Positions 1 to 64,000 of a stretch of DNA of 64,000 nucleotides are shown piece by piece. The DNA lies in the NCBI RefSeq assembly GCF_014280435.1, contig NZ_CP060388.1:372001-436000 (forward strand), written 5' to 3'. Origin of the DNA: Sphingobium sp. KCTC 72723 (GTDB taxonomy: Bacteria > Pseudomonadota > Alphaproteobacteria > Sphingomonadales > Sphingomonadaceae). Position numbers and translations under genes: made by a program. Under the pieces are notes generated by a model, which was not told where the DNA came from, made no database searches, and saw nothing but the letters and a program-made list of their open reading frames with translations. Position 1 is the first letter of the stretch. The number at the start of each line of letters is the position of its first letter.

Positions 1-131
1 CGGTTGGAAACGCAGCCGGGCGCATGGCAAGCGTCAGTGGTCGAACGGTCGATCCGCACGGGCGCTTCGTCGCTATAGTCGCGGGGCAGGCGACGGACAT
101 ATGATCCGTCAAGCGACGGTTCATCTCTCAT
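1..131 (-). CDS. Possible hypothetical protein, 3' end cut by window
   Basis: An open frame on the minus strand starts at an ATG at 131 and runs off the window edge. The visible product begins MRDEPSLDGSYVRRLPRDYS and is hydrophilic and charged, with two cysteines near the edge. No family is recognised and the ribosome-binding site is weak. A competing short plus-strand frame ends at about 107. Only the continuous frame and its plausible composition support it. Confidence 0.3.
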   Translation of the reverse strand, partial: MRDEPSLDGSYVRRLPRDYSDEAPVRIDRSTTDACHAPGCVSN

Positions 132-649
132 GGTGTCGTCTGCGTCCTGATAGTTTACCCCGATCCCGGTGCCCGACAGCAACCTGGATACGCCCCCGGC
201 ATCCCTTGTGCCGGGGGCGTTTTACAGAGCCGATCGACAATTAGACCATATGGGCCTGCGCAGCGCGATTTTCTGCGCGCCGGTGCTTGAGAGGCACCCT
301 TTTACCTTCGGCTCAGGCCTGCTTTCCAATCGGAGCGGTCATCCATCGACATGATAGTTTTCGCCACATGCTTTACGTTACGGAACATGTCGTTTGTTTG
401 GACGCGCATGTCGTTCGTCGCGCTGTTCGTGCCGCAATTTTTGCGCTTGGTCGACAGATGGGGCGTTGGCCGACGCGGGGTGCCGCCGGTCGAAGCGGAC
501 GGGCGGCGGCGCGGGGGCTGGCGTAGACAGGGTGGGCGAACGGGACAGGATGCCTACCCCAACACCCCGGCTCCCCCGTTCGCACCCCTGACGCGCCGAT
601 AAGCCCCCCTTTGGCGGCGCATCGGACAACAATTTTGAGGAGACAGTCC
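132..649. other. Intergenic stretch without a recognised gene
   Basis: About 520 nt separate the window-edge frame from the UrcA gene. Several overlapping frames are open here on both strands, but they are arginine- and proline-rich, as expected of shadow frames in high-GC DNA, and none has a convincing start. The only clear structure is the hairpin with a T tract at 191-223. The promoter of the UrcA gene presumably lies near 560-640, but no consensus was identified. Confidence 0.5.
191..223 (+). terminator. Rho-independent terminator
   Basis: A perfect 11-bp GC stem (191-201 with 209-219) closes a 7-nt loop and is followed by TTTT. The T run on the plus strand points to a rightward transcript ending here, from a gene mostly outside the window. 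Confidence 0.7.
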
Positions 650-997
650 ATGTTTATCGCATCCAAATTCGCCGCCGTCCTTGGTTCCATCGCCCTGATC
701 GCCAGCGCGGGCGCAGCGTCGTCGCAGAATTTCGTATCCAATGGCCGCACCAGCGAAGTGCGCCATGGCGACCTGAACCTGTCGAAAGCCGCCGACCAGC
801 AAGCGTTGCGCGGGCGGATCGCGCGGGCCGTTGGCCGGGTCTGCAATGCGCAGGATATGGGTGAGCAGCAGGCGTGCAAGCGGATGGCGACTGCTCAGGC
901 GCAGGTGCCGGTCAACGCCGCGATCGCACGGGCCGAAACGGGCGAGCGCTATGCCGATGCGCGCGGGCAGAAGGTGCCGGGCGTGGTCGGGAACTGA
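650..997 (+). CDS. UrcA family secreted protein
   Basis: A 115-residue small exported protein. The first ~25 residues form a signal peptide (positively charged start, hydrophobic core ending in an Ala-rich ASAGAAS region). The mature part carries the UrcA-like pattern of a conserved 'V...DLNL....A...L..RI..A...VC' helix and a second cysteine in 'QQACKRMA'; the two cysteines are probably disulphide-bonded. UrcA proteins are abundant in sphingomonads and their function is unknown. The ATG at 650 is chosen because GAGGAG precedes it by 6-7 nt; an earlier in-frame ATG at 611 has no binding site. A terminator follows at 1031. The gene appears to stand alone. Confidence 0.8.
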   Translation: MFIASKFAAVLGSIALIASAGAASSQNFVSNGRTSEVRHGDLNLSKAADQQALRGRIARAVGRVCNAQDMGEQQACKRMATAQAQVPVNAAIARAETGERYADARGQKVPGVVGN

Positions 998-1030
998 GCA
1001 TCGCGCAAGGTTGCGTGGTGATGAAGAAGG

Positions 1031-1057
1031 GGTCCGGCGCTTGCCGGGCCTTTTTTT
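1031..1057 (+). terminator. Rho-independent terminator of the UrcA gene
   Basis: The stem GGTCCGGC/GCCGGGCC (1031-1050) is followed directly by seven T residues (1051-1057), 34 nt after the UrcA stop codon. Confidence 0.85.
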
Positions 1058-1119
1058 GTTGGGGATTTTTGGGGTGGGCAACAATTAAAGACGCTTGTTA
1101 GGTAGACTGACGGGCCAAC

Positions 1120-1515
1120 TCAAAAGCCAAGTCTTTCACGCCGCTCGACAAAATATCCTAGCGCTGCCCAAGACAATCCAAAAAAGAACGCGAAAGCTGT
1201 AAGCACTTGAGATGCTCCCTCCCAGCCAGCCGTGAACGTCTGCTCGGCAATGATCCAAGCCATGAATGCGCAAGAACAGGAGCAAATTATCGAGGATGAC
1301 CACAATGGAACAGAATTGCTGACAGTTATTGTTAAAACAATTCCGGCGGGAATACAGAAAATTATCATGGGACCGCCTATGATCAATCCAATCCCTTGTA
1401 ATCCATCCAGAAAATGCAATATGGAAACCGGTTCCATCTTGTATAGGCAAAAAGAAACGCCCATAATCAATACGGCGATAAACCAAGCGGCTGCAATTCT
1501 AGAAAAGGCGCCCAT
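1120..1515 (-). CDS. Hypothetical four-helix membrane protein
   Basis: A 131-residue protein with about four hydrophobic helices separated by short loops, ending in a charged tail (ERRERLGF). It looks like a small integral inner-membrane protein of unknown function. A GTG at 1527 is also in frame, but GGGAG lies 5 nt before the ATG at 1515, so that ATG is the likelier start. The coding sequence is visibly richer in A/T than its neighbours and uses AAT, ATA and TTA-type codons, which suggests recent acquisition. It stands alone between the UrcA gene and the LytTR pair. No family recognised. Confidence 0.65.
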   Translation of the reverse strand: MGAFSRIAAAWFIAVLIMGVSFCLYKMEPVSILHFLDGLQGIGLIIGGPMIIFCIPAGIVLTITVSNSVPLWSSSIICSCSCAFMAWIIAEQTFTAGWEGASQVLTAFAFFFGLSWAALGYFVERRERLGF

Positions 1516-1627
1516 AAAATCTCCCACGTTTGTAGGGCATTGCGGCCAAAAAGTTAAAGAAATAACATTGCCAGAAAATTTCCTTTTCTGAACTGGAAGG
1601 GGAGGTAGGGATGGAGATCAATCCGTC

Positions 1628-2389
1628 CTAACGCCCCGTCATCGCCCGTGCGTTCGCCAGGAAGGTGCGGCCTATGCGGATTTCGCCGCCGGGGGCGAGG
1701 GCCGCGAACCAGACGCCGCTGCCGTCGTGGCGCAGGCGGGTGATGTGGTCGCGGCGGACGATGTGGGAGCGGTGGAGGCGGACGAACATTTGCGGGTCGA
1801 GCCGTTCTTCCAGGCTGCTGATCGTCTGGTGCAGCAGGTAGCTGTGGGTGCCGACATGCAGGCGCATATAGTCGCGTTCGGCCTCTATCCGGTCGATCTG
1901 GCTGGTGGCGATGCGGACCAGTTCGGCGCGGTGCGGCACCCAAAACTCCTCGGCCCATTCCGGTTGCGGTTCGGGGGGCAGGGCGGCGTCGTGGCTGGCG
2001 CGATTGCGCAGCGCGGCTTCGACCCGATCGATCGCGCGGGTCAGCCGGTCATGCGCGACGGGTTTGAGCATATAATCGACGGCAGCAAGATCGAAGGCTT
2101 CGACCGCGAACCCTTCAAAGGCGGTGACGAAGATGACGGCGGGGCGCAGGCCCATGCGGCCGACCGCGCGGGCGACGCCGATGCCGTCGAGCAGGGGCAT
2201 GGCGATGTCGAGCATGACGAGGTCGGGCTTTAGGGCTTCGATCAGGCGCAGGGCGGCTTCGCCATCGGCCGCCGTGCCGACCAGCGCGATGCGCGGTTCG
2301 CGCGCGCACAGCATCTGGAGCCGTTCGACCGCGAGCGGTTCATCATCGACGATCATGGTGCGGATGGTGGTGGTCATGGGCGTCAGCAT
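1628..2389 (-). CDS. LytTR-family response regulator
   Basis: A 253-residue two-component response regulator. Residues ~10-120 form a receiver domain with the acidic pair (VDDE), the phospho-acceptor Asp in 'LVMLDIAMPLLDG', the Thr in 'VIFVTAFEGFA' and the Lys in 'YMLKPVAHDRL'. The C-terminal ~100 residues match the LytTR DNA-binding domain ('IEAERDYMRLHVGTHSYL', 'RLHRSHIV'). Its ATG at 2389 overlaps the end of the upstream histidine kinase gene by 7 nt, so the two are co-translated partners. A second in-frame ATG exists at 2377. The regulated genes are not evident. Confidence 0.92.
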   Translation of the reverse strand: MLTPMTTTIRTMIVDDEPLAVERLQMLCAREPRIALVGTAADGEAALRLIEALKPDLVMLDIAMPLLDGIGVARAVGRMGLRPAVIFVTAFEGFAVEAFDLAAVDYMLKPVAHDRLTRAIDRVEAALRNRASHDAALPPEPQPEWAEEFWVPHRAELVRIATSQIDRIEAERDYMRLHVGTHSYLLHQTISSLEERLDPQMFVRLHRSHIVRRDHITRLRHDGSGVWFAALAPGGEIRIGRTFLANARAMTGR

Positions 2390-3495
2390 CCCCGGCGAAT
2401 GATGGGCAGGACAAGATCGACGGCAAAGCCGCCCCGTTCGCGCGGGCCGTAGGTGATGCTGGCCTGATCGCCGAAGCGGGCCATCAGCCGGTCGCGCACA
2501 TTGGCAAGGCCGATGCCGCTGCCGCGATCTGCCTCACCGGGTGGCTGGTCGCCATCGTCGCGGACGGTGAGGTGGAGCATCCCATCATCTTCCCGCGCGG
2601 AAATGGCAATGGTGACCGGGCTGGCAGTGCGGGAGACGCCATATTTGATCGCATTTTCCACCAGCGGCTGAAGGATCAGCCCCGGCACGCAGGCGTTGAG
2701 CAGGGCGGGGGGAATGTCGATGCGGGTGGTCAGCCGGTCGGGGAAACGGACCCCTTCGATATCCAGATAGAGTTTCTGGAGATGGACTTCCTCTTCCAGC
2801 GGCACTTCCTCCAGCGGGTCGCCGGTCAGGCTGGCGCGGTAGAAGTTGGAGAGGGACATGATCATCTGTTCCGCTTCGTCCGGGCGGTTGCGCATGACCA
2901 GGGTGGAAAGCGAGTTCAATGTGTTGAACAGGAAATGCGGGTTCACCTGATAGCGGAGCGAGCGCAGTTCGGCCTGTTGCGCGGCGCGTTCCAGCCGGGC
3001 GGCGCGGCGTTCGGTGCGGTGGGCTTCGCTGGCGTAGGACAAAGCGAGATAGAGGCCCGCCCAGGCGGCGAGGAAGAAATAGCGGCTGATCGCATCCTCG
3101 ACGATCTGGATCAGGGCATAGCCCTGTTCGCTGCCATATTTGCTGGCGTCGCTGTCCGAAAAAATGTTCACCGGGTCGTAGACGTTGAACATGTAGAAAT
3201 TGGCCGCTGCCATGGCGAGCGCGAACGGGATGGCGAGCGAAAAGGCCGCGACGACGCGCACGCCCAAAGGCTTGCCATCGAAACGGCGCAAGACGAGGTA
3301 GAAGATCCAGGTGACGATGACGCCGATCACCGTGACGATGGCACGGCGGGCGGCGAGTTCATATTGCGATTCAAAGCCAATGACGGCCGCGCGCAGCGTG
3401 ACCAGGATGGCGTAGAAGAACCAGAAACCCAGAATCGAATAGAGCGCGATGGCGGGGGCGACGCCCCGATCGCCGTCTTGCGGATGGCTTGTCAT
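2383..3495 (-). CDS. LytS/YehU-type sensor histidine kinase
   Basis: A 370-residue membrane sensor kinase. The N-terminal half has about four transmembrane segments ('ALYSILGFWFFYAILV', 'IVTVIGVIVTWIFYLVL', 'AIPFALAMAAANFYMF', 'FLAAWAGLYLAL'), followed by a short coiled coil. The kinase core has the His_kinase signature 'QVNPHFLFNTLNSLS' with phospho-acceptor His, the N-box 'LILQPLVENAIKYG' and the G-box 'GSGIGLANVRDRL'. The open frame extends upstream to 3819, but that extension is Pro/Ser/Arg-rich and lies antisense to the small acidic gene, so the ATG at 3495 is used. It pairs with the overlapping LytTR regulator; no periplasmic ligand domain is present. Confidence 0.9.
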   Translation of the reverse strand: MTSHPQDGDRGVAPAIALYSILGFWFFYAILVTLRAAVIGFESQYELAARRAIVTVIGVIVTWIFYLVLRRFDGKPLGVRVVAAFSLAIPFALAMAAANFYMFNVYDPVNIFSDSDASKYGSEQGYALIQIVEDAISRYFFLAAWAGLYLALSYASEAHRTERRAARLERAAQQAELRSLRYQVNPHFLFNTLNSLSTLVMRNRPDEAEQMIMSLSNFYRASLTGDPLEEVPLEEEVHLQKLYLDIEGVRFPDRLTTRIDIPPALLNACVPGLILQPLVENAIKYGVSRTASPVTIAISAREDDGMLHLTVRDDGDQPPGEADRGSGIGLANVRDRLMARFGDQASITYGPRERGGFAVDLVLPIIRRGC

Positions 3496-3594
3496 GACGA
3501 TGTTGTAATGGGGCGCGGCGGGAAAGTCGCCCTGTGTGCGCGTAGCTGGTCGAAATGGCTGGGCGGTTGGTCGAAGCGCCGGGACGCTGGACGC

Positions 3595-3620
3595 GGAACC
3601 GGGGCGCGGCATTGGCCGTT
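3595..3620 (+). promoter_or_regulatory. EcfG-type general stress promoter motif
   Basis: GGAAC (3595-3599) and CGTT (3617-3620) are separated by exactly 17 nt, matching the GGAAC-N16/17-CGTT consensus of alphaproteobacterial sigma-EcfG promoters. It lies 34 nt before the start of the small acidic gene at 3654. The same arrangement occurs before the paralogous module at 27.9 kb. Confidence 0.65.
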
Positions 3621-3653
3621 GGTGGGAGGAAACGGATACAGCAGGAGAATGTG

Positions 3654-3845
3654 ATGAGCCATGAGCAGGACAAGCCCGCCGACGAGCGGGAATCGGATGC
3701 GCAGGACCATGTGCTGAGCCGCGAGGAGAAGTTGGAGGAGGAGTTGGAGGATTCGATGGATGCGTCCGACCCGCCATCGACGACCCGGCCCGGCGACCAT
3801 GGCGAACCGGCCCCGTCATCGGGCTTTCCCGGCAAGCAGGATTGA
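3654..3845 (+). CDS. Small acidic protein with ASDPP motif
   Basis: A 63-residue, highly charged soluble protein with an acidic Glu-rich helix (REEKLEEELEDSMDASDPPS) ending in an ASDPP motif. The same motif, in the form ESFPASDPP, ends the small protein at 27308-27541. The ATG at 3654 is chosen because AGGAG precedes it by 6 nt; longer frames to 3555 have no site. An EcfG-like promoter lies upstream and the next gene (3934) follows 88 nt later in the same direction, so both probably belong to the general stress regulon. Biochemical function unknown. Confidence 0.75.
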   Translation: MSHEQDKPADERESDAQDHVLSREEKLEEELEDSMDASDPPSTTRPGDHGEPAPSSGFPGKQD

Positions 3846-3933
3846 TGGTTGCGCCGATAGTTACTGGCAGGGAATCATGATAGAGTGAAGGGGCGGAATG
3901 GCGAATACGCCGCCGCCCCGATGAGAGGAGCCA

Positions 3934-4194
3934 ATGTCCATGCCGACTTCTGCCACCCCCGCAATCGAACGTATTGCCCGCGTCCTAGCGGGCCGCCAAC
4001 TGAGCCATAACGGACAGGGTTGCGAGGCCCATGCGGCGGGCGCAGTCGATGCGGCATGGCGCGACCATGTGGACGATGCCTATGCCATCCTGCACACGTT
4101 ACGCGAACCCGATGCGCAGATGGCGCAGGCGGGCGATGTCGCCGTTTGGCGCAGCATGATCGGCGCGGTGCTGGAGCGGCGGCCGCTGGCGTGA
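3934..4194 (+). CDS. Hypothetical helical protein, paralogue of the 27.5-kb gene
   Basis: An 86-residue, predicted mostly helical cytoplasmic protein. It shares the pattern 'IER.AR.LAG...W...V.DA..IL..L.EPDA.M..AGD...W..MI.A.L..R' with the product of the gene at 27538-27870, so they are paralogues. AGAGGAG lies 3-4 nt before the ATG at 3934; an ATG at 3940 is also possible. It follows the ASDPP gene, as its paralogue is coupled to the other ASDPP gene. No function is assigned. Confidence 0.75.
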   Translation: MSMPTSATPAIERIARVLAGRQLSHNGQGCEAHAAGAVDAAWRDHVDDAYAILHTLREPDAQMAQAGDVAVWRSMIGAVLERRPLA

Positions 4195-4357
4195 ACGCAG
4201 CGCAGTGACACGGCCGGTCGCAGTCACAGGATTTACATGTTGCGCCGCACAAAAAAATCTGGTCCGTTGTGAATGGCGGCGGAACAGGCGCTTAAGCCTT
4301 CAGTAACCATAGAGGGCGCATGTTCTGACGATCGACTTCAAGTCGGAGGGCATGAAC

Positions 4358-4906
4358 ATGGGCATTAGTGCAAGACCGGCCGATGGGGCCGTTACACTGG
4401 CAGAGTTGCGTGAATTCGCCAGCTTCCCGTCCGCCACGCAGCGTTATATTCGCAGGTCGCTCGACATCGGGCTGCATCGCCGCGACGCGATGAAACTCTG
4501 GTCGCGCGACATGGTGGAGGAAGCCTCCATCCGGGCGCAGGCGCGCATTTACGGGCGGTTGGACGAGATCAAGGCGCGCGTCCCCGACGATAGCGGATTG
4601 GAACAGGTGGAACCGTTCATGGCACCGCTGGTCACGATTTCCGCCTTCGACCTGGGGCAGGACCGTCTGGCGAGCTTCTCCTCCTATCGGTTTCTGTATG
4701 AGCGGTTGCTGGGCGCGGGGGCGCGGCCATGGTTGCCCGGTGCCTTTTGCGCGGCGGCGAGCCTGCCGCATCTGCATCCCGAAAAACGGCGGACCTTGCT
4801 CCAGTCGATCAGCGAAGCGGCGGCAACGGCGGTGGGCTGGTCCAATCGTGAGCCGACTTTCTACCCGGAATGGGTGGAGAAGGTGGATCTGACCAAGGCG
4901 AATTGA
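4358..4906 (+). CDS. Hypothetical protein
   Basis: A 182-residue soluble protein with no signal peptide or membrane segment. It has a basic, helical N-terminal half (LAELREFASFPSATQRYIRR) and an aromatic-rich C-terminus (EPTFYPEWVEKVDL). GGAGGG at 4345-4350 is 1 nt from the ATG at 4352 but 7 nt from the ATG at 4358, which decides for the latter. Codon use is like the neighbours. It stands alone, flanked downstream by a dispersed repeat. No family recognised. Confidence 0.7.
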   Translation: MGISARPADGAVTLAELREFASFPSATQRYIRRSLDIGLHRRDAMKLWSRDMVEEASIRAQARIYGRLDEIKARVPDDSGLEQVEPFMAPLVTISAFDLGQDRLASFSSYRFLYERLLGAGARPWLPGAFCAAASLPHLHPEKRRTLLQSISEAAATAVGWSNREPTFYPEWVEKVDLTKAN

Positions 4907-5286
4907 GAGCCGGGTGGGGCGTCGCTTCCGGGGGGAAGCGGCGCCAACTCCCTTGAAAAGGGGAGGGATCGCATATGGAACGCACCTTATTTTACTTCGT
5001 CATGCTGAACTCGTTTCAGCATCCATCATGCCCCCAAAGCTGCTGTTTGGGACGAGAAATGCACCCTGAAACAAGTTCAGGGTGACCATGAAGAAGGGGG
5101 TGGGTTCATATGCGATAGCCCTGCCTTGAAAGGGGAGGTGGCAGGGCTTAGCCCTGACGGAGGGGTGTTCCCCTCCCGATAGGGTTACACCCCTCCACCA
5201 TTCGCTTCGCGAACGGTCCCCCTCCCCCCCCCCTCGACTGCCCGCCTGCGGCAGGCGCTCAGGCCAGGCTTGCAGGGGAGGATTTC
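4907..5286. other. Intergenic region made of palindromic repeats
   Basis: No gene. It holds copy A of the dispersed repeat (4951-5137) and, from 5138 to about 5280, further C-rich palindromic sequence (for example AGGGGTGT..ACACCCCT around 5151-5198, and a C tract at 5220-5233), which separates the convergent hypothetical gene and pgl. Confidence 0.7.
4951..5137. repeat. Dispersed intergenic palindromic repeat, copy A
   Basis: The outer arms GGGATCGCATATG and CATATGCGATAGCCC, each bordered by a small CCTT..AAGGGGAGG palindrome, enclose two inner hairpins (CATGCTGAACTCGTTTCAGCAT and CACCCTGAAACAAGTTCAGGGTG). The same layout recurs at 29081, 33461, 44162 and 47411. It contains no open frame of its own. 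Confidence 0.85.
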
Positions 5287-5976
5287 TTAAGCGCTGATCC
5301 AGATTTCGATCGGGGTTTTGTCTTGTAGCAGGGCGAGGCGGATGGGGAGTTGTTCGACCGGGCCGTCTTTCAGCGCATTGTCATAGACCGCCTTTTTCGC
5401 CGCGCCGCTGATTTGCAGGAAGATGTGGCGGCTGGCCAGAATTGCGCTGGCGGTCAGCGACAGGCGCTGGTGGGGTGCGGCGGGGGGCGTTACCGGGATG
5501 GTGCGGGCGGCGCTGGTCAGGCCATCAGCCAGTTCGACGGCTGCCGGGAACAGCGATGCGGTGTGGCCGTCCTCCCCCATGCCGAGCAGGACGATGTCGA
5601 GCGGCCAGGGGATGGCAGCGAAGGCGGCTTCGACCGCCGGTTGCCCGGCATAGGCGTCCGTCGCGTCATTTTTTATCGGCACGAAGCGCGCAGCGGCGGC
5701 GGGGCCGGTGAGCAGGGTTTCGCGCAACAGCCTTTCGTTGCTGTCGGGGGCGTCCGGCGCGACCCACCGTTCATCGACCAACGTGACGACGACCTTGCTC
5801 CAGTCGAGCGGGGTTGTAGCAAGCGCCTCCAGCACGGGCTTGGGCGAGCGGCCGCCCGACAGCGCGATGCTGGCCGTGCCGCGCGTGGCGATGGCGTCGC
5901 CGAGCAGCGTCGCGATGCGCGTGGCGAGGTCGGCTGCGGCCTGCGCGCCGTCGGCGAAAAAATGTTCGGTGGGCAT
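5287..5976 (-). CDS. pgl: 6-phosphogluconolactonase
   Basis: A 229-residue cytosolic enzyme that hydrolyses 6-phosphogluconolactone to 6-phosphogluconate, feeding the Entner-Doudoroff or pentose phosphate route. The family signatures are clear: 'IALSGGRSPKPVLEAL' (phosphate-binding loop), 'VTLVDERWVAPDAPDSNERL' and 'LLGMGEDGHTASLFP' with the catalytic His. Length is normal for DevB/Pgl. It is the last gene of a galE-ybaK-pgl operon, starting 4 nt after the ybaK stop. zwf and edd, often neighbours of pgl, are not in the window. Confidence 0.95.
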   Translation of the reverse strand: MPTEHFFADGAQAAADLATRIATLLGDAIATRGTASIALSGGRSPKPVLEALATTPLDWSKVVVTLVDERWVAPDAPDSNERLLRETLLTGPAAAARFVPIKNDATDAYAGQPAVEAAFAAIPWPLDIVLLGMGEDGHTASLFPAAVELADGLTSAARTIPVTPPAAPHQRLSLTASAILASRHIFLQISGAAKKAVYDNALKDGPVEQLPIRLALLQDKTPIEIWISA

Positions 5977-5980
5977 GGGT

Positions 5981-6457
5981 TTATTCAGGACTTTCGGGAA
6001 GGGTGCAGATGTCGATCCAGGTGGCGTCAGTCAGCGTGGCCAGCCGGTCGGGCGTCAGTTCGACCGATGTGGTGCGCGATCCGGCGGCGGGAAAGACCGT
6101 GGCGAAGGGGCGCAGCGAAACGTCGCAATAGACGGGCAGGGGTAGGGCCAAGCCGAAGGGGCAGACGCCGCCGACCGGGTGGCCGGTGATCGCTTCCACT
6201 TCGTCCGCGCCCAGCATCCGGGGCTTTGCGCCCAGAGCGGCTTTCGCCTTGCCATTGTTCAGTCGGGCGTCGCCGCGTGTGCAGACCAGCGCCACCGCAT
6301 CGCCCACGCGCAGCGACAGCGTCTTGGCGATGCGGGCGGGTTCGACGCCAAGCGCCTGTGCCGCTTCCAGCACGGTCGCGGTGCTGATGCCCTGATCGAT
6401 GATCGCGATGTCGGGCGCGTGAGTGGCGAAGAAGGCGCGGACCGAGGCTTCGCTCAT
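5981..6457 (-). CDS. YbaK/EbsC-type aminoacyl-tRNA deacylase
   Basis: A 158-residue single-domain protein of the YbaK/ProX editing family, which hydrolyses mischarged tRNAs such as Cys- or Ala-tRNA(Pro). The core 'EPARIAKTLSLRVGDAVALVCTRGDARLN' contains the catalytic Lys, and 'GHPVGGVCPFGL' is the substrate-loop Gly/Pro motif. The ATG at 6457 overlaps the galE stop in an ATGA junction, so translation is coupled; a longer frame to 6490 runs into galE and is not used. Substrate preference cannot be read from sequence. Confidence 0.88.
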   Translation of the reverse strand: MSEASVRAFFATHAPDIAIIDQGISTATVLEAAQALGVEPARIAKTLSLRVGDAVALVCTRGDARLNNGKAKAALGAKPRMLGADEVEAITGHPVGGVCPFGLALPLPVYCDVSLRPFATVFPAAGSRTTSVELTPDRLATLTDATWIDICTLPESPE

Positions 6458-7458
6458 GCGCCCTGCCGTTCGTCCAGACTGCGTTCCCATGCCAGTGCGT
6501 GGCTGACGATCAGGTCGAGATCGGCATGGCGCGGTTGCCAGGGCAGGGTGGCGAGGATGGCGCTGTTGTCGGAGATCAGCGCGGCAGGATCCCCCGCGCG
6601 GCGCGGCAGCAGGGTGCGTTCGATCGTCCGGTTGGTGATGCGATCGACCGCGTCCAGCACTTCAAGGACGGAAAAGCCACGACCATAGCCGCAGTTGAGC
6701 AGGTGGCTGCGCGCCGGGTCGGCGATGAGGGCTTCCAATGCCAGGACATGGGCGGCGGCAAGGTCGCTGACATGGATATAGTCGCGCACGCCGGTGCCGT
6801 CGGGCGTGTCGAAATCGGTGCCGAATATGCCCACGCCCGCGCGCTTGCCCAGCGCGGCTTCGACCGCGACCTTGATGAGGTGCGTGGCCCCGGCGGTGGA
6901 CTGGCCCGTGCGCCCCTGCGGGTCTGCGCCCGCGACATTGAAGTAGCGCAGGGCGCAGAAGTTCAGCGGGTGGGCGGCCGCCACGTCGCGCAGCATATAT
7001 TCGGTCATCAATTTGGACATGCCATAGGGATTGATCGGCCGTTGCGGCGTATCTTCCCGCACCTTTTCCACGTCCGGGGTGCCATAGGTGGCGGCGGTGG
7101 AGGAAAAGATGAAATGCGGCACGCCGACCCGAACCGCGCTGTCGATGAGGTCGCGGGTCTTGGCGCTGTTATTATGGTAATATTTGAGCGGGTTTTCGAC
7201 CGATTCCGGTACCACGACCGATCCGGCGAAGTGCATGATCGCGGTGATCGCATGGTCGCGCAGCGTTGCTTCGACCAGCGTTTGATCGGCAATGTCGCCG
7301 CGCACCAGCGGCACGTCGGCCGGGACCGCCCAGTCGAAGCCGGTGACGAGATTGTCGATGACGACCACGCCATAGCCCGCGTCCCTGAGCGCCAGCACGG
7401 CGTGGCTGCCGATATAGCCTGCGCCGCCGGTGACCAGCACGGTTGGCTTGGTAGTCAT
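6454..7458 (-). CDS. galE: UDP-glucose 4-epimerase
   Basis: A 334-residue SDR-fold epimerase interconverting UDP-glucose and UDP-galactose, supplying exopolysaccharide and lipid glycan precursors. The Rossmann motif 'VLVTGGAGYIGSHAV' lies at residues ~7-21. The catalytic Ser-Ser-Ala-Ala-Thr-Tyr and YxxxK are in 'FIFSSTAATYG' and 'NPYGMSKLMTEYML', followed by 'ALRYFNVAGADPQGRTGQ' typical of GalE. The ATG at 7458 is used because the frame to 7536 crosses a hairpin and adds no conserved residues. First gene of the galE-ybaK-pgl unit. Confidence 0.95.
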   Translation of the reverse strand: MTTKPTVLVTGGAGYIGSHAVLALRDAGYGVVVIDNLVTGFDWAVPADVPLVRGDIADQTLVEATLRDHAITAIMHFAGSVVVPESVENPLKYYHNNSAKTRDLIDSAVRVGVPHFIFSSTAATYGTPDVEKVREDTPQRPINPYGMSKLMTEYMLRDVAAAHPLNFCALRYFNVAGADPQGRTGQSTAGATHLIKVAVEAALGKRAGVGIFGTDFDTPDGTGVRDYIHVSDLAAAHVLALEALIADPARSHLLNCGYGRGFSVLEVLDAVDRITNRTIERTLLPRRAGDPAALISDNSAILATLPWQPRHADLDLIVSHALAWERSLDERQGA

Positions 7459-7480
7459 GCTCTTACCCCATAATGTGGCG

Positions 7481-7552
7481 TGTTCCCGCGCAGGCGGGAA
7501 CATGGTGTATGGGGAGACAAGACGCGATCTCCCCAACGATTGTCGGGGAGAC
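7481..7552. terminator. Two hairpins between the FadB-like gene and galE
   Basis: TGTTCCCGC..GCGGGAACA (7481-7502) and TCTCCCC..GGGGAGA (7528-7551) are perfect stems in the 126-nt gap downstream of the FadB-like gene. Neither has a long T tract, so termination is likely but unproven. Confidence 0.5.
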
Positions 7553-7584
7553 CTAAACGAGGGACGTTACGATTTACAGTATTT

Positions 7585-9762
7585 TCACGCCGCTTTGGCG
7601 GAAGTAGCGGGGTGGTAGAAAATCGTGCCGTCCGCTGCCATCGCGCGCAATTGTGCCGTAGGGGCGAAGCGGTCGCCATGGGCGGCGGCCAGACGGTCCA
7701 GCACGGCCACGACATGGGCGATGCCGACCGTTTCCATATGACTGAAGGGGCCGCCGGTATAGGGCGCAAAGCCCCAGCCGAAGATCGCCCCGATGTCGCC
7801 ATCTTCGGGCGTTTCCAGCACGCCTTCGGCAAAACAGCGGGCGCATTCGACGAGTTGGCGATAGAGGAGGCGTTCTTTGACGGCGTCTACATCGGGCTGG
7901 GTTTCGGCGCGGGGGAAGGTTTCGCCGATGCCGGGCCACAGCAGCTTCTTGCCGCCTTCGGGATAGTCATACCAGCCCTTGCCGTTCTTGCGGCCAAGGC
8001 GGTCCATTTCGACCATCTGTGTCATGACCGCGTCGGAACGCTGCGCGACATAGGCGTCGCCCAGCTCCTTCTTCGCCGCCGTCATGACCTTATAACCCAG
8101 TTCGATCGACACTTCGTCGCTGACGGCCAGCGGTCCGACCGGCATACCCAATTGCTTGCCCGCATTTTCGATGAGCGCGGGGTTGATGCCTTCGGCGACC
8201 AGTTCCGCGCCTTCCTGCACATAGGTGCCGAAACAGCGCGAGGTATAGAAGCCGCGCGAGTCATTGACGACGATCGGCGTTTTCTTGATCTGCGCGACGA
8301 AATCCAGCGCCTTGGCAATGGCGGCGGGGCCGGTTTGCTTGCCAAGGATGATCTCGACCAATGGCATCTTCTCCACGGGGGAGAAGAAATGGACGCCGAT
8401 GAAGTTTTCCGGCTTGCTCCAGGCGCCAGCGAGTTTCGTGATCGGCAGGGTGGAGGTGTTGGAACCGAAGATGACGTCCGGGCCAAGGACCGCTTCGACC
8501 TGGCGTGTGACTTCGGCCTTGATTGCGACATCTTCAAACACGGCTTCGATCACGAAGTCCGCGCCCGCAAGGTCCGCATAGCTGGCGGTGGGGGTGACGC
8601 GGGCGAGGGTGGCGGCCAGCTTTTCGGGCGTCATGCCCTTGCCCAGACGTTTGGACAGGACGGATTCGACATGAGCCTTGCCCTTTTGCGCGAAAGCAAG
8701 GTCGCGGTCGAACAGGACAACGTCCATCCCCGCCTGCGCGGCGACGGTGGCGATGCCTGCGCCCATCATGCCCGCGCCCAGCATGGCGAGTTTCATGGTG
8801 GGGGCTTTGGCTTCGCCCTTTGGACGGCGCGCGCCGCGTTCGGCGGCCTGTTTATTGACGAACAGGCTGCGGATCATGTTACCCGCCTGCGGATCGGCAG
8901 CGACCTTGGCGAAATATTTGCTTTCGATGCGGATTGCCCGGTCGAAGGGCAGGATCGCGCCTTCATAGACGGCGGACAGGAGCGCAACGGGCGCGTTCAT
9001 GTTGCGCTGGGTCTGCTTGAGCGTCATCGGCAGCGCGCCGACCATGGTTTGCACGAAGCCGGGGTTGAATGCACCTGCGCCGCCGGGGAATTTGAAGCCC
9101 TTTACGTCCCATGGCTGGGTGGCGGCGGTGGGGTTGGCCTTTACCCATTCGCGCGCGGTTTCCAGTGCGGTGCCTTGCGGCACGACCTGATCCACGACCT
9201 TGAGCATGGCGGCTTCGGCGGGGCGGAACAGCTTGCCCTGGAGCATATACATCAGCGCGGCCTGCACGCCCATCAGGCGGGGCAGACGCTGCGACCCGCC
9301 GCCGCCGGGGAACAGGCCGATCAGGATTTCGGGCAGGCCAAGCCGGGTCTTCGGGCTGTCGCCGACGATGCGGCGATGGCAGGCGAGCGCGAGTTCGAAG
9401 CCGCCGCCGACGCAGGTGCCTTCGATCGCGCAGGCAATGGGCTTGCCGCAGGTTTCGAGGCGGCGGAACAGCTGGTTGAGGACGAACACCTTGTCGAAAA
9501 TGTCGGCTGGTGCGGGGCGGCCACCATCGGCGGTGACGAGCATGGAGCCGAAATATTTAAGGTCCATGCCGGCCATGAAGCCGCTGTCCTTGCCGGATGC
9601 GATGACAGCGCCCTTGATCGTGTCGTCCGACGCGATGCGGGTGATGGCGGCGTCAAGATCGGCGATGAAATCCGGGCCGATGACGTTCATCGACTGGTCG
9701 GGAACGTCGATCGTCAGGGTGGCGATGCCGTCGGCGTCGGTGGTGATGTTGATGGTCTGCAT
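7585..9762 (-). CDS. Bifunctional enoyl-CoA hydratase / 3-hydroxyacyl-CoA dehydrogenase
   Basis: A 725-residue fatty-acid oxidation complex alpha subunit (FadB/FadJ type). The N-terminal ~190 residues are a crotonase domain with the oxyanion-hole segments 'FMAGMDLKYFG' and 'GTCVGGGFELALACHRR'. From about residue 325 comes the NAD-binding dehydrogenase domain ('LAMLGAGMMGAGIATVAAQAG'), with the catalytic His in 'NFIGVHFFSPVEKMPLVEII', then two C-terminal dehydrogenase helical domains. GGGAG lies 8 nt before the ATG. The thiolase gene is 128 nt upstream in the same direction, so together they make the trifunctional beta-oxidation complex. The long plus-strand frame opposite is a shadow. Confidence 0.95.
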   Translation of the reverse strand: MQTINITTDADGIATLTIDVPDQSMNVIGPDFIADLDAAITRIASDDTIKGAVIASGKDSGFMAGMDLKYFGSMLVTADGGRPAPADIFDKVFVLNQLFRRLETCGKPIACAIEGTCVGGGFELALACHRRIVGDSPKTRLGLPEILIGLFPGGGGSQRLPRLMGVQAALMYMLQGKLFRPAEAAMLKVVDQVVPQGTALETAREWVKANPTAATQPWDVKGFKFPGGAGAFNPGFVQTMVGALPMTLKQTQRNMNAPVALLSAVYEGAILPFDRAIRIESKYFAKVAADPQAGNMIRSLFVNKQAAERGARRPKGEAKAPTMKLAMLGAGMMGAGIATVAAQAGMDVVLFDRDLAFAQKGKAHVESVLSKRLGKGMTPEKLAATLARVTPTASYADLAGADFVIEAVFEDVAIKAEVTRQVEAVLGPDVIFGSNTSTLPITKLAGAWSKPENFIGVHFFSPVEKMPLVEIILGKQTGPAAIAKALDFVAQIKKTPIVVNDSRGFYTSRCFGTYVQEGAELVAEGINPALIENAGKQLGMPVGPLAVSDEVSIELGYKVMTAAKKELGDAYVAQRSDAVMTQMVEMDRLGRKNGKGWYDYPEGGKKLLWPGIGETFPRAETQPDVDAVKERLLYRQLVECARCFAEGVLETPEDGDIGAIFGWGFAPYTGGPFSHMETVGIAHVVAVLDRLAAAHGDRFAPTAQLRAMAADGTIFYHPATSAKAA

Positions 9763-9780
9763 GATGCTTGCTCCCTAAAG

Positions 9781-9880
9781 CCCCTCCTCTTGCGGGGAGG
9801 GGTTGGGGTGGGGGGTATCCGCGCTTTCGTTGCGTCCAGACTGGCCCACCCCCTGACCCCCTCCCGCCTGCGGGAGGGGG
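9781..9880. terminator. Paired palindromes between thiolase and FadB-like genes
   Basis: CCCCTCC..GGAGGGG (9781-9802) and a perfect 11-bp stem CCCCCTCCCGC..GCGGGAGGGGG (9857-9880) occupy the gap. They resemble REP-like intergenic palindromes and could attenuate the operon or stabilise transcript ends. Confidence 0.45.
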
Positions 9881-9890
9881 AACAATTGCG

Positions 9891-11099
9891 TTAGATACGC
9901 TCGATAATAATCCCGGTACCCATGCCTGCGCCCACGCACAGGTTGATGAGCGCGGTGCCTTTACCCGACCGTTCCAGTTCGTCGAGCGCAGTGCCAAGCA
10001 CCATCGCGCCAGTCGCGCCCAGGGGATGGCCCATGGCGATCGCGCCGCCATTGACGTTGATTTGGGCATGATCCAGCTTCATCGCCTGCATGTAGCGCAG
10101 CACGACGCTGGCAAAGGCTTCGTTGAGTTCCCACAGGTCGATGTCGGCAGTGGTCATGCCCGCGCGGGCGAGCAGCTTGCCAGCGACAAATTCCGGGCCG
10201 GTCAGCATGATGAGCGGTTCGGAACCGATCGAGGCCATGGCGCGGATGCGGGCGCGGGGTTTGAGGCCGTATTTCTCGCCGATCTCCTTGCCACCGACCA
10301 GCACGGCGGCAGCCCCGTCGACGATGCCGCTGCTGTTGCCGGCATGGTGGATATGGTTGACCCGTTCCAGTTCGGGGTAGCGCAGCAGGGCGACGGTGTC
10401 GAAACCGGGCATGTCCTCGCCCAGCGCGGTGAAGCTGGGTTTGAGTGCGCCCAGGGACTGCATCGTGGCTTCGGGGCGCATATGTTCGTCATGGTCGAGG
10501 ACGACCTGACCAATCACGTCGCGGACCGGGACGATCGAGCGGGCGAAGCGTCCTTCGTTCCATGCCATCTTCGCGCGCTTCTGGCTTTCGACGGCATAGG
10601 CGTCGGCATCGTCGCGGCTGATGCCGAATTTGGTGGCGATGACATCCGCGCCAATGCCCTGCGGCGCGAAATAGGTTTTATAGGCGACTGCCGGGTCCAT
10701 GGCGATTGCGCCGCCATCCGACGCCATTGGCACGCGGCTCATGGATTCGACGCCACCACCGATGGCGAACAAAGCCTCGCCCGACATCACCTTGGCCGCT
10801 GCGATATTCACGGCTTCAAGGCCCGACGCGCAGAAGCGGTTCACCTGAACGCCCGGCGTGGTTTGCGCATAATCGGCGTTGAGGACGGCGGTGCGGGCAA
10901 TATCCGCGCCCTGTTCGCCCACGGGGGTTACGCAGCCCAGGATCACGTCGTCTACGTCCGTCGTGTCGATGGCTGTGCGATCACGGATCGCTTCCAGCAC
11001 CTGCGTCGCCAGTTGAACCGGGGTGATTTCGTGCAGCGACCCGTCGGCCTTGCCCCGGCCACGGGGCGTCCTGACGGCGTCGTAAATATAGGCTTCCAT
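9891..11099 (-). CDS. Acetyl-CoA C-acyltransferase (thiolase)
   Basis: A 402-residue thiolase catalysing CoA-dependent cleavage of 3-ketoacyl-CoA, the last step of beta-oxidation. The nucleophilic Cys is in '[13 protein letters not shown]' (~residue 90), the His is in '[18 protein letters not shown]', and the C-terminal Cys is in '[13 protein letters not shown]'. A GAGGAC site precedes the ATG. It is first in a two-gene beta-oxidation unit with the FadB-like gene. A TTTACG-N4-CGTAAA palindrome lies 61-76 nt before its start and is the probable operator. Confidence 0.95.
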
Positions 11100-11159
11100 G
11101 TCCTCTTGTCCTCTCCGTGGGTCGCCTTGCCTGGCGCACCGGATACAGGTGCAAATGTA

Positions 11160-11175
11160 TTTACGTTTACGTAAA
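11160..11175. promoter_or_regulatory. TTTACG-N4-CGTAAA operator
   Basis: TTTACG and CGTAAA form a 6-bp inverted repeat with a 4-nt spacer, embedded in A/T-rich sequence between the divergent thiolase and MFS genes. From memory it resembles boxes of MerR-family LiuR-type regulators of acyl-CoA and branched-chain catabolism. No such regulator is in the window. Confidence 0.6.
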
Positions 11176-11281
11176 GTGCAAGCAGGAAATGCGCTGTTTT
11201 GCAGTTATGGCTATGCCGTAGCGGAAGGGTGCGTGAGTCGAGGGTTTGACCCTTTGGCGATATTCCGCGACAGGAAGAAAC

Positions 11282-12943
11282 GTGTCCGATGCTGATTCCC
11301 CCAAAGCGCCGTCGCCGCTGTCCATCCCCATTTTTCGTGCGATCTGGACGGCCAGCCTGGCGTCGAATTTCGGCGGGCTGATCCAGTCGGTCGGTGCGGC
11401 GTGGATGATGACGTCGCTGTCGGCGTCGCCCATGCTGATCGCACTGGTGCCTGCGGCCACGACATTGCCGATCATGCTGTTGTCGCTATGGGCAGGCGCG
11501 GTCGCGGACAATATGGATCGGCGCAAGGTGATGATCGCGTGTCAGGCCGCGATGCTGGTGGTGTCGGCGGCGTTGGCGGTGACGGCATGGGCGGGGCTGA
11601 TCACGCCATGGCTGCTGCTGGCCTTCACCTTTGCACTGGGATGCGCGACCGCGATCAATGGCCCGGCATGGCAGGCGTCGGTCGGTGACATGGTGCCGCG
11701 CGCGATTTTGCCTAGCTCGGTCGCGATGAACAGCATGGGGTTCAATCTGGCGCGCAGCGTCGGCCCGGCGCTGGGCGGGGTGATCGTCGCGACGGCGGGC
11801 GCGGCGGCGGCGTTTTTGACCAATGCGGTCAGCTATATCGCGCTGCTGACGGTGCTGTCGCGCTGGCGGCCCGAATTGCCGCCCAAGCTGTTGCCGCGCG
11901 AACGGCTGGGCGTGGCGATGACGGCGGGGGTGCGTTATGTCGCGATGTCGCCCAAGATCCAGCTGGTGCTGTTGCGCGCCAGCGTGTTCGGCATTGGTGC
12001 CAGCGCCGTTTCCGCGCTGATGCCGCTGGTGGCGCGCGACGTGCTGGGCGGGGGCGCGCTGACATTCGGGATGACGAGCGGGGCGTTTGGCGTCGGTGCG
12101 GTGAGCGGCGCGCTGTCCACCCGCTATTTGCGTGCGCGCCTGTCGGTCGAGGCGATCGTGCGGATCGCGGCGCTGACGCTGGCGCTTGGCACGGCGATTA
12201 CCGGGGCGAGCGGGTTTCTGGCGCTGGCACTGCTGGGTTATCTGCTGGCGGGTTATGGCTGGGTGACGGCGCTGGCGACATTCAACGTGTCGGTGCAGAT
12301 GTCCGCGCCGCGATGGGTGGTCGCGCGGGCGGTGTCGCTATACCAGATGACGGCCTTTGGCGGCATGGCGATCGGCGCGTGGGGCTTTGGCTGGCTGGCG
12401 GAAAATCACGGCGTGGTCGAAGCGCTTTATGCGTCGGCGGGCGCGCAGTTCGTGGCCGCGATGCTGGGCTTCATCCGGCCGTTGCCGCAGACGGGCAACG
12501 ACAATCTGGACCTTCAGAACAGCTGGCGCGAACCCGATACGGCCGTGACCGTGGAGCCGCGCAGCGGGCCGGTGGTGGTGACCATCGAATATCGGATCCC
12601 GGCCGGTAGCGTCGTCCCCTTCCTGGCGGCGATGAGCGAGCGACGGCGGATAAGGCGACGCGACGGGGCGCATGGATGGTCGCTGATGCGCGACCTGGGC
12701 GACCCGGAATTGTGGGTCGAACGCTATCATGTGTCGACCTGGCTGGATTATGTTCGCCATAACCAGCGGCGCACGGTGGCGGACGTCGCCAACAGCGAAG
12801 CGATCCATGCGTTGCACGCCGGACCCAATCCGCCAGTGGTCCACCGGATGCTGGAGCGGCAGACCGGGTCGCTGCCGATCAGCCGCGCGCCTGATCCGCG
12901 CGAGATGGCCGATGCCATGACCGACCCGACCCGATCAAGCTAG
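11282..12943 (+). CDS. MFS transporter with C-terminal monooxygenase-like extension
   Basis: A 553-residue inner-membrane permease of the MFS_3 (EntS-like) group. About 12 transmembrane helices fill residues ~20-410. The cytoplasmic loop 'WAGAVADNMDRRKVMIACQ' is the MFS signature between helices 2 and 3. The last ~110 residues after 'NSWREPDTAVTVEPRSGPV' form a soluble alpha/beta domain ('VVVTIEYRIPAGSVVPFLAAMSER', 'ELWVERYHVSTWLDYVRHN') resembling antibiotic-biosynthesis-monooxygenase-type folds, a known fusion in this subfamily. A GTG at 11282 preceded by AGGAAG is chosen over a TTG at 11246. Substrate unknown. Transcribed divergently from the thiolase gene. Confidence 0.85.
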   Translation: MSDADSPKAPSPLSIPIFRAIWTASLASNFGGLIQSVGAAWMMTSLSASPMLIALVPAATTLPIMLLSLWAGAVADNMDRRKVMIACQAAMLVVSAALAVTAWAGLITPWLLLAFTFALGCATAINGPAWQASVGDMVPRAILPSSVAMNSMGFNLARSVGPALGGVIVATAGAAAAFLTNAVSYIALLTVLSRWRPELPPKLLPRERLGVAMTAGVRYVAMSPKIQLVLLRASVFGIGASAVSALMPLVARDVLGGGALTFGMTSGAFGVGAVSGALSTRYLRARLSVEAIVRIAALTLALGTAITGASGFLALALLGYLLAGYGWVTALATFNVSVQMSAPRWVVARAVSLYQMTAFGGMAIGAWGFGWLAENHGVVEALYASAGAQFVAAMLGFIRPLPQTGNDNLDLQNSWREPDTAVTVEPRSGPVVVTIEYRIPAGSVVPFLAAMSERRRIRRRDGAHGWSLMRDLGDPELWVERYHVSTWLDYVRHNQRRTVADVANSEAIHALHAGPNPPVVHRMLERQTGSLPISRAPDPREMADAMTDPTRSS

Positions 12944-12949
12944 TCCCCC

Positions 12950-13549
12950 TTATTGCGGGGTGGTGCGTCGTGTGCCGATCAGGTCTTCGGGCGTGTCCAC
13001 ATCATGCAGCACGTCATAATTTGTTTCGATCTGGATACCGTGGCTGAGCAGAGCGCGCGCGCCCTGATCGCCCTTGAGCGCCAGCAATTCTTCGAAATGC
13101 CTGCGCCCGATGAAGGCAGGGGGGGAAGCGGAAAAGCTGTCGGTGCTGGCGACGACGGAGCGTATGTCTTCGGCCGCCATGCAGATGCGGTTATAATGGG
13201 TTTGCGGCACATTGGGCATATCCGCCAGGCAGATCAGGACGCCGCGTATGCGGTTGTTGGGCATCAGATGTTCGACCGCGCGCACGATGCTGCCCGAAAT
13301 ACCCTCTTCGGGCTGATCGTTGACGATGATGGTATAGCCACGCCGGTCGAGTTTGCGGTGCAGGACGGGCGCGAACGCGATCGGGCGCACAACCGCGACC
13401 AGTTCGGCAAAGGCCATGGACGCGATGGTTTCCAGCGTGTGCGCGGCAAGGGGCTTGCCGCGAATTTCGGCCATCAGCTTGTCGTCCTCACCAAAGCGGG
13501 AAGATGTTCCGGCTGCCAGCAGAACGGCGGCTATACGTTCAGTTCGCAT
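12950..13549 (-). CDS. MobA-like nucleotidyltransferase
   Basis: A 199-residue cytosolic NTP transferase of the MobA/MocA group. The N-terminal signature 'IAAVLLAAGTSSRFGEDDKLMAEIRGKPL' has the GG-like loop and Lys that bind the nucleotide, and 'GVLICLADMPNVPQTHYNRI' carries the metal-binding Asp (D-M-P). Such proteins load CTP or GTP on molybdopterin for Mo-hydroxylases, but no xdh/cox genes lie nearby, so the acceptor is uncertain. The ATG at 13549 is chosen because the signature begins 7 residues later; the frame extending to 14197 overlaps folE antisense. Its end is 6 nt from the convergent MFS gene. Confidence 0.82.
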   Translation of the reverse strand: MRTERIAAVLLAAGTSSRFGEDDKLMAEIRGKPLAAHTLETIASMAFAELVAVVRPIAFAPVLHRKLDRRGYTIIVNDQPEEGISGSIVRAVEHLMPNNRIRGVLICLADMPNVPQTHYNRICMAAEDIRSVVASTDSFSASPPAFIGRRHFEELLALKGDQGARALLSHGIQIETNYDVLHDVDTPEDLIGTRRTTPQ

Positions 13550-13714
13550 CGAAAATAGGCATGAAGCTGTCGATATGCACTTTATATCGGGTTGTGGAAT
13601 AAATGCCAGATGCCACCTCCACGATATTGTGTCCAGCACGCCAAAAGCGCTGGCCTTGGCGAAACCCTGTCGCCATATGCGGGGCCAGCGAAGAAAAAAG
13701 GAGTGGCCCTGTTG

Positions 13715-14320
13715 ATGGCTTATGACCTTGATACGGAAACCGTCGGCGAAGGCAAATTGCCGGTTCCGGCCGAAGTGTCGGACGCGATCCGCACGTTGAT
13801 CCGTTGGTCGGGTGACGTTCCCGAACGTGAAGGGCTGATCGAAACGCCGGAACGAGTGGCGCGCGCGTGGAAGGAATATTGTCGCGGTTATGGCGACGAT
13901 CCGGCCTATCATCTGTCGCGCATCTTCCATGAAGTGGGCGGTTATGACGATGTCGTGCTGCTCAAGGGCATTCCGTTCCAGTCGCATTGCGAACATCATA
14001 TGGCGCCGATCGTGGGCAAGGCGCATATCGCCTATCTGCCCGGCGATTATGTCGTGGGCATTTCCAAGCTGGCCCGCGTGCTGCACGCCTATGCCAATCG
14101 CTTGCAGGTGCAGGAACGGCTGACGTCCGAAGTCGCCAACTGCATCTGGGAGCATTTGAAGCCCCAGGGCGTGGCGGTAGTGATCGAAGCGACCCATGGC
14201 TGCATGACGGGGCGGGGCGTGCGCACGCCGGGCGTGATCATGAAGACCAGCCGGATGCTGGGCGTGTTCCGCGACGATGAAAAATCGCGCGAGGAAGTGC
14301 TGAAACTCATATCTTCATGA
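13715..14320 (+). CDS. folE: GTP cyclohydrolase I
   Basis: A 201-residue enzyme converting GTP to 7,8-dihydroneopterin triphosphate, the first step of folate and pterin synthesis. The zinc and catalytic motif 'PFQSHCEHHMAPIVGKAHIAYLP' (Cys and two His) and the C-terminal 'ATHGCMTGRGVRTPGV' with the second zinc Cys are intact. The ATG at 13715 lies 11 nt after AGGAG; a TTG at 13712 and a GTG at 13703 are in frame, so the exact start is open. The stop overlaps the next gene as ATGA, coupling it to the pteridine-reductase-like SDR. Confidence 0.95.
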   Translation: MAYDLDTETVGEGKLPVPAEVSDAIRTLIRWSGDVPEREGLIETPERVARAWKEYCRGYGDDPAYHLSRIFHEVGGYDDVVLLKGIPFQSHCEHHMAPIVGKAHIAYLPGDYVVGISKLARVLHAYANRLQVQERLTSEVANCIWEHLKPQGVAVVIEATHGCMTGRGVRTPGVIMKTSRMLGVFRDDEKSREEVLKLISS

Positions 14321-15156
14321 GTGAGGAGGAGCTTCCCTATCGCCCGCTGGGCAGCGTGAAGGCCGTGTCCGATGCGATCGGCGCGCTGCCGCTGGCGACC
14401 AAGCGGCTGGCGCTCGTCACTGGCGGCCACCGGCGGCTGGGCGGCATCATTGCGGGGGCTTTGGCGAAGGCGGGCCATTCGCTGGCCATCCATGGCAGCC
14501 ATGACACGCGGCTCGATTCCCATCTGGCGCTGACGCTGGAGGAGCAGGGGAGCGAGTGGGAAGGCTTCGTCGTCGATTTCGCCGACCCGGAAAATGCCGA
14601 GGAACTGATTGCGCAGGTCGCCGCGCGCTTTGGCCGCCCGCCCGACATATTGGTCAACAGCGCCGCGATGTTCGGGCAGGACCGGCTGGACACAGTGACC
14701 GCCGACGACCTGATGCGCCATTATGCCGTCAATTGCGCCGCGCCCGCGATGCTGACCAAGGCGTTTGCGACGATCCCGGCGGGAAGTGGCGACAGGTGCA
14801 TCATCAACATCCTGGACCAGAGGATCGACCATCCCCACACCGACCAGCTGGCCTATACTCTGTCCAAGCTGGCGCTGGCGGGGTTGACCCGGACCAGCGC
14901 CAACGCGCTGGCTCCACGAGTGCGAGTCAATGCAGTCGCGCCGGGGCTGACCATCGCCACGCCCGATTATGATGCCGATCAGATGGCCCGGCTGGAAGCG
15001 ATGATGCCGCTCGCGCGCTTGCCGCAGGCCGAGCAGATCGCGCAAGCGGTGCTGTATCTGGTCGAGGCGAGCGCCGTGACCGGGCAGACCATCTATGTCG
15101 ATGGCGGGGCGCACCTAAAAAGCTATGATCGTGATTTCATGCATCTGTGCCGATAG
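14317..15156 (+). CDS. Pteridine/dihydromonapterin-reductase-like SDR
   Basis: A 279-residue short-chain dehydrogenase. The cofactor loop is 'ALVTGGHRRLGGII', where the basic HRR in place of the usual GxxxG is typical of NADPH-using pteridine reductases (PTR1/FolM). The NxS motif appears as 'LVNSAAMFGQD', and the catalytic Tyr and Lys are in 'AYTLSKLALAGLT'. A ~30-residue N-terminal extension precedes the domain. Its ATG overlaps the folE stop, and that coupling suggests it reduces a pterin downstream of GTP cyclohydrolase I, for example H2-monapterin. The substrate assignment is inference; the SDR assignment is firm. Confidence 0.82.
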   Translation: MSEEELPYRPLGSVKAVSDAIGALPLATKRLALVTGGHRRLGGIIAGALAKAGHSLAIHGSHDTRLDSHLALTLEEQGSEWEGFVVDFADPENAEELIAQVAARFGRPPDILVNSAAMFGQDRLDTVTADDLMRHYAVNCAAPAMLTKAFATIPAGSGDRCIINILDQRIDHPHTDQLAYTLSKLALAGLTRTSANALAPRVRVNAVAPGLTIATPDYDADQMARLEAMMPLARLPQAEQIAQAVLYLVEASAVTGQTIYVDGGAHLKSYDRDFMHLCR

Positions 15157-15241
15157 GGTCGGCGCGGATGCAGCGGTTGGGGGCTGGCAGAGAAGCCCTG
15201 CCGATCATAAGGCTGTGGTGAAGGAATAAAGGGAGATGGCG

Positions 15242-16018
15242 ATGACCTATGAAACGATCCTGGTCGAACAGCGCGACGCGGTGACGCTGATCACGCTCAA
15301 CCGGCCGCAGGCATTGAATGCGCTGAACGGGCAGGTGCTGGCCGATCTGTCCGCTGCCATGGCCGCCTATGACGCGGACCCGACCCAGCATTGCGCGGTG
15401 GTGACGGGCAGCGAAAAGGCGTTTGCGGCAGGCGCGGACATCAAGGAAATGGTCGACAAGGAAGGGGCCGACTTCTTCCTTCAGGATTTCTTTTCCGGCT
15501 GGCAGACCGGCGTTGTCGCCACGCGCAAGCCGTGGATCGCGGCGGTCGCGGGCTTTGCGCTGGGTGGCGGGTGCGAGTTGGCGATGATGGCCGACTTCAT
15601 CATCGCGGCGGACACCGCGAAATTCGGCCAGCCTGAAATCAAGCTGGGCGTGGCGCCGGGCATGGGCGGATCGCAGCGACTGACCCGCGCGGTGGGCAAG
15701 GCCAAGGCCATGGAAATGTGCCTGACCGGGCGGATGATGGGCGCGGAAGAAGCCGAACGCGCCGGGCTGGTCAGCCGGATCGTGCCAGCCGCCGATTTGC
15801 TGGACGATGCGCTCAAGACCGCCGCCGCGATCGCCGCGATGCCGCCGATGGCCGCCATGGTGAACAAGGAAATGATCAACATCGCGTTCGAGACGGGTCT
15901 GGTCCAGGGGCTGCTGACCGAGCGGCGCATGTTCCAGATTTTGACGGCGACGCAGGACAAGAAGGAAGGCATGACCGCCTTCGTCGAAAAGCGTCCAGGC
16001 GTGTGGCAGGGGCGCTGA
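15242..16018 (+). CDS. Enoyl-CoA hydratase
   Basis: A 258-residue crotonase that hydrates 2-enoyl-CoA in fatty-acid oxidation. The two oxyanion-hole segments are '[11 protein letters not shown]' and '[20 protein letters not shown]', and the catalytic Glu pair lies in the latter and in '[19 protein letters not shown]'. GGGAG at 15231-15235 touches the first ATG (15236) but is 6 nt from the second (15242), so the second is used. Closest by pattern to the EchA8/FadB1 type. It probably forms its own transcription unit, separated by 85 nt from the SDR. Confidence 0.93.
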
Positions 16019-16030
16019 GCGTCTGACGGC

Positions 16031-16059
16031 CATGTGTTGCCGCCTGGGCGGGAACACAT
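16031..16059. terminator. Hairpin after the enoyl-CoA hydratase gene
   Basis: A 14-bp stem with one mismatch (CATGTGTTGCCGCC / GGCGGGAACACATG) begins 13 nt after the stop codon. No T tract follows. It matches the style of the GGCGGGAACA palindrome at 7481. Confidence 0.45.
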
Positions 16060-16247
16060 GGCTTTGCATCTATTCCCACGCGCTGCGCCAAGAAATTCAT
16101 ACCGATCCATGGAGGGGTTTTTCGCCGCTTTCGTTTCACAAGGAAACGGAAGAATGACCGGCGGACGCAGCCCTGTGTTCGCCGGTCCGTCCGTCACGGC
16201 ACAGGGAGCTTCTGCATGGTCCAATCTTCGATAGTTGGCGAAATCTG

Positions 16248-17471
16248 ATGCGGGTGTGTTTGATGATGGGGGCAGCGCTGGTCGCGCTGCTCCACGGGCC
16301 GGTGTCGGCGCAGGCGGTGCCGAAAAAGGTGCAGCAATTGCACCAGAAGATGCTGACGCTCGACAGTCATCTCGATACGCCTGCCTCGCTCGACTTGCCG
16401 GGCTGGTCGATCGACGAGGAACATGGGGTGCATAGCGACTATACCCAGGTCGATTTGCCGCGCATGAAGAAGGGCGGTCTGGATGGCGGCTTCTGGGCGA
16501 TCTATACAGGCCAAGGGCCGCTGACGGTCGAAGGGTTCCGCAAGGCGCGCGATTTCGCGTTGCTGCGCGGCGTGTCGATCCGCGAGATGGTGGCGGCCGA
16601 CCCGGCGAATTTCGCGCTGGCGACAGAGGCTAAGGATGCGGCACCGATCGCGGCGGCGGGCAAGCGGGTCGTCTATATGTCGATCGAGAATGCCTATCCG
16701 CTGGGCGAGGATGTGACGCTGCTCCAGACCTTTTACGACATGGGCGTGCGGGTCGCGGGCTTTGCCCATTTCGCGCATAACCAGTTTGCCGACAGTTCGA
16801 CCGACCCGTCGAAAAAGCCGCGTTTTGGCGGGCTTAGTCCGCTGGGCAAGCTATTGCTCAAGGACATGAACCGGCTGGGCGTGGTGCCTGATGCGTCGCA
16901 TAGCAGCGACCAGGTGCTGGACGATTTGCTGGCGCTGTCCACGACGCCGGTGTTGCTGACCCATTCGGGGTGCAAGGCCGTCTATGACCATCCGCGCAAC
17001 ATTAACGACGCGCATTTGCAGGCGCTGGCGGCCAAGGGCGGCGTCATTCAAATGAACGCCTATGGCGCATATCTTAAAGCCAGCAAGCCCAACCCGGAGC
17101 GGCAGAAGGCGATGGGCGCGCTGTTCGCGTCGATGCGGGAGGGGGCGAAACTGTCGGCGGAAACGCGGGCGCAATTGCTGGCCAAGCGGCAGGAAATCGA
17201 CAGGCTCTATCCCGACACCGACCGGCCGACCTTCGACGATTTCATGGCGCATATGCTCCATGCGTTGAAGGTGGTGGGACCGGACCATGTGGGTATCGGC
17301 GCGGACTGGGACGGCGGCGGCGGCGTGGTGGGCATGGAGGATGTGCTGGACCTGCCCAAGATCACCGATGCGCTGCTCAAGGCCGGTTACAGCGAGGGTG
17401 ATGTGCAGAAAATCTGGTCGGGCAATGTCCTGCGCGTGCTGGCGGCGGCGGAGGCGGGCAAGGCGAAGTGA
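16248..17471 (+). CDS. Secreted membrane-dipeptidase (peptidase M19)
   Basis: A 407-residue zinc hydrolase of the renal dipeptidase family. Residues 1-22 form a signal peptide (MRVCLMMGAALVALLHGPVSA), placing it in the periplasm. Metal ligands are visible: His and Asp in 'LDSHLDTPAS', the bridging Glu in 'MSIENAYPLG', His in 'LLTHSGCKAV' and Asp in 'GIGADWDGGG'. Length is typical. Family members cleave dipeptides, sometimes with D-residues, so a role in peptide scavenging or peptidoglycan turnover is likely. The start has no strong ribosome-binding site; an ATG 15 nt later is an alternative. Confidence 0.9.
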   Translation: MRVCLMMGAALVALLHGPVSAQAVPKKVQQLHQKMLTLDSHLDTPASLDLPGWSIDEEHGVHSDYTQVDLPRMKKGGLDGGFWAIYTGQGPLTVEGFRKARDFALLRGVSIREMVAADPANFALATEAKDAAPIAAAGKRVVYMSIENAYPLGEDVTLLQTFYDMGVRVAGFAHFAHNQFADSSTDPSKKPRFGGLSPLGKLLLKDMNRLGVVPDASHSSDQVLDDLLALSTTPVLLTHSGCKAVYDHPRNINDAHLQALAAKGGVIQMNAYGAYLKASKPNPERQKAMGALFASMREGAKLSAETRAQLLAKRQEIDRLYPDTDRPTFDDFMAHMLHALKVVGPDHVGIGADWDGGGGVVGMEDVLDLPKITDALLKAGYSEGDVQKIWSGNVLRVLAAAEAGKAK

Positions 17472-17487
17472 TGTAGCGCCTGCAAGG

Positions 17488-17517
17488 CCATCATCCCGGC
17501 GAAGGCCGGGATGATGG
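17488..17517. terminator. Bidirectional hairpin between convergent genes
   Basis: A perfect 13-bp stem CCATCATCCCGGC / GCCGGGATGATGG with a 4-nt loop sits in the 55-nt gap between the convergent dipeptidase and 3-hydroxyisobutyrate dehydrogenase genes. Confidence 0.65.
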
Positions 17518-17526
17518 GGGCGGGGT

Positions 17527-18411
17527 TTACTTCCCCTCCAGCATCTCGATCATCAGGGAGAAGTCGCGGCCTGCCTCGCCCTGATTGGCGAGCAGTTGAT
17601 AGAGCGATTCGGCTGCATTGCCCATCGGCACCGATGCGCCGACCAGGGCGGCGGCTTCGGTCGCGAGTTTCAGATCCTTGAGCATCAGGCCGACGGCAAA
17701 GCCGCCCTGATAGCCATTGTCGGATGGCGATTGCGGGCCGACGCCGGGGACGGGGCAATAGCTGGTCATCGACCAGCTCTGGCCCGACGACACGCTGGAG
17801 ATGTCGTAGAAGGTCTGGGGATCTAGGCCCAGTTTCCTGGCCATGGCGAAACTTTCGCAGGTGGCGACCATGGTGGCGCCGAGCAGCATGTTGTTGCAGA
17901 TTTTGGCACCCTGACCATTGCCCGCGCCGCCCGCATGAATGACTGCCTTGCCCATGGCGGACAGGATCGGTTTCGCCTTGGCAAAGGCGGCGTCGGTGCC
18001 GCCGACCATGAAGGTCAGCGTGCCGCCATTGGCCGCTGCAATGCCGCCGGAGACGGGCGCGTCGACCATGTCGAAGCCGCGATCCGTGGCGGCTTCGATC
18101 ACCCGGCGCGCGGTGGCGACGTCGATGGTGGAGCAGTCGAGGAACAAGGCGCCGGGGTTCGCCGCGCCATAGACTTCGCCGGCATAGACGCTTTCGACAT
18201 GCTTGCCCGCCGGCAGCATGGTGACGACCGCATCTGCCCCCGTCGCGGCATCGGCGGCGCTGGTAGCGCGGACGGCACCGTGCGATTCCGCCTTGGCCAG
18301 CGCATCGTCCGACAGGTCGAAGGCGCGAACGGCATAGCCGTTTTTCAGCAGATTGGCGGCCATACCGCCGCCCATATTGCCAAGGCCGATGAAGGCGATC
18401 GTCTGGGTCAT
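17527..18411 (-). CDS. mmsB: 3-hydroxyisobutyrate dehydrogenase
   Basis: A 294-residue NAD-dependent enzyme oxidising 3-hydroxyisobutyrate to methylmalonate semialdehyde in valine breakdown. It has the Rossmann signature 'IAFIGLGNMGGGMAANLLKNGY' at the N-terminus, the substrate loop 'DAPVSGGIAAANGGTLTFMVGG' and the catalytic Lys in 'GAGNGQGAKICNNMLLG'. AGGAG lies 6 nt before the ATG at 18411, which is chosen over an upstream frame to 18450. It is the third gene of a leftward valine operon after the acyl-CoA dehydrogenase and HIBYL-CoA hydrolase genes. mmsA is not in the window. Confidence 0.93.
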   Translation of the reverse strand: MTQTIAFIGLGNMGGGMAANLLKNGYAVRAFDLSDDALAKAESHGAVRATSAADAATGADAVVTMLPAGKHVESVYAGEVYGAANPGALFLDCSTIDVATARRVIEAATDRGFDMVDAPVSGGIAAANGGTLTFMVGGTDAAFAKAKPILSAMGKAVIHAGGAGNGQGAKICNNMLLGATMVATCESFAMARKLGLDPQTFYDISSVSSGQSWSMTSYCPVPGVGPQSPSDNGYQGGFAVGLMLKDLKLATEAAALVGASVPMGNAAESLYQLLANQGEAGRDFSLMIEMLEGK

Positions 18412-18501
18412 GTCAGGCTCCTGTCTGCGAACATTTCTAACTTCGTCCATATCGGCTATGGAATTTCGATATTATTCAATAAATACAATAACTTATTTAC
18501 A

Positions 18502-19581
18502 TTATTCCACGCCGGGCAAAGGCTTCCACTGCCGGTCGGCGGGGAGCGGGGCGAAGATCGCGTCGATGATGGCGTCATCCACCTGTTCCAGCGTGGCCGG
18601 GGTCCAGCGTGGGGCATTATCCTTGTCGAAGATCACGGCGCGCACGCCCTCGACAAAATCGGGGCGGCGGATGATGGCGCAGGCGAGGCCATATTCCATC
18701 GTCATATTGGCGGCGAAATCCGGCTTGGCTGCGCCCTCGACCAGTTGGCGCAGCGCGACCTTGATCGTCTGGGGCGATTTGGTGGCCAGCGTCGCCCGTT
18801 GCGTGTCCGCCCATGCGCTGCCGTCGGCGGTGAGCGCGGCGACGATGTCCTCTGCCCGGTCCGACGCGAACAGGCGATCGATGTCGGCGCGGTTGTCGGC
18901 CAGTTTCGAGGGCGGGGGCGTTTGCGCTGCGCTGTCGAGGATGGCGGCGATGCTGGCGGGGTCAGCGATGATGCGCGCCTTGACGGCGTCGAGCGTATCC
19001 GACGGCATATAATGGGTGGCGATGCCGATGGTAGTGCAATCCGCCCCGTCGATCCGCGCGCCGGTGGTCGCCAACCATGCGCCGACCCGGCCGGGCAGGC
19101 GCGACAGGAACCAGCCGCCGCCCACGTCGGGGAACAGGCCGATGCCGGTTTCGGGCATGGCGAAGGTCGTGCGTTCGGTCGCGACGCGATAGCGGGCGGG
19201 GAGCGAGAGGCCCACGCCGCCGCCCATGACGATGCCGTCGATGAAGGCGACGATCGGTTTGTCATAGACGAACAGCAGGTGGTTCATCTGATATTCGAGA
19301 TGGAAGAAGCGTTCCGCCTCCACGCAGTCGGCCTTCGCACTGTTGGCGATCAGCGCGATGTCGCCACCCGCGCAGAAGCCGCGCGAAAGTTTGGGGTCGC
19401 CGTCTGCCGCAGGGAGATGGTCGATCATGACCGCGAGGACCGCATCGTCGTTGCGCCATGCCAGCAGCGCCGCGTTGATCGCTTCGCACATGTCGGGGGT
19501 CAGGGCATGGATCGCCCTTGGCCGGTTCAGGCGGATGCGGCCGATAGCGTTTTCGATGAAGGTCAGGACTTGGTCGGTCAT
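18502..19581 (-). CDS. 3-hydroxyisobutyryl-CoA hydrolase
   Basis: A 359-residue crotonase-superfamily thioesterase that releases 3-hydroxyisobutyrate from its CoA ester in valine catabolism. The signature 'SRGFCAGGDIALIA' and the second oxyanion segment 'FIDGIVMGGGVGLSLPARYRVATERT' with 'MPETGIGLFPDVGGGWFLSRL' are diagnostic of HIBCH rather than plain hydratases, as is the length. GGAG lies 7 nt before the ATG at 19581; the TTG at 19593 is rejected. It lies between the acyl-CoA dehydrogenase and mmsB genes, which supports the assignment. Confidence 0.92.
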   Translation of the reverse strand: MTDQVLTFIENAIGRIRLNRPRAIHALTPDMCEAINAALLAWRNDDAVLAVMIDHLPAADGDPKLSRGFCAGGDIALIANSAKADCVEAERFFHLEYQMNHLLFVYDKPIVAFIDGIVMGGGVGLSLPARYRVATERTTFAMPETGIGLFPDVGGGWFLSRLPGRVGAWLATTGARIDGADCTTIGIATHYMPSDTLDAVKARIIADPASIAAILDSAAQTPPPSKLADNRADIDRLFASDRAEDIVAALTADGSAWADTQRATLATKSPQTIKVALRQLVEGAAKPDFAANMTMEYGLACAIIRRPDFVEGVRAVIFDKDNAPRWTPATLEQVDDAIIDAIFAPLPADRQWKPLPGVE

Positions 19582-19688
19582 TCGATTCTCCAAGGGGCGC
19601 GTTGCGCGTTCCCCCTCTCCCAGCTGCGACTAGGCAGCGCGCTGCCAAGTCTTCGCAACCCTCTCCCCAAAGGGGCGAGGGGCGTTGT

Positions 19689-20831
19689 TCAATCCCGCAG
19701 CATATCGCGGGCTACGATCATGCGCATGACCTGGTTTGTGCCTTCCAGAATGGAATGGACGCGCAGGTCGCGCCAGAGGCGTTCGATGGGATAGTCCATC
19801 AGATAGCCATAGCCGCCATGCAGTTGCAGCGCGCGGTCGGCGATGGACGATCCGGTGTCGGTGGCGAAACGCTTGGCCATGGCGGCAAAGCGCGTCTTGT
19901 CGGGCGCGTTGTCGCTCACCTTGACGGCGGCGGCGTAGAGCAGCGTGCGGGCGGCCTCCAATTCGGTCGCCATGTCGGCGAGGGTGAATTGGGTGTTCTG
20001 AAATTCGGCGATAGCCTTGCCGAATTGCTGGCGATCCTTGGTGTAGCGCACCGCTTCGTCGAGGCAGCGCTGCGCCCCGCCCAGCGAACAGGCGCCGATG
20101 TTGAGGCGTCCCCCGTCGAGGCCAGCCATGGCGATGGCAAAGCCCTGTCCTTCCGCACCGACGCGATTGGCGACCGGCACGCGCACGCCGTCGAAATTGA
20201 CCTGCGCGGTGGGTTGGCTGTGCCAGCCGAGCTTACGTTCCTGCGCGCCGAAGCTGACGCCCGGCATATCCTTGTCGATGACGAGGCAGGTGATGCCCTT
20301 CGGCCCGTCCTCGCCCGTGCGGACCATGACGACGTAAACTTCGTTTTCGCCGCCGCCGGAGATGAATTGTTTGGAGCCGGTGACGACATAATGGTCGCCG
20401 TCGCGCACTGCCCTGGTCTTGATTGCCGCCGCGTCCGACCCTGCGCCCGCTTCGGTCAGGCAGTAACTGGCCATGCGGGTCATGGGGATGAGGTCGGGGA
20501 GATAGGCGTCCTTGACGCTCTGATCGCCGAAACGGTCGATCATCCATGCGCCCATATTGTGGATGGAAATGAAGGCGCTGGTCGATGGGCAGCCATGCGC
20601 CATCGCTTCCATGATGAGCGCGGATTCGAGGCGGCCAAGGCCGATGCCGCCGGATTCTTCCGACACATAGATGCCGCCAAAGCCCAGTTCCGCCGCCGCG
20701 CGGATCGTGTCGCGCGGGAAGATATGATGTTCGTCCCATTGCGCCGCGTGCGGGGTGATCGCGTCGGCCGTGAAGCGGCGCGCCAGTTCCTGAATTTCGC
20801 GCTGGTCGTCTGTCAGGTCGAACTGGGTCAT
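19689..20831 (-). CDS. Acyl-CoA dehydrogenase, probably isobutyryl-CoA type
   Basis: A 380-residue FAD-dependent dehydrogenase. The family signatures 'YCLTEAGAGSDAAAIKTRAV' and 'LQLHGGYGYLMDYPIERLWRD' are present, with the catalytic Glu in 'SILEGTNQVMRM'. GAGGAG precedes the ATG at 20831. The frame extends upstream to 21284 but that part is Pro/Ala-rich and antisense to the LysR gene. Context with HIBYL-CoA hydrolase and mmsB points to isobutyryl-CoA as substrate; 2-methyl-branched substrates are possible. First gene of the valine operon, facing a divergent LysR regulator. Confidence 0.92.
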   Translation of the reverse strand: MTQFDLTDDQREIQELARRFTADAITPHAAQWDEHHIFPRDTIRAAAELGFGGIYVSEESGGIGLGRLESALIMEAMAHGCPSTSAFISIHNMGAWMIDRFGDQSVKDAYLPDLIPMTRMASYCLTEAGAGSDAAAIKTRAVRDGDHYVVTGSKQFISGGGENEVYVVMVRTGEDGPKGITCLVIDKDMPGVSFGAQERKLGWHSQPTAQVNFDGVRVPVANRVGAEGQGFAIAMAGLDGGRLNIGACSLGGAQRCLDEAVRYTKDRQQFGKAIAEFQNTQFTLADMATELEAARTLLYAAAVKVSDNAPDKTRFAAMAKRFATDTGSSIADRALQLHGGYGYLMDYPIERLWRDLRVHSILEGTNQVMRMIVARDMLRD

Positions 20832-20880
20832 CGCTCTCCTCTCGCCCCGCTGGCCGGGTGTCGTGGAGCCTATTAGCGGG

Positions 20881-20936
20881 CTTGCGATATTGCAAGCAAT
20901 GGGGGAGTAACGCATCACTATGCTGCAATAATGCAG
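20881..20936. promoter_or_regulatory. Candidate LysR operator pair
   Basis: Two perfect palindromes lie in the 128-nt divergent gap: CTTGC-N6-GCAAG (20881-20896) and CTGCA-ATAA-TGCAG (20923-20936), 26 nt apart. The first contains TTGC-N6-GCAA, a T-N11-A type LysR box. They are well placed for the adjacent LysR protein to control itself and the valine operon. Confidence 0.6.
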
Positions 20937-20959
20937 GGGCGATGGGAGTGGTGCAGGGC

Positions 20960-21862
20960 ATGTTCGATTGGGACGACCTGCGGGTATTTCTGGCGGTGGC
21001 GCGGGCGCGGCGGGTGGCCCCTGCGGCCCGTGCGCTGGGGATCGACGCGACGACGATTGCGCGGCGGCTGGTGCGGCTGGAAAAGGCGCTGGACGCTGAA
21101 TTGTTCGAAATGGGGGCGGGGGAACGCAGCCTGACGGCGCGGGGGCAGGAGTTGCTGGTCCATGCCGAAACCGCCGAAAGCGCCGCGCTCGCCGCGCTGG
21201 AGGATATGGGCGGGCAGGGGCGTTCGCTGGCCGGGCAGGTGCGGCTGTCGGTGGCTGAAGGGTTCGGCACCTGGGTGCTGGCACCGGGCATGGCCGATTT
21301 CAACCGGCGGCATCCGGGCATCAGGCTGGACCTGATTACCGCGTCCGGCTTTCTCAATCCATCCAAGCGCGAAGCGGACATGGCGGTGATGCTGGCGCGG
21401 CCGCAGCGCGGGCGGCTGACGGTGCGGCGGCTGGGCGATTATCGGCTGCATCTTTATGCCGCGCCCGATTATCTGGCGCGGGCGGGGCGACCCGATGCGC
21501 CAGCGGACCTGCGCGGCCATACGCTGATCGGCTATGTGCCAGAGTTCATCTTTTCGCCCGAACTGGATTATCTGGACGAAGTGGAGACGGGGCTGGAAGC
21601 GACGCTGCGGTCGACCAGCATCATCATGCAGCAACGCATGATCGCGGAAGGGGCGGGGATCGGCGTGCTGCCCGATTTCATCGCGCGGCGTGATTCGCGG
21701 CTGGTGCCGTTGATGGCCGACCGGATCGAGATCATCCGCAGTTTCTGGCTGGTGATGCATGGCGACCTGCGCAAACTGGCGCGGATCGGGGCTGTAGCCG
21801 ACTGGTTGCAGGAAAGGATCGACATATTAAAGGCAATCGACGCGGCCCCCGGAGCGCGTTAA
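20960..21862 (+). CDS. LysR-family transcriptional regulator
   Basis: A 300-residue regulator. The N-terminal winged helix-turn-helix is clear: 'WDDLRVFLAVARARRVAPAARALGIDATTIARRLVRLEKAL'. A type-2 periplasmic-binding-like effector domain follows (from 'GQVRLSVAEGFGTWVLAPGMADF'). The ATG at 20960 is taken because the HTH starts immediately after it; an ATG at 20942 is possible. It is divergent from the valine operon and two palindromes lie between them, so it probably regulates that operon in response to a branched-chain intermediate. The inducer is inferred, not shown. Confidence 0.9.
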   Translation: MFDWDDLRVFLAVARARRVAPAARALGIDATTIARRLVRLEKALDAELFEMGAGERSLTARGQELLVHAETAESAALAALEDMGGQGRSLAGQVRLSVAEGFGTWVLAPGMADFNRRHPGIRLDLITASGFLNPSKREADMAVMLARPQRGRLTVRRLGDYRLHLYAAPDYLARAGRPDAPADLRGHTLIGYVPEFIFSPELDYLDEVETGLEATLRSTSIIMQQRMIAEGAGIGVLPDFIARRDSRLVPLMADRIEIIRSFWLVMHGDLRKLARIGAVADWLQERIDILKAIDAAPGAR

Positions 21863-21900
21863 GGGAGTAGGAATGGATAGAGAGCGGTCGCATTTCGCCC

Positions 21901-22530
21901 ATGCAGCATAAGCATAAGCGCAGCAGGGCCATCGCTCTGCCGAACGGTGAATTTCGCGCCCGCGCCACCGAATATCTCGACTTTCTGGCCGCATGGGTCA
22001 AAAAGCCGCGCCAGACCGCGTCGGTCGTGCCGTCCAGCCGCTATCTGGCGCGATTGATGGTGGCGCAGGTCGATCCCGCCGATGGCCGTGTGCTGGAACT
22101 GGGCGGGGGAACGGGCGTGTTTACCCGCGCCATCCTGCAAACCGGGTTGCCGCCCGAAAAGCTGGAAGTGGTGGAAATCAACCCCGCCTTTGCGCGTGGG
22201 TTGCGGCGGCATTTCCCCCATGTGTCGGTGCTGGAAACCCCCGCGCAGATCGTGTCGACCGCGACCGCAGGCGAACCGGGCGAATATCAGACGGTGGTGA
22301 GCGGATTGCCGTTGCTGGCGATGGACCGGCATATGCACATGGACATATTGTCCGAATCCTTTCGCATGTTGCAACCGGGTGGCAGCTTCGTGCAGTTCAC
22401 CTATTCGATGCGCCCGCCGGTCAGCCGCGAGGTGATCGACGCGCTGGACCTTGACGTCGTGCGCGCGGGCCAGACGGTGCGCAATTTCCCCCCGGCGACG
22501 GTGTTTCGGTTTTCGCGACGCGGGCAATAG
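21901..22530 (+). CDS. Phospholipid N-methyltransferase-like SAM methyltransferase
   Basis: A 209-residue class I methyltransferase. '[20 protein letters not shown]' is SAM motif I, '[19 protein letters not shown]' carries the acidic residue binding the ribose, and '[12 protein letters not shown]' is motif II. The upstream element '[26 protein letters not shown]' is typical of PmtA-type phosphatidylethanolamine methyltransferases, which make phosphatidylcholine. rRNA dimethylase-like relatives share this fold, so the lipid substrate is probable rather than certain. It stands alone 38 nt after the LysR gene, with a weak start site. Confidence 0.78.
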
Positions 22531-22589
22531 GTTGCGTTTGGCAATCGGCCTCCTATCTTCGCAGGAACGATAAGGGGGCAGAGCCAGCC

Positions 22590-23522
22590 ATGGCAGCTAT
22601 CATCGAAATTACCGGCCTGACCAAACGCTATGCGTCAGGGTTCGAGGCGCTGAAGTGCGTCGACCTGACGATCAACGAGGGCGAGATTTTCGCGCTGCTG
22701 GGGCCGAACGGCGCGGGCAAGACGACGATGATTTCGATCATTTGCGGCATCGCGCGGGCGACCGGCGGCAGCGTGCAGGTGGCCGGGCATGACATATTGC
22801 GCGACTATCGCGGTGCGCGGTCGGCCATCGGGCTGGTGCCGCAGGAATTGTCCACCGACCAGTTCGAGCGGGTGATCGACACGGTGACGTTCAGCCGTGG
22901 CCTGTTCGGCAAACCGCGCAATGACGCGCATATCGAGCGGGTGCTGCGCGACCTGTCGCTGTGGGACAAGCGCAACGCCAAGATATTGGAGCTGTCGGGC
23001 GGCATGAAGCGCCGCGTGATGATCGCCAAGGCGTTGAGCCATGAACCGCGCGTGCTGTTTCTGGACGAGCCGACGGCGGGCGTGGACGTGGAGTTGCGCC
23101 GCGACATGTGGAAGCTGATCGGGCAATTGCGCGAAACCGGGGTCACCATCATCCTGACCACCCATTATATCGAGGAAGCCGAGGAAATGGCCGACCGTGT
23201 GGGGGTGATCAACCGGGGTGAGCTTGTTCTGGTCGAGGACAAGACGGCGTTGATGAAGAAGCTGGGCAAGAAAACGCTGACCATCGTGCTGGCCGACCCG
23301 ATCGATACGGTGCCAGTGGAACTGGCCGAATGGGGCGTGACGCTGAAAAGCGAGGGCCATGAAATTGAGTATATTTTCGATACGCAGGCCGAACGGACCG
23401 GCGTGTCGTCGCTGCTGCGCAAGCTGGGCGACATGGGGATCGGTTACAAGGATCTGAACACGGCGCAGAGCAGCCTGGAGGATATTTTCGTGAGCCTGGT
23501 GCATGAGGAGAAGGCGGCATGA
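22590..23522 (+). CDS. ABC-2 type transporter ATP-binding protein
   Basis: A 310-residue ATPase subunit of a drug/lipid-type exporter. Walker A 'GPNGAGKTT', the signature 'LSGGMKRR', Walker B '[13 protein letters not shown]' and the switch His in '[13 protein letters not shown]' are all intact. A ~90-residue C-terminal domain follows the NBD, as in YadG/DrrA relatives. The stop overlaps the permease start (ATGA), so the two subunits are made together. The exported substrate is unknown. Confidence 0.93.
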
Positions 23523-24289
23523 GCCTGCAAAATCTGCGCGCCATCGCGGCGATCTATAAGTTCGAACTGCACCGTTTCCGCCGCACCTGGCTGACCGGGT
23601 TGCTGGTGCCGGTCATTACCACGTCGCTCTATTTCGTCGTGTTCGGCGGGGCGATCGGGTCGCGGATGACGGAGGTGGACGGCATTGCCTATGCCGCGTT
23701 CATCGTGCCGGGCCTGATCATGATGGCGATGTTCACCGAAAGCATCTTCAACGCCAGTTTCGGCATTTATATGCCCAAATTCACTGGCACCATCTATGAA
23801 CTGCTGTCTGCGCCAGTGTCCGCCACCGAAACGATCATTGCCTATGTCGGCGCGGCGGCGACCAAGTCGCTGATCGTGGGGAGCATCATATTCCTGACCG
23901 CGCATCTGTTCGTCGATGTGCCGATCGCCCATCCCTTTGCGATGTTCGGCTTCATGGTGCTGATCGCGATCAGTTTCTGCCTGTTCGGCTTCATCCTGGG
24001 GGTGTGGGCGCAAAGTTTCGAGCAGTTGCAGGTCATTCCGCTGCTGCTGATCATGCCGATGACGTTTTTGGGCGGGGCATTTTATTCGGTCAAGATGCTG
24101 GCCGAACCATGGCAGACGATCACCTTGTTCAATCCGATCGTCTACCTGATTTCCGGCTTCCGCTGGACCTTCTTTGGCCGGGGCGATGTGGGAATCGAGT
24201 TCAGCCTGATCTTCGTCGCGGCGATGATGGCCGTTTGCATCGCCATCATCGGGTGGATGTTCCGGACGGGCTATCGTTTGAAGAAGTGA
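23519..24289 (+). CDS. ABC-2 type transporter permease
   Basis: A 256-residue inner-membrane permease with six predicted transmembrane helices and the ABC-2 motif '[21 protein letters not shown]' near the C-terminus. It resembles YadH/DrrB permeases and partners the ATPase encoded just upstream with a 4-nt overlap. Two such subunits and two ATPases would form the exporter. Substrate not evident. Confidence 0.92.
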
Positions 24290-24297
24290 TGCCGGGC

Positions 24298-24318
24298 GGG
24301 GAGCGAGGGTCGCTCCCC
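24298..24318. terminator. Hairpin between convergent genes
   Basis: GGGAGCGA..TCGCTCCC (24299-24317) lies in the 36-nt gap between the ABC permease and the convergent small gene. Strong stem, no T tract. Confidence 0.5.
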
Positions 24319-24325
24319 CGAAGGA

Positions 24326-24646
24326 TCAGGCAGCCGCGCTTTCGGGCGCGACGGCGAACAGAGTGACGCCCTTATATTTGTCGTCATTCTGGTCATACAG
24401 GCCATGCATCGCCTCGAACGGGTCGTCGGTCACGACCAGGTCGGACAGGCCCACCAGCTTGAACGTGCCGAGTTTCAATTCGCGCGGCGGGCGACCGTCG
24501 CGGTCCACGGTCACGGCGTCGATGAACATCTCGTCATGGCGCGTGTAGAGGATGTGGGGTGCCAGGGTGACGACCATTTTATTATAGGTCACCTTGAGGC
24601 ACTTCTGGAGCGCGATCGCTTCAAAAATCTCGGTCGGGGCTTGCAT
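24326..24646 (-). CDS. Hypothetical protein with WYL-like pattern
   Basis: A 106-residue soluble protein. The pattern 'IFEAIALQKCLKVTYNKMVVTLAPHILY...DAVTVDRDGRPPRELKLGTFKLVGLSDLVVTD' resembles a stand-alone WYL-type SH3-like beta-barrel: a helix, a hydrophobic 'V.Y', a 'PH.L' turn and a final 'L..L..L' strand. No DNA-binding domain is attached. The assignment is pattern-based only. It is convergent with the ABC exporter and starts close to the MATE gene end; function unknown. Confidence 0.65.
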   Translation of the reverse strand: MQAPTEIFEAIALQKCLKVTYNKMVVTLAPHILYTRHDEMFIDAVTVDRDGRPPRELKLGTFKLVGLSDLVVTDDPFEAMHGLYDQNDDKYKGVTLFAVAPESAAA

Positions 24647-24720
24647 AATGTCTGCTCCATGACCGATTTTGCTGATTCTTTCAATTGCTTTGTGCGCTGC
24701 ACCATTTCCATTCCACGCAA

Positions 24721-26109
24721 TCAGCGTGGGACGAGGCGCAATCGGTCACGCAGGCACCAGCGCGCGATGAGCAGCACGGCGACGACGCCAAGGCCGCTGG
24801 CAAGGCCCAGCCAGATGCCAAGGCCCGCCATGCCGAGCGGGAAGGCAAGCAGGGTGCCGACGCCGATGCCCACCACCCAATAGCCAATCATGGCGAAAAT
24901 CATGGGGATGGTCGTGTCCTGCAACCCGCGCAGCACGCCTGCGCCGACGGCCTGCGCCGCATCGACCAGCTGGAACAGGGCAGCGATGGCGAGGAAGCTG
25001 ACCGCCAGCGCGGCAGTGCGGGCGTTGGCAGGATCGTTCAGGTCAAGGAAGGCGGAGACAAGCGTGCGCGGCATCCCGATCAGCACGGCGGCCGCGCAGC
25101 AGGCAAAGCCAGTGCCGATGATGAGCGCCAGCCAGCCTGCCCGGCCGATCGCCGCGCGATCATGCCGGCCATAGGCGATGCCCACGCGGATCGTTGCGGC
25201 CTGCCCGATGCCCATCGGCACCATGAACACCAGCGCGGCGATCTGGATAGCCACGGCATGGGCGGCGAGGGAATCGCGGTCGATCAGGCCCATCAGCATG
25301 GCCGACGCATTGAACACGCTGGTTTCAAAGCCCAGCGTGATGGCGATCGGCAGGCCCAGCGTCCATACCTGACGCTGCCGTTCGCGGTCGCGGCTCCAGA
25401 AACGGCCCATCAGCCGATAGCGGCGGAACCCCCGGTCGATCAGGATGACGGCAAGCAGCCCGAAGAAAAGGAAGCAGGAGGAAAGCGTGCTGGCCAGCCC
25501 CGCCCCGAACAGGCCGAGCCGGGGGAAGCCGAGATGGCCGAAGATAAGCGCCCAGCCCAAAGCGATGTTGACCGGGATGGCGGCCAGCATCACCAGCAGC
25601 CCCCAGAAGGGGCGTTCCAGCGCGGCAATGAAATTGCGCAGGGTGGTGAAGCCAAGGAAGGGGAGGAGCGCCCATTGCAGGCCGCGCATCAACTGCCCGG
25701 CTTCGCGCGACAGGTCCGCATCCTGCCCCATGGCGAGCAGGATGGCTTCGCTTTGCCACAATATGGCCCATGCGGGCAGGACGAAGAATAGAGCAGCGCG
25801 CAGCGTTTGATGCACGGTGCGGCGAATGTCGCGCACCGAATGGCGGCGACGGCCCCGTTCGCTGGCGATCAGGGGGGATGCGGCAGTGACCAGCCCCATG
25901 CCGAACAGCAGCAGCGCGTGGAACAGGTTGATCGCCAGCGCGCCCGCCGCCACCGCTTCCGCACCCAGGCGACCGAGCAGCAGCAGGTCGGTTGCCGCGA
26001 TGGCGGACCAGGCGATATTGCCCGCGATCATCGGCAGCGCGAGCGCGATGAGGGCGGAGGCTTCGATGCGCCAGGGGGAGGGGTGAGTCACGATCAACGG
26101 TCCAGCCAT
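24721..26109 (-). CDS. MATE family efflux transporter
   Basis: A 462-residue multidrug/toxin extrusion antiporter with 12 predicted transmembrane helices in two homologous halves ('IALALPMIAGNIAWSAIAATDLLLLGRLG' at the start of the first half, 'TLGLPIAITLGFETSVFNASAMLMGLI' at the start of the second). It exports cationic compounds by Na+ or H+ exchange. The ATG at 26109 lies 11 nt from a palindromic repeat and has no good ribosome-binding site; a later GTG is possible. Transcribed alone. Confidence 0.9.
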   Translation of the reverse strand: MAGPLIVTHPSPWRIEASALIALALPMIAGNIAWSAIAATDLLLLGRLGAEAVAAGALAINLFHALLLFGMGLVTAASPLIASERGRRRHSVRDIRRTVHQTLRAALFFVLPAWAILWQSEAILLAMGQDADLSREAGQLMRGLQWALLPFLGFTTLRNFIAALERPFWGLLVMLAAIPVNIALGWALIFGHLGFPRLGLFGAGLASTLSSCFLFFGLLAVILIDRGFRRYRLMGRFWSRDRERQRQVWTLGLPIAITLGFETSVFNASAMLMGLIDRDSLAAHAVAIQIAALVFMVPMGIGQAATIRVGIAYGRHDRAAIGRAGWLALIIGTGFACCAAAVLIGMPRTLVSAFLDLNDPANARTAALAVSFLAIAALFQLVDAAQAVGAGVLRGLQDTTIPMIFAMIGYWVVGIGVGTLLAFPLGMAGLGIWLGLASGLGVVAVLLIARWCLRDRLRLVPR

Positions 26110-26119
26110 ATGTTTCAGA

Positions 26120-26189
26120 CGTCATTGCGAGCGAAGCGAAGCAATCCAGTGGCTCGACCATGGATTGCTTCGCTTCGCTCGCAATGACG
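26120..26189. repeat. 29-bp perfect inverted repeat
   Basis: Arms at 26120-26148 and 26161-26189 are exact reverse complements (CGTCATTGCGAGCGAAGCG...) with a 12-nt loop. The sequence type is a familiar dispersed intergenic palindrome in several proteobacterial genomes. It separates the MATE and DUF808 genes. Confidence 0.85.
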
Positions 26190-26212
26190 AATGTTGAAGA
26201 TGTCTAGACAGA

Positions 26213-27142
26213 TCAGTGTTTCTTGAACAGATGCAGCGCGGCAACGATGATGCCGCCGATCACCAGCCCGACGATGCCCGCGCCAATCGCGTTGACCACC
26301 CAGTCGACCACCGGGGCGATGGCGGGCAGGGCGTGGGCGGCGCTTTCCGCCATGTGGTGAATGGTGCCGGGGATCAGGTCGAAATGAAATTCGTGCAGGC
26401 CATGGACGATTAGCCCGCCACCGACCCACAGCATCGCGGCGGTGCCGACGACGCTCAATATCTTCATCAGGATCGGCATGGCCTGCACCAGCCCGCGCCC
26501 GATGGCGCGCGTGGCGGAGGAGGCGCGCTTGGCAAGGTTCAGGCCGATGTCATCCATTTTCACGATCAGGCCGACGACGCCATAGACGCCCGCCGTGATG
26601 AGGATGGCGACGACCACCAGCACGATGGCCTGTTCCCAGATCGGCTTGTCGGCCACCGTGCCAAGCGAAATGGCCATGATTTCGCCCGACAGGATGAAGT
26701 CGGTGCGAATGGCGCTGGATACTTTCTGGTTTTCCAACTCCGCCGAACTATGGGTTTCGAGCGCTTCGGCGGCAACGTCATGGCCGCCCTGCATGGCCTC
26801 CAGCAGCTTTTCCGCAGCCTCGAAGCACAGGAACGCGCCGCCCAGCATCAACAGCGGTGGCAGCAGCCAGGGCGCTAGGGCGCTGATGAGCAGCGCGGCA
26901 GGCAGCAGGAACAGCAGCTTGTTGCGGATCGACCCCTTGGCGATTTTCCAGATGATCGGCAATTCGCGGTCGGGGGTCAGGCCCATGACATAATTGGGGG
27001 TGACGGCCGCATCGTCGATCACGACGCCAGCCGCCTTCGTCCCCGCCTTGCCCGCCGCAGCCGCGACATCGTCCAGCGAAGTTGCGGCCAGTTTGGCAAT
27101 GCCCGCCACATCGTCCAGCAGCGCGATCAGACCCGAAGGCAT
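26213..27142 (-). CDS. DUF808 family inner-membrane protein
   Basis: A 309-residue integral membrane protein matching the YedI/DUF808 pattern: 'GLIALLDDVAGIAKLAATSLDDVAAAAGKAGTKAAGVVIDDAAVTPNYVMG' at the N-terminus, 'ELPIIWKIAKGSIRNKLLFLLPAALLIS' and 'TDFILSGEIMAISLGTV'. About seven hydrophobic helices follow. Function of the family is unknown. It stands alone upstream of the MATE gene, separated by the palindromic repeat. Confidence 0.88.
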   Translation of the reverse strand: MPSGLIALLDDVAGIAKLAATSLDDVAAAAGKAGTKAAGVVIDDAAVTPNYVMGLTPDRELPIIWKIAKGSIRNKLLFLLPAALLISALAPWLLPPLLMLGGAFLCFEAAEKLLEAMQGGHDVAAEALETHSSAELENQKVSSAIRTDFILSGEIMAISLGTVADKPIWEQAIVLVVVAILITAGVYGVVGLIVKMDDIGLNLAKRASSATRAIGRGLVQAMPILMKILSVVGTAAMLWVGGGLIVHGLHEFHFDLIPGTIHHMAESAAHALPAIAPVVDWVVNAIGAGIVGLVIGGIIVAALHLFKKH

Positions 27143-27307
27143 AGACTATCATTCCCCAGTTGCGGGCAGCGGTGAACCGCCCTTCGCACCCGCGTCATAG
27201 AGGGACGGGGGCAGGGGGGCAATGGAGGCTGTGAAGCTGCGTCGCAGTGCTTATCCTCCCCCCGCAAGGGGAGAATTTGTTGGGCGGTTTTGACTCCAAG
27301 GCGCGCG

Positions 27308-27541
27308 TCAGTAATTTCCGGGCGGGTCGCTGGCGGGGAAGCTTTCGTCCGACTGTTCGTCGACCATGTCCCATTCGTTCGGCGCGATGCCCGGTTGCGG
27401 GCCAGCGTCGCGGACGATGCCCGACGATCCCACAGGGCCACGATCGTCGGTTGGCTGGTCGTCGCCCATCCATTCGCGCCAGCCCTTGAACGCGGCAAAG
27501 CCAAGGCCGCTGACAACGGCCAATTTTATCAATCCTTTCAT
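27308..27541 (-). CDS. Small membrane-anchored protein with ASDPP motif
   Basis: A 77-residue protein with a hydrophobic N-terminal helix (MKGLIKLAVVSGLGFAAFKG) and an acidic tail ending 'DESFPASDPPGNY'. The ASDPP motif matches the end of the acidic helix in the protein at 3654-3845. Its ATG overlaps the stop of the upstream helical gene (ATGA at 27538-27541), so translation is coupled. The pair duplicates the module at 3.6-4.2 kb with gene order reversed. Function unknown; a general-stress role is inferred from the promoter motif at 27879. Confidence 0.75.
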   Translation of the reverse strand: MKGLIKLAVVSGLGFAAFKGWREWMGDDQPTDDRGPVGSSGIVRDAGPQPGIAPNEWDMVDEQSDESFPASDPPGNY

Positions 27542-27870
27542 CGCTTATCCTCCTGAACGGCGGGAACATGGACCCAGTCGGCATGATCGCTACCAATGGC
27601 GGCGGGGGATAGGCGGATTTCGCCTTCCTCGTCCGATCCGGGCGATGGTTCGGCGGCGGCGGACAGTTGAGCCACGGCGTAACGGGCGCGCAGCGCGGCG
27701 TCGATCATCGCGGCCCAAGCGTTCGGGTCGCCTGCTTCGCGCATCGCCGCGTCAGGTTCTTTCAGGATCGCCAGGATGCTGGCGGCGTCCTCCACCCGTG
27801 CGGGCCAGTCGTCCGGCTGCGCACCGGCAAGGTGGCGGGCGAGGCGTTCGATGACAGTGCGCTGTTCCAT
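27538..27870 (-). CDS. Hypothetical helical protein, paralogue of the 3.9-kb gene
   Basis: A 110-residue protein whose first ~75 residues align with the product at 3934-4194 ('VIERLARHLAGAQ', 'VEDAASILAILKEPDAAMREAGD', 'WAAMIDAALRARY'). A further C-terminal tail ends 'HADWVHVPAVQEDKR'. Two ATGs (27885 and 27870) are candidates. The EcfG-like -10 element at 27879-27882 overlaps the region between them, which favours 27870 and a very short or absent leader. Coupled by 4-nt overlap to the ASDPP gene. Function unknown. Confidence 0.72.
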   Translation of the reverse strand: MEQRTVIERLARHLAGAQPDDWPARVEDAASILAILKEPDAAMREAGDPNAWAAMIDAALRARYAVAQLSAAAEPSPGSDEEGEIRLSPAAIGSDHADWVHVPAVQEDKR

Positions 27871-27878
27871 GCCGGTCG

Positions 27879-27903
27879 AACGCATGTCGATGCCGCCCGT
27901 TCC
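27879..27903 (-). promoter_or_regulatory. EcfG-type general stress promoter motif
   Basis: Read on the minus strand, GGAAC (27903-27899) and CGTT (27882-27879) are separated by exactly 16 nt. It lies 8 nt before the ATG at 27870, which implies a nearly leaderless transcript. The paralogous module has the equivalent motif at 3595-3620. Confidence 0.55.
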
Positions 27904-27910
27904 GCGCGGG

Positions 27911-28969
27911 CTATGCTGGCGCGCGCGCCACGGTCTTGCGGCGGCGGGCAAGGAAGAAGCGCAGCATTTCGCGGGAGGCGTCCGGCCCTGCGGGATCGGT
28001 GTAGGATCCGGCGCGCGCGCCGCCCGACCAGGCATGGCCGCTGCCGTGGATCGTCCAGTTTTCCAGCATCACCAGCCCCTGCCCATTGCGATGTTCGGTG
28101 CGGGTGAAGGCGCGTCCGCCCGCTGATATGCCCTCGCGCGACTGGACGGTGATCGGGCCGGGGGTGGCGCGTTCGAGCAGCGATCGGAACCCTTCCGCAT
28201 TGGACGGGTGGACGACCTTGTCGCCGTCACCGTGAAAGACGATGGTGGGGCGGGGGCGTGGCGTGCGCCCGGTCGCTGCCGCGCCGCCGGGTCGTCCGCG
28301 CATGGCCGCGAGCGCGCCGCCCAGCGTGCGAATATCCCCGAACGCGACGCCTGAATGGATGCCGACCGCGACAAAGATTTCGGGATAGGCCTGCCCCATG
28401 ATCGCGGCCGTCGCCCCGCCAGCGGAAATGCCCGCAATATAGACGCGCGCAGGATCGGCGCGGCACAGCGCAATGGCATGGCGAGTCAGCGCCGCGATCA
28501 TCGCCGGTTCGCCGCGCCCGCGCGCCTGATCGCCGGGCCGGTGCCAGTTCCAGCAGCGCCCTATATTGGCCGAGGGGGATTGTTCGGGATAGAGAATGAC
28601 GACGCCCAGTTCGTCCGCCAACTGGTTCATGCGCGTGCCGGTGGCGAAATCGGTCGCCGATTGCGAACAGCCGTGGAGCATGACGACCAGCGGCAGGCGG
28701 CGGCGCGGCGACCCGACCGGGGTGTAGAGGCGATAACGCAGCGTGCCATGCTTGCCCTCGAAACTGCCTTCGACGAAGCTGCCGGGGAGAGGCCGGGTAG
28801 GCAGCGTGCGCGGGGCGGCCTTTGCGCGGGGCTTGGCGGCTTTACGCGCGGGCGCCTTTTTCGCGGGCGGAGCGAGCAGCGCCTTCTGCATCACGAGCGC
28901 GGCTGACATGGCGCGGCCCTTGCTCATCAGATGGGCGGCCTTCATTGCGGACGCGAACGGGTTTTTCAT
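27911..28969 (-). CDS. PHB depolymerase-family esterase
   Basis: A 352-residue alpha/beta hydrolase of the poly(3-hydroxybutyrate) depolymerase / feruloyl esterase family. 'LPLVVMLHGCSQSATDFATGTRMN' gives the oxyanion-hole HGC motif. The nucleophile Ser is in 'VYIAGISAGGATAAIMGQAYPE', the Asp is in 'IVFHGDGDKVVHPSNAEG', and a C-terminal His is in 'WTIHGSGHAWSGG'. The first ~60 residues are Lys/Ala/Pro-rich with no signal peptide, so an intracellular role is possible. The ATG at 28969 is used; a longer frame to 29116 enters the repeat. Substrate not settled. Confidence 0.88.
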   Translation of the reverse strand: MKNPFASAMKAAHLMSKGRAMSAALVMQKALLAPPAKKAPARKAAKPRAKAAPRTLPTRPLPGSFVEGSFEGKHGTLRYRLYTPVGSPRRRLPLVVMLHGCSQSATDFATGTRMNQLADELGVVILYPEQSPSANIGRCWNWHRPGDQARGRGEPAMIAALTRHAIALCRADPARVYIAGISAGGATAAIMGQAYPEIFVAVGIHSGVAFGDIRTLGGALAAMRGRPGGAAATGRTPRPRPTIVFHGDGDKVVHPSNAEGFRSLLERATPGPITVQSREGISAGGRAFTRTEHRNGQGLVMLENWTIHGSGHAWSGGARAGSYTDPAGPDASREMLRFFLARRRKTVARAPA

Positions 28970-29080
28970 GGCAGTGCCTTTGGTCGGAGAGGGGCGTGGC
29001 CAACCTCTCCGAAAGCCATGACAGGATAATGGATGGCGCGCGATAAGGGTCCGGGGTTTTTTCGGGCGATGCCTTCGTTC

Positions 29081-29264
29081 CCTTGGCAGGGCGATTGCGC
29101 ATGAAGCACAACTCATTTTACTCCGTCATGCTGAACTCGTTTCAGCATCCATCGTACCCAACAAGCCGCCGTTTATGGCGAGAAATGGATGCTGAAACGA
29201 GTTCAGCATGACGTTGGGGGGATAAAGTAAGGTCATATGCGATTTCCCTGCCCCATGGGAGGAT
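29081..29264. repeat. Dispersed intergenic palindromic repeat, copy B
   Basis: Same layout as copy A: a degenerate left arm (GGCGATTGCGCATGA), inner hairpins CATGCTGAACTCGTTTCAGCAT and GATGCTGAAACGAGTTCAGCAT, and right arm TCATATGCGATTTCCCTGCC. Inner hairpins are better conserved than the outer arms. Confidence 0.8.
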
Positions 29265-29275
29265 GTTTTGAACAC

Positions 29276-29302
29276 AAAAAAGCCGCCCGTTGCGGGGCGG
29301 CT
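29276..29302 (-). terminator. Rho-independent terminator of rpsF-rpsR-rplI
   Basis: On the minus strand AGCCGCCCCGCAACGGGCGGCT is followed by six T residues, 26 nt after the rplI stop codon. Confidence 0.85.
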
Positions 29303-29328
29303 TCTTCGTTTTTCGATGATGAAAAGGC

Positions 29329-29925
29329 TCAGGCTTCTTCGGCCGGGGCTTCATCCATGAAAGCGGCGATGTCGCCGGGTTCCGCGTTCGGATCATAATC
29401 CTCGGTGAAACCGGCCTCGTCCTTTTCGAACATGTCGGCCATGACGTCGACGCCCTGGCTTTGCAGTTCGGCTTCTTCAGGCGAGCGCGCCACGTTCACC
29501 TTGATGGTGACGGACACTTCGGGGTGCAGCGCGACCTTGACGTCGAACACGCCGAGCGTCTTGATCGGGCGTTCCAGAACGACCATCGCCTTGGTGACGA
29601 TGGTGACGCCCTGTGCGTGCAGTGCGTCGAGGATGTCGCGAACCGCGACCGAACCGTAGAGCGCACCAGCGTTGGACGACTGGCGGATCAGGACGATCTG
29701 CGTGCCGTTGACGCCATCGGCAGCCGCTTCGGCGTCGGTGCGGCGCGCCGCATTGTCAGCTTCGATGCGGGCGCGGTTGGACTCGAATACCTTTTTATTG
29801 GCATTGTTCGAGCGCAGCGCTTTCTTGTTCGGAAGTAGGAAGTTACGGGCGTAACCGTCCTTGACGGTCACGACGTCGCCAATGGCGCCGAGCTTCTCGA
29901 TCCGTTCGAGCAGGATGATTTCCAT
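29329..29925 (-). CDS. rplI: 50S ribosomal protein L9
   Basis: A 198-residue large-subunit protein. 'MEIILLERIEKLGAIGDVVTVKDGYARNFLLPNKKAL' is the canonical N-terminal 23S-binding domain, followed by the long connecting helix and C-terminal domain. A ~45-residue acidic tail after the normal L9 length ('FEKDEAGFTEDYDPNAEPGDIAAFMDEAPAEEA') is common in sphingomonads. Last gene of the rpsF-rpsR-rplI operon, followed by a terminator. Confidence 0.97.
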   Translation of the reverse strand: MEIILLERIEKLGAIGDVVTVKDGYARNFLLPNKKALRSNNANKKVFESNRARIEADNAARRTDAEAAADGVNGTQIVLIRQSSNAGALYGSVAVRDILDALHAQGVTIVTKAMVVLERPIKTLGVFDVKVALHPEVSVTIKVNVARSPEEAELQSQGVDVMADMFEKDEAGFTEDYDPNAEPGDIAAFMDEAPAEEA

Positions 29926-29939
29926 GGGTGTCTACTCCC

Positions 29940-30164
29940 TTACTTTACGATGTAGGGCAGCAGGCCCAGATGGCGGGCGCGCTTGATGGCCTGGGCCAGT
30001 TCGCGCTGCTTCTTGGCCGAAACGGCCGTGATGCGGCTGGGGACGATCTTGCCGCGTTCGGACACGAAGCCCTGAAGCAGACGAACGTCCTTGAAATCAA
30101 TCTTCGGCGCATCCTTGGCGGCGAAGGGGCAGCTCTTGCGGCGGCGGAAAAATGGGCGTGCCAT
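29940..30164 (-). CDS. rpsR: 30S ribosomal protein S18
   Basis: A 74-residue small-subunit protein with the typical core '[40 protein letters not shown]' and basic C-terminus '[21 protein letters not shown]'. It lies 14 nt downstream of rpsF and 14 nt upstream of rplI. S18 heterodimerises with S6 on the 30S platform. Confidence 0.97.
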
Positions 30165-30178
30165 GATCGTGTGTCTCC

Positions 30179-30628
30179 TTATTCGCCAGCGGTTTCTTCG
30201 CGGCGCGGGCCGCGATCGCCACGGTCGCCGCGATCTTCGCGGGGACCACGATCACCACGGTCGCCGCGATCACCACGGGGACCACGATCGCCACGGTCGG
30301 GACGATCCTGCTTGCGCATCATGACCGACGGACCAGCTTCCAGCTCATCGACCTTGACGGTCATGTAGCGGATGATGTCTTCGTTGATCTGGGTCTGACG
30401 CTCCAGTTCCGCGATCACGCCGCCGGGGGCGTCGATGTTCAGCATCACATAGTGCGCTTTGCGGTTCTTGGCGATCTTGTAGGCCAGGCTACGCAGACCC
30501 CAGGTCTCGACCTTGGTCACCTTGCCCTGATTTTCTTCGACGATCTTGGTGGCGGTTTCCGCCAGAGCGTCCACCTGCGCCTGTGCCAGATCCTGGCGCG
30601 CAAGGAACACATGCTCGTACAGAGCCAT
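30179..30628 (-). CDS. rpsF: 30S ribosomal protein S6 with RGDRG-repeat tail
   Basis: A 149-residue S6. Residues 1-~108 form the standard domain ('[24 protein letters not shown]', '[28 protein letters not shown]'). The remaining ~40 residues are a low-complexity tail of [15 protein letters not shown] repeats ending 'RREETAGE', encoded by tandem CGCGGCGACCGTG-like DNA repeats (30195-30302). The tail is probably disordered and RNA-binding. First gene of the operon; any S6:S18 feedback leader would lie in 30629-30720 but was not resolved. Confidence 0.97.
30195..30302. repeat. Minisatellite encoding the S6 tail
   Basis: Near-identical 9- and 12-nt units (GATCGCCACGGTCGCC and GATCACCACGG types) recur throughout this stretch and encode RGDRG units. 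Unit variation suggests expansion and contraction by slippage. It is coding DNA, not a CRISPR array. Confidence 0.7.
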
Positions 30629-30815
30629 GGTTATGCCTTTTCTGTTGGCCGATCGCTGACGCCCACCCCATGTGGAACGCCCCTCCGGCTGTCTTCTTTC
30701 AATGCTTGCGCGCCGGGCCGAGTCACCTCAGTCCGATGCGAAGGCGGGCCTATGGCGCAAAGGCGGGGGAAAGGCAAGGGCGGGTTTTGGCGGAACGCTT
30801 TGCTGTCCCGTCCCG

Positions 30816-30907
30816 TTCGGGCTGAGCTTGTCGAAGTCCTTGCCTGAGCGGAGCGAAGGCGCTTCACTGCGTTCAGCGGAGCGCTTCGACTTCGCTCAGC
30901 GTGAACG
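30816..30907. repeat. Imperfect inverted repeat upstream of the GntP gene
   Basis: CGTTCGGGCTGAGCTTGTCG (from 30816) and CGACTTCGCTCAGCGTGAACG (to 30907) form a long imperfect stem, with a further 'GGAGCGAAGGCGCTTC/GCGGAGCGCTTCG' structure inside. It resembles dispersed repeats common between genes of sphingomonads. It lies just before the ribosome-binding site of the GntP gene. Confidence 0.6.
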
Positions 30908-30924
30908 GATTTGGAGGGTGGACC

Positions 30925-32325
30925 ATGGCGGTCGGAATTGCAGCACTATCGTTGATCCTGCTGATGATCGCGGCCTATCGCGGGATGAGCGTCATCCTGA
31001 TGGCGCCGTTGCTGGCCATGCTGGCGGTGTTGCTGACCGATTCGGCCGCCGTGCCAGCCGCCTTTTCCGGCCTGTTCATGGAAAAGGTCGCCAGCTTCCT
31101 GAAACTCTATTTTCCGCTGTTCCTGCTGGGCGCATTGTTCGGCAAGATGGTGGAGATTTCGGGCTTTTCCCGCGCCATCGTGACCGCCGTGATCGGGGTG
31201 GTGGGTGCGGGGCGGGCGATTCCGGCGATCATGGCGGTCACGGCGTTGCTCACCTATGGCGGTGTGTCGGTGTTCGTCGCGGTGTTCGCGGTCTATCCCT
31301 TCGCGGCCGAGATGTTTCGCCGGGCCGACATTCCCAAACGGCTGGTGCCAGCGACCATCGGGCTGGGCGCGATCACCTTCACCATGGATGCGCTGCCCGG
31401 CACGCCGCAGATCCAGAATATCATTCCCACCAGCTTTTTTGGCACGACCAGCTGGGCCGCGCCGATGCTGGGGCTGATCGGGTCGGTCTGTATCGCGGCG
31501 ATGGGGCTGGCCTATCTGGGCTGGCGGCGGCGCAGTTTGATGGCGGCGGGCGAAGGCTATGGCGCGCCCGAAACTTTGGTCAACGAACCGGACGTGCAGG
31601 AGGAGGACGCGCGCATCCATCCGTTGATCGCGCTGCTGCCGTTGCTGGTGGTGGGCGTGGGCAATTTGTTGCTGACCATGGCGATCCCGCGCTGGTTCAT
31701 GGGGGAGGATGCGCTGCTGGCGTTGCCCGGCATGGCGGAACCGGTAGCCGTCAAGGTGGCGCAGGTTTCGGCGATCTGGGCAGTCGAAGGGGCGCTGCTG
31801 GCAGGCATTGCCACGATCCTGCTGTTCGCATGGGGACCAGTGGCAAAACGCTTTGCCGAAGGGTCGAAGGCAGCGGTCGGCGGCGCGTTGCTGGCGGGGA
31901 TGAACACGGCAGTCGAATATGGTTTCGGCGGTGTCATTGCCGCGCTGCCGGGCTTTCTGGTGGTCAAGGAGGCGTTGCGGGCCATTCCCAATCCGCTGAT
32001 AAACGAGGCGATCACGGTCACGTCGCTGGCCGGGATCACCGGGTCGGCATCGGGCGGCCTGTCGATCGCGCTGGCGGCGATGGCGGAACAGTTTATCGCG
32101 GCGGGCGACGCAGCGGGCATACCGCGCGAAGTGCTGCACCGGGTCGCGTCGATGGCGAGCGGGGGGATGGACAGCCTGCCGCATAACGGCGCGGTCATCA
32201 CCTTGCTGGCGGTGACCGGGCTGACTCACCGGCAGGCCTATAAGGACATATTCGCGCTGACGCTGATCAAGACGGTAACGGTGTTCATCGTCATTGCCGT
32301 CTATTATCTGACCGGGCTGGTTTAG
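30925..32325 (+). CDS. GntP-family carboxylate permease
   Basis: A 466-residue inner-membrane H+ symporter with 11-12 predicted helices. The GntP pattern is visible in 'LFGKMVEISGFSRAIVTAVIGVVGAGRAIPAI', 'FTMDALPGTPQIQNIIPTSFFGT' and 'LITGSASGGLSIALAAMAEQF'-like segments. Relatives move gluconate, lactate or other short hydroxy acids; the substrate is not clear here. GGAGGG lies 6 nt before the ATG at 30925, which is chosen over an earlier GTG at 30901. It ends 7 nt from the convergent BLUF gene. Confidence 0.88.
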   Translation: MAVGIAALSLILLMIAAYRGMSVILMAPLLAMLAVLLTDSAAVPAAFSGLFMEKVASFLKLYFPLFLLGALFGKMVEISGFSRAIVTAVIGVVGAGRAIPAIMAVTALLTYGGVSVFVAVFAVYPFAAEMFRRADIPKRLVPATIGLGAITFTMDALPGTPQIQNIIPTSFFGTTSWAAPMLGLIGSVCIAAMGLAYLGWRRRSLMAAGEGYGAPETLVNEPDVQEEDARIHPLIALLPLLVVGVGNLLLTMAIPRWFMGEDALLALPGMAEPVAVKVAQVSAIWAVEGALLAGIATILLFAWGPVAKRFAEGSKAAVGGALLAGMNTAVEYGFGGVIAALPGFLVVKEALRAIPNPLINEAITVTSLAGITGSASGGLSIALAAMAEQFIAAGDAAGIPREVLHRVASMASGGMDSLPHNGAVITLLAVTGLTHRQAYKDIFALTLIKTVTVFIVIAVYYLTGLV

Positions 32326-32332
32326 GGCGCGT

Positions 32333-32740
32333 TCAGGCGGCGGGACGGTGCATTTCTGCCGATCCCATGAAATGGGCGCGGGTCGATGGCCCGGCACTGT
32401 CCAGCAACGCAGCCACCTTGTCCCGCAAATTGGCGGAGGGTGCAGCCGGATCGTCGAAAGCCATGGCCCATTCGCCAAATTCGCGCGCGTCGATTTGCCC
32501 CTCGCGCAATTTCACGACGGCGCGGTGGCGTGGGTCGTCATGGATGCGGGCAAAGATGCGATCGACTGCGTCTTTTGGCCCTTCCAGCACCTGAAGGAAG
32601 CGGCGGCTGTTGAAGAGAAGCAGGCCGGTCACGTCGTCGCGCCGATTGCTGGTCGCCGAACGCTGCGCGATGGCTGCGCAGTCCTGCGGCGTGACCGTGC
32701 CGACCATCGTGCTGATATACATGATCTGATTGAAAGACAT
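32333..32740 (-). CDS. BLUF-domain blue-light sensor
   Basis: A 135-residue single-domain flavoprotein. The BLUF core is complete: the flavin-proximal Tyr in 'QIMYIST', the Asn in 'SNRRDDVTGLLLFNSRRFLQVLEGP' and the essential Gln in 'FLQVLEG'. No effector domain is fused, so it must act through a partner. GGGA lies 7 nt before the ATG at 32740; an ATG at 32746 is the alternative. It is transcribed alone, convergent with the GntP gene, and no obvious partner lies next to it. A second BLUF protein is encoded at 58872. Confidence 0.9.
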   Translation of the reverse strand: MSFNQIMYISTMVGTVTPQDCAAIAQRSATSNRRDDVTGLLLFNSRRFLQVLEGPKDAVDRIFARIHDDPRHRAVVKLREGQIDAREFGEWAMAFDDPAAPSANLRDKVAALLDSAGPSTRAHFMGSAEMHRPAA

Positions 32741-32837
32741 GGACATTCCCGTTAGCGCCGCCCCCGGCCCGGCCATCTAGGGCAATATCCCTTAATATCG
32801 GGTATTTAACCTCGATCAGAATCGGCCAGACGCACAA

Positions 32838-32867
32838 ATGCCGCAGGGGGAGAGAACCCTGCGGCAT
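32838..32867 (-). terminator. Terminator of the RcnB-family gene
   Basis: A perfect 11-bp stem ATGCCGCAGGG / CCCTGCGGCAT lies 24 nt after the gene's stop; on the minus strand it is followed by TTTG. Confidence 0.65.
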
Positions 32868-32891
32868 CATGCCGGGCCTTTCGGCGGATCG

Positions 32892-33278
32892 TTACCGGAT
32901 GGCGCTGCCCACGACCGCGCCGATCAGGCCGCTGGTGATGGCGATCATCACGGCGTCATTGCCCGAACGCACCCACTGATAACCGCGCGGCGGGGCCGAC
33001 AGGCGATAGTCGCGATAATTGTTCACGACGCGATAGTTGGTGGCATAGCGACGGTCGAAGCGCTGCCCCTTGGCCCAGCGGCGGGCCTGCGGCGTTGCCT
33101 TGCGCACGGTGGTCTTCTGCTTGATGACGGTGCGGCCATTGGGCTTTTCCTTGACCACGGTGCGGGTCACTTCCTGACGATGCTGGCCATTATAGTGCTG
33201 AGCCTGCGCCTGTGCGCTGACGATCGGGCTGGCGACCAGCGTCGTGGTGGCCAAGGCGATGAGAATTTTCTTGAACAT
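32892..33278 (-). CDS. RcnB-family periplasmic protein
   Basis: A 128-residue exported protein. A signal peptide (MFKKILIALATTTLVASPIVSAQA) is followed by a very basic region and the RcnB-like segment 'WAKGQRFDRRYATNYRVVNNYRDYRLSAPPRGYQWVRSGNDAVMIAITSGLIGAVV'. RcnB in enterics affects Ni/Co homeostasis; sphingomonads carry many such proteins of uncertain role. AGGAG lies 8 nt before the ATG at 33278. A motif TGTC..TGTAAC shared with two other envelope genes lies ~100 nt upstream, and a terminator follows the gene. Confidence 0.85.
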   Translation of the reverse strand: MFKKILIALATTTLVASPIVSAQAQAQHYNGQHRQEVTRTVVKEKPNGRTVIKQKTTVRKATPQARRWAKGQRFDRRYATNYRVVNNYRDYRLSAPPRGYQWVRSGNDAVMIAITSGLIGAVVGSAIR

Positions 33279-33379
33279 GTCTTTGCTCCTTTGCCTTGAT
33301 TTCGGGCGCCGTCTCTTTGGCGTCGAAGACTGGAATAGAACGCGCTTGTCGCGGGGATGTGTCATGGCAGGGCAAAGAA

Positions 33380-33395
33380 TGTCGGAAAATGTAAC
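33380..33395 (-). promoter_or_regulatory. Shared envelope-gene motif, site 1
   Basis: TGTCGGAAAATGTAAC (plus-strand reading), 102 nt before the RcnB-family start. It is 15/16 identical to the site at 34032 and 13/16 to 39127. The two TGT half-elements are 10 bp apart, as in OmpR-family direct-repeat sites. Confidence 0.55.
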
Positions 33396-33460
33396 AGATT
33401 GAAATTTAATCTGAATATTGGTTCAGGAAGCGGGGTGGGACGGCGCAAATAAAGCCGGTC

Positions 33461-33652
33461 CTCCCCTGGAAGGGGAGGGCTATCGCATATGAAAATACCC
33501 CGCGTTCAGTCGTCATGCTGAACTCGTTTCAGCATCCATTTCTCGTCACGAATAGCGGCTTTTCGGTCACGATGGATCCTGAAATAAATTCAGGATGACA
33601 TTGTAGGGATGAACAAAAGTCATATGCGATAGCCCTCCCCTGCAAGGGGAGG
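33461..33652. repeat. Dispersed intergenic palindromic repeat, copy C
   Basis: Left arm CTCCCCTGGAAGGGGAGGGC + TATCGCATATGA and right arm TCATATGCGATAGCCCTCCC + CTGCAAGGGGAGG enclose hairpins CATGCTGAACTCGTTTCAGCAT and GATCCTGAAATAAATTCAGGAT. It is the best-preserved outer palindrome of the family. Confidence 0.85.
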
Positions 33653-33704
33653 ATCGGCGTTGTTAGACATGGCAGTATAGGATTTGCAGGAAACCCGATC
33701 GCTC

Positions 33705-33742
33705 AAAAGAAAAGCCCCGGAAAGGGCGGTCCTTCCGGGGCT
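33705..33742 (-). terminator. Terminator of the small secreted-protein gene
   Basis: A perfect 10-bp stem AGCCCCGGAA / TTCCGGGGCT; on the minus strand it is followed by TTTTCTTTTG, 26 nt after the stop codon. Confidence 0.8.
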
Positions 33743-33768
33743 TTGCCATGACCAACATAGCGGGCGGT

Positions 33769-33942
33769 TCATTCGGGCAGCGGGGTCGCGGTCACGGTCA
33801 TGCGCGTCAGCAGGATGGGGTTGTGCTGTCCTTCGACGATCTGCGCCTGATCGGGTGCCTGCGCATCGACGGTGGCGAAGGGGGCAAGGCCCAGCGTGAG
33901 GACGAACAGGCTGGCGGCCATGCTCAGCAGGAGAGATTTCAT
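33769..33942 (-). CDS. Small secreted hypothetical protein
   Basis: A 57-residue protein: a signal peptide of ~27 residues (MKSLLLSMAASLFVLTLGLA, cleavage near VDA-QA) and a ~30-residue mature peptide rich in Gln, Thr and Pro. Family not recognised. Its leader can fold into a hairpin that covers the AGGG ribosome-binding site (33945-33989), and the motif TGTC..TGTAAC lies ~90 nt upstream. A strong terminator follows, which supports it as a real gene. Likely an envelope-stress-type small protein by context only. Confidence 0.6.
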   Translation of the reverse strand: MKSLLLSMAASLFVLTLGLAPFATVDAQAPDQAQIVEGQHNPILLTRMTVTATPLPE

Positions 33943-33944
33943 GA

Positions 33945-33989
33945 ATTGCCCTTTCTGCGGCACCAAAAGCAGCGCCGTGAAAGGGCAAT
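33945..33989 (-). promoter_or_regulatory. Hairpin covering the ribosome-binding site
   Basis: A perfect 11-bp stem (ATTGCCCTTTC with GAAAGGGCAAT) surrounds a 23-nt loop. The 3' arm contains the AGGG of the small secreted-protein gene and ends 3 nt before its ATG, so the stem would mask translation initiation. Confidence 0.55.
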
Positions 33990-34031
33990 AGGGGGAGAGT
34001 GTCGCAGCCATGTCCCCGTGCCGGGGAAGTT

Positions 34032-34047
34032 TGTCGGAAAGTGTAAC
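34032..34047 (-). promoter_or_regulatory. Shared envelope-gene motif, site 2
   Basis: TGTCGGAAAGTGTAAC (plus-strand reading), 90 nt before the small secreted-protein start. It differs from the 33380 site at one position. Confidence 0.55.
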
Positions 34048-34070
34048 GACGCGCCCTATTCGTGCCGCCC

Positions 34071-35276
34071 CTATTCGTGCCGCAACGCATCGATCGGATT
34101 GAGCGCGGCGGCGCGGCGGGCCGGGAAATAGCCGAACACGACCCCGATCGCGGCGGAAAACAGGAAAGCGATGATGTTGACCTTCAGGTCGAAGATAAAC
34201 GGCACCTGCATCAGCGGCGCGATGGCCAGCGTCGCGCCCAGCGCCAGCACCAGCCCGATGAGGCCGCCAAGGCAGGACAGCACGATCGCTTCGACCAGAA
34301 ACTGCAACAATACTTCGCGCGCGACTGCGCCGATGGCCAGGCGGATGCCGATTTCGCGGGTCCGCTCCGTCACCGACACCAGCATGATGTTCATGATGCC
34401 GATGCCGCCGACCAGCAGCGATATCGCCGCCACCGCGCCGACGATCTGCGTCAATATGGTGGTGGTGCCGGTCAGTGTGTCGCTGATCTGCTTGGTGTCG
34501 AACACGTTGAAATTATCGTCGCCGCCCGCCTTGATCTTGCGCCGTTCACGCATCAGTTCCTCAAGGCTGGCCTGCACGGTGGATGTGTCATAGGCATCGT
34601 CCACCGCGACCATGATCTGGCTGATGTCGCGGTCGCCAGTGAAGCGGCGCTGCACGAATTTGATCGGCATGACGACGACATCGTCCTGATCGCCAAAGCC
34701 GCCTTGCCCGCGCGTGGATAGCACGCCGATGATCTGGCACGACACGCCCTTGATCCGCATCCGCTTGCCCACCGGCTCATTGCCCTGGAACAGGTTGGTG
34801 CGCACGGTATTGCCGATGATGCAGACGGCGCGCCCGGCTTCTTCCTCATCGGGCATGAATAGCCGACCGTCGGCGACGGCCCATTGCTGAACCTGCGAAT
34901 AGGCCGATGTGGTGCCATAGACGGTGGTGGACCAGTTATTGCCTTCGTAAATGGCGGTACCGGTCGATTGCACCACGGGGGCGACGGCGCGGACGCCGGT
35001 CAGCTGATTTTCGATCGCGGTCAGGTCTGCGGGCTTGAAATCGGGCGGACGCGGCCCGCCGCCACCCCGGCCAAATCCCTGTCCGGGGCGCAATTGCAGG
35101 ACGTTGGCACCCAGCGAGCTGATCTGCTGCCGTACCGCTGCGGTGGCGCCATTGCCCAGCGTCACCATGGTCACGACGGCGGCGACGCCGATGATGATGC
35201 CCAGCGTGGTCAGGAAACTGCGCAATTTGTGCCGGTTGATCGCACGGAAGGCGAGGGTGATGGTGGTGCCTAACAT
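34071..35276 (-). CDS. MacB-type ABC transporter permease
   Basis: A 401-residue inner-membrane permease with the MacB/FtsX layout: an N-terminal helix ('ALTFLRSFLTTLGIIIGVAAVV'-like), a large periplasmic domain (~residues 45-270) and three C-terminal helices ending 'VVFGYFPARRAAALNPIDALRHE'. GAGGG lies 7 nt before the ATG at 35276. Unlike E. coli MacB, the ATPase is a separate gene 67 nt upstream. With the adaptor and TolC-type protein it forms a tripartite exporter of unknown substrate. Confidence 0.92.
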   Translation of the reverse strand: MLGTTITLAFRAINRHKLRSFLTTLGIIIGVAAVVTMVTLGNGATAAVRQQISSLGANVLQLRPGQGFGRGGGGPRPPDFKPADLTAIENQLTGVRAVAPVVQSTGTAIYEGNNWSTTVYGTTSAYSQVQQWAVADGRLFMPDEEEAGRAVCIIGNTVRTNLFQGNEPVGKRMRIKGVSCQIIGVLSTRGQGGFGDQDDVVVMPIKFVQRRFTGDRDISQIMVAVDDAYDTSTVQASLEELMRERRKIKAGGDDNFNVFDTKQISDTLTGTTTILTQIVGAVAAISLLVGGIGIMNIMLVSVTERTREIGIRLAIGAVAREVLLQFLVEAIVLSCLGGLIGLVLALGATLAIAPLMQVPFIFDLKVNIIAFLFSAAIGVVFGYFPARRAAALNPIDALRHE

Positions 35277-35301
35277 GGGACGCCCTCACGATAGTCCACA
35301 T

Positions 35302-35330
35302 CGTCATCCTGAAACACGTTCAGGATGACG
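35302..35330. repeat. Hairpin related to the dispersed repeat core
   Basis: CGTCATCCTGAA..TTCAGGATGACG is a 12-bp perfect stem with a 5-nt loop. It matches the inner hairpins of the dispersed repeats but lacks their outer arms. It lies between the ATPase and permease genes of the efflux operon. Confidence 0.65.
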
Positions 35331-35343
35331 GCATTGCGCGCAC

Positions 35344-36045
<702 letters not shown>

Positions 36046-36050
36046 TGCTC

Positions 36051-37556
36051 TTATGTCCCGCTCGGACGACCGGTGCCGCGCGTGTCGGCGGGCGCGACCG
36101 GCGCGGTTTCGGGTGCCTTGTCGCCGGAATTGCCCAATGCGTCGATGCTGGCGGGCTTGCCGTCCGCCGCCGGATTGCGCTGGCGGTCGCGGGCCTTGTC
36201 GCCGCCGTTCGCATTGCCATTCTGGTCCTCGGCCGGGGCTTCCTGCCCGGCGGCCAGTTGCCCGGTGATGACGCGCATCCCGGCTTTCAGGTCGCCGCCG
36301 CTGATGACGGTGCGCGCGCCGTCGCTGGCGCCGATCTTGACCTGCACCGCTTTGGGATTGCCATCCTCACCCAATATATAGACGGTCTGGCTGCTGCCTG
36401 CGCCGAAATTGACCTGCCGCGCATTGCCGCCGCGCCGCATACGCCCCCGCCCTGGCAGGACGCTGGTGATGCCGCCGCCCTGTTTGGCGGCGCTGGGCTT
36501 GAAGCGCAGCGCGCTGTTGGGGACGAGCAGGACGTTGCGCAATTCCTGCGTCACGATGTCCGCCGTTGCGGTCATGCCGGGGCGCAGCGTTTCGTCACGG
36601 TTATCGACCGTCAGCACGGCAGTATAGGCGACCACGGTGCCGGCAGTGCTGGTCGTCGTCGTGCTGGACGATGACGTGCTGCTGGCGTTGGAGCCGACAT
36701 TCACCCGGCTGACCGTGGCGGGGAAGGTGCGGCCGGGGAAGGCATCGACCGCGAAATTCGCGCTCTGGCCGTCCTTCACCTGACCCACATCGGCTTCATC
36801 GACCGACACTTCGACTTCCATCTGCGTCAGGTCTTCGGCCAGGGTGAACAGCACCGGCGCGTTGAGCGAGGCGGCGACCGTCTGCCCCGGTTCGATGTCG
36901 CGGGACAGGACGACGCCGTTTACCGGCGACACGATTTGCGCGATCGACAGGTTGGTCTGCGCCGACGAAAGTTGCGCGCGCGACACATCGACCTGCGCCT
37001 GTGCCGACCGCAGGGTGGCGACCGCGCCCTGATAGGTGGCGCGGGCGGAATCGATTTCGGTCTTGGCCGGCACCTTGCCGCCCGAAAGCTGGAACACGTT
37101 GAGTTGCCGGTCGAGCGTCGCCTTGGCCAGCGCGACCTGCGCCTGCGCCTGCGCGACGCTGGCTTGAGATGATGCGACCTGCGCCCGGTTCTGGTTCACG
37201 GTGTCGGTCAGGCGGCGGGTGTCCAGTTCGGCCAGCCGCTGCCCCTTGGTCACGCGGTCGTTCACATCGACATAGACGGCGATGATCTTGCCCGATTGCT
37301 CGGACCCCACATCCACCTGATTGACGGGTTTGAGGTTGCCGGTGGCGGATACTGAGACGGTCAGGTCGCCGGTGCGCACTTCGCGGGTCGCATAATTGGG
37401 CTTGTCGTCCCCGGCAAAGCAGCGCGACACCAGCAGGACGACGACCAGCAACAGGGCAAGCAATCCGCCCCGCACCGCCCATTTGCGCCATGGTTTGGCG
37501 GGCTTGGCCCCCAGAAATTCGTCCAGGGTCGGATCGGTGGTCATGTCATTGCTCAT
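36051..37556 (-). CDS. MacA-type periplasmic adaptor
   Basis: A 501-residue membrane-fusion protein. One N-terminal transmembrane helix ('GGLLALLLVVVLLVSRCFAG') is followed by a barrel-sandwich half ('GDLTVSVSATGNLKPVNQVDVGSEQSGKI'), a long coiled-coil hairpin (~residues 105-205), the second lipoyl half ('IVSPVNGVVLSRDIEPGQTV') and beta-barrel domains. The last ~60 residues are low-complexity (Gly/Pro/Ala/Asp), longer than usual. Its start overlaps the upstream TolC-like stop (ATGA). It links the ABC pump to the outer-membrane channel. Confidence 0.93.
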   Translation of the reverse strand: MSNDMTTDPTLDEFLGAKPAKPWRKWAVRGGLLALLLVVVLLVSRCFAGDDKPNYATREVRTGDLTVSVSATGNLKPVNQVDVGSEQSGKIIAVYVDVNDRVTKGQRLAELDTRRLTDTVNQNRAQVASSQASVAQAQAQVALAKATLDRQLNVFQLSGGKVPAKTEIDSARATYQGAVATLRSAQAQVDVSRAQLSSAQTNLSIAQIVSPVNGVVLSRDIEPGQTVAASLNAPVLFTLAEDLTQMEVEVSVDEADVGQVKDGQSANFAVDAFPGRTFPATVSRVNVGSNASSTSSSSTTTTSTAGTVVAYTAVLTVDNRDETLRPGMTATADIVTQELRNVLLVPNSALRFKPSAAKQGGGITSVLPGRGRMRRGGNARQVNFGAGSSQTVYILGEDGNPKAVQVKIGASDGARTVISGGDLKAGMRVITGQLAAGQEAPAEDQNGNANGGDKARDRQRNPAADGKPASIDALGNSGDKAPETAPVAPADTRGTGRPSGT

Positions 37557-39010
37557 GATTTTTGTTCATCCGGGCGGGTATCCATGCTCTGCCAGCCGCC
37601 ACCCAGCGCATTGTAAAGCTGGGCAATGGCCAGAACCTCGTCGGATTGCGCCGAAGCGAGGCTGTTGCGGGCGTTCAAAAGAGTGGTTTCGCTGTTCGAC
37701 AGCGTCTGGAAATCGGTCAGCCCCGCCTGATACTGGCTGCGCGCCAGAATCGCGGCATTGTTCGACGCATCAAAAGCGATGGCGAACTGCGCCTTGCGGG
37801 TCCGCGCGGCGGCCAGCGCAGCCATCGCATTCTCGACATCCTCCAGCGCGGTCAGCACATTCTTCTTATAGGTGGCGAAGGCAGCGTCGGTGCCAGCCTT
37901 TTGCGACCGGACCTGAGAGGCGAGGCGGCCACCGTCGAATATGGTCTGCGCCACATTGGCGAATACGCCGCCAGTAATCAGGCTGAACAGATTCTTGAAC
38001 GCATTTGACGTGGTGCCGATGTTGCCGCTGATGCCGAGCGAGGGATAAAGCTGCGCCTGCGCCACGCCGATCCGCGCAGTCGCGGCGGCCAGCCCGCGTT
38101 CGGCGCTGCGTATGTCGGGCCGCTGGCGCAGCGTGTCGGCGGGGATGCCGGTGGCGATCTGCGGCGCGGCGACGGGGATGGGGGCGGGTGTTTCGAGCGT
38201 GCGGGTCGCGTCGCCCGGTGCCTGCCCGGTCAGCACCGCGATGCGGTTCAAACTGCCGCGCAGGCCCGATTCCAGTTGGGGGATCGACGCGCTGGTCTGC
38301 GCCAGTTGGGCGCGCGCCTGCTGCTCGTCCAGTGAGGACACAAGGCCCGCCTGCAACCGCCAGCGGGCAATGTCATAATTATCCTGCTGCACGCCCACGC
38401 TTTGCCGGGCGATGCGCAACTGTTCCTGCGCCAGCCGCGCCTGCACATAGTTGGTGACGAGTTCGGATATGATCGTCATCCGCACGGTGGCAAGGTCGTA
38501 ACCCGATGCGGCAAGGTCCGCCCGCGCGGCTTCCGCCCCGCGCGACAATTCGCCGAACAGGTCGACCTGCCAGCTTGCATTCGCATTGGCCGAATAGCTG
38601 CTCGACCAGTTGCTGGAGCCGAGCGCGATCACATTGCCGCTGCTGTCGGTGCGGGTGCCTCCAGCCTGGCTGCGGTAATTTTTGCCGCCGCTGCCCGATC
38701 CGCTGATCTGGGGCAGGAAGGATGCGTTCGCCTGGGCCAGGGATTCGCGTGCCTGCCGCAACCGGGCCTGCGCCGCCACGATGTCGAGGTTGTTGGCCAC
38801 CGCCGCATCGACCAGCGCGCTGAGCGCGGGATCGTTGAGCCGCGTCCACCATTGCGCCAGCGCGGCGTCATCCTGCGCCACGCTATCGCCACCACTATAG
38901 GTCGCGGGGATGCCCAGAGCGGCGGCCTGTGGCGGGCGATAGTCCGGCCCCGCCGCGCAGGCGGACAGGGTCAGCGCCGTCCCGGCAATCCATGCAATGC
39001 GATATCGCAC
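37553..39010 (-). CDS. TolC-family outer-membrane efflux lipoprotein
   Basis: A 485-residue NodT-type outer-membrane factor. The signal peptide ends in the lipobox 'LTLSAC-A' with the lipidated Cys near residue 18. Two OEP repeats follow, with the typical 'YSANANASWQVDLFGELSRGAEAARADLAASGYDLATVRMTIISELVTNYVQAR'. The start codon is GTG at 39010 with AGGAAAAG upstream. First gene of the efflux operon; the shared TGTC..TGTAAC motif lies ~117 nt before it. Confidence 0.93.
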   Translation of the reverse strand: MRYRIAWIAGTALTLSACAAGPDYRPPQAAALGIPATYSGGDSVAQDDAALAQWWTRLNDPALSALVDAAVANNLDIVAAQARLRQARESLAQANASFLPQISGSGSGGKNYRSQAGGTRTDSSGNVIALGSSNWSSSYSANANASWQVDLFGELSRGAEAARADLAASGYDLATVRMTIISELVTNYVQARLAQEQLRIARQSVGVQQDNYDIARWRLQAGLVSSLDEQQARAQLAQTSASIPQLESGLRGSLNRIAVLTGQAPGDATRTLETPAPIPVAAPQIATGIPADTLRQRPDIRSAERGLAAATARIGVAQAQLYPSLGISGNIGTTSNAFKNLFSLITGGVFANVAQTIFDGGRLASQVRSQKAGTDAAFATYKKNVLTALEDVENAMAALAAARTRKAQFAIAFDASNNAAILARSQYQAGLTDFQTLSNSETTLLNARNSLASAQSDEVLAIAQLYNALGGGWQSMDTRPDEQKS

Positions 39011-39126
39011 CTTTTCCTAACACTCCGTCATCGTTAAAGGGGCGGCCACGCTGCCCCCAAGGGAAGGGGGGCGGGAGACGTTCGCCCCTGCCTGCTACAG
39101 GGGCGTGTATGGCTCAACGCCATTTA

Positions 39127-39142
39127 TGTCTCAAAGTGTAAC
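39127..39142 (-). promoter_or_regulatory. Shared envelope-gene motif, site 3
   Basis: TGTCTCAAAGTGTAAC (plus-strand reading), 117 nt before the TolC-like start. It is 14/16 identical to the 34032 site, with the same 10-bp spacing of TGT elements. It lies in the gap divergent with fabD. Confidence 0.5.
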
Positions 39143-39191
39143 ATGTTTGAAATCGCGCGCTTTTTTCGCGCGGATGGTCAGGGGATGAACG

Positions 39192-40127
39192 ATGCGGGCT
39201 TTTCTTTTTCCGGGGCAGGGCAGCCAGTCCGTGGGCATGGGCAAGGCTTTGGCCGACGCCAGCCCCGCCGCGCGCGAACTGTTTCAGGAAGTCGATGACG
39301 CGCTGGGCCAGAACCTGTTCCGCATCATGGTGGAAGGGCCGGACAGCGACCTGTTGCTGACCGAAAATGCGCAGCCCGCGATCATGGCCAATGCGCTCGC
39401 CACCTTGCGGGTGATGCAGAAGGAAGGCGGCTTTTCGCTCAGCGAGAAGGGCGATTATGTCGCGGGCCATAGCCTTGGCGAATATAGCGCGCTGTGCGCG
39501 GTCGAAGCGTTCGACATCGGCACCACCGCGCGTCTGCTCAAGCTGCGCGGGCGCGCGATGCAGGCCGCTGTGCCGGTCGGCGAAGGCGCGATGGCGGCGT
39601 TGCTGGGTGCGGACATCGAAAAGGCGCAGGCGCTGGCCGATGCCGCCGCGCAGGGCGAAGTCTGCACCGTCGCCAACGACAATGACCCCAGCCAGGTCGT
39701 GATTTCGGGCCATCGTGGCGCGATCGAACGGGCCATCGCTCTGGTCAAGGATCATGGCATCAAGCGCGGCGTTCTGCTGCCGGTATCGGCACCCTTCCAT
39801 TGCCCGCTGATGCAGCCTGCTGCGGACGCGATGGCGGAGGCGCTGGCGAAAGTGACGATCCAGTCGCCGCTGCTGCCGGTCTATGCCAATGTGCTGGCCG
39901 CGCCGATCGCCGACCCGGACGATATTCGCGCGCGGCTGGTCGAACAAGTGACGGGCCGGGTGCGCTGGCGCGAATCCGTCGCCGCCATGTGGGACGCGGG
40001 CGTGACCGATTTCGTCGAACTGGGCGGCAAGGTGCTGGGACCGATGGTCAAGCGCATCGCTCCCGACGCGACTGTGCGCAGCATCATGACGATGGACGAC
40101 ATCGAAGCCGCACTAGGGGCGTTCTGA
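39192..40127 (+). CDS. fabD: Malonyl-CoA:ACP transacylase
   Basis: A 311-residue cytosolic enzyme moving malonyl groups from CoA to ACP for fatty-acid synthesis. 'FLFPGQGSQSVGMG' opens the fold. The Ser nucleophile is in 'VAGHSLGEYSALCA' and the partner His is in 'VSAPFHCPLMQPAA'. AGGGG precedes the ATG by ~7 nt. First of the fab cluster (fabD-fabG-acpP-fabF) that ends with mltG. Confidence 0.96.
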   Translation: MRAFLFPGQGSQSVGMGKALADASPAARELFQEVDDALGQNLFRIMVEGPDSDLLLTENAQPAIMANALATLRVMQKEGGFSLSEKGDYVAGHSLGEYSALCAVEAFDIGTTARLLKLRGRAMQAAVPVGEGAMAALLGADIEKAQALADAAAQGEVCTVANDNDPSQVVISGHRGAIERAIALVKDHGIKRGVLLPVSAPFHCPLMQPAADAMAEALAKVTIQSPLLPVYANVLAAPIADPDDIRARLVEQVTGRVRWRESVAAMWDAGVTDFVELGGKVLGPMVKRIAPDATVRSIMTMDDIEAALGAF

Positions 40128-40169
40128 ACATTTTGCGCCTCTGCGCGAACCGAACTGATGGAGTAAAAT

Positions 40170-40910
40170 ATGTTCGACCTTACAGGCATGACCGCGCTGG
40201 TGACTGGCGCTTCGGGGGGGATCGGCTCTGAAATCGCGCGGTCGCTGGCGGCGCAGGGGGCGACGCTGGCGCTGTCGGGCAGCAATGAGGACAAGCTCAA
40301 GGCGTTTGCGGCGGAACTGGGCGGGGATCATAAGACGCTCGTGTGCAACCTGTCCGACCCTGCATCAGTCGATGCGCTGGTGCCGCAGGCCGTGGAAGCG
40401 CTGGGCGGGCGGATCGACATTCTGGTCAACAATGCTGGCGTGACCCGCGACAACCTGATCCTGCGCATGAAGGATGAGGAATGGATGAGCGTCATCGCCA
40501 TCAATCTGGAAGCTGCGTTCCGCCTGTGCCGCGCGGCGGCCAAGCCGATGATGAAGCAGCGTTTTGGCCGCATCATTTCCATCACGTCGGTCGTGGGCGT
40601 CACTGGTAATCCGGGCCAGTCCAACTATTGCGCGTCTAAGGCAGGCATCATCGGCATGTCCAAATCGCTGGGTCAGGAACTGGCCAGCCGGGGCATCACG
40701 GTGAATTGCGTCGCGCCCGGCTTCATCCGTTCGGCCATGACCGATGCGCTGAATGACGTGCAGAAGGGCGCGATCCTTCAGAAAATCCCGGTCGGCGATT
40801 TGGGCGATGGCGCGGACATCGGCGCGGCGGTCGTCTATCTGGCGAGCAAGGAAGCGGGTTATGTCAACGGTCAGACGCTGCATGTGAACGGCGGCATGGC
40901 CATGATATAA
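40170..40910 (+). CDS. fabG: 3-oxoacyl-ACP reductase
   Basis: A 246-residue NADPH-dependent SDR reducing 3-oxoacyl-ACP. It has the cofactor loop 'ALVTGASGGIGSEIARSLA', 'ILVNNAGVTRDNLILRMKDEEW' and the catalytic Ser-Tyr-Lys in 'ISITSVVGVTGNPGQSNYCASKAG'. GGAG lies 6 nt before the ATG. It follows fabD by 42 nt and is probably co-transcribed. Confidence 0.96.
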   Translation: MFDLTGMTALVTGASGGIGSEIARSLAAQGATLALSGSNEDKLKAFAAELGGDHKTLVCNLSDPASVDALVPQAVEALGGRIDILVNNAGVTRDNLILRMKDEEWMSVIAINLEAAFRLCRAAAKPMMKQRFGRIISITSVVGVTGNPGQSNYCASKAGIIGMSKSLGQELASRGITVNCVAPGFIRSAMTDALNDVQKGAILQKIPVGDLGDGADIGAAVVYLASKEAGYVNGQTLHVNGGMAMI

Positions 40911-41041
40911 GGATAGGCCGATATTTCACCCAGGCTGGGCTGCAAATACCATCCTTCTGCGCTTCCGGTGCTCACGTGCTTTATGCACGCTGCGCGCCGG
41001 TTCTCGAAAGACGGCATTTTCGCCTCAGCCTGAGCGAAATC

Positions 41042-42283
41042 TCAACCTATCCTCACCTTGGAATATTTCAGTCCAAAACGCCCAAGCGCCGCATCCATCA
41101 GCACCGCGCGCCGGGTCGCCAGCGCCAGCACGGCGATGGCGGCGATCAGGTTCACTGGCACATGGGTCATTTCCGACACGGCCCTGCCGAACAGCGGCGC
41201 GATCCACGCATAGGCAAGCCAACTGGCTTCCCACCGGAGCGCGCCGCGTTTGGCCATGTCCGCCGCCATGAAGGCGATGGCGACGCCCAGCAGCACGAAG
41301 TCGTAATCCAGCACATAGGGGGTGCAGAGCAGCGCCGCGCTCAGTGCCGCCGCGCCACGCACTGCCATCGACCCGTGCCGGGCGACCAGTGCGGCCATCA
41401 GGATCGCGCCCGCCGTGACGATGGCCTGCACAGCATAGGCCAGCGGAATCGAACCGCCCCACTGGCGGATCGCGGCGAAGGGACTCTGGATCTTCTCCCA
41501 CCCCGTCGCGCCCGCTTCGATGATGATATGCTGCGTCAATGGCAGCGAATCGAGGAACGCGCGCCACACTGGCCAGCCCCAGATCGCCAGCGTCAGCAGG
41601 CACAGCACGGTCACGGTCAGCCCAGCCGACGCGAACGCGCGCATGTTGCCGCGCGCCAGAAGCAGCACCGGGATCAGCACGGCAAATTGCGGTTTGTAGA
41701 CCAGCGCGCCCAGCAGCATCCCCGCCACCCATGGCCGCCGGTCGAGCAGCAACATGCCCCCGCCCAGCAGGCTGGCGGTCAGGAACGCATTTTGCCCATG
41801 GCCCAGGCACACCAGCACCACCGGCGCGCCCAGCGCGACCAATAGGGCATCGCGATCATCGGGCAATATCCGCCGCACCAGCAACAGCGCCAGCGCCAGC
41901 GACAGCCCCTGCCAAAGCAGCAGTGCGACCACATAGGGAAATTGCGCCAGCAGCGTGGCGATGATCAGGAAGGGCGGGGGATAGTGCCAGCCATAGAAGG
42001 GAATCGCGCTGTCATGATGGACCTGTTTCTGGACTTCATGCTGCGTTGGCCAGTCCCATGCGGCGGGCGCGCGGCCATGATCGGCCATCCATCCCGCCGT
42101 CCACACGTTGGAAAAGTCCGTCCCCAGCGGACGTCCCAGCGAATCCACCGTGCCATGGGCCGTCGCAAACAGATAGACGAGGCCTATGATAGTCGCCGCA
42201 AACACCAGCCATGCGGTCAGCCGGACCCGTGCGCGCGTGACGAAACGATCTGGGGAAGCAACCATGGCCATGGCGTCGTCCAT
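41042..42283 (-). CDS. Glycosyltransferase family 87 membrane protein
   Basis: A 413-residue polytopic membrane protein with about 9-10 helices. 'GTDFSNVWTAGWMADHG' near residue 55 holds the Asp typical of the GT87/DUF2029 family, which use polyprenyl-phosphate sugars in the periplasm. 'YGWHYPPPFLIIATLLAQFPYVVALLLWQ' is another family segment. It is inserted antisense between fabG and acpP, interrupting the usual fab order. Start choice is uncertain between ATGs at 42283 and 42271. Acceptor unknown. Confidence 0.82.
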   Translation of the reverse strand: MDDAMAMVASPDRFVTRARVRLTAWLVFAATIIGLVYLFATAHGTVDSLGRPLGTDFSNVWTAGWMADHGRAPAAWDWPTQHEVQKQVHHDSAIPFYGWHYPPPFLIIATLLAQFPYVVALLLWQGLSLALALLLVRRILPDDRDALLVALGAPVVLVCLGHGQNAFLTASLLGGGMLLLDRRPWVAGMLLGALVYKPQFAVLIPVLLLARGNMRAFASAGLTVTVLCLLTLAIWGWPVWRAFLDSLPLTQHIIIEAGATGWEKIQSPFAAIRQWGGSIPLAYAVQAIVTAGAILMAALVARHGSMAVRGAAALSAALLCTPYVLDYDFVLLGVAIAFMAADMAKRGALRWEASWLAYAWIAPLFGRAVSEMTHVPVNLIAAIAVLALATRRAVLMDAALGRFGLKYSKVRIG

Positions 42284-42477
42284 CGCACAAGCGGCTGAAA
42301 TTCTGGTTAATGGGTGGCTGTCATGGCCCGCCCTTGTCGCTTTTGTTGCCTCATCATGGCCAGATATGATTGAAAGGGGCTTGGCTGCCTTGCCTCTTGC
42401 CTCTATCGGAGCTTGGCACTAGGGCTGCCTTAACGGTTGTTCAGACCACCAACGATACCAGTCAAGAAGGACCACTC

Positions 42478-42711
42478 ATGAGTGAGACCGCGGATCGCGT
42501 AAAGAAAATCGTCGTCGAGCACCTGGGCGTTGAAGCCGAAAAGGTGACCGAGGATGCCAGCTTCATCGACGATCTGGGCGCAGACAGCCTGGACATCGTT
42601 GAACTGGTGATGGCGTTCGAAGAAGAATTCGGCGTCGAAATCCCCGACGATGCGGCTGAGAAGATTGCGACCGTCAAGGACGCGATCGACTATATCAACA
42701 GCAAGCAGTAA
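42478..42711 (+). CDS. acpP: Acyl carrier protein
   Basis: A 77-residue acidic carrier. The phosphopantetheine Ser is in '[22 protein letters not shown]'. '[15 protein letters not shown]' closes the four-helix fold. AAGAAGG lies 8 nt before the ATG at 42478. Followed by a terminator and then fabF. Confidence 0.98.
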
Positions 42712-42721
42712 AGCGTTTCGT

Positions 42722-42751
42722 GGCCCGCGCCATGCGCTGCGGGCCGCTTTT
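42722..42751 (+). terminator. Terminator after acpP
   Basis: GGCCCGC (42722-42728) and GCGGGCC (42739-42745) form a stem followed by GCTTTT. Partial read-through into fabF, 150 nt downstream, would let ACP be made in excess. Confidence 0.75.
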
Positions 42752-42890
42752 CGCGCAAGGAAATGGCTCCTCCTGTCCGGTCAAGCCGGGATGTGGGGAG
42801 CTTTTTCGTATCTGGCGCGCCGTTCACAAACCCGTCGTAACGGGCTAGAGGGGAACGGTGCGGCCCAAATTGAGATTTCGGAGCTAGGAT

Positions 42891-44150
42891 ATGCGTCGTG
42901 TCGTCGTAACCGGCCTTGGCATGGTCAGCCCGCTGGGCGGGGATGTCGAAACCACCTGGAAGAACATCATCGCGTCGAAATCCGGCGCGGCGACGATCAC
43001 GCGGTTCGACCCGACCGACTATAAATGTCGTATCGCCTGCGAAGTGAAGCCCAAAGACCATGAATATGGCTATGACGCCTCGCTGGACGTGGATCACAAG
43101 ATCCAGCGGCAGGTCGACCTGTTCATCGTGTTCGGCATTTCCGCCGCCAGCCAGGCGCTGCGCGACGCGGGCCTCGACAATATGTCGGAGGAAGAACGGC
43201 TGCGCGCGGGCTGTTCGATCGGGTCGGGCATTGGTGGCCTGCCGGGCATCGAAAGCGAATCGCTGGTGCTGGCCAACAAGGGACCAAGCCGGGTTTCGCC
43301 GCACTTCGTCCATGGCCGCCTGATCAACCTGATTTCCGGTCAGGTCAGCATCAAATATGGCCTGATGGGTCCGAACCATGCCGTCGTCACGGCCTGCTCC
43401 ACCGGCGCGCACTCGATTGGCGACGCTGCGCGGATGATCGCGATGGATGACGCTGACGTCATGCTGGCGGGCGGCGCGGAAAGCGCGATCTGCCCGATCG
43501 GCATTGCCGGTTTCGCGCAGGCGCGGGCGCTTTCCACCGGCTTCAACGACACGCCCGAAAAGGCATCGCGTCCCTATGACGTCAACCGTGACGGCTTCGT
43601 CATGGGCGAAGGCGCGGGCGTGGTCGTGCTGGAAGAATATGAACATGCCAAACGGCGTGGCGCGAAAATCTATGCCGAAGTGATCGGTTACGGCCTGTCG
43701 GGCGACGCCTATCACGTTACTGCGCCCCATCCCGAAGGGTCTGGCGGCTATCGCGCAATGGCGATGGCGCTCAAGAAATCGGGTCTGGCGCTGTCGGACA
43801 TCGACTATGTCAACGCGCATGGCACGTCGACTCCGCTGGGCGACGAGCTGGAACTGGGCGCGGTCAAGCGGCTGTTCGGCGATAACCTCGGCACCATGTC
43901 GATGTCGTCCACCAAGTCGGCCATCGGCCATCTGCTGGGTGGCGCGGGCGCGGTGGAAAGCATTTTCTGCATCCTCGCCATGCGCGACGGCATCGTGCCA
44001 CCAACGCTGAACCTGGATGAACCGAGCGACAGCTGCAAGGGCGTGGACCTGGTCCCGCACGTCGCCAAAGAACGCAAGGTCCGCGCGGTGCTGAACAACT
44101 CGTTCGGCTTTGGCGGCACCAACGCCTCGCTCATCATGAAGGCGATGTAA
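42891..44150 (+). CDS. fabF: 3-oxoacyl-ACP synthase II
   Basis: A 419-residue condensing enzyme extending acyl-ACP with malonyl-ACP. The catalytic Cys is in 'HAVVTACSTGAHSIG' and the two His in 'VNAHGTSTPLGDELE' and 'STKSAIGHLLGGAGAVE'. GGAG lies 7-8 nt before the ATG. It follows acpP as in most bacteria and precedes mltG with repeat copy D between. Confidence 0.97.
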   Translation: MRRVVVTGLGMVSPLGGDVETTWKNIIASKSGAATITRFDPTDYKCRIACEVKPKDHEYGYDASLDVDHKIQRQVDLFIVFGISAASQALRDAGLDNMSEEERLRAGCSIGSGIGGLPGIESESLVLANKGPSRVSPHFVHGRLINLISGQVSIKYGLMGPNHAVVTACSTGAHSIGDAARMIAMDDADVMLAGGAESAICPIGIAGFAQARALSTGFNDTPEKASRPYDVNRDGFVMGEGAGVVVLEEYEHAKRRGAKIYAEVIGYGLSGDAYHVTAPHPEGSGGYRAMAMALKKSGLALSDIDYVNAHGTSTPLGDELELGAVKRLFGDNLGTMSMSSTKSAIGHLLGGAGAVESIFCILAMRDGIVPPTLNLDEPSDSCKGVDLVPHVAKERKVRAVLNNSFGFGGTNASLIMKAM

Positions 44151-44161
44151 GACTGACTTGA

Positions 44162-44355
44162 TCCTCCCCTGCAAGGGGAGGGCTATCGCATATGCGACCA
44201 CGCCCGCCTTGTTTGTCACCCTGAACGTGTTTCAGGGTCCATTTTGCCGGATCAAGCAGTTGTTTGGGACGAGAAATGGATGCTGAAACAGGTTCAGCAT
44301 GACTTTGAGGGGCGAAAGAAAGTCATATGCTATAGCCCCGCCTTTGGAGGGGAAG
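44162..44355. repeat. Dispersed intergenic palindromic repeat, copy D
   Basis: Left arm TCCTCCCCTGCAAGGGGAGG + GCTATCGCATATG and right arm CATATGCTATAGCCCCGCC enclose CACCCTGAACGTGTTTCAGGGT and GATGCTGAAACAGGTTCAGCAT hairpins. It fills the fabF-mltG gap and overlaps only a non-coding extension of the mltG frame. Confidence 0.85.
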
Positions 44356-44391
44356 CACGCGCGTAATTTCTTTGGTCGGGCAGTTGTGACG

Positions 44392-45387
44392 ATGGCAAGA
44401 CGATCCTCCAATCCCATGCGTCGCTTCGGCTGCGTCATATTGCTGATCGGTCTGGCCGTCGCTGCGTTCGTCGGCTTCCGCTTCGTGGCGGGCTGGAAGG
44501 AACAAGGCCCAGCGGCGCAGGATGTCAGCATCACCGTGCCGGAAGGGGCGACTCTGTCCGATGCGGCGGTGCTGCTGAAACGCTCTGGCGCAGTTCGCTC
44601 CGCCGATGCGTTTCTGACGCGGGCAAAGGTCTTTGGCGGCGGCACGTCGATCAAGGCAGGCGAGTTCGTCATCCCGGCCAAGGCCAGCAACAGCGACATC
44701 CTTTCCATCCTGCAAGGCGGCAGGACGCTCACGCGCCTGATCACCATTCCTGAAGGTATGCCGTCCATTCTGGTGCATGAACGGTTGATGGCGAACGACC
44801 AGCTGACCGGCAGCATCCCGGTGCCGCAGGAAGGCAGCGTGCTGCCCGACAGCTATGCCTTCGACAAGGGGGAGCCGCGCGCCGCCGTGCTGAAACGGAT
44901 GCAGGGCGCGATGGACAAGGTTCTGGCCGACCTGTGGGCCGCCCGCGCGCCCGACACTATTGCCAAAACGCCCAAAGAAGCGGTCATATTGGCCAGCATC
45001 GTGGAAAAGGAAACCGCCGTTGCCGCCGAACGGCCCACGGTCGCGGGCGTCTACAGCAACCGGCTGCGCACCAACATGATGTTGCAGGCGGACCCGACGA
45101 TCATCTACCCGATCACGCGGGGCAAGCCGCTGGGTCGGCGCATCCGCAAGTCGGAAATCGCCGCCGTTAACGATTACAACACCTATGCCATGGTCGGCCT
45201 GCCCAAGGGACCGATCGCCAATCCGGGGCGGCTTTCCATCCTTGCCGTCCTGCACCCGGCGAAAACCAGGGCGCTCTATTTCGTCGCGGACGGGAAGGGC
45301 GGGCATATCTTTGCCGACACCTACCAGCAGCATAATGAAAATGTGCGCAAATGGTTCGAAATCCGCCGCGCGCGCGGGGAGCTTTGA
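44392..45387 (+). CDS. mltG: Endolytic peptidoglycan transglycosylase
   Basis: A 331-residue membrane-anchored lytic transglycosylase that cuts nascent glycan strands. An N-terminal helix ('CVILLIGLAVAAFVGFRFVAG') is followed by a LysM-like segment and the YceG domain. The catalytic Glu is in 'AVILASIVEKETAVAAERPTVAGVYSNRL', followed by 'MMLQADPTIIYPI' and 'YNTYAMVGLPKGPIANPG'. The ATG at 44392 is used; the upstream extension lies in the repeat. Placement after fabF is conserved in many proteobacteria, though pabC is absent here. Confidence 0.95.
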   Translation: MARRSSNPMRRFGCVILLIGLAVAAFVGFRFVAGWKEQGPAAQDVSITVPEGATLSDAAVLLKRSGAVRSADAFLTRAKVFGGGTSIKAGEFVIPAKASNSDILSILQGGRTLTRLITIPEGMPSILVHERLMANDQLTGSIPVPQEGSVLPDSYAFDKGEPRAAVLKRMQGAMDKVLADLWAARAPDTIAKTPKEAVILASIVEKETAVAAERPTVAGVYSNRLRTNMMLQADPTIIYPITRGKPLGRRIRKSEIAAVNDYNTYAMVGLPKGPIANPGRLSILAVLHPAKTRALYFVADGKGGHIFADTYQQHNENVRKWFEIRRARGEL

Positions 45388-45391
45388 TCCG

Positions 45392-45811
45392 TTAGCGCAG
45401 CACGCCCTTGCCCCGCATCGCGCGGGCATAGGCCAGTTGCGTGACGCCAGCCGCGAAGATGAGCGCGGGAACGACCAGCGCGCCACCGCCCTCGACCGCC
45501 AGCATGTCGGTGCCGAAAAAATTCTGCGCGAACAGAATGACGATCGCCGCCAGCGACAGAGCATAGACCGGCACCGCCAGCGCCCGCCGCGCGATCAGCA
45601 GCAGCGCGCCCAGCGTGCCGGCGCCCACCGCGACCGCAAACACCGCCCACACCCATCGGGGCATCTGCGCATAGACCCGCGCCATGTCCGGCCGGGTCCG
45701 GGCAAGTTCGGCCATGTCCATGCGATATTGCATCAGGAAAGACAGGTCGCCGATCAGGTTCCACGCCAGCGCGGCGATGGCTATGGCCAGGAAATAGCGC
45801 GGCTTGTGCAT
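45392..45811 (-). CDS. Four-helix membrane protein, tandem paralogue 2
   Basis: A 139-residue integral membrane protein with about four helices. 'WNLIGDLSFLMQYRMDMAELARTRPDMARVYAQMPRWVWAVFAVAVGAGTLGALLLIA' matches the upstream neighbour throughout, including the final 'GVLR'. Both copies are exactly 139 residues. It starts 7 nt after the neighbour's stop, so the two are co-transcribed. Family not named with certainty; function unknown. It ends 4 nt from the convergent mltG gene. Confidence 0.82.
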   Translation of the reverse strand: MHKPRYFLAIAIAALAWNLIGDLSFLMQYRMDMAELARTRPDMARVYAQMPRWVWAVFAVAVGAGTLGALLLIARRALAVPVYALSLAAIVILFAQNFFGTDMLAVEGGGALVVPALIFAAGVTQLAYARAMRGKGVLR

Positions 45812-45818
45812 GGCCCGT

Positions 45819-46238
45819 TCAGCGCAAAACGCCGCGCGCCACCAGACTGCGCGCGTAGAGCAGCTGGACGATCGCAACGATGATGATCAGCGCAGGGAAG
45901 GCGGCACTGGTCGCGCCCTTGATCGCCAGCAGGTCGGTGCCAAGGAACGTATAGCCAAACTGCACGATAACCGCGATCAGCGAGACTAGGAATAAAGTGG
46001 CGGCGACCGCCTTCTTCATCAGCAACAGCATAGCGCCCAGCGTGCCAGCACCGACTGCAACGCCATAGGCACCCCATACCCATCCGGGCATGGCGGCAAA
46101 AGCCTGCGCCGTGGTCGGATCGGTCCGGGCCAGCACGGTCAGGTCGGCGGTATATTGCATGACGAAGGCGGCAACGCCCATCAGGTTCCACAGCAGCAGC
46201 AGGATGCCGATGGTCACGAAAAATCTTGGGCTTTTCAT
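45819..46238 (-). CDS. Four-helix membrane protein, tandem paralogue 1
   Basis: A 139-residue membrane protein: 'LLLLWNLMGVAAFVMQYTADLTVLARTDPTTAQAFAAMPGWVWGAYGVAVGAGTLGAMLLLM' followed by 'GTDLLAIKGATSAAFPALII'. AGGAGG lies 8 nt before the ATG at 46238, a strong site that makes it the lead gene of the pair. Conserved features of both copies are WNLxG, MQY, LARTxP, MPxWVW and VAVGAGTLGA, which may mark a functional surface. Function unknown. Confidence 0.84.
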   Translation of the reverse strand: MKSPRFFVTIGILLLLWNLMGVAAFVMQYTADLTVLARTDPTTAQAFAAMPGWVWGAYGVAVGAGTLGAMLLLMKKAVAATLFLVSLIAVIVQFGYTFLGTDLLAIKGATSAAFPALIIIVAIVQLLYARSLVARGVLR

Positions 46239-46346
46239 GCGCCATTCCTCCTCATGTCGGGCGCTGTCCCGTTGCAGCGCCCTGCAAGAGTTTATACACC
46301 GCAAACGAGCCGTGCGAAAGCGGCGCAATGATCGAGGGACATGACC

Positions 46347-46886
46347 ATGCTGGGACGATCCGTACCGAATGTGACGCTCAAGACGCGGGTGCGCGACGAA
46401 AGCGTCGAAGGGCCAAATCCCTTTCGCTGGCAGGACGTGGAAACAGGCGATCTGTTCGCGGGCAAGCGGGTTGTGGTTTTCTCGCTGCCGGGCGCCTTCA
46501 CGCCGACCTGCTCGACCGAACAATGCCCCGCCTTCGAACGCTATTATGACGATTTCACTGCGCTGGGCGTCGATGACGTCTATTGCCTTTCGGTCAACGA
46601 CGCCTTCGTCATGTTCCAGTGGGGCAAGCAACTGGGCGTCAAAAATGTGAAGCTGCTGCCCGACGGATCGGGCGACTTCACGCGCCGCATGGGCATGTTG
46701 ATCAAGAAGGATCATCTGGGCTTCGGCGACCGCAGCTGGCGCTATGCGATGGTGGTGGACGACGGCCAGGTCGTCGCCTGGTTCGAGGAACCGGGCATCA
46801 ACGACATCGGCTCGGACGAAGACCCCTATGGCGAAACCCGGCCCGAACCCGTGCTGGACTGGCTCAAGGCGCGCAAGTCTGCCTGA
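46347..46886 (+). CDS. Peroxiredoxin (Prx5-like)
   Basis: A 179-residue thiol peroxidase. The peroxidatic Cys is in 'SLPGAFTPTCSTEQCPAFERYY', the PxxxTxxC motif of the Prx5/AhpE-type fold, and a second Cys follows 5 residues later. 'VYCLSVNDAFVMFQWGKQLG' holds a further Cys. GAGGGA lies 7 nt before the ATG at 46347 but only 1 nt before the ATG at 46341, so the later start is preferred. Followed by a 2H phosphoesterase gene. Confidence 0.92.
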   Translation: MLGRSVPNVTLKTRVRDESVEGPNPFRWQDVETGDLFAGKRVVVFSLPGAFTPTCSTEQCPAFERYYDDFTALGVDDVYCLSVNDAFVMFQWGKQLGVKNVKLLPDGSGDFTRRMGMLIKKDHLGFGDRSWRYAMVVDDGQVVAWFEEPGINDIGSDEDPYGETRPEPVLDWLKARKSA

Positions 46887-46935
46887 CGCCCCGCTTCCTG
46901 GCCCCATCCCCGCCCCGATCATCGTCACCGCGCTG

Positions 46936-47409
46936 ATGGGGGCGGCGGATTTCGCATGGGCCGACGGATTGCGCCGCGCCCATTTTCCGCCCGAACGCAA
47001 TGTCCTGTCGGCCCATATCACCCTGTTCCACCATCTGCCGCCATCGGTGCTGCCCGAACTGGCCGATCGGTTGAAGCTGCTATGCCGTGGCCCCGCGCCC
47101 GCAGCGCGGCTGATAGAGGTCATGCTGCTGGGGCAGGGGGTCGCCTATCGCATCGACAGTCCCGCGCTCATGGCCATGCGCGACGATCTGGCCGAGGCGT
47201 TCACGGGCCTGCTGACCCCGCAGGATCAGGCCCGCCCGCGCCTGCATGTCACAGTGCAGAACAAGGTGCCGCCCGCGCAGGCCAAGGCGCTGGCGCAGCA
47301 ATTGCGCGCCGATTTCCGCCCGCGCCCCTTCGCCATCGCAGGGCTGGCGGCATGGCATTATCGCGGCGGCCCATGGGAACCGACGATGAAGGCAATGTTC
47401 CGGGGGTAA
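46936..47409 (+). CDS. 2'-5' RNA ligase-like 2H phosphoesterase
   Basis: At least 157 residues. Both HxT motifs of the 2H superfamily are present: 'AHITLFHHLP' and 'LHVTVQNKVPP', spaced ~90 residues apart. The ATG at 46936 falls inside what should be the first beta-strand (PIIVTALMGAADF), so translation may begin upstream at a non-ATG codon such as the CTG at 46879, overlapping the end of the peroxiredoxin gene. No ATG, GTG or TTG was found in frame between. Substrate is probably a cyclic phosphate RNA; unproven. Confidence 0.75.
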   Translation: MGAADFAWADGLRRAHFPPERNVLSAHITLFHHLPPSVLPELADRLKLLCRGPAPAARLIEVMLLGQGVAYRIDSPALMAMRDDLAEAFTGLLTPQDQARPRLHVTVQNKVPPAQAKALAQQLRADFRPRPFAIAGLAAWHYRGGPWEPTMKAMFRG

Positions 47410-47410
47410 A

Positions 47411-47607
47411 TGCTCTCCTTGAAGGGCAGGGCTATCGCATATGAAGCACATCTCCTTTTACTTCGTCATGCTGAACGTGTTTCAGCATCCATCGCGCCCC
47501 AAAAGCCGCTGCTTGCGGCGAGAAATGGATCCTGAAATAAATTCAGGATGACGTTGTAGGGATCACAAAAGATCATATGCGTTAGCCCTCCCCCAATGGG
47601 GGGAGGA
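47411..47607. repeat. Dispersed intergenic palindromic repeat, copy E
   Basis: Left arm AGGGCAGGGCTATCGCATATGA and right arm TCATATGCGTTAGCCCTCCC enclose CATGCTGAACGTGTTTCAGCAT and GATCCTGAAATAAATTCAGGAT. The second hairpin is identical to that of copy C. Confidence 0.85.
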
Positions 47608-47612
47608 ATATC

Positions 47613-48839
47613 TTATGCCAGCCCGACTTCCTTCAACGGCACGCTGGCGTCGGCCAGTTGCGCCGGGTCCAGCGCCGCGCCCGACAGGACATGCGCCCGG
47701 CCCTGGACATAATCCTTGACCATGTTGACGCAATCCAGCGCGATCACCTTGCCGCCTTTCAGATAGACGACCGAAAAGCTGCGCGTGGCCGGGTCGCCGC
47801 GCGTGATGCTCTGGTCGAAACCTGTCGACAGGCCGACCGTCTGGAGTTTCAGGTCATATTGGTTCGACCAGAACCATGGCACCGCGTCATAGGCGTCTTC
47901 CTTGCCCATGATGTGTGCGACCGCGACCTTGGCCTGATCATTGGCGTTCTGCACCGATTCGATCCGCATCTGCGCCCCACCGGCAAAGCGGTTGGCGTGC
48001 GACGCGCAATCGCCCACGGCATAGATGTCGGGCAGGCTGGTGCGGCAATATTCGTCCACGTCCACGCCATTGCCACCGACCGCGCCCGCCGCGATCAGCG
48101 GGCCGGTTTCGGGGATGATGCCGATGCCCACGATCACCATGTCGGTTTCGATCCGCTCGCCGTCCTGCATCAGCACGGCGGTCGCCATACCATCGCGCAC
48201 CTCGATGCAGTCCATCCGCGCGCCGGTGCGCAAATCGACGCCATGGGCGCGATGTTCGGCTTCGTAAAAGCGCGACAGATCCTCGCCCGCGACCCGCGCC
48301 AGCACCCGGTCGAGCGCTTCGAGCAGCACGACCGTCTTGCCGAATTTGGACAGGACAGCGGCGGCTTCCAGCCCGATATAGCCGCCACCGATGATGGTGA
48401 CATGGTTGATGCTGTCGATCTTGGCCATCATCGCGTCGACATCGTCGCGGCGGCGCACGCCATGGACATTGGCCGCGTCCGCGCCATTGCATGTCAGCAT
48501 CCGGGGGCTGCCGCCGGTACACCAGATCAGCTTGCCATAACCGATTTCAGCATCGCCTGCGGTTACGAATTTGCCGACCGGATCGACGCTCTTGACCCGG
48601 CGGCCCAGCAGCATGTCGATCTTGCGCTCGCCCCAGAAGGTGGCGGGGCGAATGAGGATGCGGTCGAAACTCTTGTCGCCCGCGAAATATTCCTTCGACA
48701 GTGGCGGACGTTCATAGGGCGGGTCGTTTTCCTCGCCGATCATGGCGATCGACCCTTCGAAACCCGACTGACGCAACGAAATGCCGGCCTGCGCCCCCGC
48801 ATGACCTGCACCCACGATCAGAACGTCATAATAGCTCAT
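47613..48839 (-). CDS. FAD-dependent ferredoxin/rubredoxin reductase
   Basis: A 408-residue pyridine-nucleotide flavoprotein. The FAD motif '[22 protein letters not shown]' opens the protein, followed by '[14 protein letters not shown]', the NAD motif '[28 protein letters not shown]' and '[15 protein letters not shown]'. No redox disulphide is present, so it matches single-electron reductases (ThcD, CamA or BphA4 type) that feed ferredoxin to oxygenases or P450s. No ferredoxin or oxygenase gene is adjacent, so its partner is elsewhere. It is the last core-like gene before the integrase. Confidence 0.9.
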
Positions 48840-49158
48840 CGGCCACTTATCCTCTTTTTCCCGTCGCGCGCTGATTGGCGCGCTTTGACGGGAGAGGCAA
48901 GACCGTTATCTGTCGCATAAGGACAAAAATGGTAGCGGAGGAGTCGCTAAAAGTTCCGTGTCAGGCGGGTTCAGAGCGTCCGTAAGCACGTTGTAACGTT
49001 GGTAATTTTTCTTGTAGCCTGTTCGCGGTCGGTCGCCCTGATTTGCCTGAACCCGCATCGAAATGTGGGAACAAGAGTGGGATCATTTTTTGCTACGAAA
49101 TGTGGGACCAGTTTGTGGGAACACGGGCAGAAAATTCCCTAACAGGGAACCAAACCGT
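48840..49158. other. Left border region of the accessory segment
   Basis: 319 nt without a gene or tRNA. It has a 10-bp inverted repeat GCGGGTTCAG (48965-48974) / CTGAACCCGC (49047-49056) and, next to it, GTGGGA-type direct repeats (49059-49122). A longer in-frame reading of the integrase crosses the latter and is not used. This is the likely att/arm region. Confidence 0.5.
49059..49122. repeat. GTGGGA direct repeats before the integrase
   Basis: CGAAATGTGGGA(A/C)C occurs at 49059-49072 and 49096-49109 (13/14 identical), with a third shorter copy TTTGTGGGAAC at 49112-49122. Spacing and position suggest integrase arm-type binding sites or part of an att core. Confidence 0.55.
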
Positions 49159-50364
49159 ATGCCGCTGACAACTTTGAAAGTGAAGAACGCGAAACCCGGT
49201 CGCCATACCGATAGTCGAGGTCTCTGTCTGCTCGTGAAGGACAGCGGAGCGCGGACGTGGGTTCTGCGAATGCAGAGACACGGACAACGCCGTGACTATG
49301 GGTTGGGATCAGCGTTGGACGTATCGCTAGCCGAGGCGCGCGAAGCAGCCGCTGCGTTACGTCGCCGAGTCCGCGAGGGCTTCGATCCAGTCGCCGAGCG
49401 GCGGAAGGCGCGAAAGATCGTGCCCAACTTCGAAGCCGCGACTCGGACTTGCCACGAGACTTTACGCGAAGGCTGGAATGGCGGACACCATGCGAAGTGG
49501 CTTGCTAGCTTCGAAAAGCATCTGTTCCCGAAGATCGGCAAGAAGCCGGTAGATCAGGTAGATAGCGCCTGCGTGGTCGAGGCGCTCGCGCCGATCTGGC
49601 TCGAAATTCCGGAAACTGCCCGTCGCATTTTGCAGCGCATAAGCGTTGTTTTGGATTTCGCGCATGTCAAAGGCTGGGTGCCGGGGGAAGTGTCGCTGCG
49701 TTCCGTTCGCAAAGGGCTTCCACGCCAGAACGACAAGCGCGGTCATATGGAGGCCATGCCCTATATCGATGTTCCGGCACTTATGCAGAAGCTGGCGGCG
49801 GCAACTCCGACAACGGGCCGGGACTCTTTGCGCTTTACCATCTACAATGCCGTCCGCTCCAACGAGACGCGCTTTGCCGTCTGGACAGAGTTCGACTTGG
49901 ACAAGGGCATTTGGACCATTCCAGGCGAACGGATGAAGGCACGGGAAACCCATATCGTGCCATTGTCCGCGCCCGCTGTAGCGTTGCTACGCAAACGGTG
50001 GGACGAGCGCACCAGCGACACCGGCCTAGTGTTCTCGCTCAAAGGCGCAAAACCGATCAGCGACGTGACCATGACCAAGCTGTTACGAGATGACGGGATC
50101 GCTGGGATAACAGTCCACGGATTCCGCTCTTCGTTCACCGATTGGGTGGCAGAACGGACCCGTTTCCCCAAGGAGGTTGCCGATAAAGCCCTCGCGCACA
50201 AATTGCCGAACAAAGTCGAAGCCGCCTATAGGCGCACCGACTTTTTCGAGAAGCGCCGACATCTCATGGCGCGTTGGGCCGATTATCTGGACAAAGAGCC
50301 AGCAAAGAGAGACGGGGACGCGGCTGCCGAGTCCCCGCCGCCTACGCGCCGCGCTGCCGCCTGA
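49159..50364 (+). CDS. P4-type tyrosine integrase
   Basis: A 401-residue site-specific recombinase. The N-terminal DUF4102-type arm-binding region is 'MPLTTLKVKNAKPGRHTDSRGLCLLVKDSGARTWVLR', then a core-binding helical domain and the catalytic domain. Visible catalytic residues are Arg in 'NAVRSNETRFAVWTEFDL', His-x-x-Arg in 'TVHGFRSSF', His in 'ALAHKL' and Tyr in 'AAYRRTDFFEKRR'. The ATG at 49159 starts the conserved domain; a longer frame from 49063 reads through the direct repeats. It drives integration and excision of the element that begins here. No tRNA target is visible on this side. Confidence 0.92.
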   Translation: MPLTTLKVKNAKPGRHTDSRGLCLLVKDSGARTWVLRMQRHGQRRDYGLGSALDVSLAEAREAAAALRRRVREGFDPVAERRKARKIVPNFEAATRTCHETLREGWNGGHHAKWLASFEKHLFPKIGKKPVDQVDSACVVEALAPIWLEIPETARRILQRISVVLDFAHVKGWVPGEVSLRSVRKGLPRQNDKRGHMEAMPYIDVPALMQKLAAATPTTGRDSLRFTIYNAVRSNETRFAVWTEFDLDKGIWTIPGERMKARETHIVPLSAPAVALLRKRWDERTSDTGLVFSLKGAKPISDVTMTKLLRDDGIAGITVHGFRSSFTDWVAERTRFPKEVADKALAHKLPNKVEAAYRRTDFFEKRRHLMARWADYLDKEPAKRDGDAAAESPPPTRRAAA

Positions 50365-50533
50365 TCAGATCATGCAGGCTGGCGGTGGTGATGCGGGTAG
50401 CCTTGCCGAGCTTCACTGTTTCGACCTCACCGGCCGCGATCAGTTCATAGAGCTTGGTGCGGCCGACGCCGATCATGCTCGCCGCTTCGTTGACGCGGAC
50501 GCAGATCGGTTCGGGTGGCAATCGCGCGTTCAT
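50342..50533 (-). CDS. Excisionase-family DNA-binding protein
   Basis: A 63-residue winged-helix protein: 'VRVNEAASMIGVGRTKLYELIAAGEVETVKLGKATRITTASLHDLI' is the excisionase/MerR-like helix-turn-helix fold. It overlaps the upstream AlpA-like gene by an ATGA junction and its 3' end overlaps the convergent integrase gene by 23 nt. Likely a recombination directionality factor or a regulator of the integrase. Confidence 0.88.
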   Translation of the reverse strand: MNARLPPEPICVRVNEAASMIGVGRTKLYELIAAGEVETVKLGKATRITTASLHDLIRRQRGA

Positions 50534-50745
50534 TGGACATGGCTCCCGGCTTGACCCTCGCGATAGCCGACAGGATCGGCGATCCAGCGGTTCACCGAGG
50601 ACTCGCGCCAGCCAGCGCCATGAACGCTGATCCGGATTTGAGCGGGAAATGTCCCGTCCGCGATCTTGCGATAAAGGGTGGAGCGGGAAAGCCCGGTGCG
50701 GGCCAGAACGGTTTTTAATCGAATAATGCGATCAACATTGTTCAT
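50530..50745 (-). CDS. AlpA-family phage regulatory protein
   Basis: A 71-residue DNA-binding protein with the AlpA pattern 'DRIIRLKTVLARTGLSRSTLYRKIADGTFPAQIRISVHGAGWRESSVNRWIADP'. AlpA-type proteins activate excision of P4-like elements by controlling int. Its stop overlaps the start of the second HTH gene, so the two are coupled. Both face the integrase. Confidence 0.9.
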   Translation of the reverse strand: MNNVDRIIRLKTVLARTGLSRSTLYRKIADGTFPAQIRISVHGAGWRESSVNRWIADPVGYREGQAGSHVQ

Positions 50746-51147
50746 GGGGCAATCTCTTCATCTCGTCGTTTGCACGCCCCCGACGATGAGCATTGGATGC
50801 CTTGCGGTCCCCGACAAGAGGCAGTCTAGGGCGGCTCGCAATCATCAGTCAGCTACCGGGAGACGCTGGCGGCGGACTGCGGACAGTGGCGAAAGAAGGC
50901 GGAAATTGGCGTAGGCGGACCACCGAACGCGATCGGTGAAATTTTGTCTCACCTTGTGCCAAGACTCCGCTCGCCAGCGCTTGCAGCCGCCCGTTCTGAG
51001 CGGTGACAATGGGCGTTAGGCCGAGTCGGTCATGAGGACATTCCTTTCTTAGGGGCCGTCCGCAGATGTGATGAAGCAACGAAATGCTCGATCGTATGAG
51101 GTTCGTTGTCAAGAAGGCCGTGCAGCATCGGCACATCCGAGCGCACA
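50746..51147. other. Intergenic stretch without a recognised gene
   Basis: About 400 nt between the AlpA-like gene and the toxin promoter. Short frames on the minus strand are open but have no domain pattern or start site. It may hold the promoter of the AlpA gene; none was identified. Confidence 0.4.
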
Positions 51148-51176
51148 TTGAAATATAATGCTATGTGTTATATAAT
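51148..51176 (+). promoter_or_regulatory. Sigma70-type promoter of the toxin-antitoxin operon
   Basis: TTGAAA (51148-51153) and TATAAT (51171-51176) are separated by exactly 17 nt. A second TATAAT lies inside the spacer (51154-51159), and TATAA..TTATA forms a small inverted repeat (51154-51158 / 51168-51172), a plausible autoregulatory operator for the antitoxin. Confidence 0.75.
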
Positions 51177-51199
51177 GCGATTGGAGCAGGAGGTCGGCC

Positions 51200-51589
51200 A
51201 TCGCGCGTATATTCAAAAACGGATGGTTCACTCGCTTTGCGCGGAAGGAGCGTATCTCCAACGCGGCGTTGCAGGATGCGGTGGACCGCGCGGAAAGCGG
51301 TCTGGTGGACGCCGATCTTGGCGGCGGCGTCATCAAGCAGCGCGTGGCCCGCGCTGGTCAGGGAAAATCGGGTGGGTATCGCACGCTGATCCTATTCCGG
51401 CAGGGCGACCGGGCCATATTCGCTTTCGGCTTCGCCAAGAGCTCACAAGCGAACATATCCAAGGCCGACTTGGCCCTGCTGCGCGAAGCGGCTGCTGAGG
51501 CGTTGGAATGGAGCGGCAAGGAACTGAACCGGCTGGTGGCGTCGGGAACATTAGTGGAGATCGAAGATGGGAACGACGATGAAGGATAA
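51200..51589 (+). CDS. HigB/RelE-type toxin, apparent ATC start
   Basis: A 129-residue toxin of the RelE/HigB-like family (mRNA interferase). Family landmarks are 'ARIFKNGWFTRFARKERIS', 'VDADLGGGVIKQRVARAGQGKSGGYRTLILFR', 'RAIFAFGFAKSSQANISKADLALLR'. Homologues start MARxFK, and here the corresponding codon is ATC at 51200, exactly 6 nt after a perfect AGGAGG. No ATG, GTG or TTG occurs between an in-frame TAA (51173) and ATC; the next is TTG at 51269, which would delete 23 conserved residues. Overlaps the antitoxin gene by 23 nt. Confidence 0.82.
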   Translation: MARIFKNGWFTRFARKERISNAALQDAVDRAESGLVDADLGGGVIKQRVARAGQGKSGGYRTLILFRQGDRAIFAFGFAKSSQANISKADLALLREAAAEALEWSGKELNRLVASGTLVEIEDGNDDEG

Positions 51590-51899
51590 AGGCTATCGCA
51601 GCGAGATCGCGGGCGCGATCCACGAAATGATGAGCGATGCGCATGACGCGGGCGTGGTGTCACGCGCGACGCTACGCACTTTTGATGAAGCGTGCCTTGC
51701 CCCGGCCCCCGCGTTGGCAGGCGATGAAATCCGGGCGATCCGCGAGCGCGAACATGTCTCACAGCCGGTGTTTGCCGCCTATCTCAATGTCTCGCGCAAT
51801 CTTGTGTCGGATTGGGAACGCGGCGTTAAGCGCCCTGGTGGGCCTGCACTACGCCTGCTGTCGATCATCCAACGTAAGGGATTGCAAGCGGTCGCGTAG
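51567..51899 (+). CDS. HigA-type antitoxin
   Basis: A 110-residue antitoxin. The N-terminal ~60 residues contact the toxin ('IAGAIHEMMSDAHDAGVVSRATLRTFDEACL'). The C-terminal Xre-type helix-turn-helix is 'IRAIREREHVSQPVFAAYLNVSRNLVSDWERGVKRPGGPALRLLSII'. GGAG lies 7 nt before the ATG at 51567. Co-transcribed after the toxin, the reverse order typical of higBA; it neutralises the toxin and represses the shared promoter. Confidence 0.92.
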   Translation: MGTTMKDKGYRSEIAGAIHEMMSDAHDAGVVSRATLRTFDEACLAPAPALAGDEIRAIREREHVSQPVFAAYLNVSRNLVSDWERGVKRPGGPALRLLSIIQRKGLQAVA

Positions 51900-52013
51900 C
51901 CTTGCCCGTCGCTTTTAACCGGCTTGATCTGTAAATTTGGCCGATTGCGGGATGACCGCTTTTGCGCGGCACGAATTACATTGCCGTCTTAGCTGGACTT
52001 TGTACGTTTTTTG

Positions 52014-52298
52014 TCAGGTCCAGGTCCAGAAGATGCTGTTGTTGGCGATGTGGTCCAGGGCCCGATCGAGGGGTAAGACGCATCCGCCCATATCGTCGAT
52101 ATCTTCCCATTGTCGCCGGTGTGACCAGTAACCGAGCCTGACTTCGTCGCGCGTGCCGACAGGCTTCAGGCGGGCGATCGGCGCCTCGGTTTCCAGCAGA
52201 TAGAGATGGTAGGCGCCTTTGTCCTGGTACCAACCCACGCCGCCGCCGTTAGCGGCGTCGAACGTTTCGATGCGCAGAATAATTTCGTCGTCTTTCAT
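52014..52298 (-). CDS. IS passenger gene, hypothetical protein
   Basis: A 94-residue Trp- and acid-rich soluble protein ('GGGVGWYQDKGAYHLYLLE', 'LGYWSHRRQWEDIDDMGG', ending 'NSIFWTWT'). It lies inside the IS ends, antisense to the transposase, and its stop is 7 nt from the left inverted repeat. The amino-acid composition is that of a real protein rather than a shadow frame. No family recognised. It may modulate transposition or be an unrelated cargo. Confidence 0.6.
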   Translation of the reverse strand: MKDDEIILRIETFDAANGGGVGWYQDKGAYHLYLLETEAPIARLKPVGTRDEVRLGYWSHRRQWEDIDDMGGCVLPLDRALDHIANNSIFWTWT

Positions 52299-52403
52299 GG
52301 TGCATCCATAGCTGCCGTCAGGTCACAGCGTATCCGATTCGTCTCGCCGCATGGCAACAGTCCAAGCGTTGCAACGTGCGGCAGTTAGGATTCGAAGCAT
52401 GGA

Positions 52404-53780
52404 ATGTTGGACCAGAACAGAGCCGTTGTCGGCGATCCCGTTCCCCAGATCCTGCGCCAATGGCTGCAGACGTGGCGTCCCTGCTTTACTGCACCCAGTT
52501 GGGAGCATGTGCTTGTTCTCGTGATGGGCGGCCTGCTGGCCACGGGCAAGCGGACTGTTACCTCTTGCCTGCGTGTGACTGGCAGGGCCCAGGCCGTCAA
52601 CTTCGCATCCTACCACCAGATCCTCAACCGCGCCCGCTGGAGCTCGCGTGCCGTTGCCAGGCGACTGCTTGGTATCATCGTCGAACGGCTCGTGCCCGAT
52701 GGCCCTGTTGTCATTGGCATGGACGACACCATCGAGCGGCGATGGGGGCGCCGGATCAACGCCCGTGGTATTTATCGCGACCCTGTCCGCTCCAGTCACG
52801 GCCATTTCGTCAAGGCCAGTGGGCTGCGGTGGCTCAGCTTCATGGTGCTCACCCCGGTGTCATGGACCAGCCTGATCAAGGCGCTGCCGATCCTGACGCT
52901 GCTTGCTCCTTCGGAACGATCCAACCTTCGACGCGGCTGTCGTCACAAGTTGCTGACGGACTGGGCCCGCCAGGGCGCACTGCAACTGTCTCGTTGGCTG
53001 CCAGGTCGTCGGATCATCTTCGTCGGCGATAGTAGCTTTGCCGTTCACCAATTGGCCCATGCCATTACGCCTCGGGCAACGCTCATCAGCCGGCTACGGC
53101 TGGATGCCAACCTGTTCGCACAGCCCCCGAAACGGACCTCATACACAGCAGGGCGGCCCGCACAAAAAGGGTCAGCGCTACCAAAACTCAAAACCCTACT
53201 CGCCAACCCGGCTACGCGCTGGGCAAGGATCCTCGTCTCCGCCTGGTACGGCCATGTCAACGGCAAGGCGCTCGAGATCACATCCGATACCGCCTTGTGG
53301 TACAGGCCCGGCACCCCGGTATTGCCGGTCCGATGGGTACTGGTCCGCGATCCCAACGGAAAGCGCGATCCGCAAGCCTTCTTCAGTACCGACATCACCC
53401 TCGAGCCCGCCGACATCATCGCCCTCTACGTCCGCCGATGGCAGATCGAAGTCACATTCGCCGAAACGCGCGCCCACCTGGGTGTCGAAACACAGCGCCA
53501 GTGGACCGACAATGCCATAGCCCGAACCACTCCGGCGCTGCTGGGACTCTACAGCCTCATATCGCTTTGGGCCTGCGATCTGCTTACCACTACCAGCATC
53601 CCCTACGCCGCCGCCTGGTATCGAAAAACCAATCTGACGTTCAGTGACGCTATCGCTGCCGTCCGGCTTCAACTCTGGGTCGGCGACATTAATTCACGCT
53701 CCCCGCCCCACCCAGAACCGCAATATATTCCGACAACCCGCCTCGTACGTATGGCTCAAGCGCTATGCTTCGCTACCTAA
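52404..53780 (+). CDS. IS701-family DDE transposase
   Basis: A 458-residue transposase. 'VIGMDDTIERRWGRRI' (first Asp), 'IIFVGDSSFAVHQLA' (second Asp) and 'YVRRWQIEVTFAETRAHLG' (Glu, with the YxxRWxIE signature) make up the DDE triad. The N-terminal region 'WEHVLVLVMGGLLATGKRTVTSCLR' fits the DDE_5/IS701 group. It appears full length and intact, starting from an ATG at 52404 and ending 1 nt before the right inverted repeat. Confidence 0.93.
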   Translation: MLDQNRAVVGDPVPQILRQWLQTWRPCFTAPSWEHVLVLVMGGLLATGKRTVTSCLRVTGRAQAVNFASYHQILNRARWSSRAVARRLLGIIVERLVPDGPVVIGMDDTIERRWGRRINARGIYRDPVRSSHGHFVKASGLRWLSFMVLTPVSWTSLIKALPILTLLAPSERSNLRRGCRHKLLTDWARQGALQLSRWLPGRRIIFVGDSSFAVHQLAHAITPRATLISRLRLDANLFAQPPKRTSYTAGRPAQKGSALPKLKTLLANPATRWARILVSAWYGHVNGKALEITSDTALWYRPGTPVLPVRWVLVRDPNGKRDPQAFFSTDITLEPADIIALYVRRWQIEVTFAETRAHLGVETQRQWTDNAIARTTPALLGLYSLISLWACDLLTTTSIPYAAAWYRKTNLTFSDAIAAVRLQLWVGDINSRSPPHPEPQYIPTTRLVRMAQALCFAT

Positions 53781-53831
53781 TCGTACAAAGTCCAGCTAAG
53801 GTAGCCAATACGCCTATGAGGGATGCGTCAA

Positions 53832-55370
53832 ATGGATAAGAGGAAGGGAACTCCGACGGAACAGGCCGCGGCTGAATTGCGGGTAGACTCCTTCCGTAAA
53901 GCGCTCGGCCCGTTTGTTGTTGCGGCTGAAACAACCCGGATGGCAATGATCTTTACAGATGCGCTAATCGAAGGGCATCCGATTGTATTTGCCAATGACA
54001 GCTTTCTTGCGCTTTCTGGATTTTATCGGACCACGCTTTTAGGAAAAGGCGTTGGATATATTCTGCAGCAGCTAGCTGATTATAATGCGCTTTCGTCGAT
54101 CGAGCACGCGCTTAATTCTGGCACGGACGGAACCTGGGAAGCGAAGTGCCGCTGCGCAGATGGAAGCGAATATCTCGCGACTGTCTTCCTCAGTCCGGTT
54201 CGAGGTAACCATGGCGTTGTTCTTCAGCACGTTTGGTTTTTTGTGGAGGTAAGCCGACGCATTGATCGACTTCTTCGGCAGCGTGCTCAGTTCGACAAAC
54301 TCTATGAGCAAGCGCCTGGGTTCATCGCGACGTCGGAAGGCAACGATCACCGGTTCACCTTTGCCAATGAATCATACAGACGTCTGGTCGGGCGCGATGA
54401 CCTGGTCGGATGTACCGTCGCCGAGGCACTGCCTGAGGTTGCGGAACAGGGGCTAGTCAAGCTGTTGGACGAGGTGCTCGCGACAGGAGAGCCATTCATC
54501 GCCCGCAACAGGCCTATGCGCTTGGGGCGCAATAACATCGCGAAGGTTCATTACCTTAACTTCGTATATCAGCCGATACGCGACGAGGGCGGCGCGATTA
54601 CCGGGGTATTTTGCGCAGGATATGACGTTACGGCAGAGCGTGAGGCTGCGGAAAAGCTATCGCTGCTGCAGGATGAGGTAGCTCATCTTTCTCGTATCAA
54701 CGCCATGGGCATGATGGCTGCGACATTAGCGCATGAACTTAACCAACCACTGACCGCGATCTCTAGCTATGCCGCCGGCGGCGTCCGTCTAGTAAACCCG
54801 GCTTCCCGAAACTCCGAGGCGCTCATAGGCGCATTGGAAGCAACGCAAGAGGCAGCGCAGCGCGCCGCCGAGATAATTCGCAATGTCCGGGAACTAACCC
54901 GCCGAGGCGAAACGACCAAAATGTCGTTCGACTTAGGGGCCGCAATCGCGGAATGCGTGCGCCTGGTCGGTGCGGGCGGTTGCCCCGACGTGCCGATTGA
55001 TGATCAAACCGCAGCGGGATTATCCCTCTTTGGTGATCGTATTCAAATTCAGCAGGTCATCATCAACCTGCTTCGCAACGGCTGCGAAGCGGCGGGTGCC
55101 TCGATCAAGCCCTGCGTCGTCATCAGCGCGTCATCGAAGGACGATCTGGTGGTCGTGAGCGTTACCGATACCGGCGAAGGACTTTCCCTGGAGGCGGCGC
55201 AGAACATCTTCACCTGGACTGACTCTTCCAAGGGTTCCGGGATGGGTCTTGGCCTATCGATCTCGCGAACCATCGTCGAAGCGCATAGCGGGCGCATCTG
55301 GCTGGAAAAGAGCGGTGCGTCGGGCACGCAGTTCTGCTTTTCGATACCGAATGGAGTATCTCATGGCTGA
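53832..55370 (+). CDS. PAS/LOV-like sensor histidine kinase without photoactive Cys
   Basis: A 512-residue soluble kinase. Residues ~30-145 form a PAS domain with LOV-like flow ('VFANDSFLALSGFYRTTLLGKGVGYILQQ', 'FLSPVRGNHGVVLQHVWFFVEVSRR'), but the LOV motif GRNCRFLQ reads GKGVGYILQ, so the flavin-binding Cys is Val. A second PAS (~155-275) follows. The kinase core has 'HLSRINAMGMMAATLAHELNQPLTAI' (His), 'QQVIINLLRNGCEAA' (N-box) and 'GSGMGLGLSISRTIVEAHSG' (G-box), FixL-like. GAGGG favours ATG 53832 over 53823. The IS ends 33 nt upstream, so its native promoter is displaced. Confidence 0.88.
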   Translation: MDKRKGTPTEQAAAELRVDSFRKALGPFVVAAETTRMAMIFTDALIEGHPIVFANDSFLALSGFYRTTLLGKGVGYILQQLADYNALSSIEHALNSGTDGTWEAKCRCADGSEYLATVFLSPVRGNHGVVLQHVWFFVEVSRRIDRLLRQRAQFDKLYEQAPGFIATSEGNDHRFTFANESYRRLVGRDDLVGCTVAEALPEVAEQGLVKLLDEVLATGEPFIARNRPMRLGRNNIAKVHYLNFVYQPIRDEGGAITGVFCAGYDVTAEREAAEKLSLLQDEVAHLSRINAMGMMAATLAHELNQPLTAISSYAAGGVRLVNPASRNSEALIGALEATQEAAQRAAEIIRNVRELTRRGETTKMSFDLGAAIAECVRLVGAGGCPDVPIDDQTAAGLSLFGDRIQIQQVIINLLRNGCEAAGASIKPCVVISASSKDDLVVVSVTDTGEGLSLEAAQNIFTWTDSSKGSGMGLGLSISRTIVEAHSGRIWLEKSGASGTQFCFSIPNGVSHG

Positions 55371-56070
55371 GGCAGTGATTGAAGACAAATCTGTCGCTGC
55401 GGGTACAGCATCAGCTATCCCCGCTCCTGCCACGGTAACACAGGCCCCAGAGGCGGTTCGACGGGTCTATATAGTGGACGACGATAGCATGGTTCGACGT
55501 TCATTATCCTTTACCTTGAACACAGCTGGATTTCTAACTCGCGCGTTCATGTCCGGGAGGGACTTCCTCGATGAGACCGACAGCCTTTCGACAGGCTGCG
55601 TGCTGCTGGACGTGCGGATGCCGGACATGGATGGCATTGCGGTTCTTGAGGAGCTCGGCCGAAAAAGCCTGTTATTTCCGGTGATAATCATGACAGGACA
55701 TGGCGACGTAGAAACTGCCGTTAGAGCCATGAAGCAAGGCGCGGATGATTTCATCGAGAAGCCATTCACCGACGCGGCTCTTATGGAGATGCTCGAGGCG
55801 TTGTTCGCAAACCTGCCTGCACGGATGGAAGCGCAAGTCGAACGGATGAAGGCGCAAGCCAGTGTGACGAAGCTTACTGCGCGGGAGAGAGAACTCCTAC
55901 AAGGCCTTGTCGCGGGTCTGTCCAACAAAGAAATAGCAACACGGCTGGACATCAGCGTACGCACGGTTGAGATGCACCGCTCCAACCTGATGAACCGTCT
56001 AGGTGTGGATACATTCGCTGAGCTCATCCGCACCGCAATACTGGCGCAAGTGAAGCCGCTTCAGCTATGA
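55363..56070 (+). CDS. FixJ/LuxR-family response regulator
   Basis: A 235-residue two-component regulator. After a ~30-residue Ala/Pro N-terminus, the receiver has 'VYIVDDDSMVRRSL', the Asp in 'CVLLDVRMPDMDGIAVLEEL', Thr in 'VIIMTGHGDVETAV' and Lys in 'DFIEKPFTDAAL'. The C-terminal LuxR helix-turn-helix is 'LTARERELLQGLVAGLSNKEIATRLDISVRTVEMHRSNLMNRLGV'. GGAG lies 7 nt before the ATG at 55363, which overlaps the kinase stop by 8 nt. Cognate partner of the LOV-like kinase; targets probably include the adjacent c-di-GMP genes. Confidence 0.93.
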   Translation: MAEAVIEDKSVAAGTASAIPAPATVTQAPEAVRRVYIVDDDSMVRRSLSFTLNTAGFLTRAFMSGRDFLDETDSLSTGCVLLDVRMPDMDGIAVLEELGRKSLLFPVIIMTGHGDVETAVRAMKQGADDFIEKPFTDAALMEMLEALFANLPARMEAQVERMKAQASVTKLTARERELLQGLVAGLSNKEIATRLDISVRTVEMHRSNLMNRLGVDTFAELIRTAILAQVKPLQL

Positions 56071-56127
56071 TCTCCCAAGGCATGTCGGTATATGCCTCCG
56101 CCTCTTCTTTTACGGGCCGAGTTTTAC

Positions 56128-56715
56128 TCAGTTTTCATGGCTAGTGAGGTGAATGCCAGCTCTCCCTCCCTTGGACCACCGCATCACACCCCGTCGCTCG
56201 AGTCCTTCGCCAAGGACGACCTTAACCGGCAGACCTTCTACAAAACCCGAGGTGTGGACCTGTTCGGCACGAGGAGAGGAACCTCCCATTTCGACCAGAT
56301 TAATTTTGCCTTCCCTCTGGGCGGCATCCTCTGTCATCACCCCAACGGGCTGTATGCCACCACTGCAGCTTCCTTTGGCCCATTGAGCGAGCAGCCCCCC
56401 CTTGTCGATTGGCAAGGAGAGCCGCACACCGCAGGCATCCCTGCTTGTCCAGACTACAGTCCCCTCAACGCCATCAGCGTTGGTAATCTGCACCGTGATC
56501 ACATCCCCAAAGCAGATTGGAAGGCTGTGGCGCAACATCATTCCTTCGTCAGAGATATTCTGTAGTCGGGCCGAACCCTCATAATGTTCGCATTGGACCT
56601 TGACCACGCGCAAAGACGCAGGCGTCCGATCAGACCTTCGCTGTTCTTCCCAGTACCAGGATCGTGGACCGCCGATTACTGCGGCCCATTTCAGAGCTAG
56701 TTTGCAATGGTTCAT
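56128..56715 (-). CDS. Tandem PilZ-domain protein
   Basis: A 195-residue c-di-GMP receptor candidate. The first domain has both binding motifs: RxxxR in 'EEQRRSDRTPASLRVVK' and NxSxxG in 'ARLQNISDEGMMLRH', followed by 'GTVVWTSRDACGVRL'. The second half ('INLVEMGGSSPRAEQV', 'GLPVKVVLGEGLERRGVMRWSKGGRAGIHL') is a PilZ-like barrel without the arginine motif. GAGGAG lies ~10 nt before the ATG. It is divergent from the phosphodiesterase gene, facing the regulator gene. Output partner unknown. Confidence 0.85.
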   Translation of the reverse strand: MNHCKLALKWAAVIGGPRSWYWEEQRRSDRTPASLRVVKVQCEHYEGSARLQNISDEGMMLRHSLPICFGDVITVQITNADGVEGTVVWTSRDACGVRLSLPIDKGGLLAQWAKGSCSGGIQPVGVMTEDAAQREGKINLVEMGGSSPRAEQVHTSGFVEGLPVKVVLGEGLERRGVMRWSKGGRAGIHLTSHEN

Positions 56716-57063
56716 GATGTTTTAGCTCCTCTCGGGAGCAAAAGTGACGCTTGATCTTGCTGAGCGATAGATCGGATGATTACGGGAGCCGCCATTAACG
56801 ATTCAGTAACGGAGACGCGGAGGTAGCTCCTTTGAAGAGGTTACGGCTTCCTGAACACGCCGCCCGTATTTACCACGGATTGCCATCACCTACGAGAATG
56901 ACGATACACATATTCATAAGCATTGCAGGGCAAGACCTGCGACACAAGGAGCGAGCCATTTGCACCGGACCGAGGAATATAAGCCTTTTGTGGTGCCGGC
57001 TGCGAACTCGCCTGAGGGTAGAATTGGCCGGGTGCGGCCTATTCGCTCCGGGGGAGGAGACAA
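56716..57063. other. Divergent regulatory region between PilZ and phosphodiesterase genes
   Basis: 348 nt with no gene. It contains a small hairpin GCTCC-TCTC-GGGAGC (56727-56741) in the PilZ leader and A/T-rich stretches, but no promoter consensus was pinned down. Both adjacent signalling genes must be driven from here, making it the likely target of the FixJ-type regulator. Confidence 0.4.
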
Positions 57064-58863
57064 ATGAAGCATGTGTCTTTCATGAATACCCGCGCAGTCC
57101 CGCTGTCTGCTCCTCACGGCCTTACAAGTCTTGCGAACTGTCTGCCTCTTTCGGCTCCGAGAGAAGGGGTTGCGGACGCTTTTATCCAACAGACCGCGGA
57201 CCCTGTACTGCTCCTTAACGCAGAGGGCAGCGTGCTTTGGGCAAACGCAAGCGCACTGGCGCAAGTCGATGCCATGCACGTCGAGGGGATCGGAAGGCGC
57301 TGGGAGCAGGTCTGGGCAAATGATTACCGTGCGGACGCAATGGCAGCGTTCGATATGGCTTTGGCCCATGGGCGTGCAAGGTTTTCAGCTGCCAGCCAAG
57401 CTAGCGATGAAGTGACGCGGGAATGGGATGTCACTCTCACGCAGATAGGCGACATGACGCTCGGGAGCCTGAATATCATCGCCTTGGCGCGGGAAGTGAA
57501 GGGTCAGGATGCCGGCGCAAGCCATCTCCGCCGAGGAGATTTGCACGATGCCCTCACCGGCTTACCCAACAGAATGGGTGTCCAACAGGAACTCCATAGG
57601 AGGACTTCGCGACTTGTCGCCGACGGCGGCCGATTTGCACTGGCGATTTTGGATATAGACGGCTTCAAACAATTAAACAGCCGCCTCGGGCAGAAGGCCT
57701 GCGACGCCATACTTATTGAATTTGCAAACACCATGGCACAAGCAGCAAATGACCATCTGTTTGTTGCCAGAGTGGAAGGCGATCAGTTCGCCCTCCTTGT
57801 AGATGCTGTGCTAGACCCTGATAAGATTGTCACCCAGATTGAGCGTTTGATCCAACAATGCGCTGATCGGGTCCTGAACAGCACAGATATAGCCAGCTTC
57901 TCCGTAAGCGCGGGGGTAACGATATTCCCGAACGATGGTGAAACGGACCAGGAGCTACTTCAAAACGCGCGCACGGCGTTGGAACACGCCAGGAGAGCAC
58001 GCCATGGCAAGACTGTCCTTTTCAACGGCAGCATGCGCCAGCAGCTCCAGCGCCACTCGTCGATGCTGGAAGTAGCCAAGGTGGCGATCGCCAGTGACTG
58101 GATAAAACCCTATTACCAGCCCAAGGTGGACTTGCAGTCTGGCCGCGTGATTGGCCTGGAAGCGCTGCTGCGGTGGCAGCGGCCTGGTGCGCCGGTCGAA
58201 CTACCCGCCAGCATCCTTGCCGCCTTCGACGACCCCGAACTTGCCACATGCATCAGTGAGAGGATGCAGAATAAAGTTCTGACTGACATCGCGGCTTGGA
58301 AGCGGGCGGGGTCCGCCCTGCCCGTGGCCATAAACGCGTCGGCGGCTGACTTCCGCAATCCGGACTTCGCGGGCAAGTTTCTGAACCAACTCTATAAGGC
58401 CAATATTCCAACTCACCTCCTCGAGCTTGAAGTGACCGAGGGCGTGTTCCTCGGGATTGGCGCGGCGGATGTAGGAGTCGCCCTGCGGGAACTCAACGCG
58501 GCGGGCGTGCGTATATCTCTCGATGACTTTGGAACAGGCTATGCGTCGCTTTCCCATCTCAAAGAGCATCCGGTCGATATCCTCAAGATCGATCGAAGCT
58601 TTGTCAACAATTTGCCGGACAGTCCCGATGACCGCGCGATCGTGAGCGCGATGATAGGCCTTGGGCGCAACCTTGCGATTGAAGTGGTAGCCGAGGGTAT
58701 AGAAACTATGGAACAGGCTACTCTATTGCGCGATATGGGCTGCCACACCGGCCAGGGCTTTTTATTCAGCCGGGCAATTCCCGGCGCGCTAGTGCCTCAC
58801 CTTACTCGTCAACATCTGATGGCAGGCAGCGAGCCACAGACCCTGCCGCGACGCGCGTCATAG
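57064..58863 (+). CDS. PAS-degenerate GGDEF-EAL c-di-GMP phosphodiesterase
   Basis: A 599-residue cytoplasmic enzyme. A PAS-like domain (~40-145) precedes a GGDEF domain (~160-315) whose active site reads 'RVEGDQFALL', so the cyclase is inactive and may only bind GTP. The EAL domain (~330-590) is complete: 'EALLRW', 'INASAADF', 'LELEVTEGVFL', 'SLDDFGTGYASL', 'KIDRSFV', 'EVVAEGIET' and 'GQGFLFS'. It should hydrolyse c-di-GMP. A perfect GAGGAG lies 5 nt before the ATG. A BLUF gene follows after 8 nt, implying light control. Confidence 0.93.
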   Translation: MKHVSFMNTRAVPLSAPHGLTSLANCLPLSAPREGVADAFIQQTADPVLLLNAEGSVLWANASALAQVDAMHVEGIGRRWEQVWANDYRADAMAAFDMALAHGRARFSAASQASDEVTREWDVTLTQIGDMTLGSLNIIALAREVKGQDAGASHLRRGDLHDALTGLPNRMGVQQELHRRTSRLVADGGRFALAILDIDGFKQLNSRLGQKACDAILIEFANTMAQAANDHLFVARVEGDQFALLVDAVLDPDKIVTQIERLIQQCADRVLNSTDIASFSVSAGVTIFPNDGETDQELLQNARTALEHARRARHGKTVLFNGSMRQQLQRHSSMLEVAKVAIASDWIKPYYQPKVDLQSGRVIGLEALLRWQRPGAPVELPASILAAFDDPELATCISERMQNKVLTDIAAWKRAGSALPVAINASAADFRNPDFAGKFLNQLYKANIPTHLLELEVTEGVFLGIGAADVGVALRELNAAGVRISLDDFGTGYASLSHLKEHPVDILKIDRSFVNNLPDSPDDRAIVSAMIGLGRNLAIEVVAEGIETMEQATLLRDMGCHTGQGFLFSRAIPGALVPHLTRQHLMAGSEPQTLPRRAS

Positions 58864-58871
58864 AAGGCGAA

Positions 58872-59312
58872 ATGCACATGTTCAGCTTATTATATGCGAG
58901 CCGGAGCACCCTGCAGCCTAGCGAAGCCGATGCCGCGGTTAAAGCCCTTGTGAGCGCTGGTCGATCGCGTAACGAAAAGGCCGATGTAACTGGCTGCCTG
59001 GTTTTCGGCGCTGGAAGATTTGCTCAGATACTGGAAGGGGAGCAATCCGCTGTGGAGGACATCATGCGCAGCATCCTGCGCGACCCTCGCCATACTGAGG
59101 TCGCCATCCTTCAACAGGGCGAGGCGGCTACCCGCCGGTTCGCCGATTGGACGCTTGGCTATGCCGGGCCCTCCTTGTTCGTTCAGCGCACGATCGCCCG
59201 GCCCGTGTCGGAGGCTCTTCGCGGGTCAAAGCGAGGTATGGCAGACCTCATTCATGTCATGACTGAATTCCACGCGAAGCAGACGATTGCCTCGTCACTA
59301 CCAAGTGCCTGA
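58872..59312 (+). CDS. BLUF-domain blue-light sensor paired with EAL protein
   Basis: A 146-residue flavoprotein: Tyr in 'FSLLYASRSTL', Asn in 'RNEKADVTGCLVFGAGRFAQILEGEQ' and the switch Gln in 'FAQILEG' are all present, so photochemistry should be intact. A ~40-residue helical C-terminal extension follows ('ARPVSEALRGSKRGMADLIHVMTEF'), a likely partner-binding region. It starts 8 nt after the EAL gene, so the two are co-transcribed. The arrangement resembles the PapB (BLUF) / PapA (EAL) system of Rhodopseudomonas palustris, where the BLUF protein regulates phosphodiesterase activity. Confidence 0.93.
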   Translation: MHMFSLLYASRSTLQPSEADAAVKALVSAGRSRNEKADVTGCLVFGAGRFAQILEGEQSAVEDIMRSILRDPRHTEVAILQQGEAATRRFADWTLGYAGPSLFVQRTIARPVSEALRGSKRGMADLIHVMTEFHAKQTIASSLPSA

Positions 59313-59870
59313 TGAGTCAAACTATTATTGCTGGCGGAACTCCCGCGGGAATGAACTTTTCTTAAGGGACTTGTAGATATGCTCGGGACGGGGTCAACTA
59401 CTGGAGCAGGAGCGAGGGCCTTGAATGATCGTCAACTCACCGACGAAGAAGGTAGACTTTCAGCCCTTGAGCGATATCAGATTCTCGACACCGCGCGCGA
59501 AGCGTCGTTCGACAAGATCACAGGCCTGGTCCGGGATATTCTCGATGTGCCGATCTGCGCCGTATCCCTGGTCGACCAGGAGCGCCAGTGGTTCAAGTCC
59601 ATCCAGGGCCTGGACTCTGCCGAGACGCCCCGAAACGTCGCGTTCTGCGCTCACACCATATTGAAGCGCACGCCCATGGTCGTACCCGACGCAGTGCTCG
59701 ACCCGCGGTTCGCCTCAAACCCCCTTGTGACAGGCGATCCAGGAATCAGAAGTGATGCCGGAATGCCGCTGCGAACACCAGACGGTTACAACCTTGGCCC
59801 TCCGTGCCAACGATGATGAGACAACGCGCCGCCGGTAATTTACCCTTGAGGGCGCGGATGAGATATCACC

Positions 59871-60347
59871 ATGGTTATGCCGCGTATTCCAAACGACGAG
59901 ATCCCCGCCGCCGCTGGCGCTGCCACCGAGGAAGGCCGCAGGCCAACGCTGGTGGCAGCGCCAGCGGCGGCATCGCCTGAGCTATCCGGCCGGCCGCATC
60001 GCCGGAACTTTACCGCCCAATATAAGCTGCGGATCTTGGATGAGATCGATCATGCAGCCGGCACTGTGGGGGCGATCGGTGCCATCTTGCGGCGCGAGGG
60101 GATTTATTCCTCCTCGATCACCGAGTGGCGGCGGCTTCGCGCTGCTGGGGCATTTGAGGCACTGAGCTCTGTGAAGCGTGGACCCAAGCCGGCAGCATCC
60201 AATTCGCTGTCGGCGGAGTTTGCTCAACTGCAGCGTGACAATAAGCGTCTTCAGCAACGGCTGGAGCGGGCTGAAGCTGTGATCGACATTCAACAAAAAG
60301 TCGCGCTTTTGATAGGCTTACCGATCGAGAGCGACGAGAAGCTGTGA
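59871..60347 (+). CDS. IS3-family transposase OrfA-type subunit
   Basis: A 158-residue DNA-binding subunit. 'RRNFTAQYKLRILDEIDHAAGTVGAIGAILRREGIYSSSITEWRRLRAAG' is the IS3-type helix-turn-helix, followed by a leucine-zipper-like coiled coil 'LQRDNKRLQQRLERAEAVIDIQQKVALLIG'. Its end overlaps OrfB by 4 nt. It appears intact. Confidence 0.9.
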   Translation: MVMPRIPNDEIPAAAGAATEEGRRPTLVAAPAAASPELSGRPHRRNFTAQYKLRILDEIDHAAGTVGAIGAILRREGIYSSSITEWRRLRAAGAFEALSSVKRGPKPAASNSLSAEFAQLQRDNKRLQQRLERAEAVIDIQQKVALLIGLPIESDEKL

Positions 60348-61357
60348 TGGACGCGCTGGCTACACTGGGCCCCAGCTCCGGCATTCTTGCAGCGGCGTGT
60401 GACGCACTGGGCGTGTCGCGTGCGACCTTCCATCGTCGCCGGGCTGCTTTGGCGCGACCTGTGGCTGCTCGTCGTCTGCGGCCAGCGCCGGCCCGTACGA
60501 TCCTGGGGCCCGAGCGCCAGCACATTATCGATCTGCTGCGAGAGCCGCACTTTGCGGATCTCGCGCCCGCCGAGATCTACGCCACGCTGCTCGACCAAGG
60601 CATCTACCATTGTTCGATCCGCACAATGTACCGGATCCTCCACGAGCATCAGGAAGTTCGCGAGCGCCGCCAGCAACTTCGTCACCCCGTCTATCAGAAA
60701 CCCGAGCTGCTGGCCCAAGGTCCCAATCAGGTCTGGTCCTGGGACATCACCAAGCTCATGGGGCCGAGTAAATGGACATACTTCTACCTCTATGTAATCA
60801 TTGATATATTTAGTCGGCGCGTCGTTGGATGGCACATCGCCGACACTGAAAGCGCCGCTCTGTTCAAGCCGTTGTTCGAAGACTGCGTCGCCAAACATGG
60901 CGTCGCCCCTGGCCAGCTCACCCTCCACGCCGATCGTGGTCCATCGATGAAAGCCAAGGCCACCGCCCTCATGCTCGCCGATCTCGGCGTCACCAAATCG
61001 CACAGCCGGCCGTATACCTCGAACGACAATCCCTTCTCGGAAAGCCACTTCAAGACCATGAAGTATCAGCCCCAGTTCCCAAAACGCTTCGGCTGCAACC
61101 AAGACGCCAAGACCTTTTGCCGACACTTCTTCACTTGGTATAACCGAGACCACCATCATCTCGGGATCGGCCTGATGACGCCCGACCAGGTACATTACGG
61201 ACAGGCAGATGCAGTCCATGCCGCCCGCCAGACGATCCTCGAAAAAGCCTTCCGCGCCAACCCCGAGCGCTTCGTCAACCAAGTTCCTCGACCGCCGCAA
61301 AAACCCACTGCCGTGTGGATCAATCCACCAGCAAGGGAGCCAGCTCCGGTCGCTTAA
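60344..61357 (+). CDS. IS3-family transposase OrfB (DDE integrase)
   Basis: A 337-residue rve-type transposase. The catalytic residues are in 'NQVWSWDITKLMGPSKW' (Asp), 'LTLHADRGPSMKAKA' (Asp) and 'YTSNDNPFSESHFKTMKYQPQFP' (Glu, D-D-35-E spacing). It overlaps OrfA by 4 nt, so expression is by reinitiation or coupling rather than an evident frameshift. Intact and probably functional. Confidence 0.92.
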   Translation: MMDALATLGPSSGILAAACDALGVSRATFHRRRAALARPVAARRLRPAPARTILGPERQHIIDLLREPHFADLAPAEIYATLLDQGIYHCSIRTMYRILHEHQEVRERRQQLRHPVYQKPELLAQGPNQVWSWDITKLMGPSKWTYFYLYVIIDIFSRRVVGWHIADTESAALFKPLFEDCVAKHGVAPGQLTLHADRGPSMKAKATALMLADLGVTKSHSRPYTSNDNPFSESHFKTMKYQPQFPKRFGCNQDAKTFCRHFFTWYNRDHHHLGIGLMTPDQVHYGQADAVHAARQTILEKAFRANPERFVNQVPRPPQKPTAVWINPPAREPAPVA

Positions 61358-62022
61358 ACTCTCGATCCGGCTGTCTCACAATCGTTGACACGTTCCGTGG
61401 CTCGCTTTGCGTTATCGATGTGCAGCCTCGGAACTTCAGCGAAGGACAGATCAGCATTCTTAATAAGTTTGCAGGGCTGATCATCGATGAACTAGAGCTT
61501 CGCACACTTGCTCATCGTGACTCTCTCACAGGCGCAGCCACTCGGCGTTCTTTTATCGAGGATGGTGAAAAAGCCATATCCCGGCTCGATCGCTATGGCC
61601 GACCGTGCGCCCTCATCCTCTTTGATCTAGATCACTTCAAGCAAATCAACGATGGTTTTGGCCACCCGGCGGGGGATGAGGTCCTCAAAGCTATCGCGGA
61701 TTGCTGTCGAGCAACGCTCAGGCCCGCCGATATCCTCGGTCGGCTTGGAGGTGAAGAGTTTGGGGTCTTGCTCAATGAAACTAGCTTAAAGGACGCCATC
61801 GCCTTTGCCGAGCGCCTCCGCACCCAATTTCCACGTTTGGCGTTCGACTGGGCTCCTCATCTGAGAATTACCGCCAGCTTTGGCGTATCAGAGATCGGAG
61901 CGGGTCATTCGCTTGATCATTGCATCAGCGTAACGGATGCTGCTTTGTTCAAAGCCAAGCGCGGCGGACGCAACAGAACCATCAGCAGCAACAAGCTCGA
62001 GAGCTGCGCGGTCGCCGCTTGA

Positions 62023-62331
62023 TGCGGCTGTGATGACAGCAATCGAGGAGCCGATGACGCTGACTGCGGGAAATACGGTACGGGGCGCTTACCGCGTTTT
62101 AAAACCATCAACGTAAACAGGCTCTGGCAAGTCGGCGTAACGTCCCCACCCGCCGAGTGCACTTCGATCAACCCGGCGCTCACCCCCGTGGGCGTCGGGA
62201 AATTCGGCAGGAACGCTGAAGATAGCGAACTTGCTGGTTGCGCGCGGAATCTCGCCGCGTCGGTATGATCGTGGAATGATCTTCTGATCCCCCGATCTAC
62301 TACCCGTCTATCGTTTGAGGGGAGCAATTCA
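62023..62331. other. Intergenic region before the PilZ gene
   Basis: 309 nt with no supported gene. One long minus-strand frame crosses it but is antisense to the GGDEF end and lacks a domain. GAGGGGAG at 62319-62326 is the ribosome-binding site of the next gene. No promoter identified. Confidence 0.4.
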
Positions 62332-62856
62332 ATGCTTAAGTCCCTACAGATCGGATACAAGCCGCGTGAGACGCGCTATCCTGTACTGATTCCAGCCCGA
62401 ATGCGCGCGGCACCCTCATGGACAGACGTGGTGATCCATAACCTTTCGGCCCATGGCGCGCTTATCGCATGCGACAATCCGCCAGACCGCGGTGCCTATG
62501 TTGACATCCGGCGGGGCCAGCAAACAATCGTGGGACGAGTAGTTTGGAAAAAGGATAGGTTCTTCGGCATCCGGGCACAGGGAACGATCGACATAGCTGC
62601 GATTATGAACGAACCCCGCATGGCGCGCCGTCTGGAGATGGTGAAGAGCCCAGCCAGCATGTTCGACCGCCGCGCACAGAATCGAATAAAGCAAGATGCT
62701 GATATAGCGCGACAGTTGGAAAAAAGCCGTCTCTGGTCGTCGGCATTCCAGTCGAGCATTCTTATAGCCGCAGGGCTCTTTGCTGCCGGATGCGCTGCCG
62801 CCGAGGTATATGAAGCTCTGGCAACGCCTTTTCCCGCACTGGAAAATCATCTATAG
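62332..62856 (+). CDS. PilZ-domain protein with C-terminal membrane helix
   Basis: A 174-residue protein. The PilZ pattern is 'RETRYPVLIPARMRAAPSWTDVVIHNLSAHGALIACDNPP' with NxSxxG intact, but the arginine motif reads RxxR rather than RxxxR, so c-di-GMP binding may be weak. After 'GRVVWKKDRFFGIRAQG' a charged helix leads to a membrane segment ('SSILIAAGLFAAGCAAA', ~145-162). GAGGGGAG lies ~6 nt before the ATG. It could tether a c-di-GMP response at the inner membrane. Neighbours are the broken cyclase and broken EAL-REC genes. Confidence 0.82.
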   Translation: MLKSLQIGYKPRETRYPVLIPARMRAAPSWTDVVIHNLSAHGALIACDNPPDRGAYVDIRRGQQTIVGRVVWKKDRFFGIRAQGTIDIAAIMNEPRMARRLEMVKSPASMFDRRAQNRIKQDADIARQLEKSRLWSSAFQSSILIAAGLFAAGCAAAEVYEALATPFPALENHL

Positions 62857-63029
62857 CCACCTGCGTCCGACGGAAATGCGGCCGGATTACGCAGTTTCGG
62901 CGCTGCTCCGGCAGGTTCGACGTTATCGGACCTGACGCGAAGTTGTCGGAACGCATTTGGCACCGCGACGCATAATATAGTCTAAAAATTTCACCGAACA
63001 AATTGCTGCAGCTTCCAAACTTTAGGCCA

Positions 63030-64000
63030 TCAAGTGTCGATCATCTCGCCGATCTTGTTTGCTAGTTCGCTAGTTCTGTCATCACGAAGGGCTTAGTGAT
63101 GACCTCCATCCCCGGTTCGAGATGGCCGTTGCCCACTGCTGCATTTTCGGCAAATCCTTTGACAAAGAGTATCTTCAGATCGGGCCGTTGAACTCTCGAG
63201 GCATCGGCGACCTGACGGCCATTCATGCCGCCCGGCAGCCCAACGTCCGTTATCAAGAGGTCGATGCGCACGCCCCTTTGAAGGATTTTCAGGCCTGACG
63301 AACCGTCCTCTGCTTCCAGAGCCTTATACCCCGCTTCTTCCAGCACGTCGACGATGAGCATGCGCACAGTGGGCTCATCATCAATGACAAGGACGGTCAC
63401 TCCGGAACCCACCTCCTCGATCGCAACGTCACCGTGGACTGGTTCATGGTCCAGAGACCCCGAATAGCGCGGCAAGTAGACGCACGTCTCATCACGCCAC
63501 GAGACGCCTGTGTTGTCGGCAAGCAGGAACGGAATCTCGTTCGCTTCCACCGCGCAGCCGAAGTAGAAGCCTTGGCCAAGTACGCAGCCCTCCTTGAGCA
63601 GCAACCGTCGCTGGAGCTCAGTCTCAACGCCTTCTGCGACAACGTCGATTTTCAGGCTGCGCGCGAGCCCCAAGACAGCAGGCACAATGGCGCGAACCTA
63701 CTGGTCAATGGTCATTTTTTCGACGAACGAACGGTCGATCTTGACGACGTCTACCGGATAATCCCGAAGGTGGGACAGCGAGTAATGCCCGGTGCCGAAA
63801 TCATCCAGCGCGATCCGAACGCCTGTCTCGTGCAGTAACTTGAGAGCACGCCCGACGAAATCAGCCCCCCGGTCCAGGAATACGTGCTCGGTAATTTCAA
63901 CCTCTATCAGCGAAGGCGGTAAGGAATAGTCGGTGATCCGCTGGATGAGCCGCTCGGCGAAGTCATCTCGAATGAACTCGGCCGGAGCAGCGTTCATCGC
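63030..64000 (-). pseudogene. EAL-REC protein gene with amber codon and 8-bp duplication
   Basis: The 5' end lies beyond the window. One continuous frame encodes an EAL domain ('NAAPAEFIRDDFAERLI', 'EVEITEHVFLDRG', 'ALDDFGTGHYSL', 'KIDRSFVEKMTIDQ') broken by an in-frame TAG at 63698-63700, then 'VRAIVPAVLGLARSLKIDVVAEGVET' and 'LGQGFYFG'. A receiver domain follows ('VLVIDDEPTVRML', 'LLITDVGLPGGMNG', 'VITKPF') whose usual Thr is Lys ('ILFVKGF'). An 8-nt duplication CTAGCGAA/CTAGCAAA at 63062-63077 creates an early stop; without it the frame would end at 63030. Both lesions point to loss of function. Confidence 0.85.

What the first reader, a model, noticed from the sequence alone, without database searches (positions are those of the whole stretch)
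53832..64000. Light- and redox-type c-di-GMP signalling island behind a P4 integrase
Within 10 kb lie a LOV-like kinase, a FixJ-type regulator, two PilZ proteins, a PAS-GGDEF-EAL phosphodiesterase, a BLUF sensor, a GAF-GGDEF cyclase and an EAL-REC gene. All lie on the accessory side of an integrase, and the DNA is visibly richer in A/T than the rest. Every layer of a c-di-GMP circuit is present (sensor, synthesis, breakdown, receptor), which looks like a transferable behavioural module. Two members are broken here, so this copy may be decaying or rewired.
Basis: partly seen in the sequence, partly recalled or inferred. Interest (0 to 1): 0.85.

Follow-up and report, generated by a model that had tools for sequence, protein, structure and literature searches.

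The report
Mobile sphingomonad blue-light c-di-GMP cassette
A small set of genes that may let a soil bacterium use blue light to break down the messenger c-di-GMP sits between two identical jumping sequences; its four core genes are kept together in another genus, and this type of light-sensor gene is often found beside the same kind of regulator in related bacteria.

Summary
The genes are there; the reading needs changing. The real unit is a four-gene core: FixL-like kinase, FixJ-like regulator, PAS-GGDEF-EAL, BLUF, found in the same order in a second sphingomonad genus at 57-66% protein identity. Here it lies in a 15.45-kb composite-transposon-like unit between two direct IS701 copies with identical bodies; the eight other full-length matches listed are 87-89% identical. 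No att repeat of the nearby integrase was found. The kinase lacks the LOV cysteine, as do its 120 listed relatives, so BLUF is the credible light sensor. Both cyclase sites are damaged (IS3 insertion; EGDQF where nine relatives keep GGDEF/DGDEF) but the EAL residues are intact, so this copy should only degrade c-di-GMP. 'EAL-REC' is a chimeric scar. Wider pattern: group-A BLUF genes lie within 4 kb of a FixJ-type regulator in 32 of 60 cases, clade-B BLUF genes in 0 of 50; PilZ is close in 15 and EAL in 7 of the 60. Most likely: a PapB-PapA-like light-controlled phosphodiesterase tied to a two-component system. Light control is inferred, not shown.

The parts
49063..50364 (+). P4-type tyrosine integrase (Arm-DNA-bind_3, Phage_int_M, Phage_integrase); neighbour, not shown to move the cassette
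   Evidence: Pfam; no att repeat
51988..53800 (+). IS-L: IS701-family element with its end repeats; body identical to IS-R at G000:C1:437627-439439 (65627-67439 on the window scale), same orientation
53823..55370 (+). FixL-like histidine kinase, PAS_9-PAS_4-HisKA-HATPase; LOV-like PAS without the adduct cysteine; start codon 22 bp from the end of IS-L
55351..56070 (+). FixJ-type response regulator (REC + LuxR HTH) from the ATG that overlaps the kinase gene (another ATG at 55363; scans used the frame from 55357)
56128..56715 (-). PilZ protein 1; RxxxR and NxSxxG motifs present
57064..58863 (+). PAS-GGDEF-EAL; EAL catalytic residues intact, GGDEF motif degenerate (EGDQF)
58872..59312 (+). Short BLUF protein with Tyr8, Asn34, Gln52; 8 bp behind the EAL gene
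59379..59798 (+). First part of a GAF-GGDEF gene (GAF)
59799..61398 (+). IS3-family element inside the GAF-GGDEF gene (ends approximate)
61399..62022 (+). Second part of the GAF-GGDEF gene (GGEEF motif, upstream RxxD)
62332..62856 (+). PilZ protein 2; belongs with the RAC03-plasmid-like piece; NxSxxG present, no RxxxR before it
63062..64000 (-). Chimeric remnant: N-truncated EAL (in-frame TAG at 63698) fused to the C-terminus of a hybrid kinase (REC)

Best explanation
A conserved sphingomonad four-gene cassette (FixL-like kinase, FixJ-like regulator, PAS-GGDEF-EAL, short BLUF) lies between two IS701 copies and is now a decaying, degradation-biased copy. Shown: conserved order, IS pair, intact EAL and BLUF key residues, lost cyclase signatures. 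Inferred: the BLUF protein binds the EAL protein, as PapB binds PapA in Rhodopseudomonas palustris, and blue light raises its phosphodiesterase activity. Inferred: the kinase, which answers to a signal other than LOV-type light, phosphorylates FixJ, which sets expression of the EAL-BLUF pair and/or the PilZ gene. The net effect would be lower c-di-GMP in blue light, favouring motility or release from biofilm. To the right of the BLUF gene lie an IS-split cyclase gene and recombination debris.
For: Same gene order in G151 with identities 60/63/57/66% for kinase, FixJ, EAL, BLUF; EAL and BLUF genes overlap by 4 nt there and are 8 nt apart here. Kinase, EAL and BLUF relatives share contig lengths 5742 and 10967; kinase and EAL share 18526 and 23720 (linkage inferred from equal length only). 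EAL catalytic motifs are kept in the seven complete relatives among the nine best (two are partial records). BLUF Tyr and Asn are kept in 24 of 25 aligned sequences (one gap) and Gln in 25 of 25. BLUF fold: best matches BlrB and TePixD. An EAL gene lies within 1.5 kb in 7 of 60 group-A and 0 of 50 clade-B BLUF copies. BLUF and neighbouring FixJ co-diverge: Mantel r 0.75, 0 of 2000 permutations, 30 pairs; 0.46, 9 of 2000 without the PilZ group, 15 pairs. IS pair. PapB-PapA precedent: passages of review PMC8846402.
Against: No measurement of light response, complex formation or activity. PapA is described as a solo-EAL protein, whereas this one is PAS-GGDEF-EAL. In G207 the kinase-FixJ-BLUF set has no EAL, and for contigs 3585885 and 2288361 the lists show kinase and BLUF but no EAL (the EAL list is the best 120 of 3944), so EAL is not the only partner. 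The GTA-N4-TAC palindrome of the PilZ-type clusters is absent from the window and G151 regions scanned. IS-L ends 22 bp before the kinase start, so the original promoter is probably lost and expression is uncertain. None of the 93 other same-genus genomes searched carries a close copy of the EAL gene (best 45%).
Confidence: 0.55

Rival explanations
1. The BLUF protein is primarily a light-sensing partner of the two-component system (kinase or FixJ), and EAL and PilZ are regulated outputs rather than its binding partners.
For: A FixJ-type regulator lies within 4 kb of group-A BLUF in 32 of 60 copies, against 7 of 60 for EAL within 1.5 kb. In L168, L169, L173 and L177 the BLUF gene lies on the opposite strand between kinase and FixJ genes. 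G207 has kinase-FixJ-BLUF without EAL. Seven kinases near BLUF carry PAS domains and none has the LOV NC[RK] motif. BLUF and FixJ co-diverge. BLUF units are known as parts of some kinases (passage of PMC6798134).
Against: Neighbourhood is not interaction; the loci are related by descent, so the counts are not independent; 28 of 60 group-A copies have no FixJ-type gene within 4 kb. In the window BLUF follows EAL at 8 nt.
Confidence: 0.3
2. The region is an IS-driven junkyard in which c-di-GMP genes collected by chance, without a functional unit.
For: IS3 insertion, chimeric EAL-REC, displaced kinase promoter, degenerate GGDEF, several IS elements and a TraA-type relaxase nearby.
Against: The four-gene core has the same order in another genus, with intact catalytic and flavin-switch residues. 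Chance explains only the part to the right of BLUF.
Confidence: 0.15
3. One reading: one transferable light and redox c-di-GMP island carried by the P4-type integrase, with a LOV kinase as a second light sensor.
For: Integrase about 3.5 kb away and low GC.
Against: No direct 15-mer shared between the integrase region and 24 kb to the right; no cysteine at the adduct column in 121 aligned kinases; right-hand genes come from a different locus; own IS701 pair. Cysteine-less LOV proteins can still be photoreduced if they bind flavin (abstract of PMC4682037), so light sensing by this PAS is unlikely, not excluded.
Confidence: 0.05

Closest known systems
PapB-PapA of Rhodopseudomonas palustris (BLUF protein acting in trans on an EAL phosphodiesterase)
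   Same: Separate short BLUF and EAL proteins; EAL catalytic residues and BLUF Tyr/Gln present; genes adjacent here.
   Different: Partner here is PAS-GGDEF-EAL, not solo EAL; a FixL/FixJ-like pair is attached. PapB/PapA sequences were not compared here.
BlrP1 of Klebsiella pneumoniae (BLUF-EAL in one chain)
   Same: Same two functional domains.
   Different: Two genes instead of one; only 42.7-45.5 bits (BLUF) and 79.7 bits (EAL) to BlrP1 chains.
FixL-FixJ and the engineered light kinase YF1-FixJ
   Same: Kinase-regulator pair of that type; best solved match of the regulator is FixJ 5xso.
   Different: Below the NCBIfam cut-offs of FixL (192 of 850 bits) and FixJ (221.3 of 255); no LOV cysteine.
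LOV kinase LOV-1477 / DGC-2902 / mPilZ-1753 of Erythrobacter flavus 21-3 (order Sphingomonadales, recalled)
   Same: Light-to-c-di-GMP route with kinase, cyclase and PilZ receptor (passages).
   Different: There light raises c-di-GMP through a LOV kinase and a cyclase; here BLUF and a phosphodiesterase, with broken cyclases.
Composite (IS-bracketed) transposons
   Same: Two direct IS copies with identical bodies, 15.45 kb in all.
   Different: Movement as a unit not shown; end duplications ambiguous.

Membership tests
PapB-PapA type trans-acting BLUF/EAL pair | Short BLUF protein with flavin-switch residues Tyr, Asn, Gln | tested here: met
   Tyr8, Asn34, Gln52; fold (residue roles recalled)
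PapB-PapA type trans-acting BLUF/EAL pair | Separate EAL protein with catalytic residues | tested here: met
PapB-PapA type trans-acting BLUF/EAL pair | Partner is a solo-EAL protein | tested here: not met
   PAS-GGDEF-EAL; PapA described as solo EAL
PapB-PapA type trans-acting BLUF/EAL pair | Physical complex and light-dependent activity | not testable with these tools
   needs bench work
LOV photoreceptor kinase | Adduct-forming cysteine in the GxNCRFLQ motif | tested here: not met
   0 of 121 aligned kinases, own included (some lack the domain); alignment to phototropin LOV
FixL / FixJ equivalogs | NCBIfam curated cut-offs | tested here: not met
   192 vs 850 and 221.3 vs 255 bits
Active diguanylate cyclase (EAL protein) | GGDEF/GGEEF signature | tested here: not met
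   EGDQF; the nine best relatives have GGDEF (8) or DGDEF (1)
Active c-di-GMP phosphodiesterase | EAL, N, E, DDFG, K, E, Q motifs (recalled) | tested here: met
c-di-GMP-binding PilZ (PilZ-1) | RxxxR and [DN]xSxxG (recalled) | tested here: met
Composite transposon | Two near-identical flanking IS copies | tested here: met
   one difference in 1812 bases, in the end repeat
Composite transposon | Matching target duplication at the outer ends | tested here: inconclusive
   outer ends CTTAG/CTTAG match and IS-L alone mismatches (CTTAG/CTAAG), but IS-R alone matches too and the site is preferred
P4-integrase genomic island | att direct repeats at both ends | tested here: inconclusive
   no shared direct 15-mer within 24 kb to the right; farther or shorter repeats not searched

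The most novel reading that the evidence does not exclude
Sphingomonads hold a group of short BLUF proteins that act as soluble light inputs to FixL/FixJ-like two-component systems, with c-di-GMP parts (PilZ receptor or EAL phosphodiesterase) as linked outputs, spread on plasmids and chromosomes and, here, on an IS701 composite element.
Probability: 0.35. Interest if true: 0.7.

Novelty: new variant of a known kind. Interest (0 to 1): 0.5.

Why it matters
If true, it links blue light, two-component signalling and c-di-GMP in one conserved gene set, part of it plasmid-borne, and gives a testable partner for a BLUF protein that has no output domain of its own. It would also give compact parts for light control of c-di-GMP. 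In this strain it shows how such a set decays: both synthesis sites are damaged and the breakdown enzyme is not.

Tried and rejected
Rejected: LOV photoreception by the kinase; the integrase as vehicle (limited to direct 15-mers and 24 kb on the right); EAL-REC as a designed regulator; the GAF-GGDEF as part of the core (no second GGDEF in L083). Led nowhere: the genome-contig scan with the kinase found only one 22% match; plasmid searches with the EAL and BLUF proteins found nothing at 60% or more (capped at 5000 records, 241 records); the genus of G151 gave no second copy (one other genome); a 25-bp block shared upstream of the EAL gene in the window and G151 is weak (3 of 300 shuffles reach it); promoter and terminator scan near chance level. 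Paper searches in the held library: BLUF+Sphingomonas+c-di-GMP 0 papers; BLUF+PilZ+response regulator 17 papers, 15 listed; BLUF+FixJ+histidine kinase 12; blue light+Sphingomonadales+c-di-GMP+biofilm 1; two of BLUF/sphingomonad/FixJ/Sphingobium 671, 20 listed. Beyond listings I saw passages of PMC8846402, PMC12172448, PMC4844311 and PMC6798134 and the outline with abstract of PMC4682037. None describes this gene set in what I saw; PMC4844311 tabulates two short BLUFs in Sphingobium xenophagum. Subscription papers are not held.

Limits of the neighbourhood survey: all 83 BLUF matches (genus) and all 27 family matches (two of them in the genus list too) were examined, 110 BLUF copies with extra copies on the same loci. 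A first sample of 83 copies gave 32 of 52 against 0 of 31; the 27 added later hold no further FixJ neighbour, so group A fell to 32 of 60 while clade B rose to 0 of 50. The support of clade B is 0.758 in the full tree (0.996 in the first); group A is simply the rest. Several contigs end near the BLUF gene (for example L244, L245, L263), which can hide neighbours. Neighbour domains came from home-made profiles, checked by Pfam for 17 proteins. The palindrome pattern was chosen after looking at the same sequences, and some of those loci are near-identical. Fisher values (FixJ 4e-11, PilZ 0.003, EAL 0.015) ignore relatedness. The IS701 count rests on 40 scored of 66 candidates.
Full report
What is there. 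Pfam confirms a PAS-PAS histidine kinase, a REC-LuxR regulator, PilZ, PAS-GGDEF-EAL, BLUF, a GAF piece, a GGDEF piece, a second PilZ, and EAL/REC pieces. The window is G000:C1:372001-436000 of a 4.43-Mb, two-contig genome. The genus is Sphingobium by inference: two same-genus genomes have contigs of exactly the lengths of pEP1 of Sphingobium sp. EP60837 (269215) and pTK1 of Sphingobium sp. TKS (520614).

The boundaries. An IS701-family element (307.5 bits, cut-off 170) ends 22 bp before the kinase start codon. A second copy lies in the same orientation at G000:C1:437627-439439; the two differ by one base in 1812, and that base is in the end repeat. The eight other full-length matches listed are 87-89% identical. 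The pair spans 15452 bp. End repeats are CTNAG: six of eight other copies have matching ends; IS-L does not (CTTAG/CTAAG), IS-R does, and the two outer ends match. This fits movement as one unit or recombination between copies, and proves neither. The integrase region (48.5-51.9 kb) shares no direct 15-mer with the 24 kb right of the window. Farther right lie more transposases, a third IS701 copy (88%) and, 8 kb from the unit, a Ti-type TraA/MobQ relaxase.

The conserved core. None of the 93 other same-genus genomes searched has a close EAL copy (best 45%), and the best BLUF among 60 relatives is 42%. In the family (397 genomes, drawn evenly) one other genome, G151, has an EAL relative at 57%, and around it kinase, FixJ, EAL and BLUF in the same order, at 60, 63, 57 and 66% identity. 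There, judged by eye from the ORFs, they lie between a TonB receptor and a transporter gene on one side and an aldo/keto reductase gene on the other; home-made profiles show no PilZ in that 20 kb, and IS elements were not sought. Protein searches give further pieces whose longest contigs have equal lengths: kinase, EAL and BLUF on 5742 and 10967; kinase and EAL on 18526 and 23720; kinase and BLUF on 3585885 (87 and 83%) and 2288361. I read this as linkage; it was not seen directly, and one equal length (7731) joins records named for different genera. Related kinases stand in 8 of 397 family genomes at E up to 1e-110; BLUF is beside four of them (window, G151, G207, G413).

The parts. The kinase's first PAS domain is most like LOV domains of solved structures, but has GKGVGYILQ where phototropin has GRNCRFLQ; no cysteine stands at that column in any of 121 aligned kinases, own included, the others being the 120 listed of 432 hits. 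BLUF keeps Tyr8, Asn34 and Gln52, and its model (pLDDT 91) matches BlrB, TePixD and AppA. The EAL domain keeps the catalytic motifs, while its GGDEF motif is EGDQF; the nine best relatives have GGDEF (eight) or DGDEF (one). The separate GAF-GGDEF gene, with GGEEF and an upstream RxxD, is interrupted by an IS3-family element (176.5 bits, cut-off 160). So both synthesis sites of this unit are damaged and breakdown is not. The genome has other EAL proteins (five further matches in G000). PilZ-1 has both binding motifs, PilZ-2 only one.

The right-hand debris. Window 62289-63485 is 87% identical to a piece of plasmid pBSY17_1 of Sphingobium sp. RAC03 that carries a PilZ gene and a hybrid kinase. 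The REC part of 'EAL-REC' is 94% identical over 140 residues to the end of that kinase; the EAL parts are 50-53% identical to the cassette's own EAL and lack its first third. The junction and the truncation mark this as a recombination scar.

The wider pattern. I examined all 83 BLUF matches of the genus and all 27 family matches at E up to 1e-20, 110 copies in all. The tree has a clade B (50 copies, support 0.758), all from the genus, and the rest, group A (60, of which 33 in the genus). A FixJ-type REC-LuxR gene lies within 4 kb in 32 of 60 A and 0 of 50 B; PilZ within 500 bp in 15 of 60 and 2 of 50; EAL within 1.5 kb in 7 of 60 and 0 of 50. Within the genus, group A has FixJ in 20, PilZ in 15 and EAL in 4 of 33. 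Without the window, G151 and the two loci picked by their kinase, FixJ stands at 28 of 56. A recurrent form is FixJ and PilZ divergent from BLUF, seen on the plasmids pEP1 and pTK1 and on other contigs. In 14 of 15 such PilZ-BLUF gaps a GTA-N4-TAC palindrome occurs (shuffle mean 0.33, maximum 4, of 15), and in 3 of 9 FixJ-BLUF gaps without PilZ. It was not found in the window or G151 regions scanned. BLUF and FixJ distances correlate (30 pairs, r 0.75, 0 of 2000; 15 pairs without PilZ, r 0.46, 9 of 2000).

How it most likely works. By precedent of PapB-PapA (passages in PMC8846402) the short BLUF protein would bind the EAL protein and raise its activity in blue light. The kinase would pass a non-LOV signal to FixJ, which would set transcription of the set. 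The alternative, that BLUF feeds the two-component system itself, is favoured by loci without EAL and by BLUF genes lying between kinase and FixJ genes (L168, L169, L173, L177); BLUF units inside kinases are known (passage of PMC6798134). Both may hold. None of these steps is shown.

Verdict. The finding of most interest is outside the given coordinates: the tie of one group of sphingomonad BLUF proteins to FixJ-type regulators with c-di-GMP parts. I found no description of it in what I saw of the held papers (listings; passages).

Noticed in passing
window 32441-32740 (-): A second BLUF gene, of clade B, without c-di-GMP or FixJ-type neighbours by the profiles used.
   Followed up: partly
window 51269-51899 (+): RelE-family toxin gene next to an HTH gene, a likely toxin-antitoxin pair between integrase and IS-L.
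   Followed up: partly
L010:7467-10460 (-): Ti-type TraA / MobQ relaxase about 8 kb right of the unit, so the neighbourhood is plasmid- or ICE-like.
   Followed up: partly
L183-L189, L204-L209, PilZ-BLUF gaps: By eye, an inverted repeat (GGCGAGGCGCA ... TGCGCCTCGCC followed by TTTACT) before the BLUF gene in many of the PilZ-type clusters, role unknown.
   Followed up: no
L194 and L199: Tandem pairs of BLUF genes, one copy very divergent (17-19 bits to the window BLUF).
   Followed up: no
L186, L187 (pEP1 and a relative): Two group-A BLUF genes about 5.3 kb apart, only one with the PilZ-FixJ pair directly beside it.
   Followed up: no
L243:3461-10371 (Novosphingobium resinovorum pSA2): A related IS701 copy (87%) lies next to a GAF-type kinase gene and about 2 kb from a GGDEF gene.
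   Followed up: no
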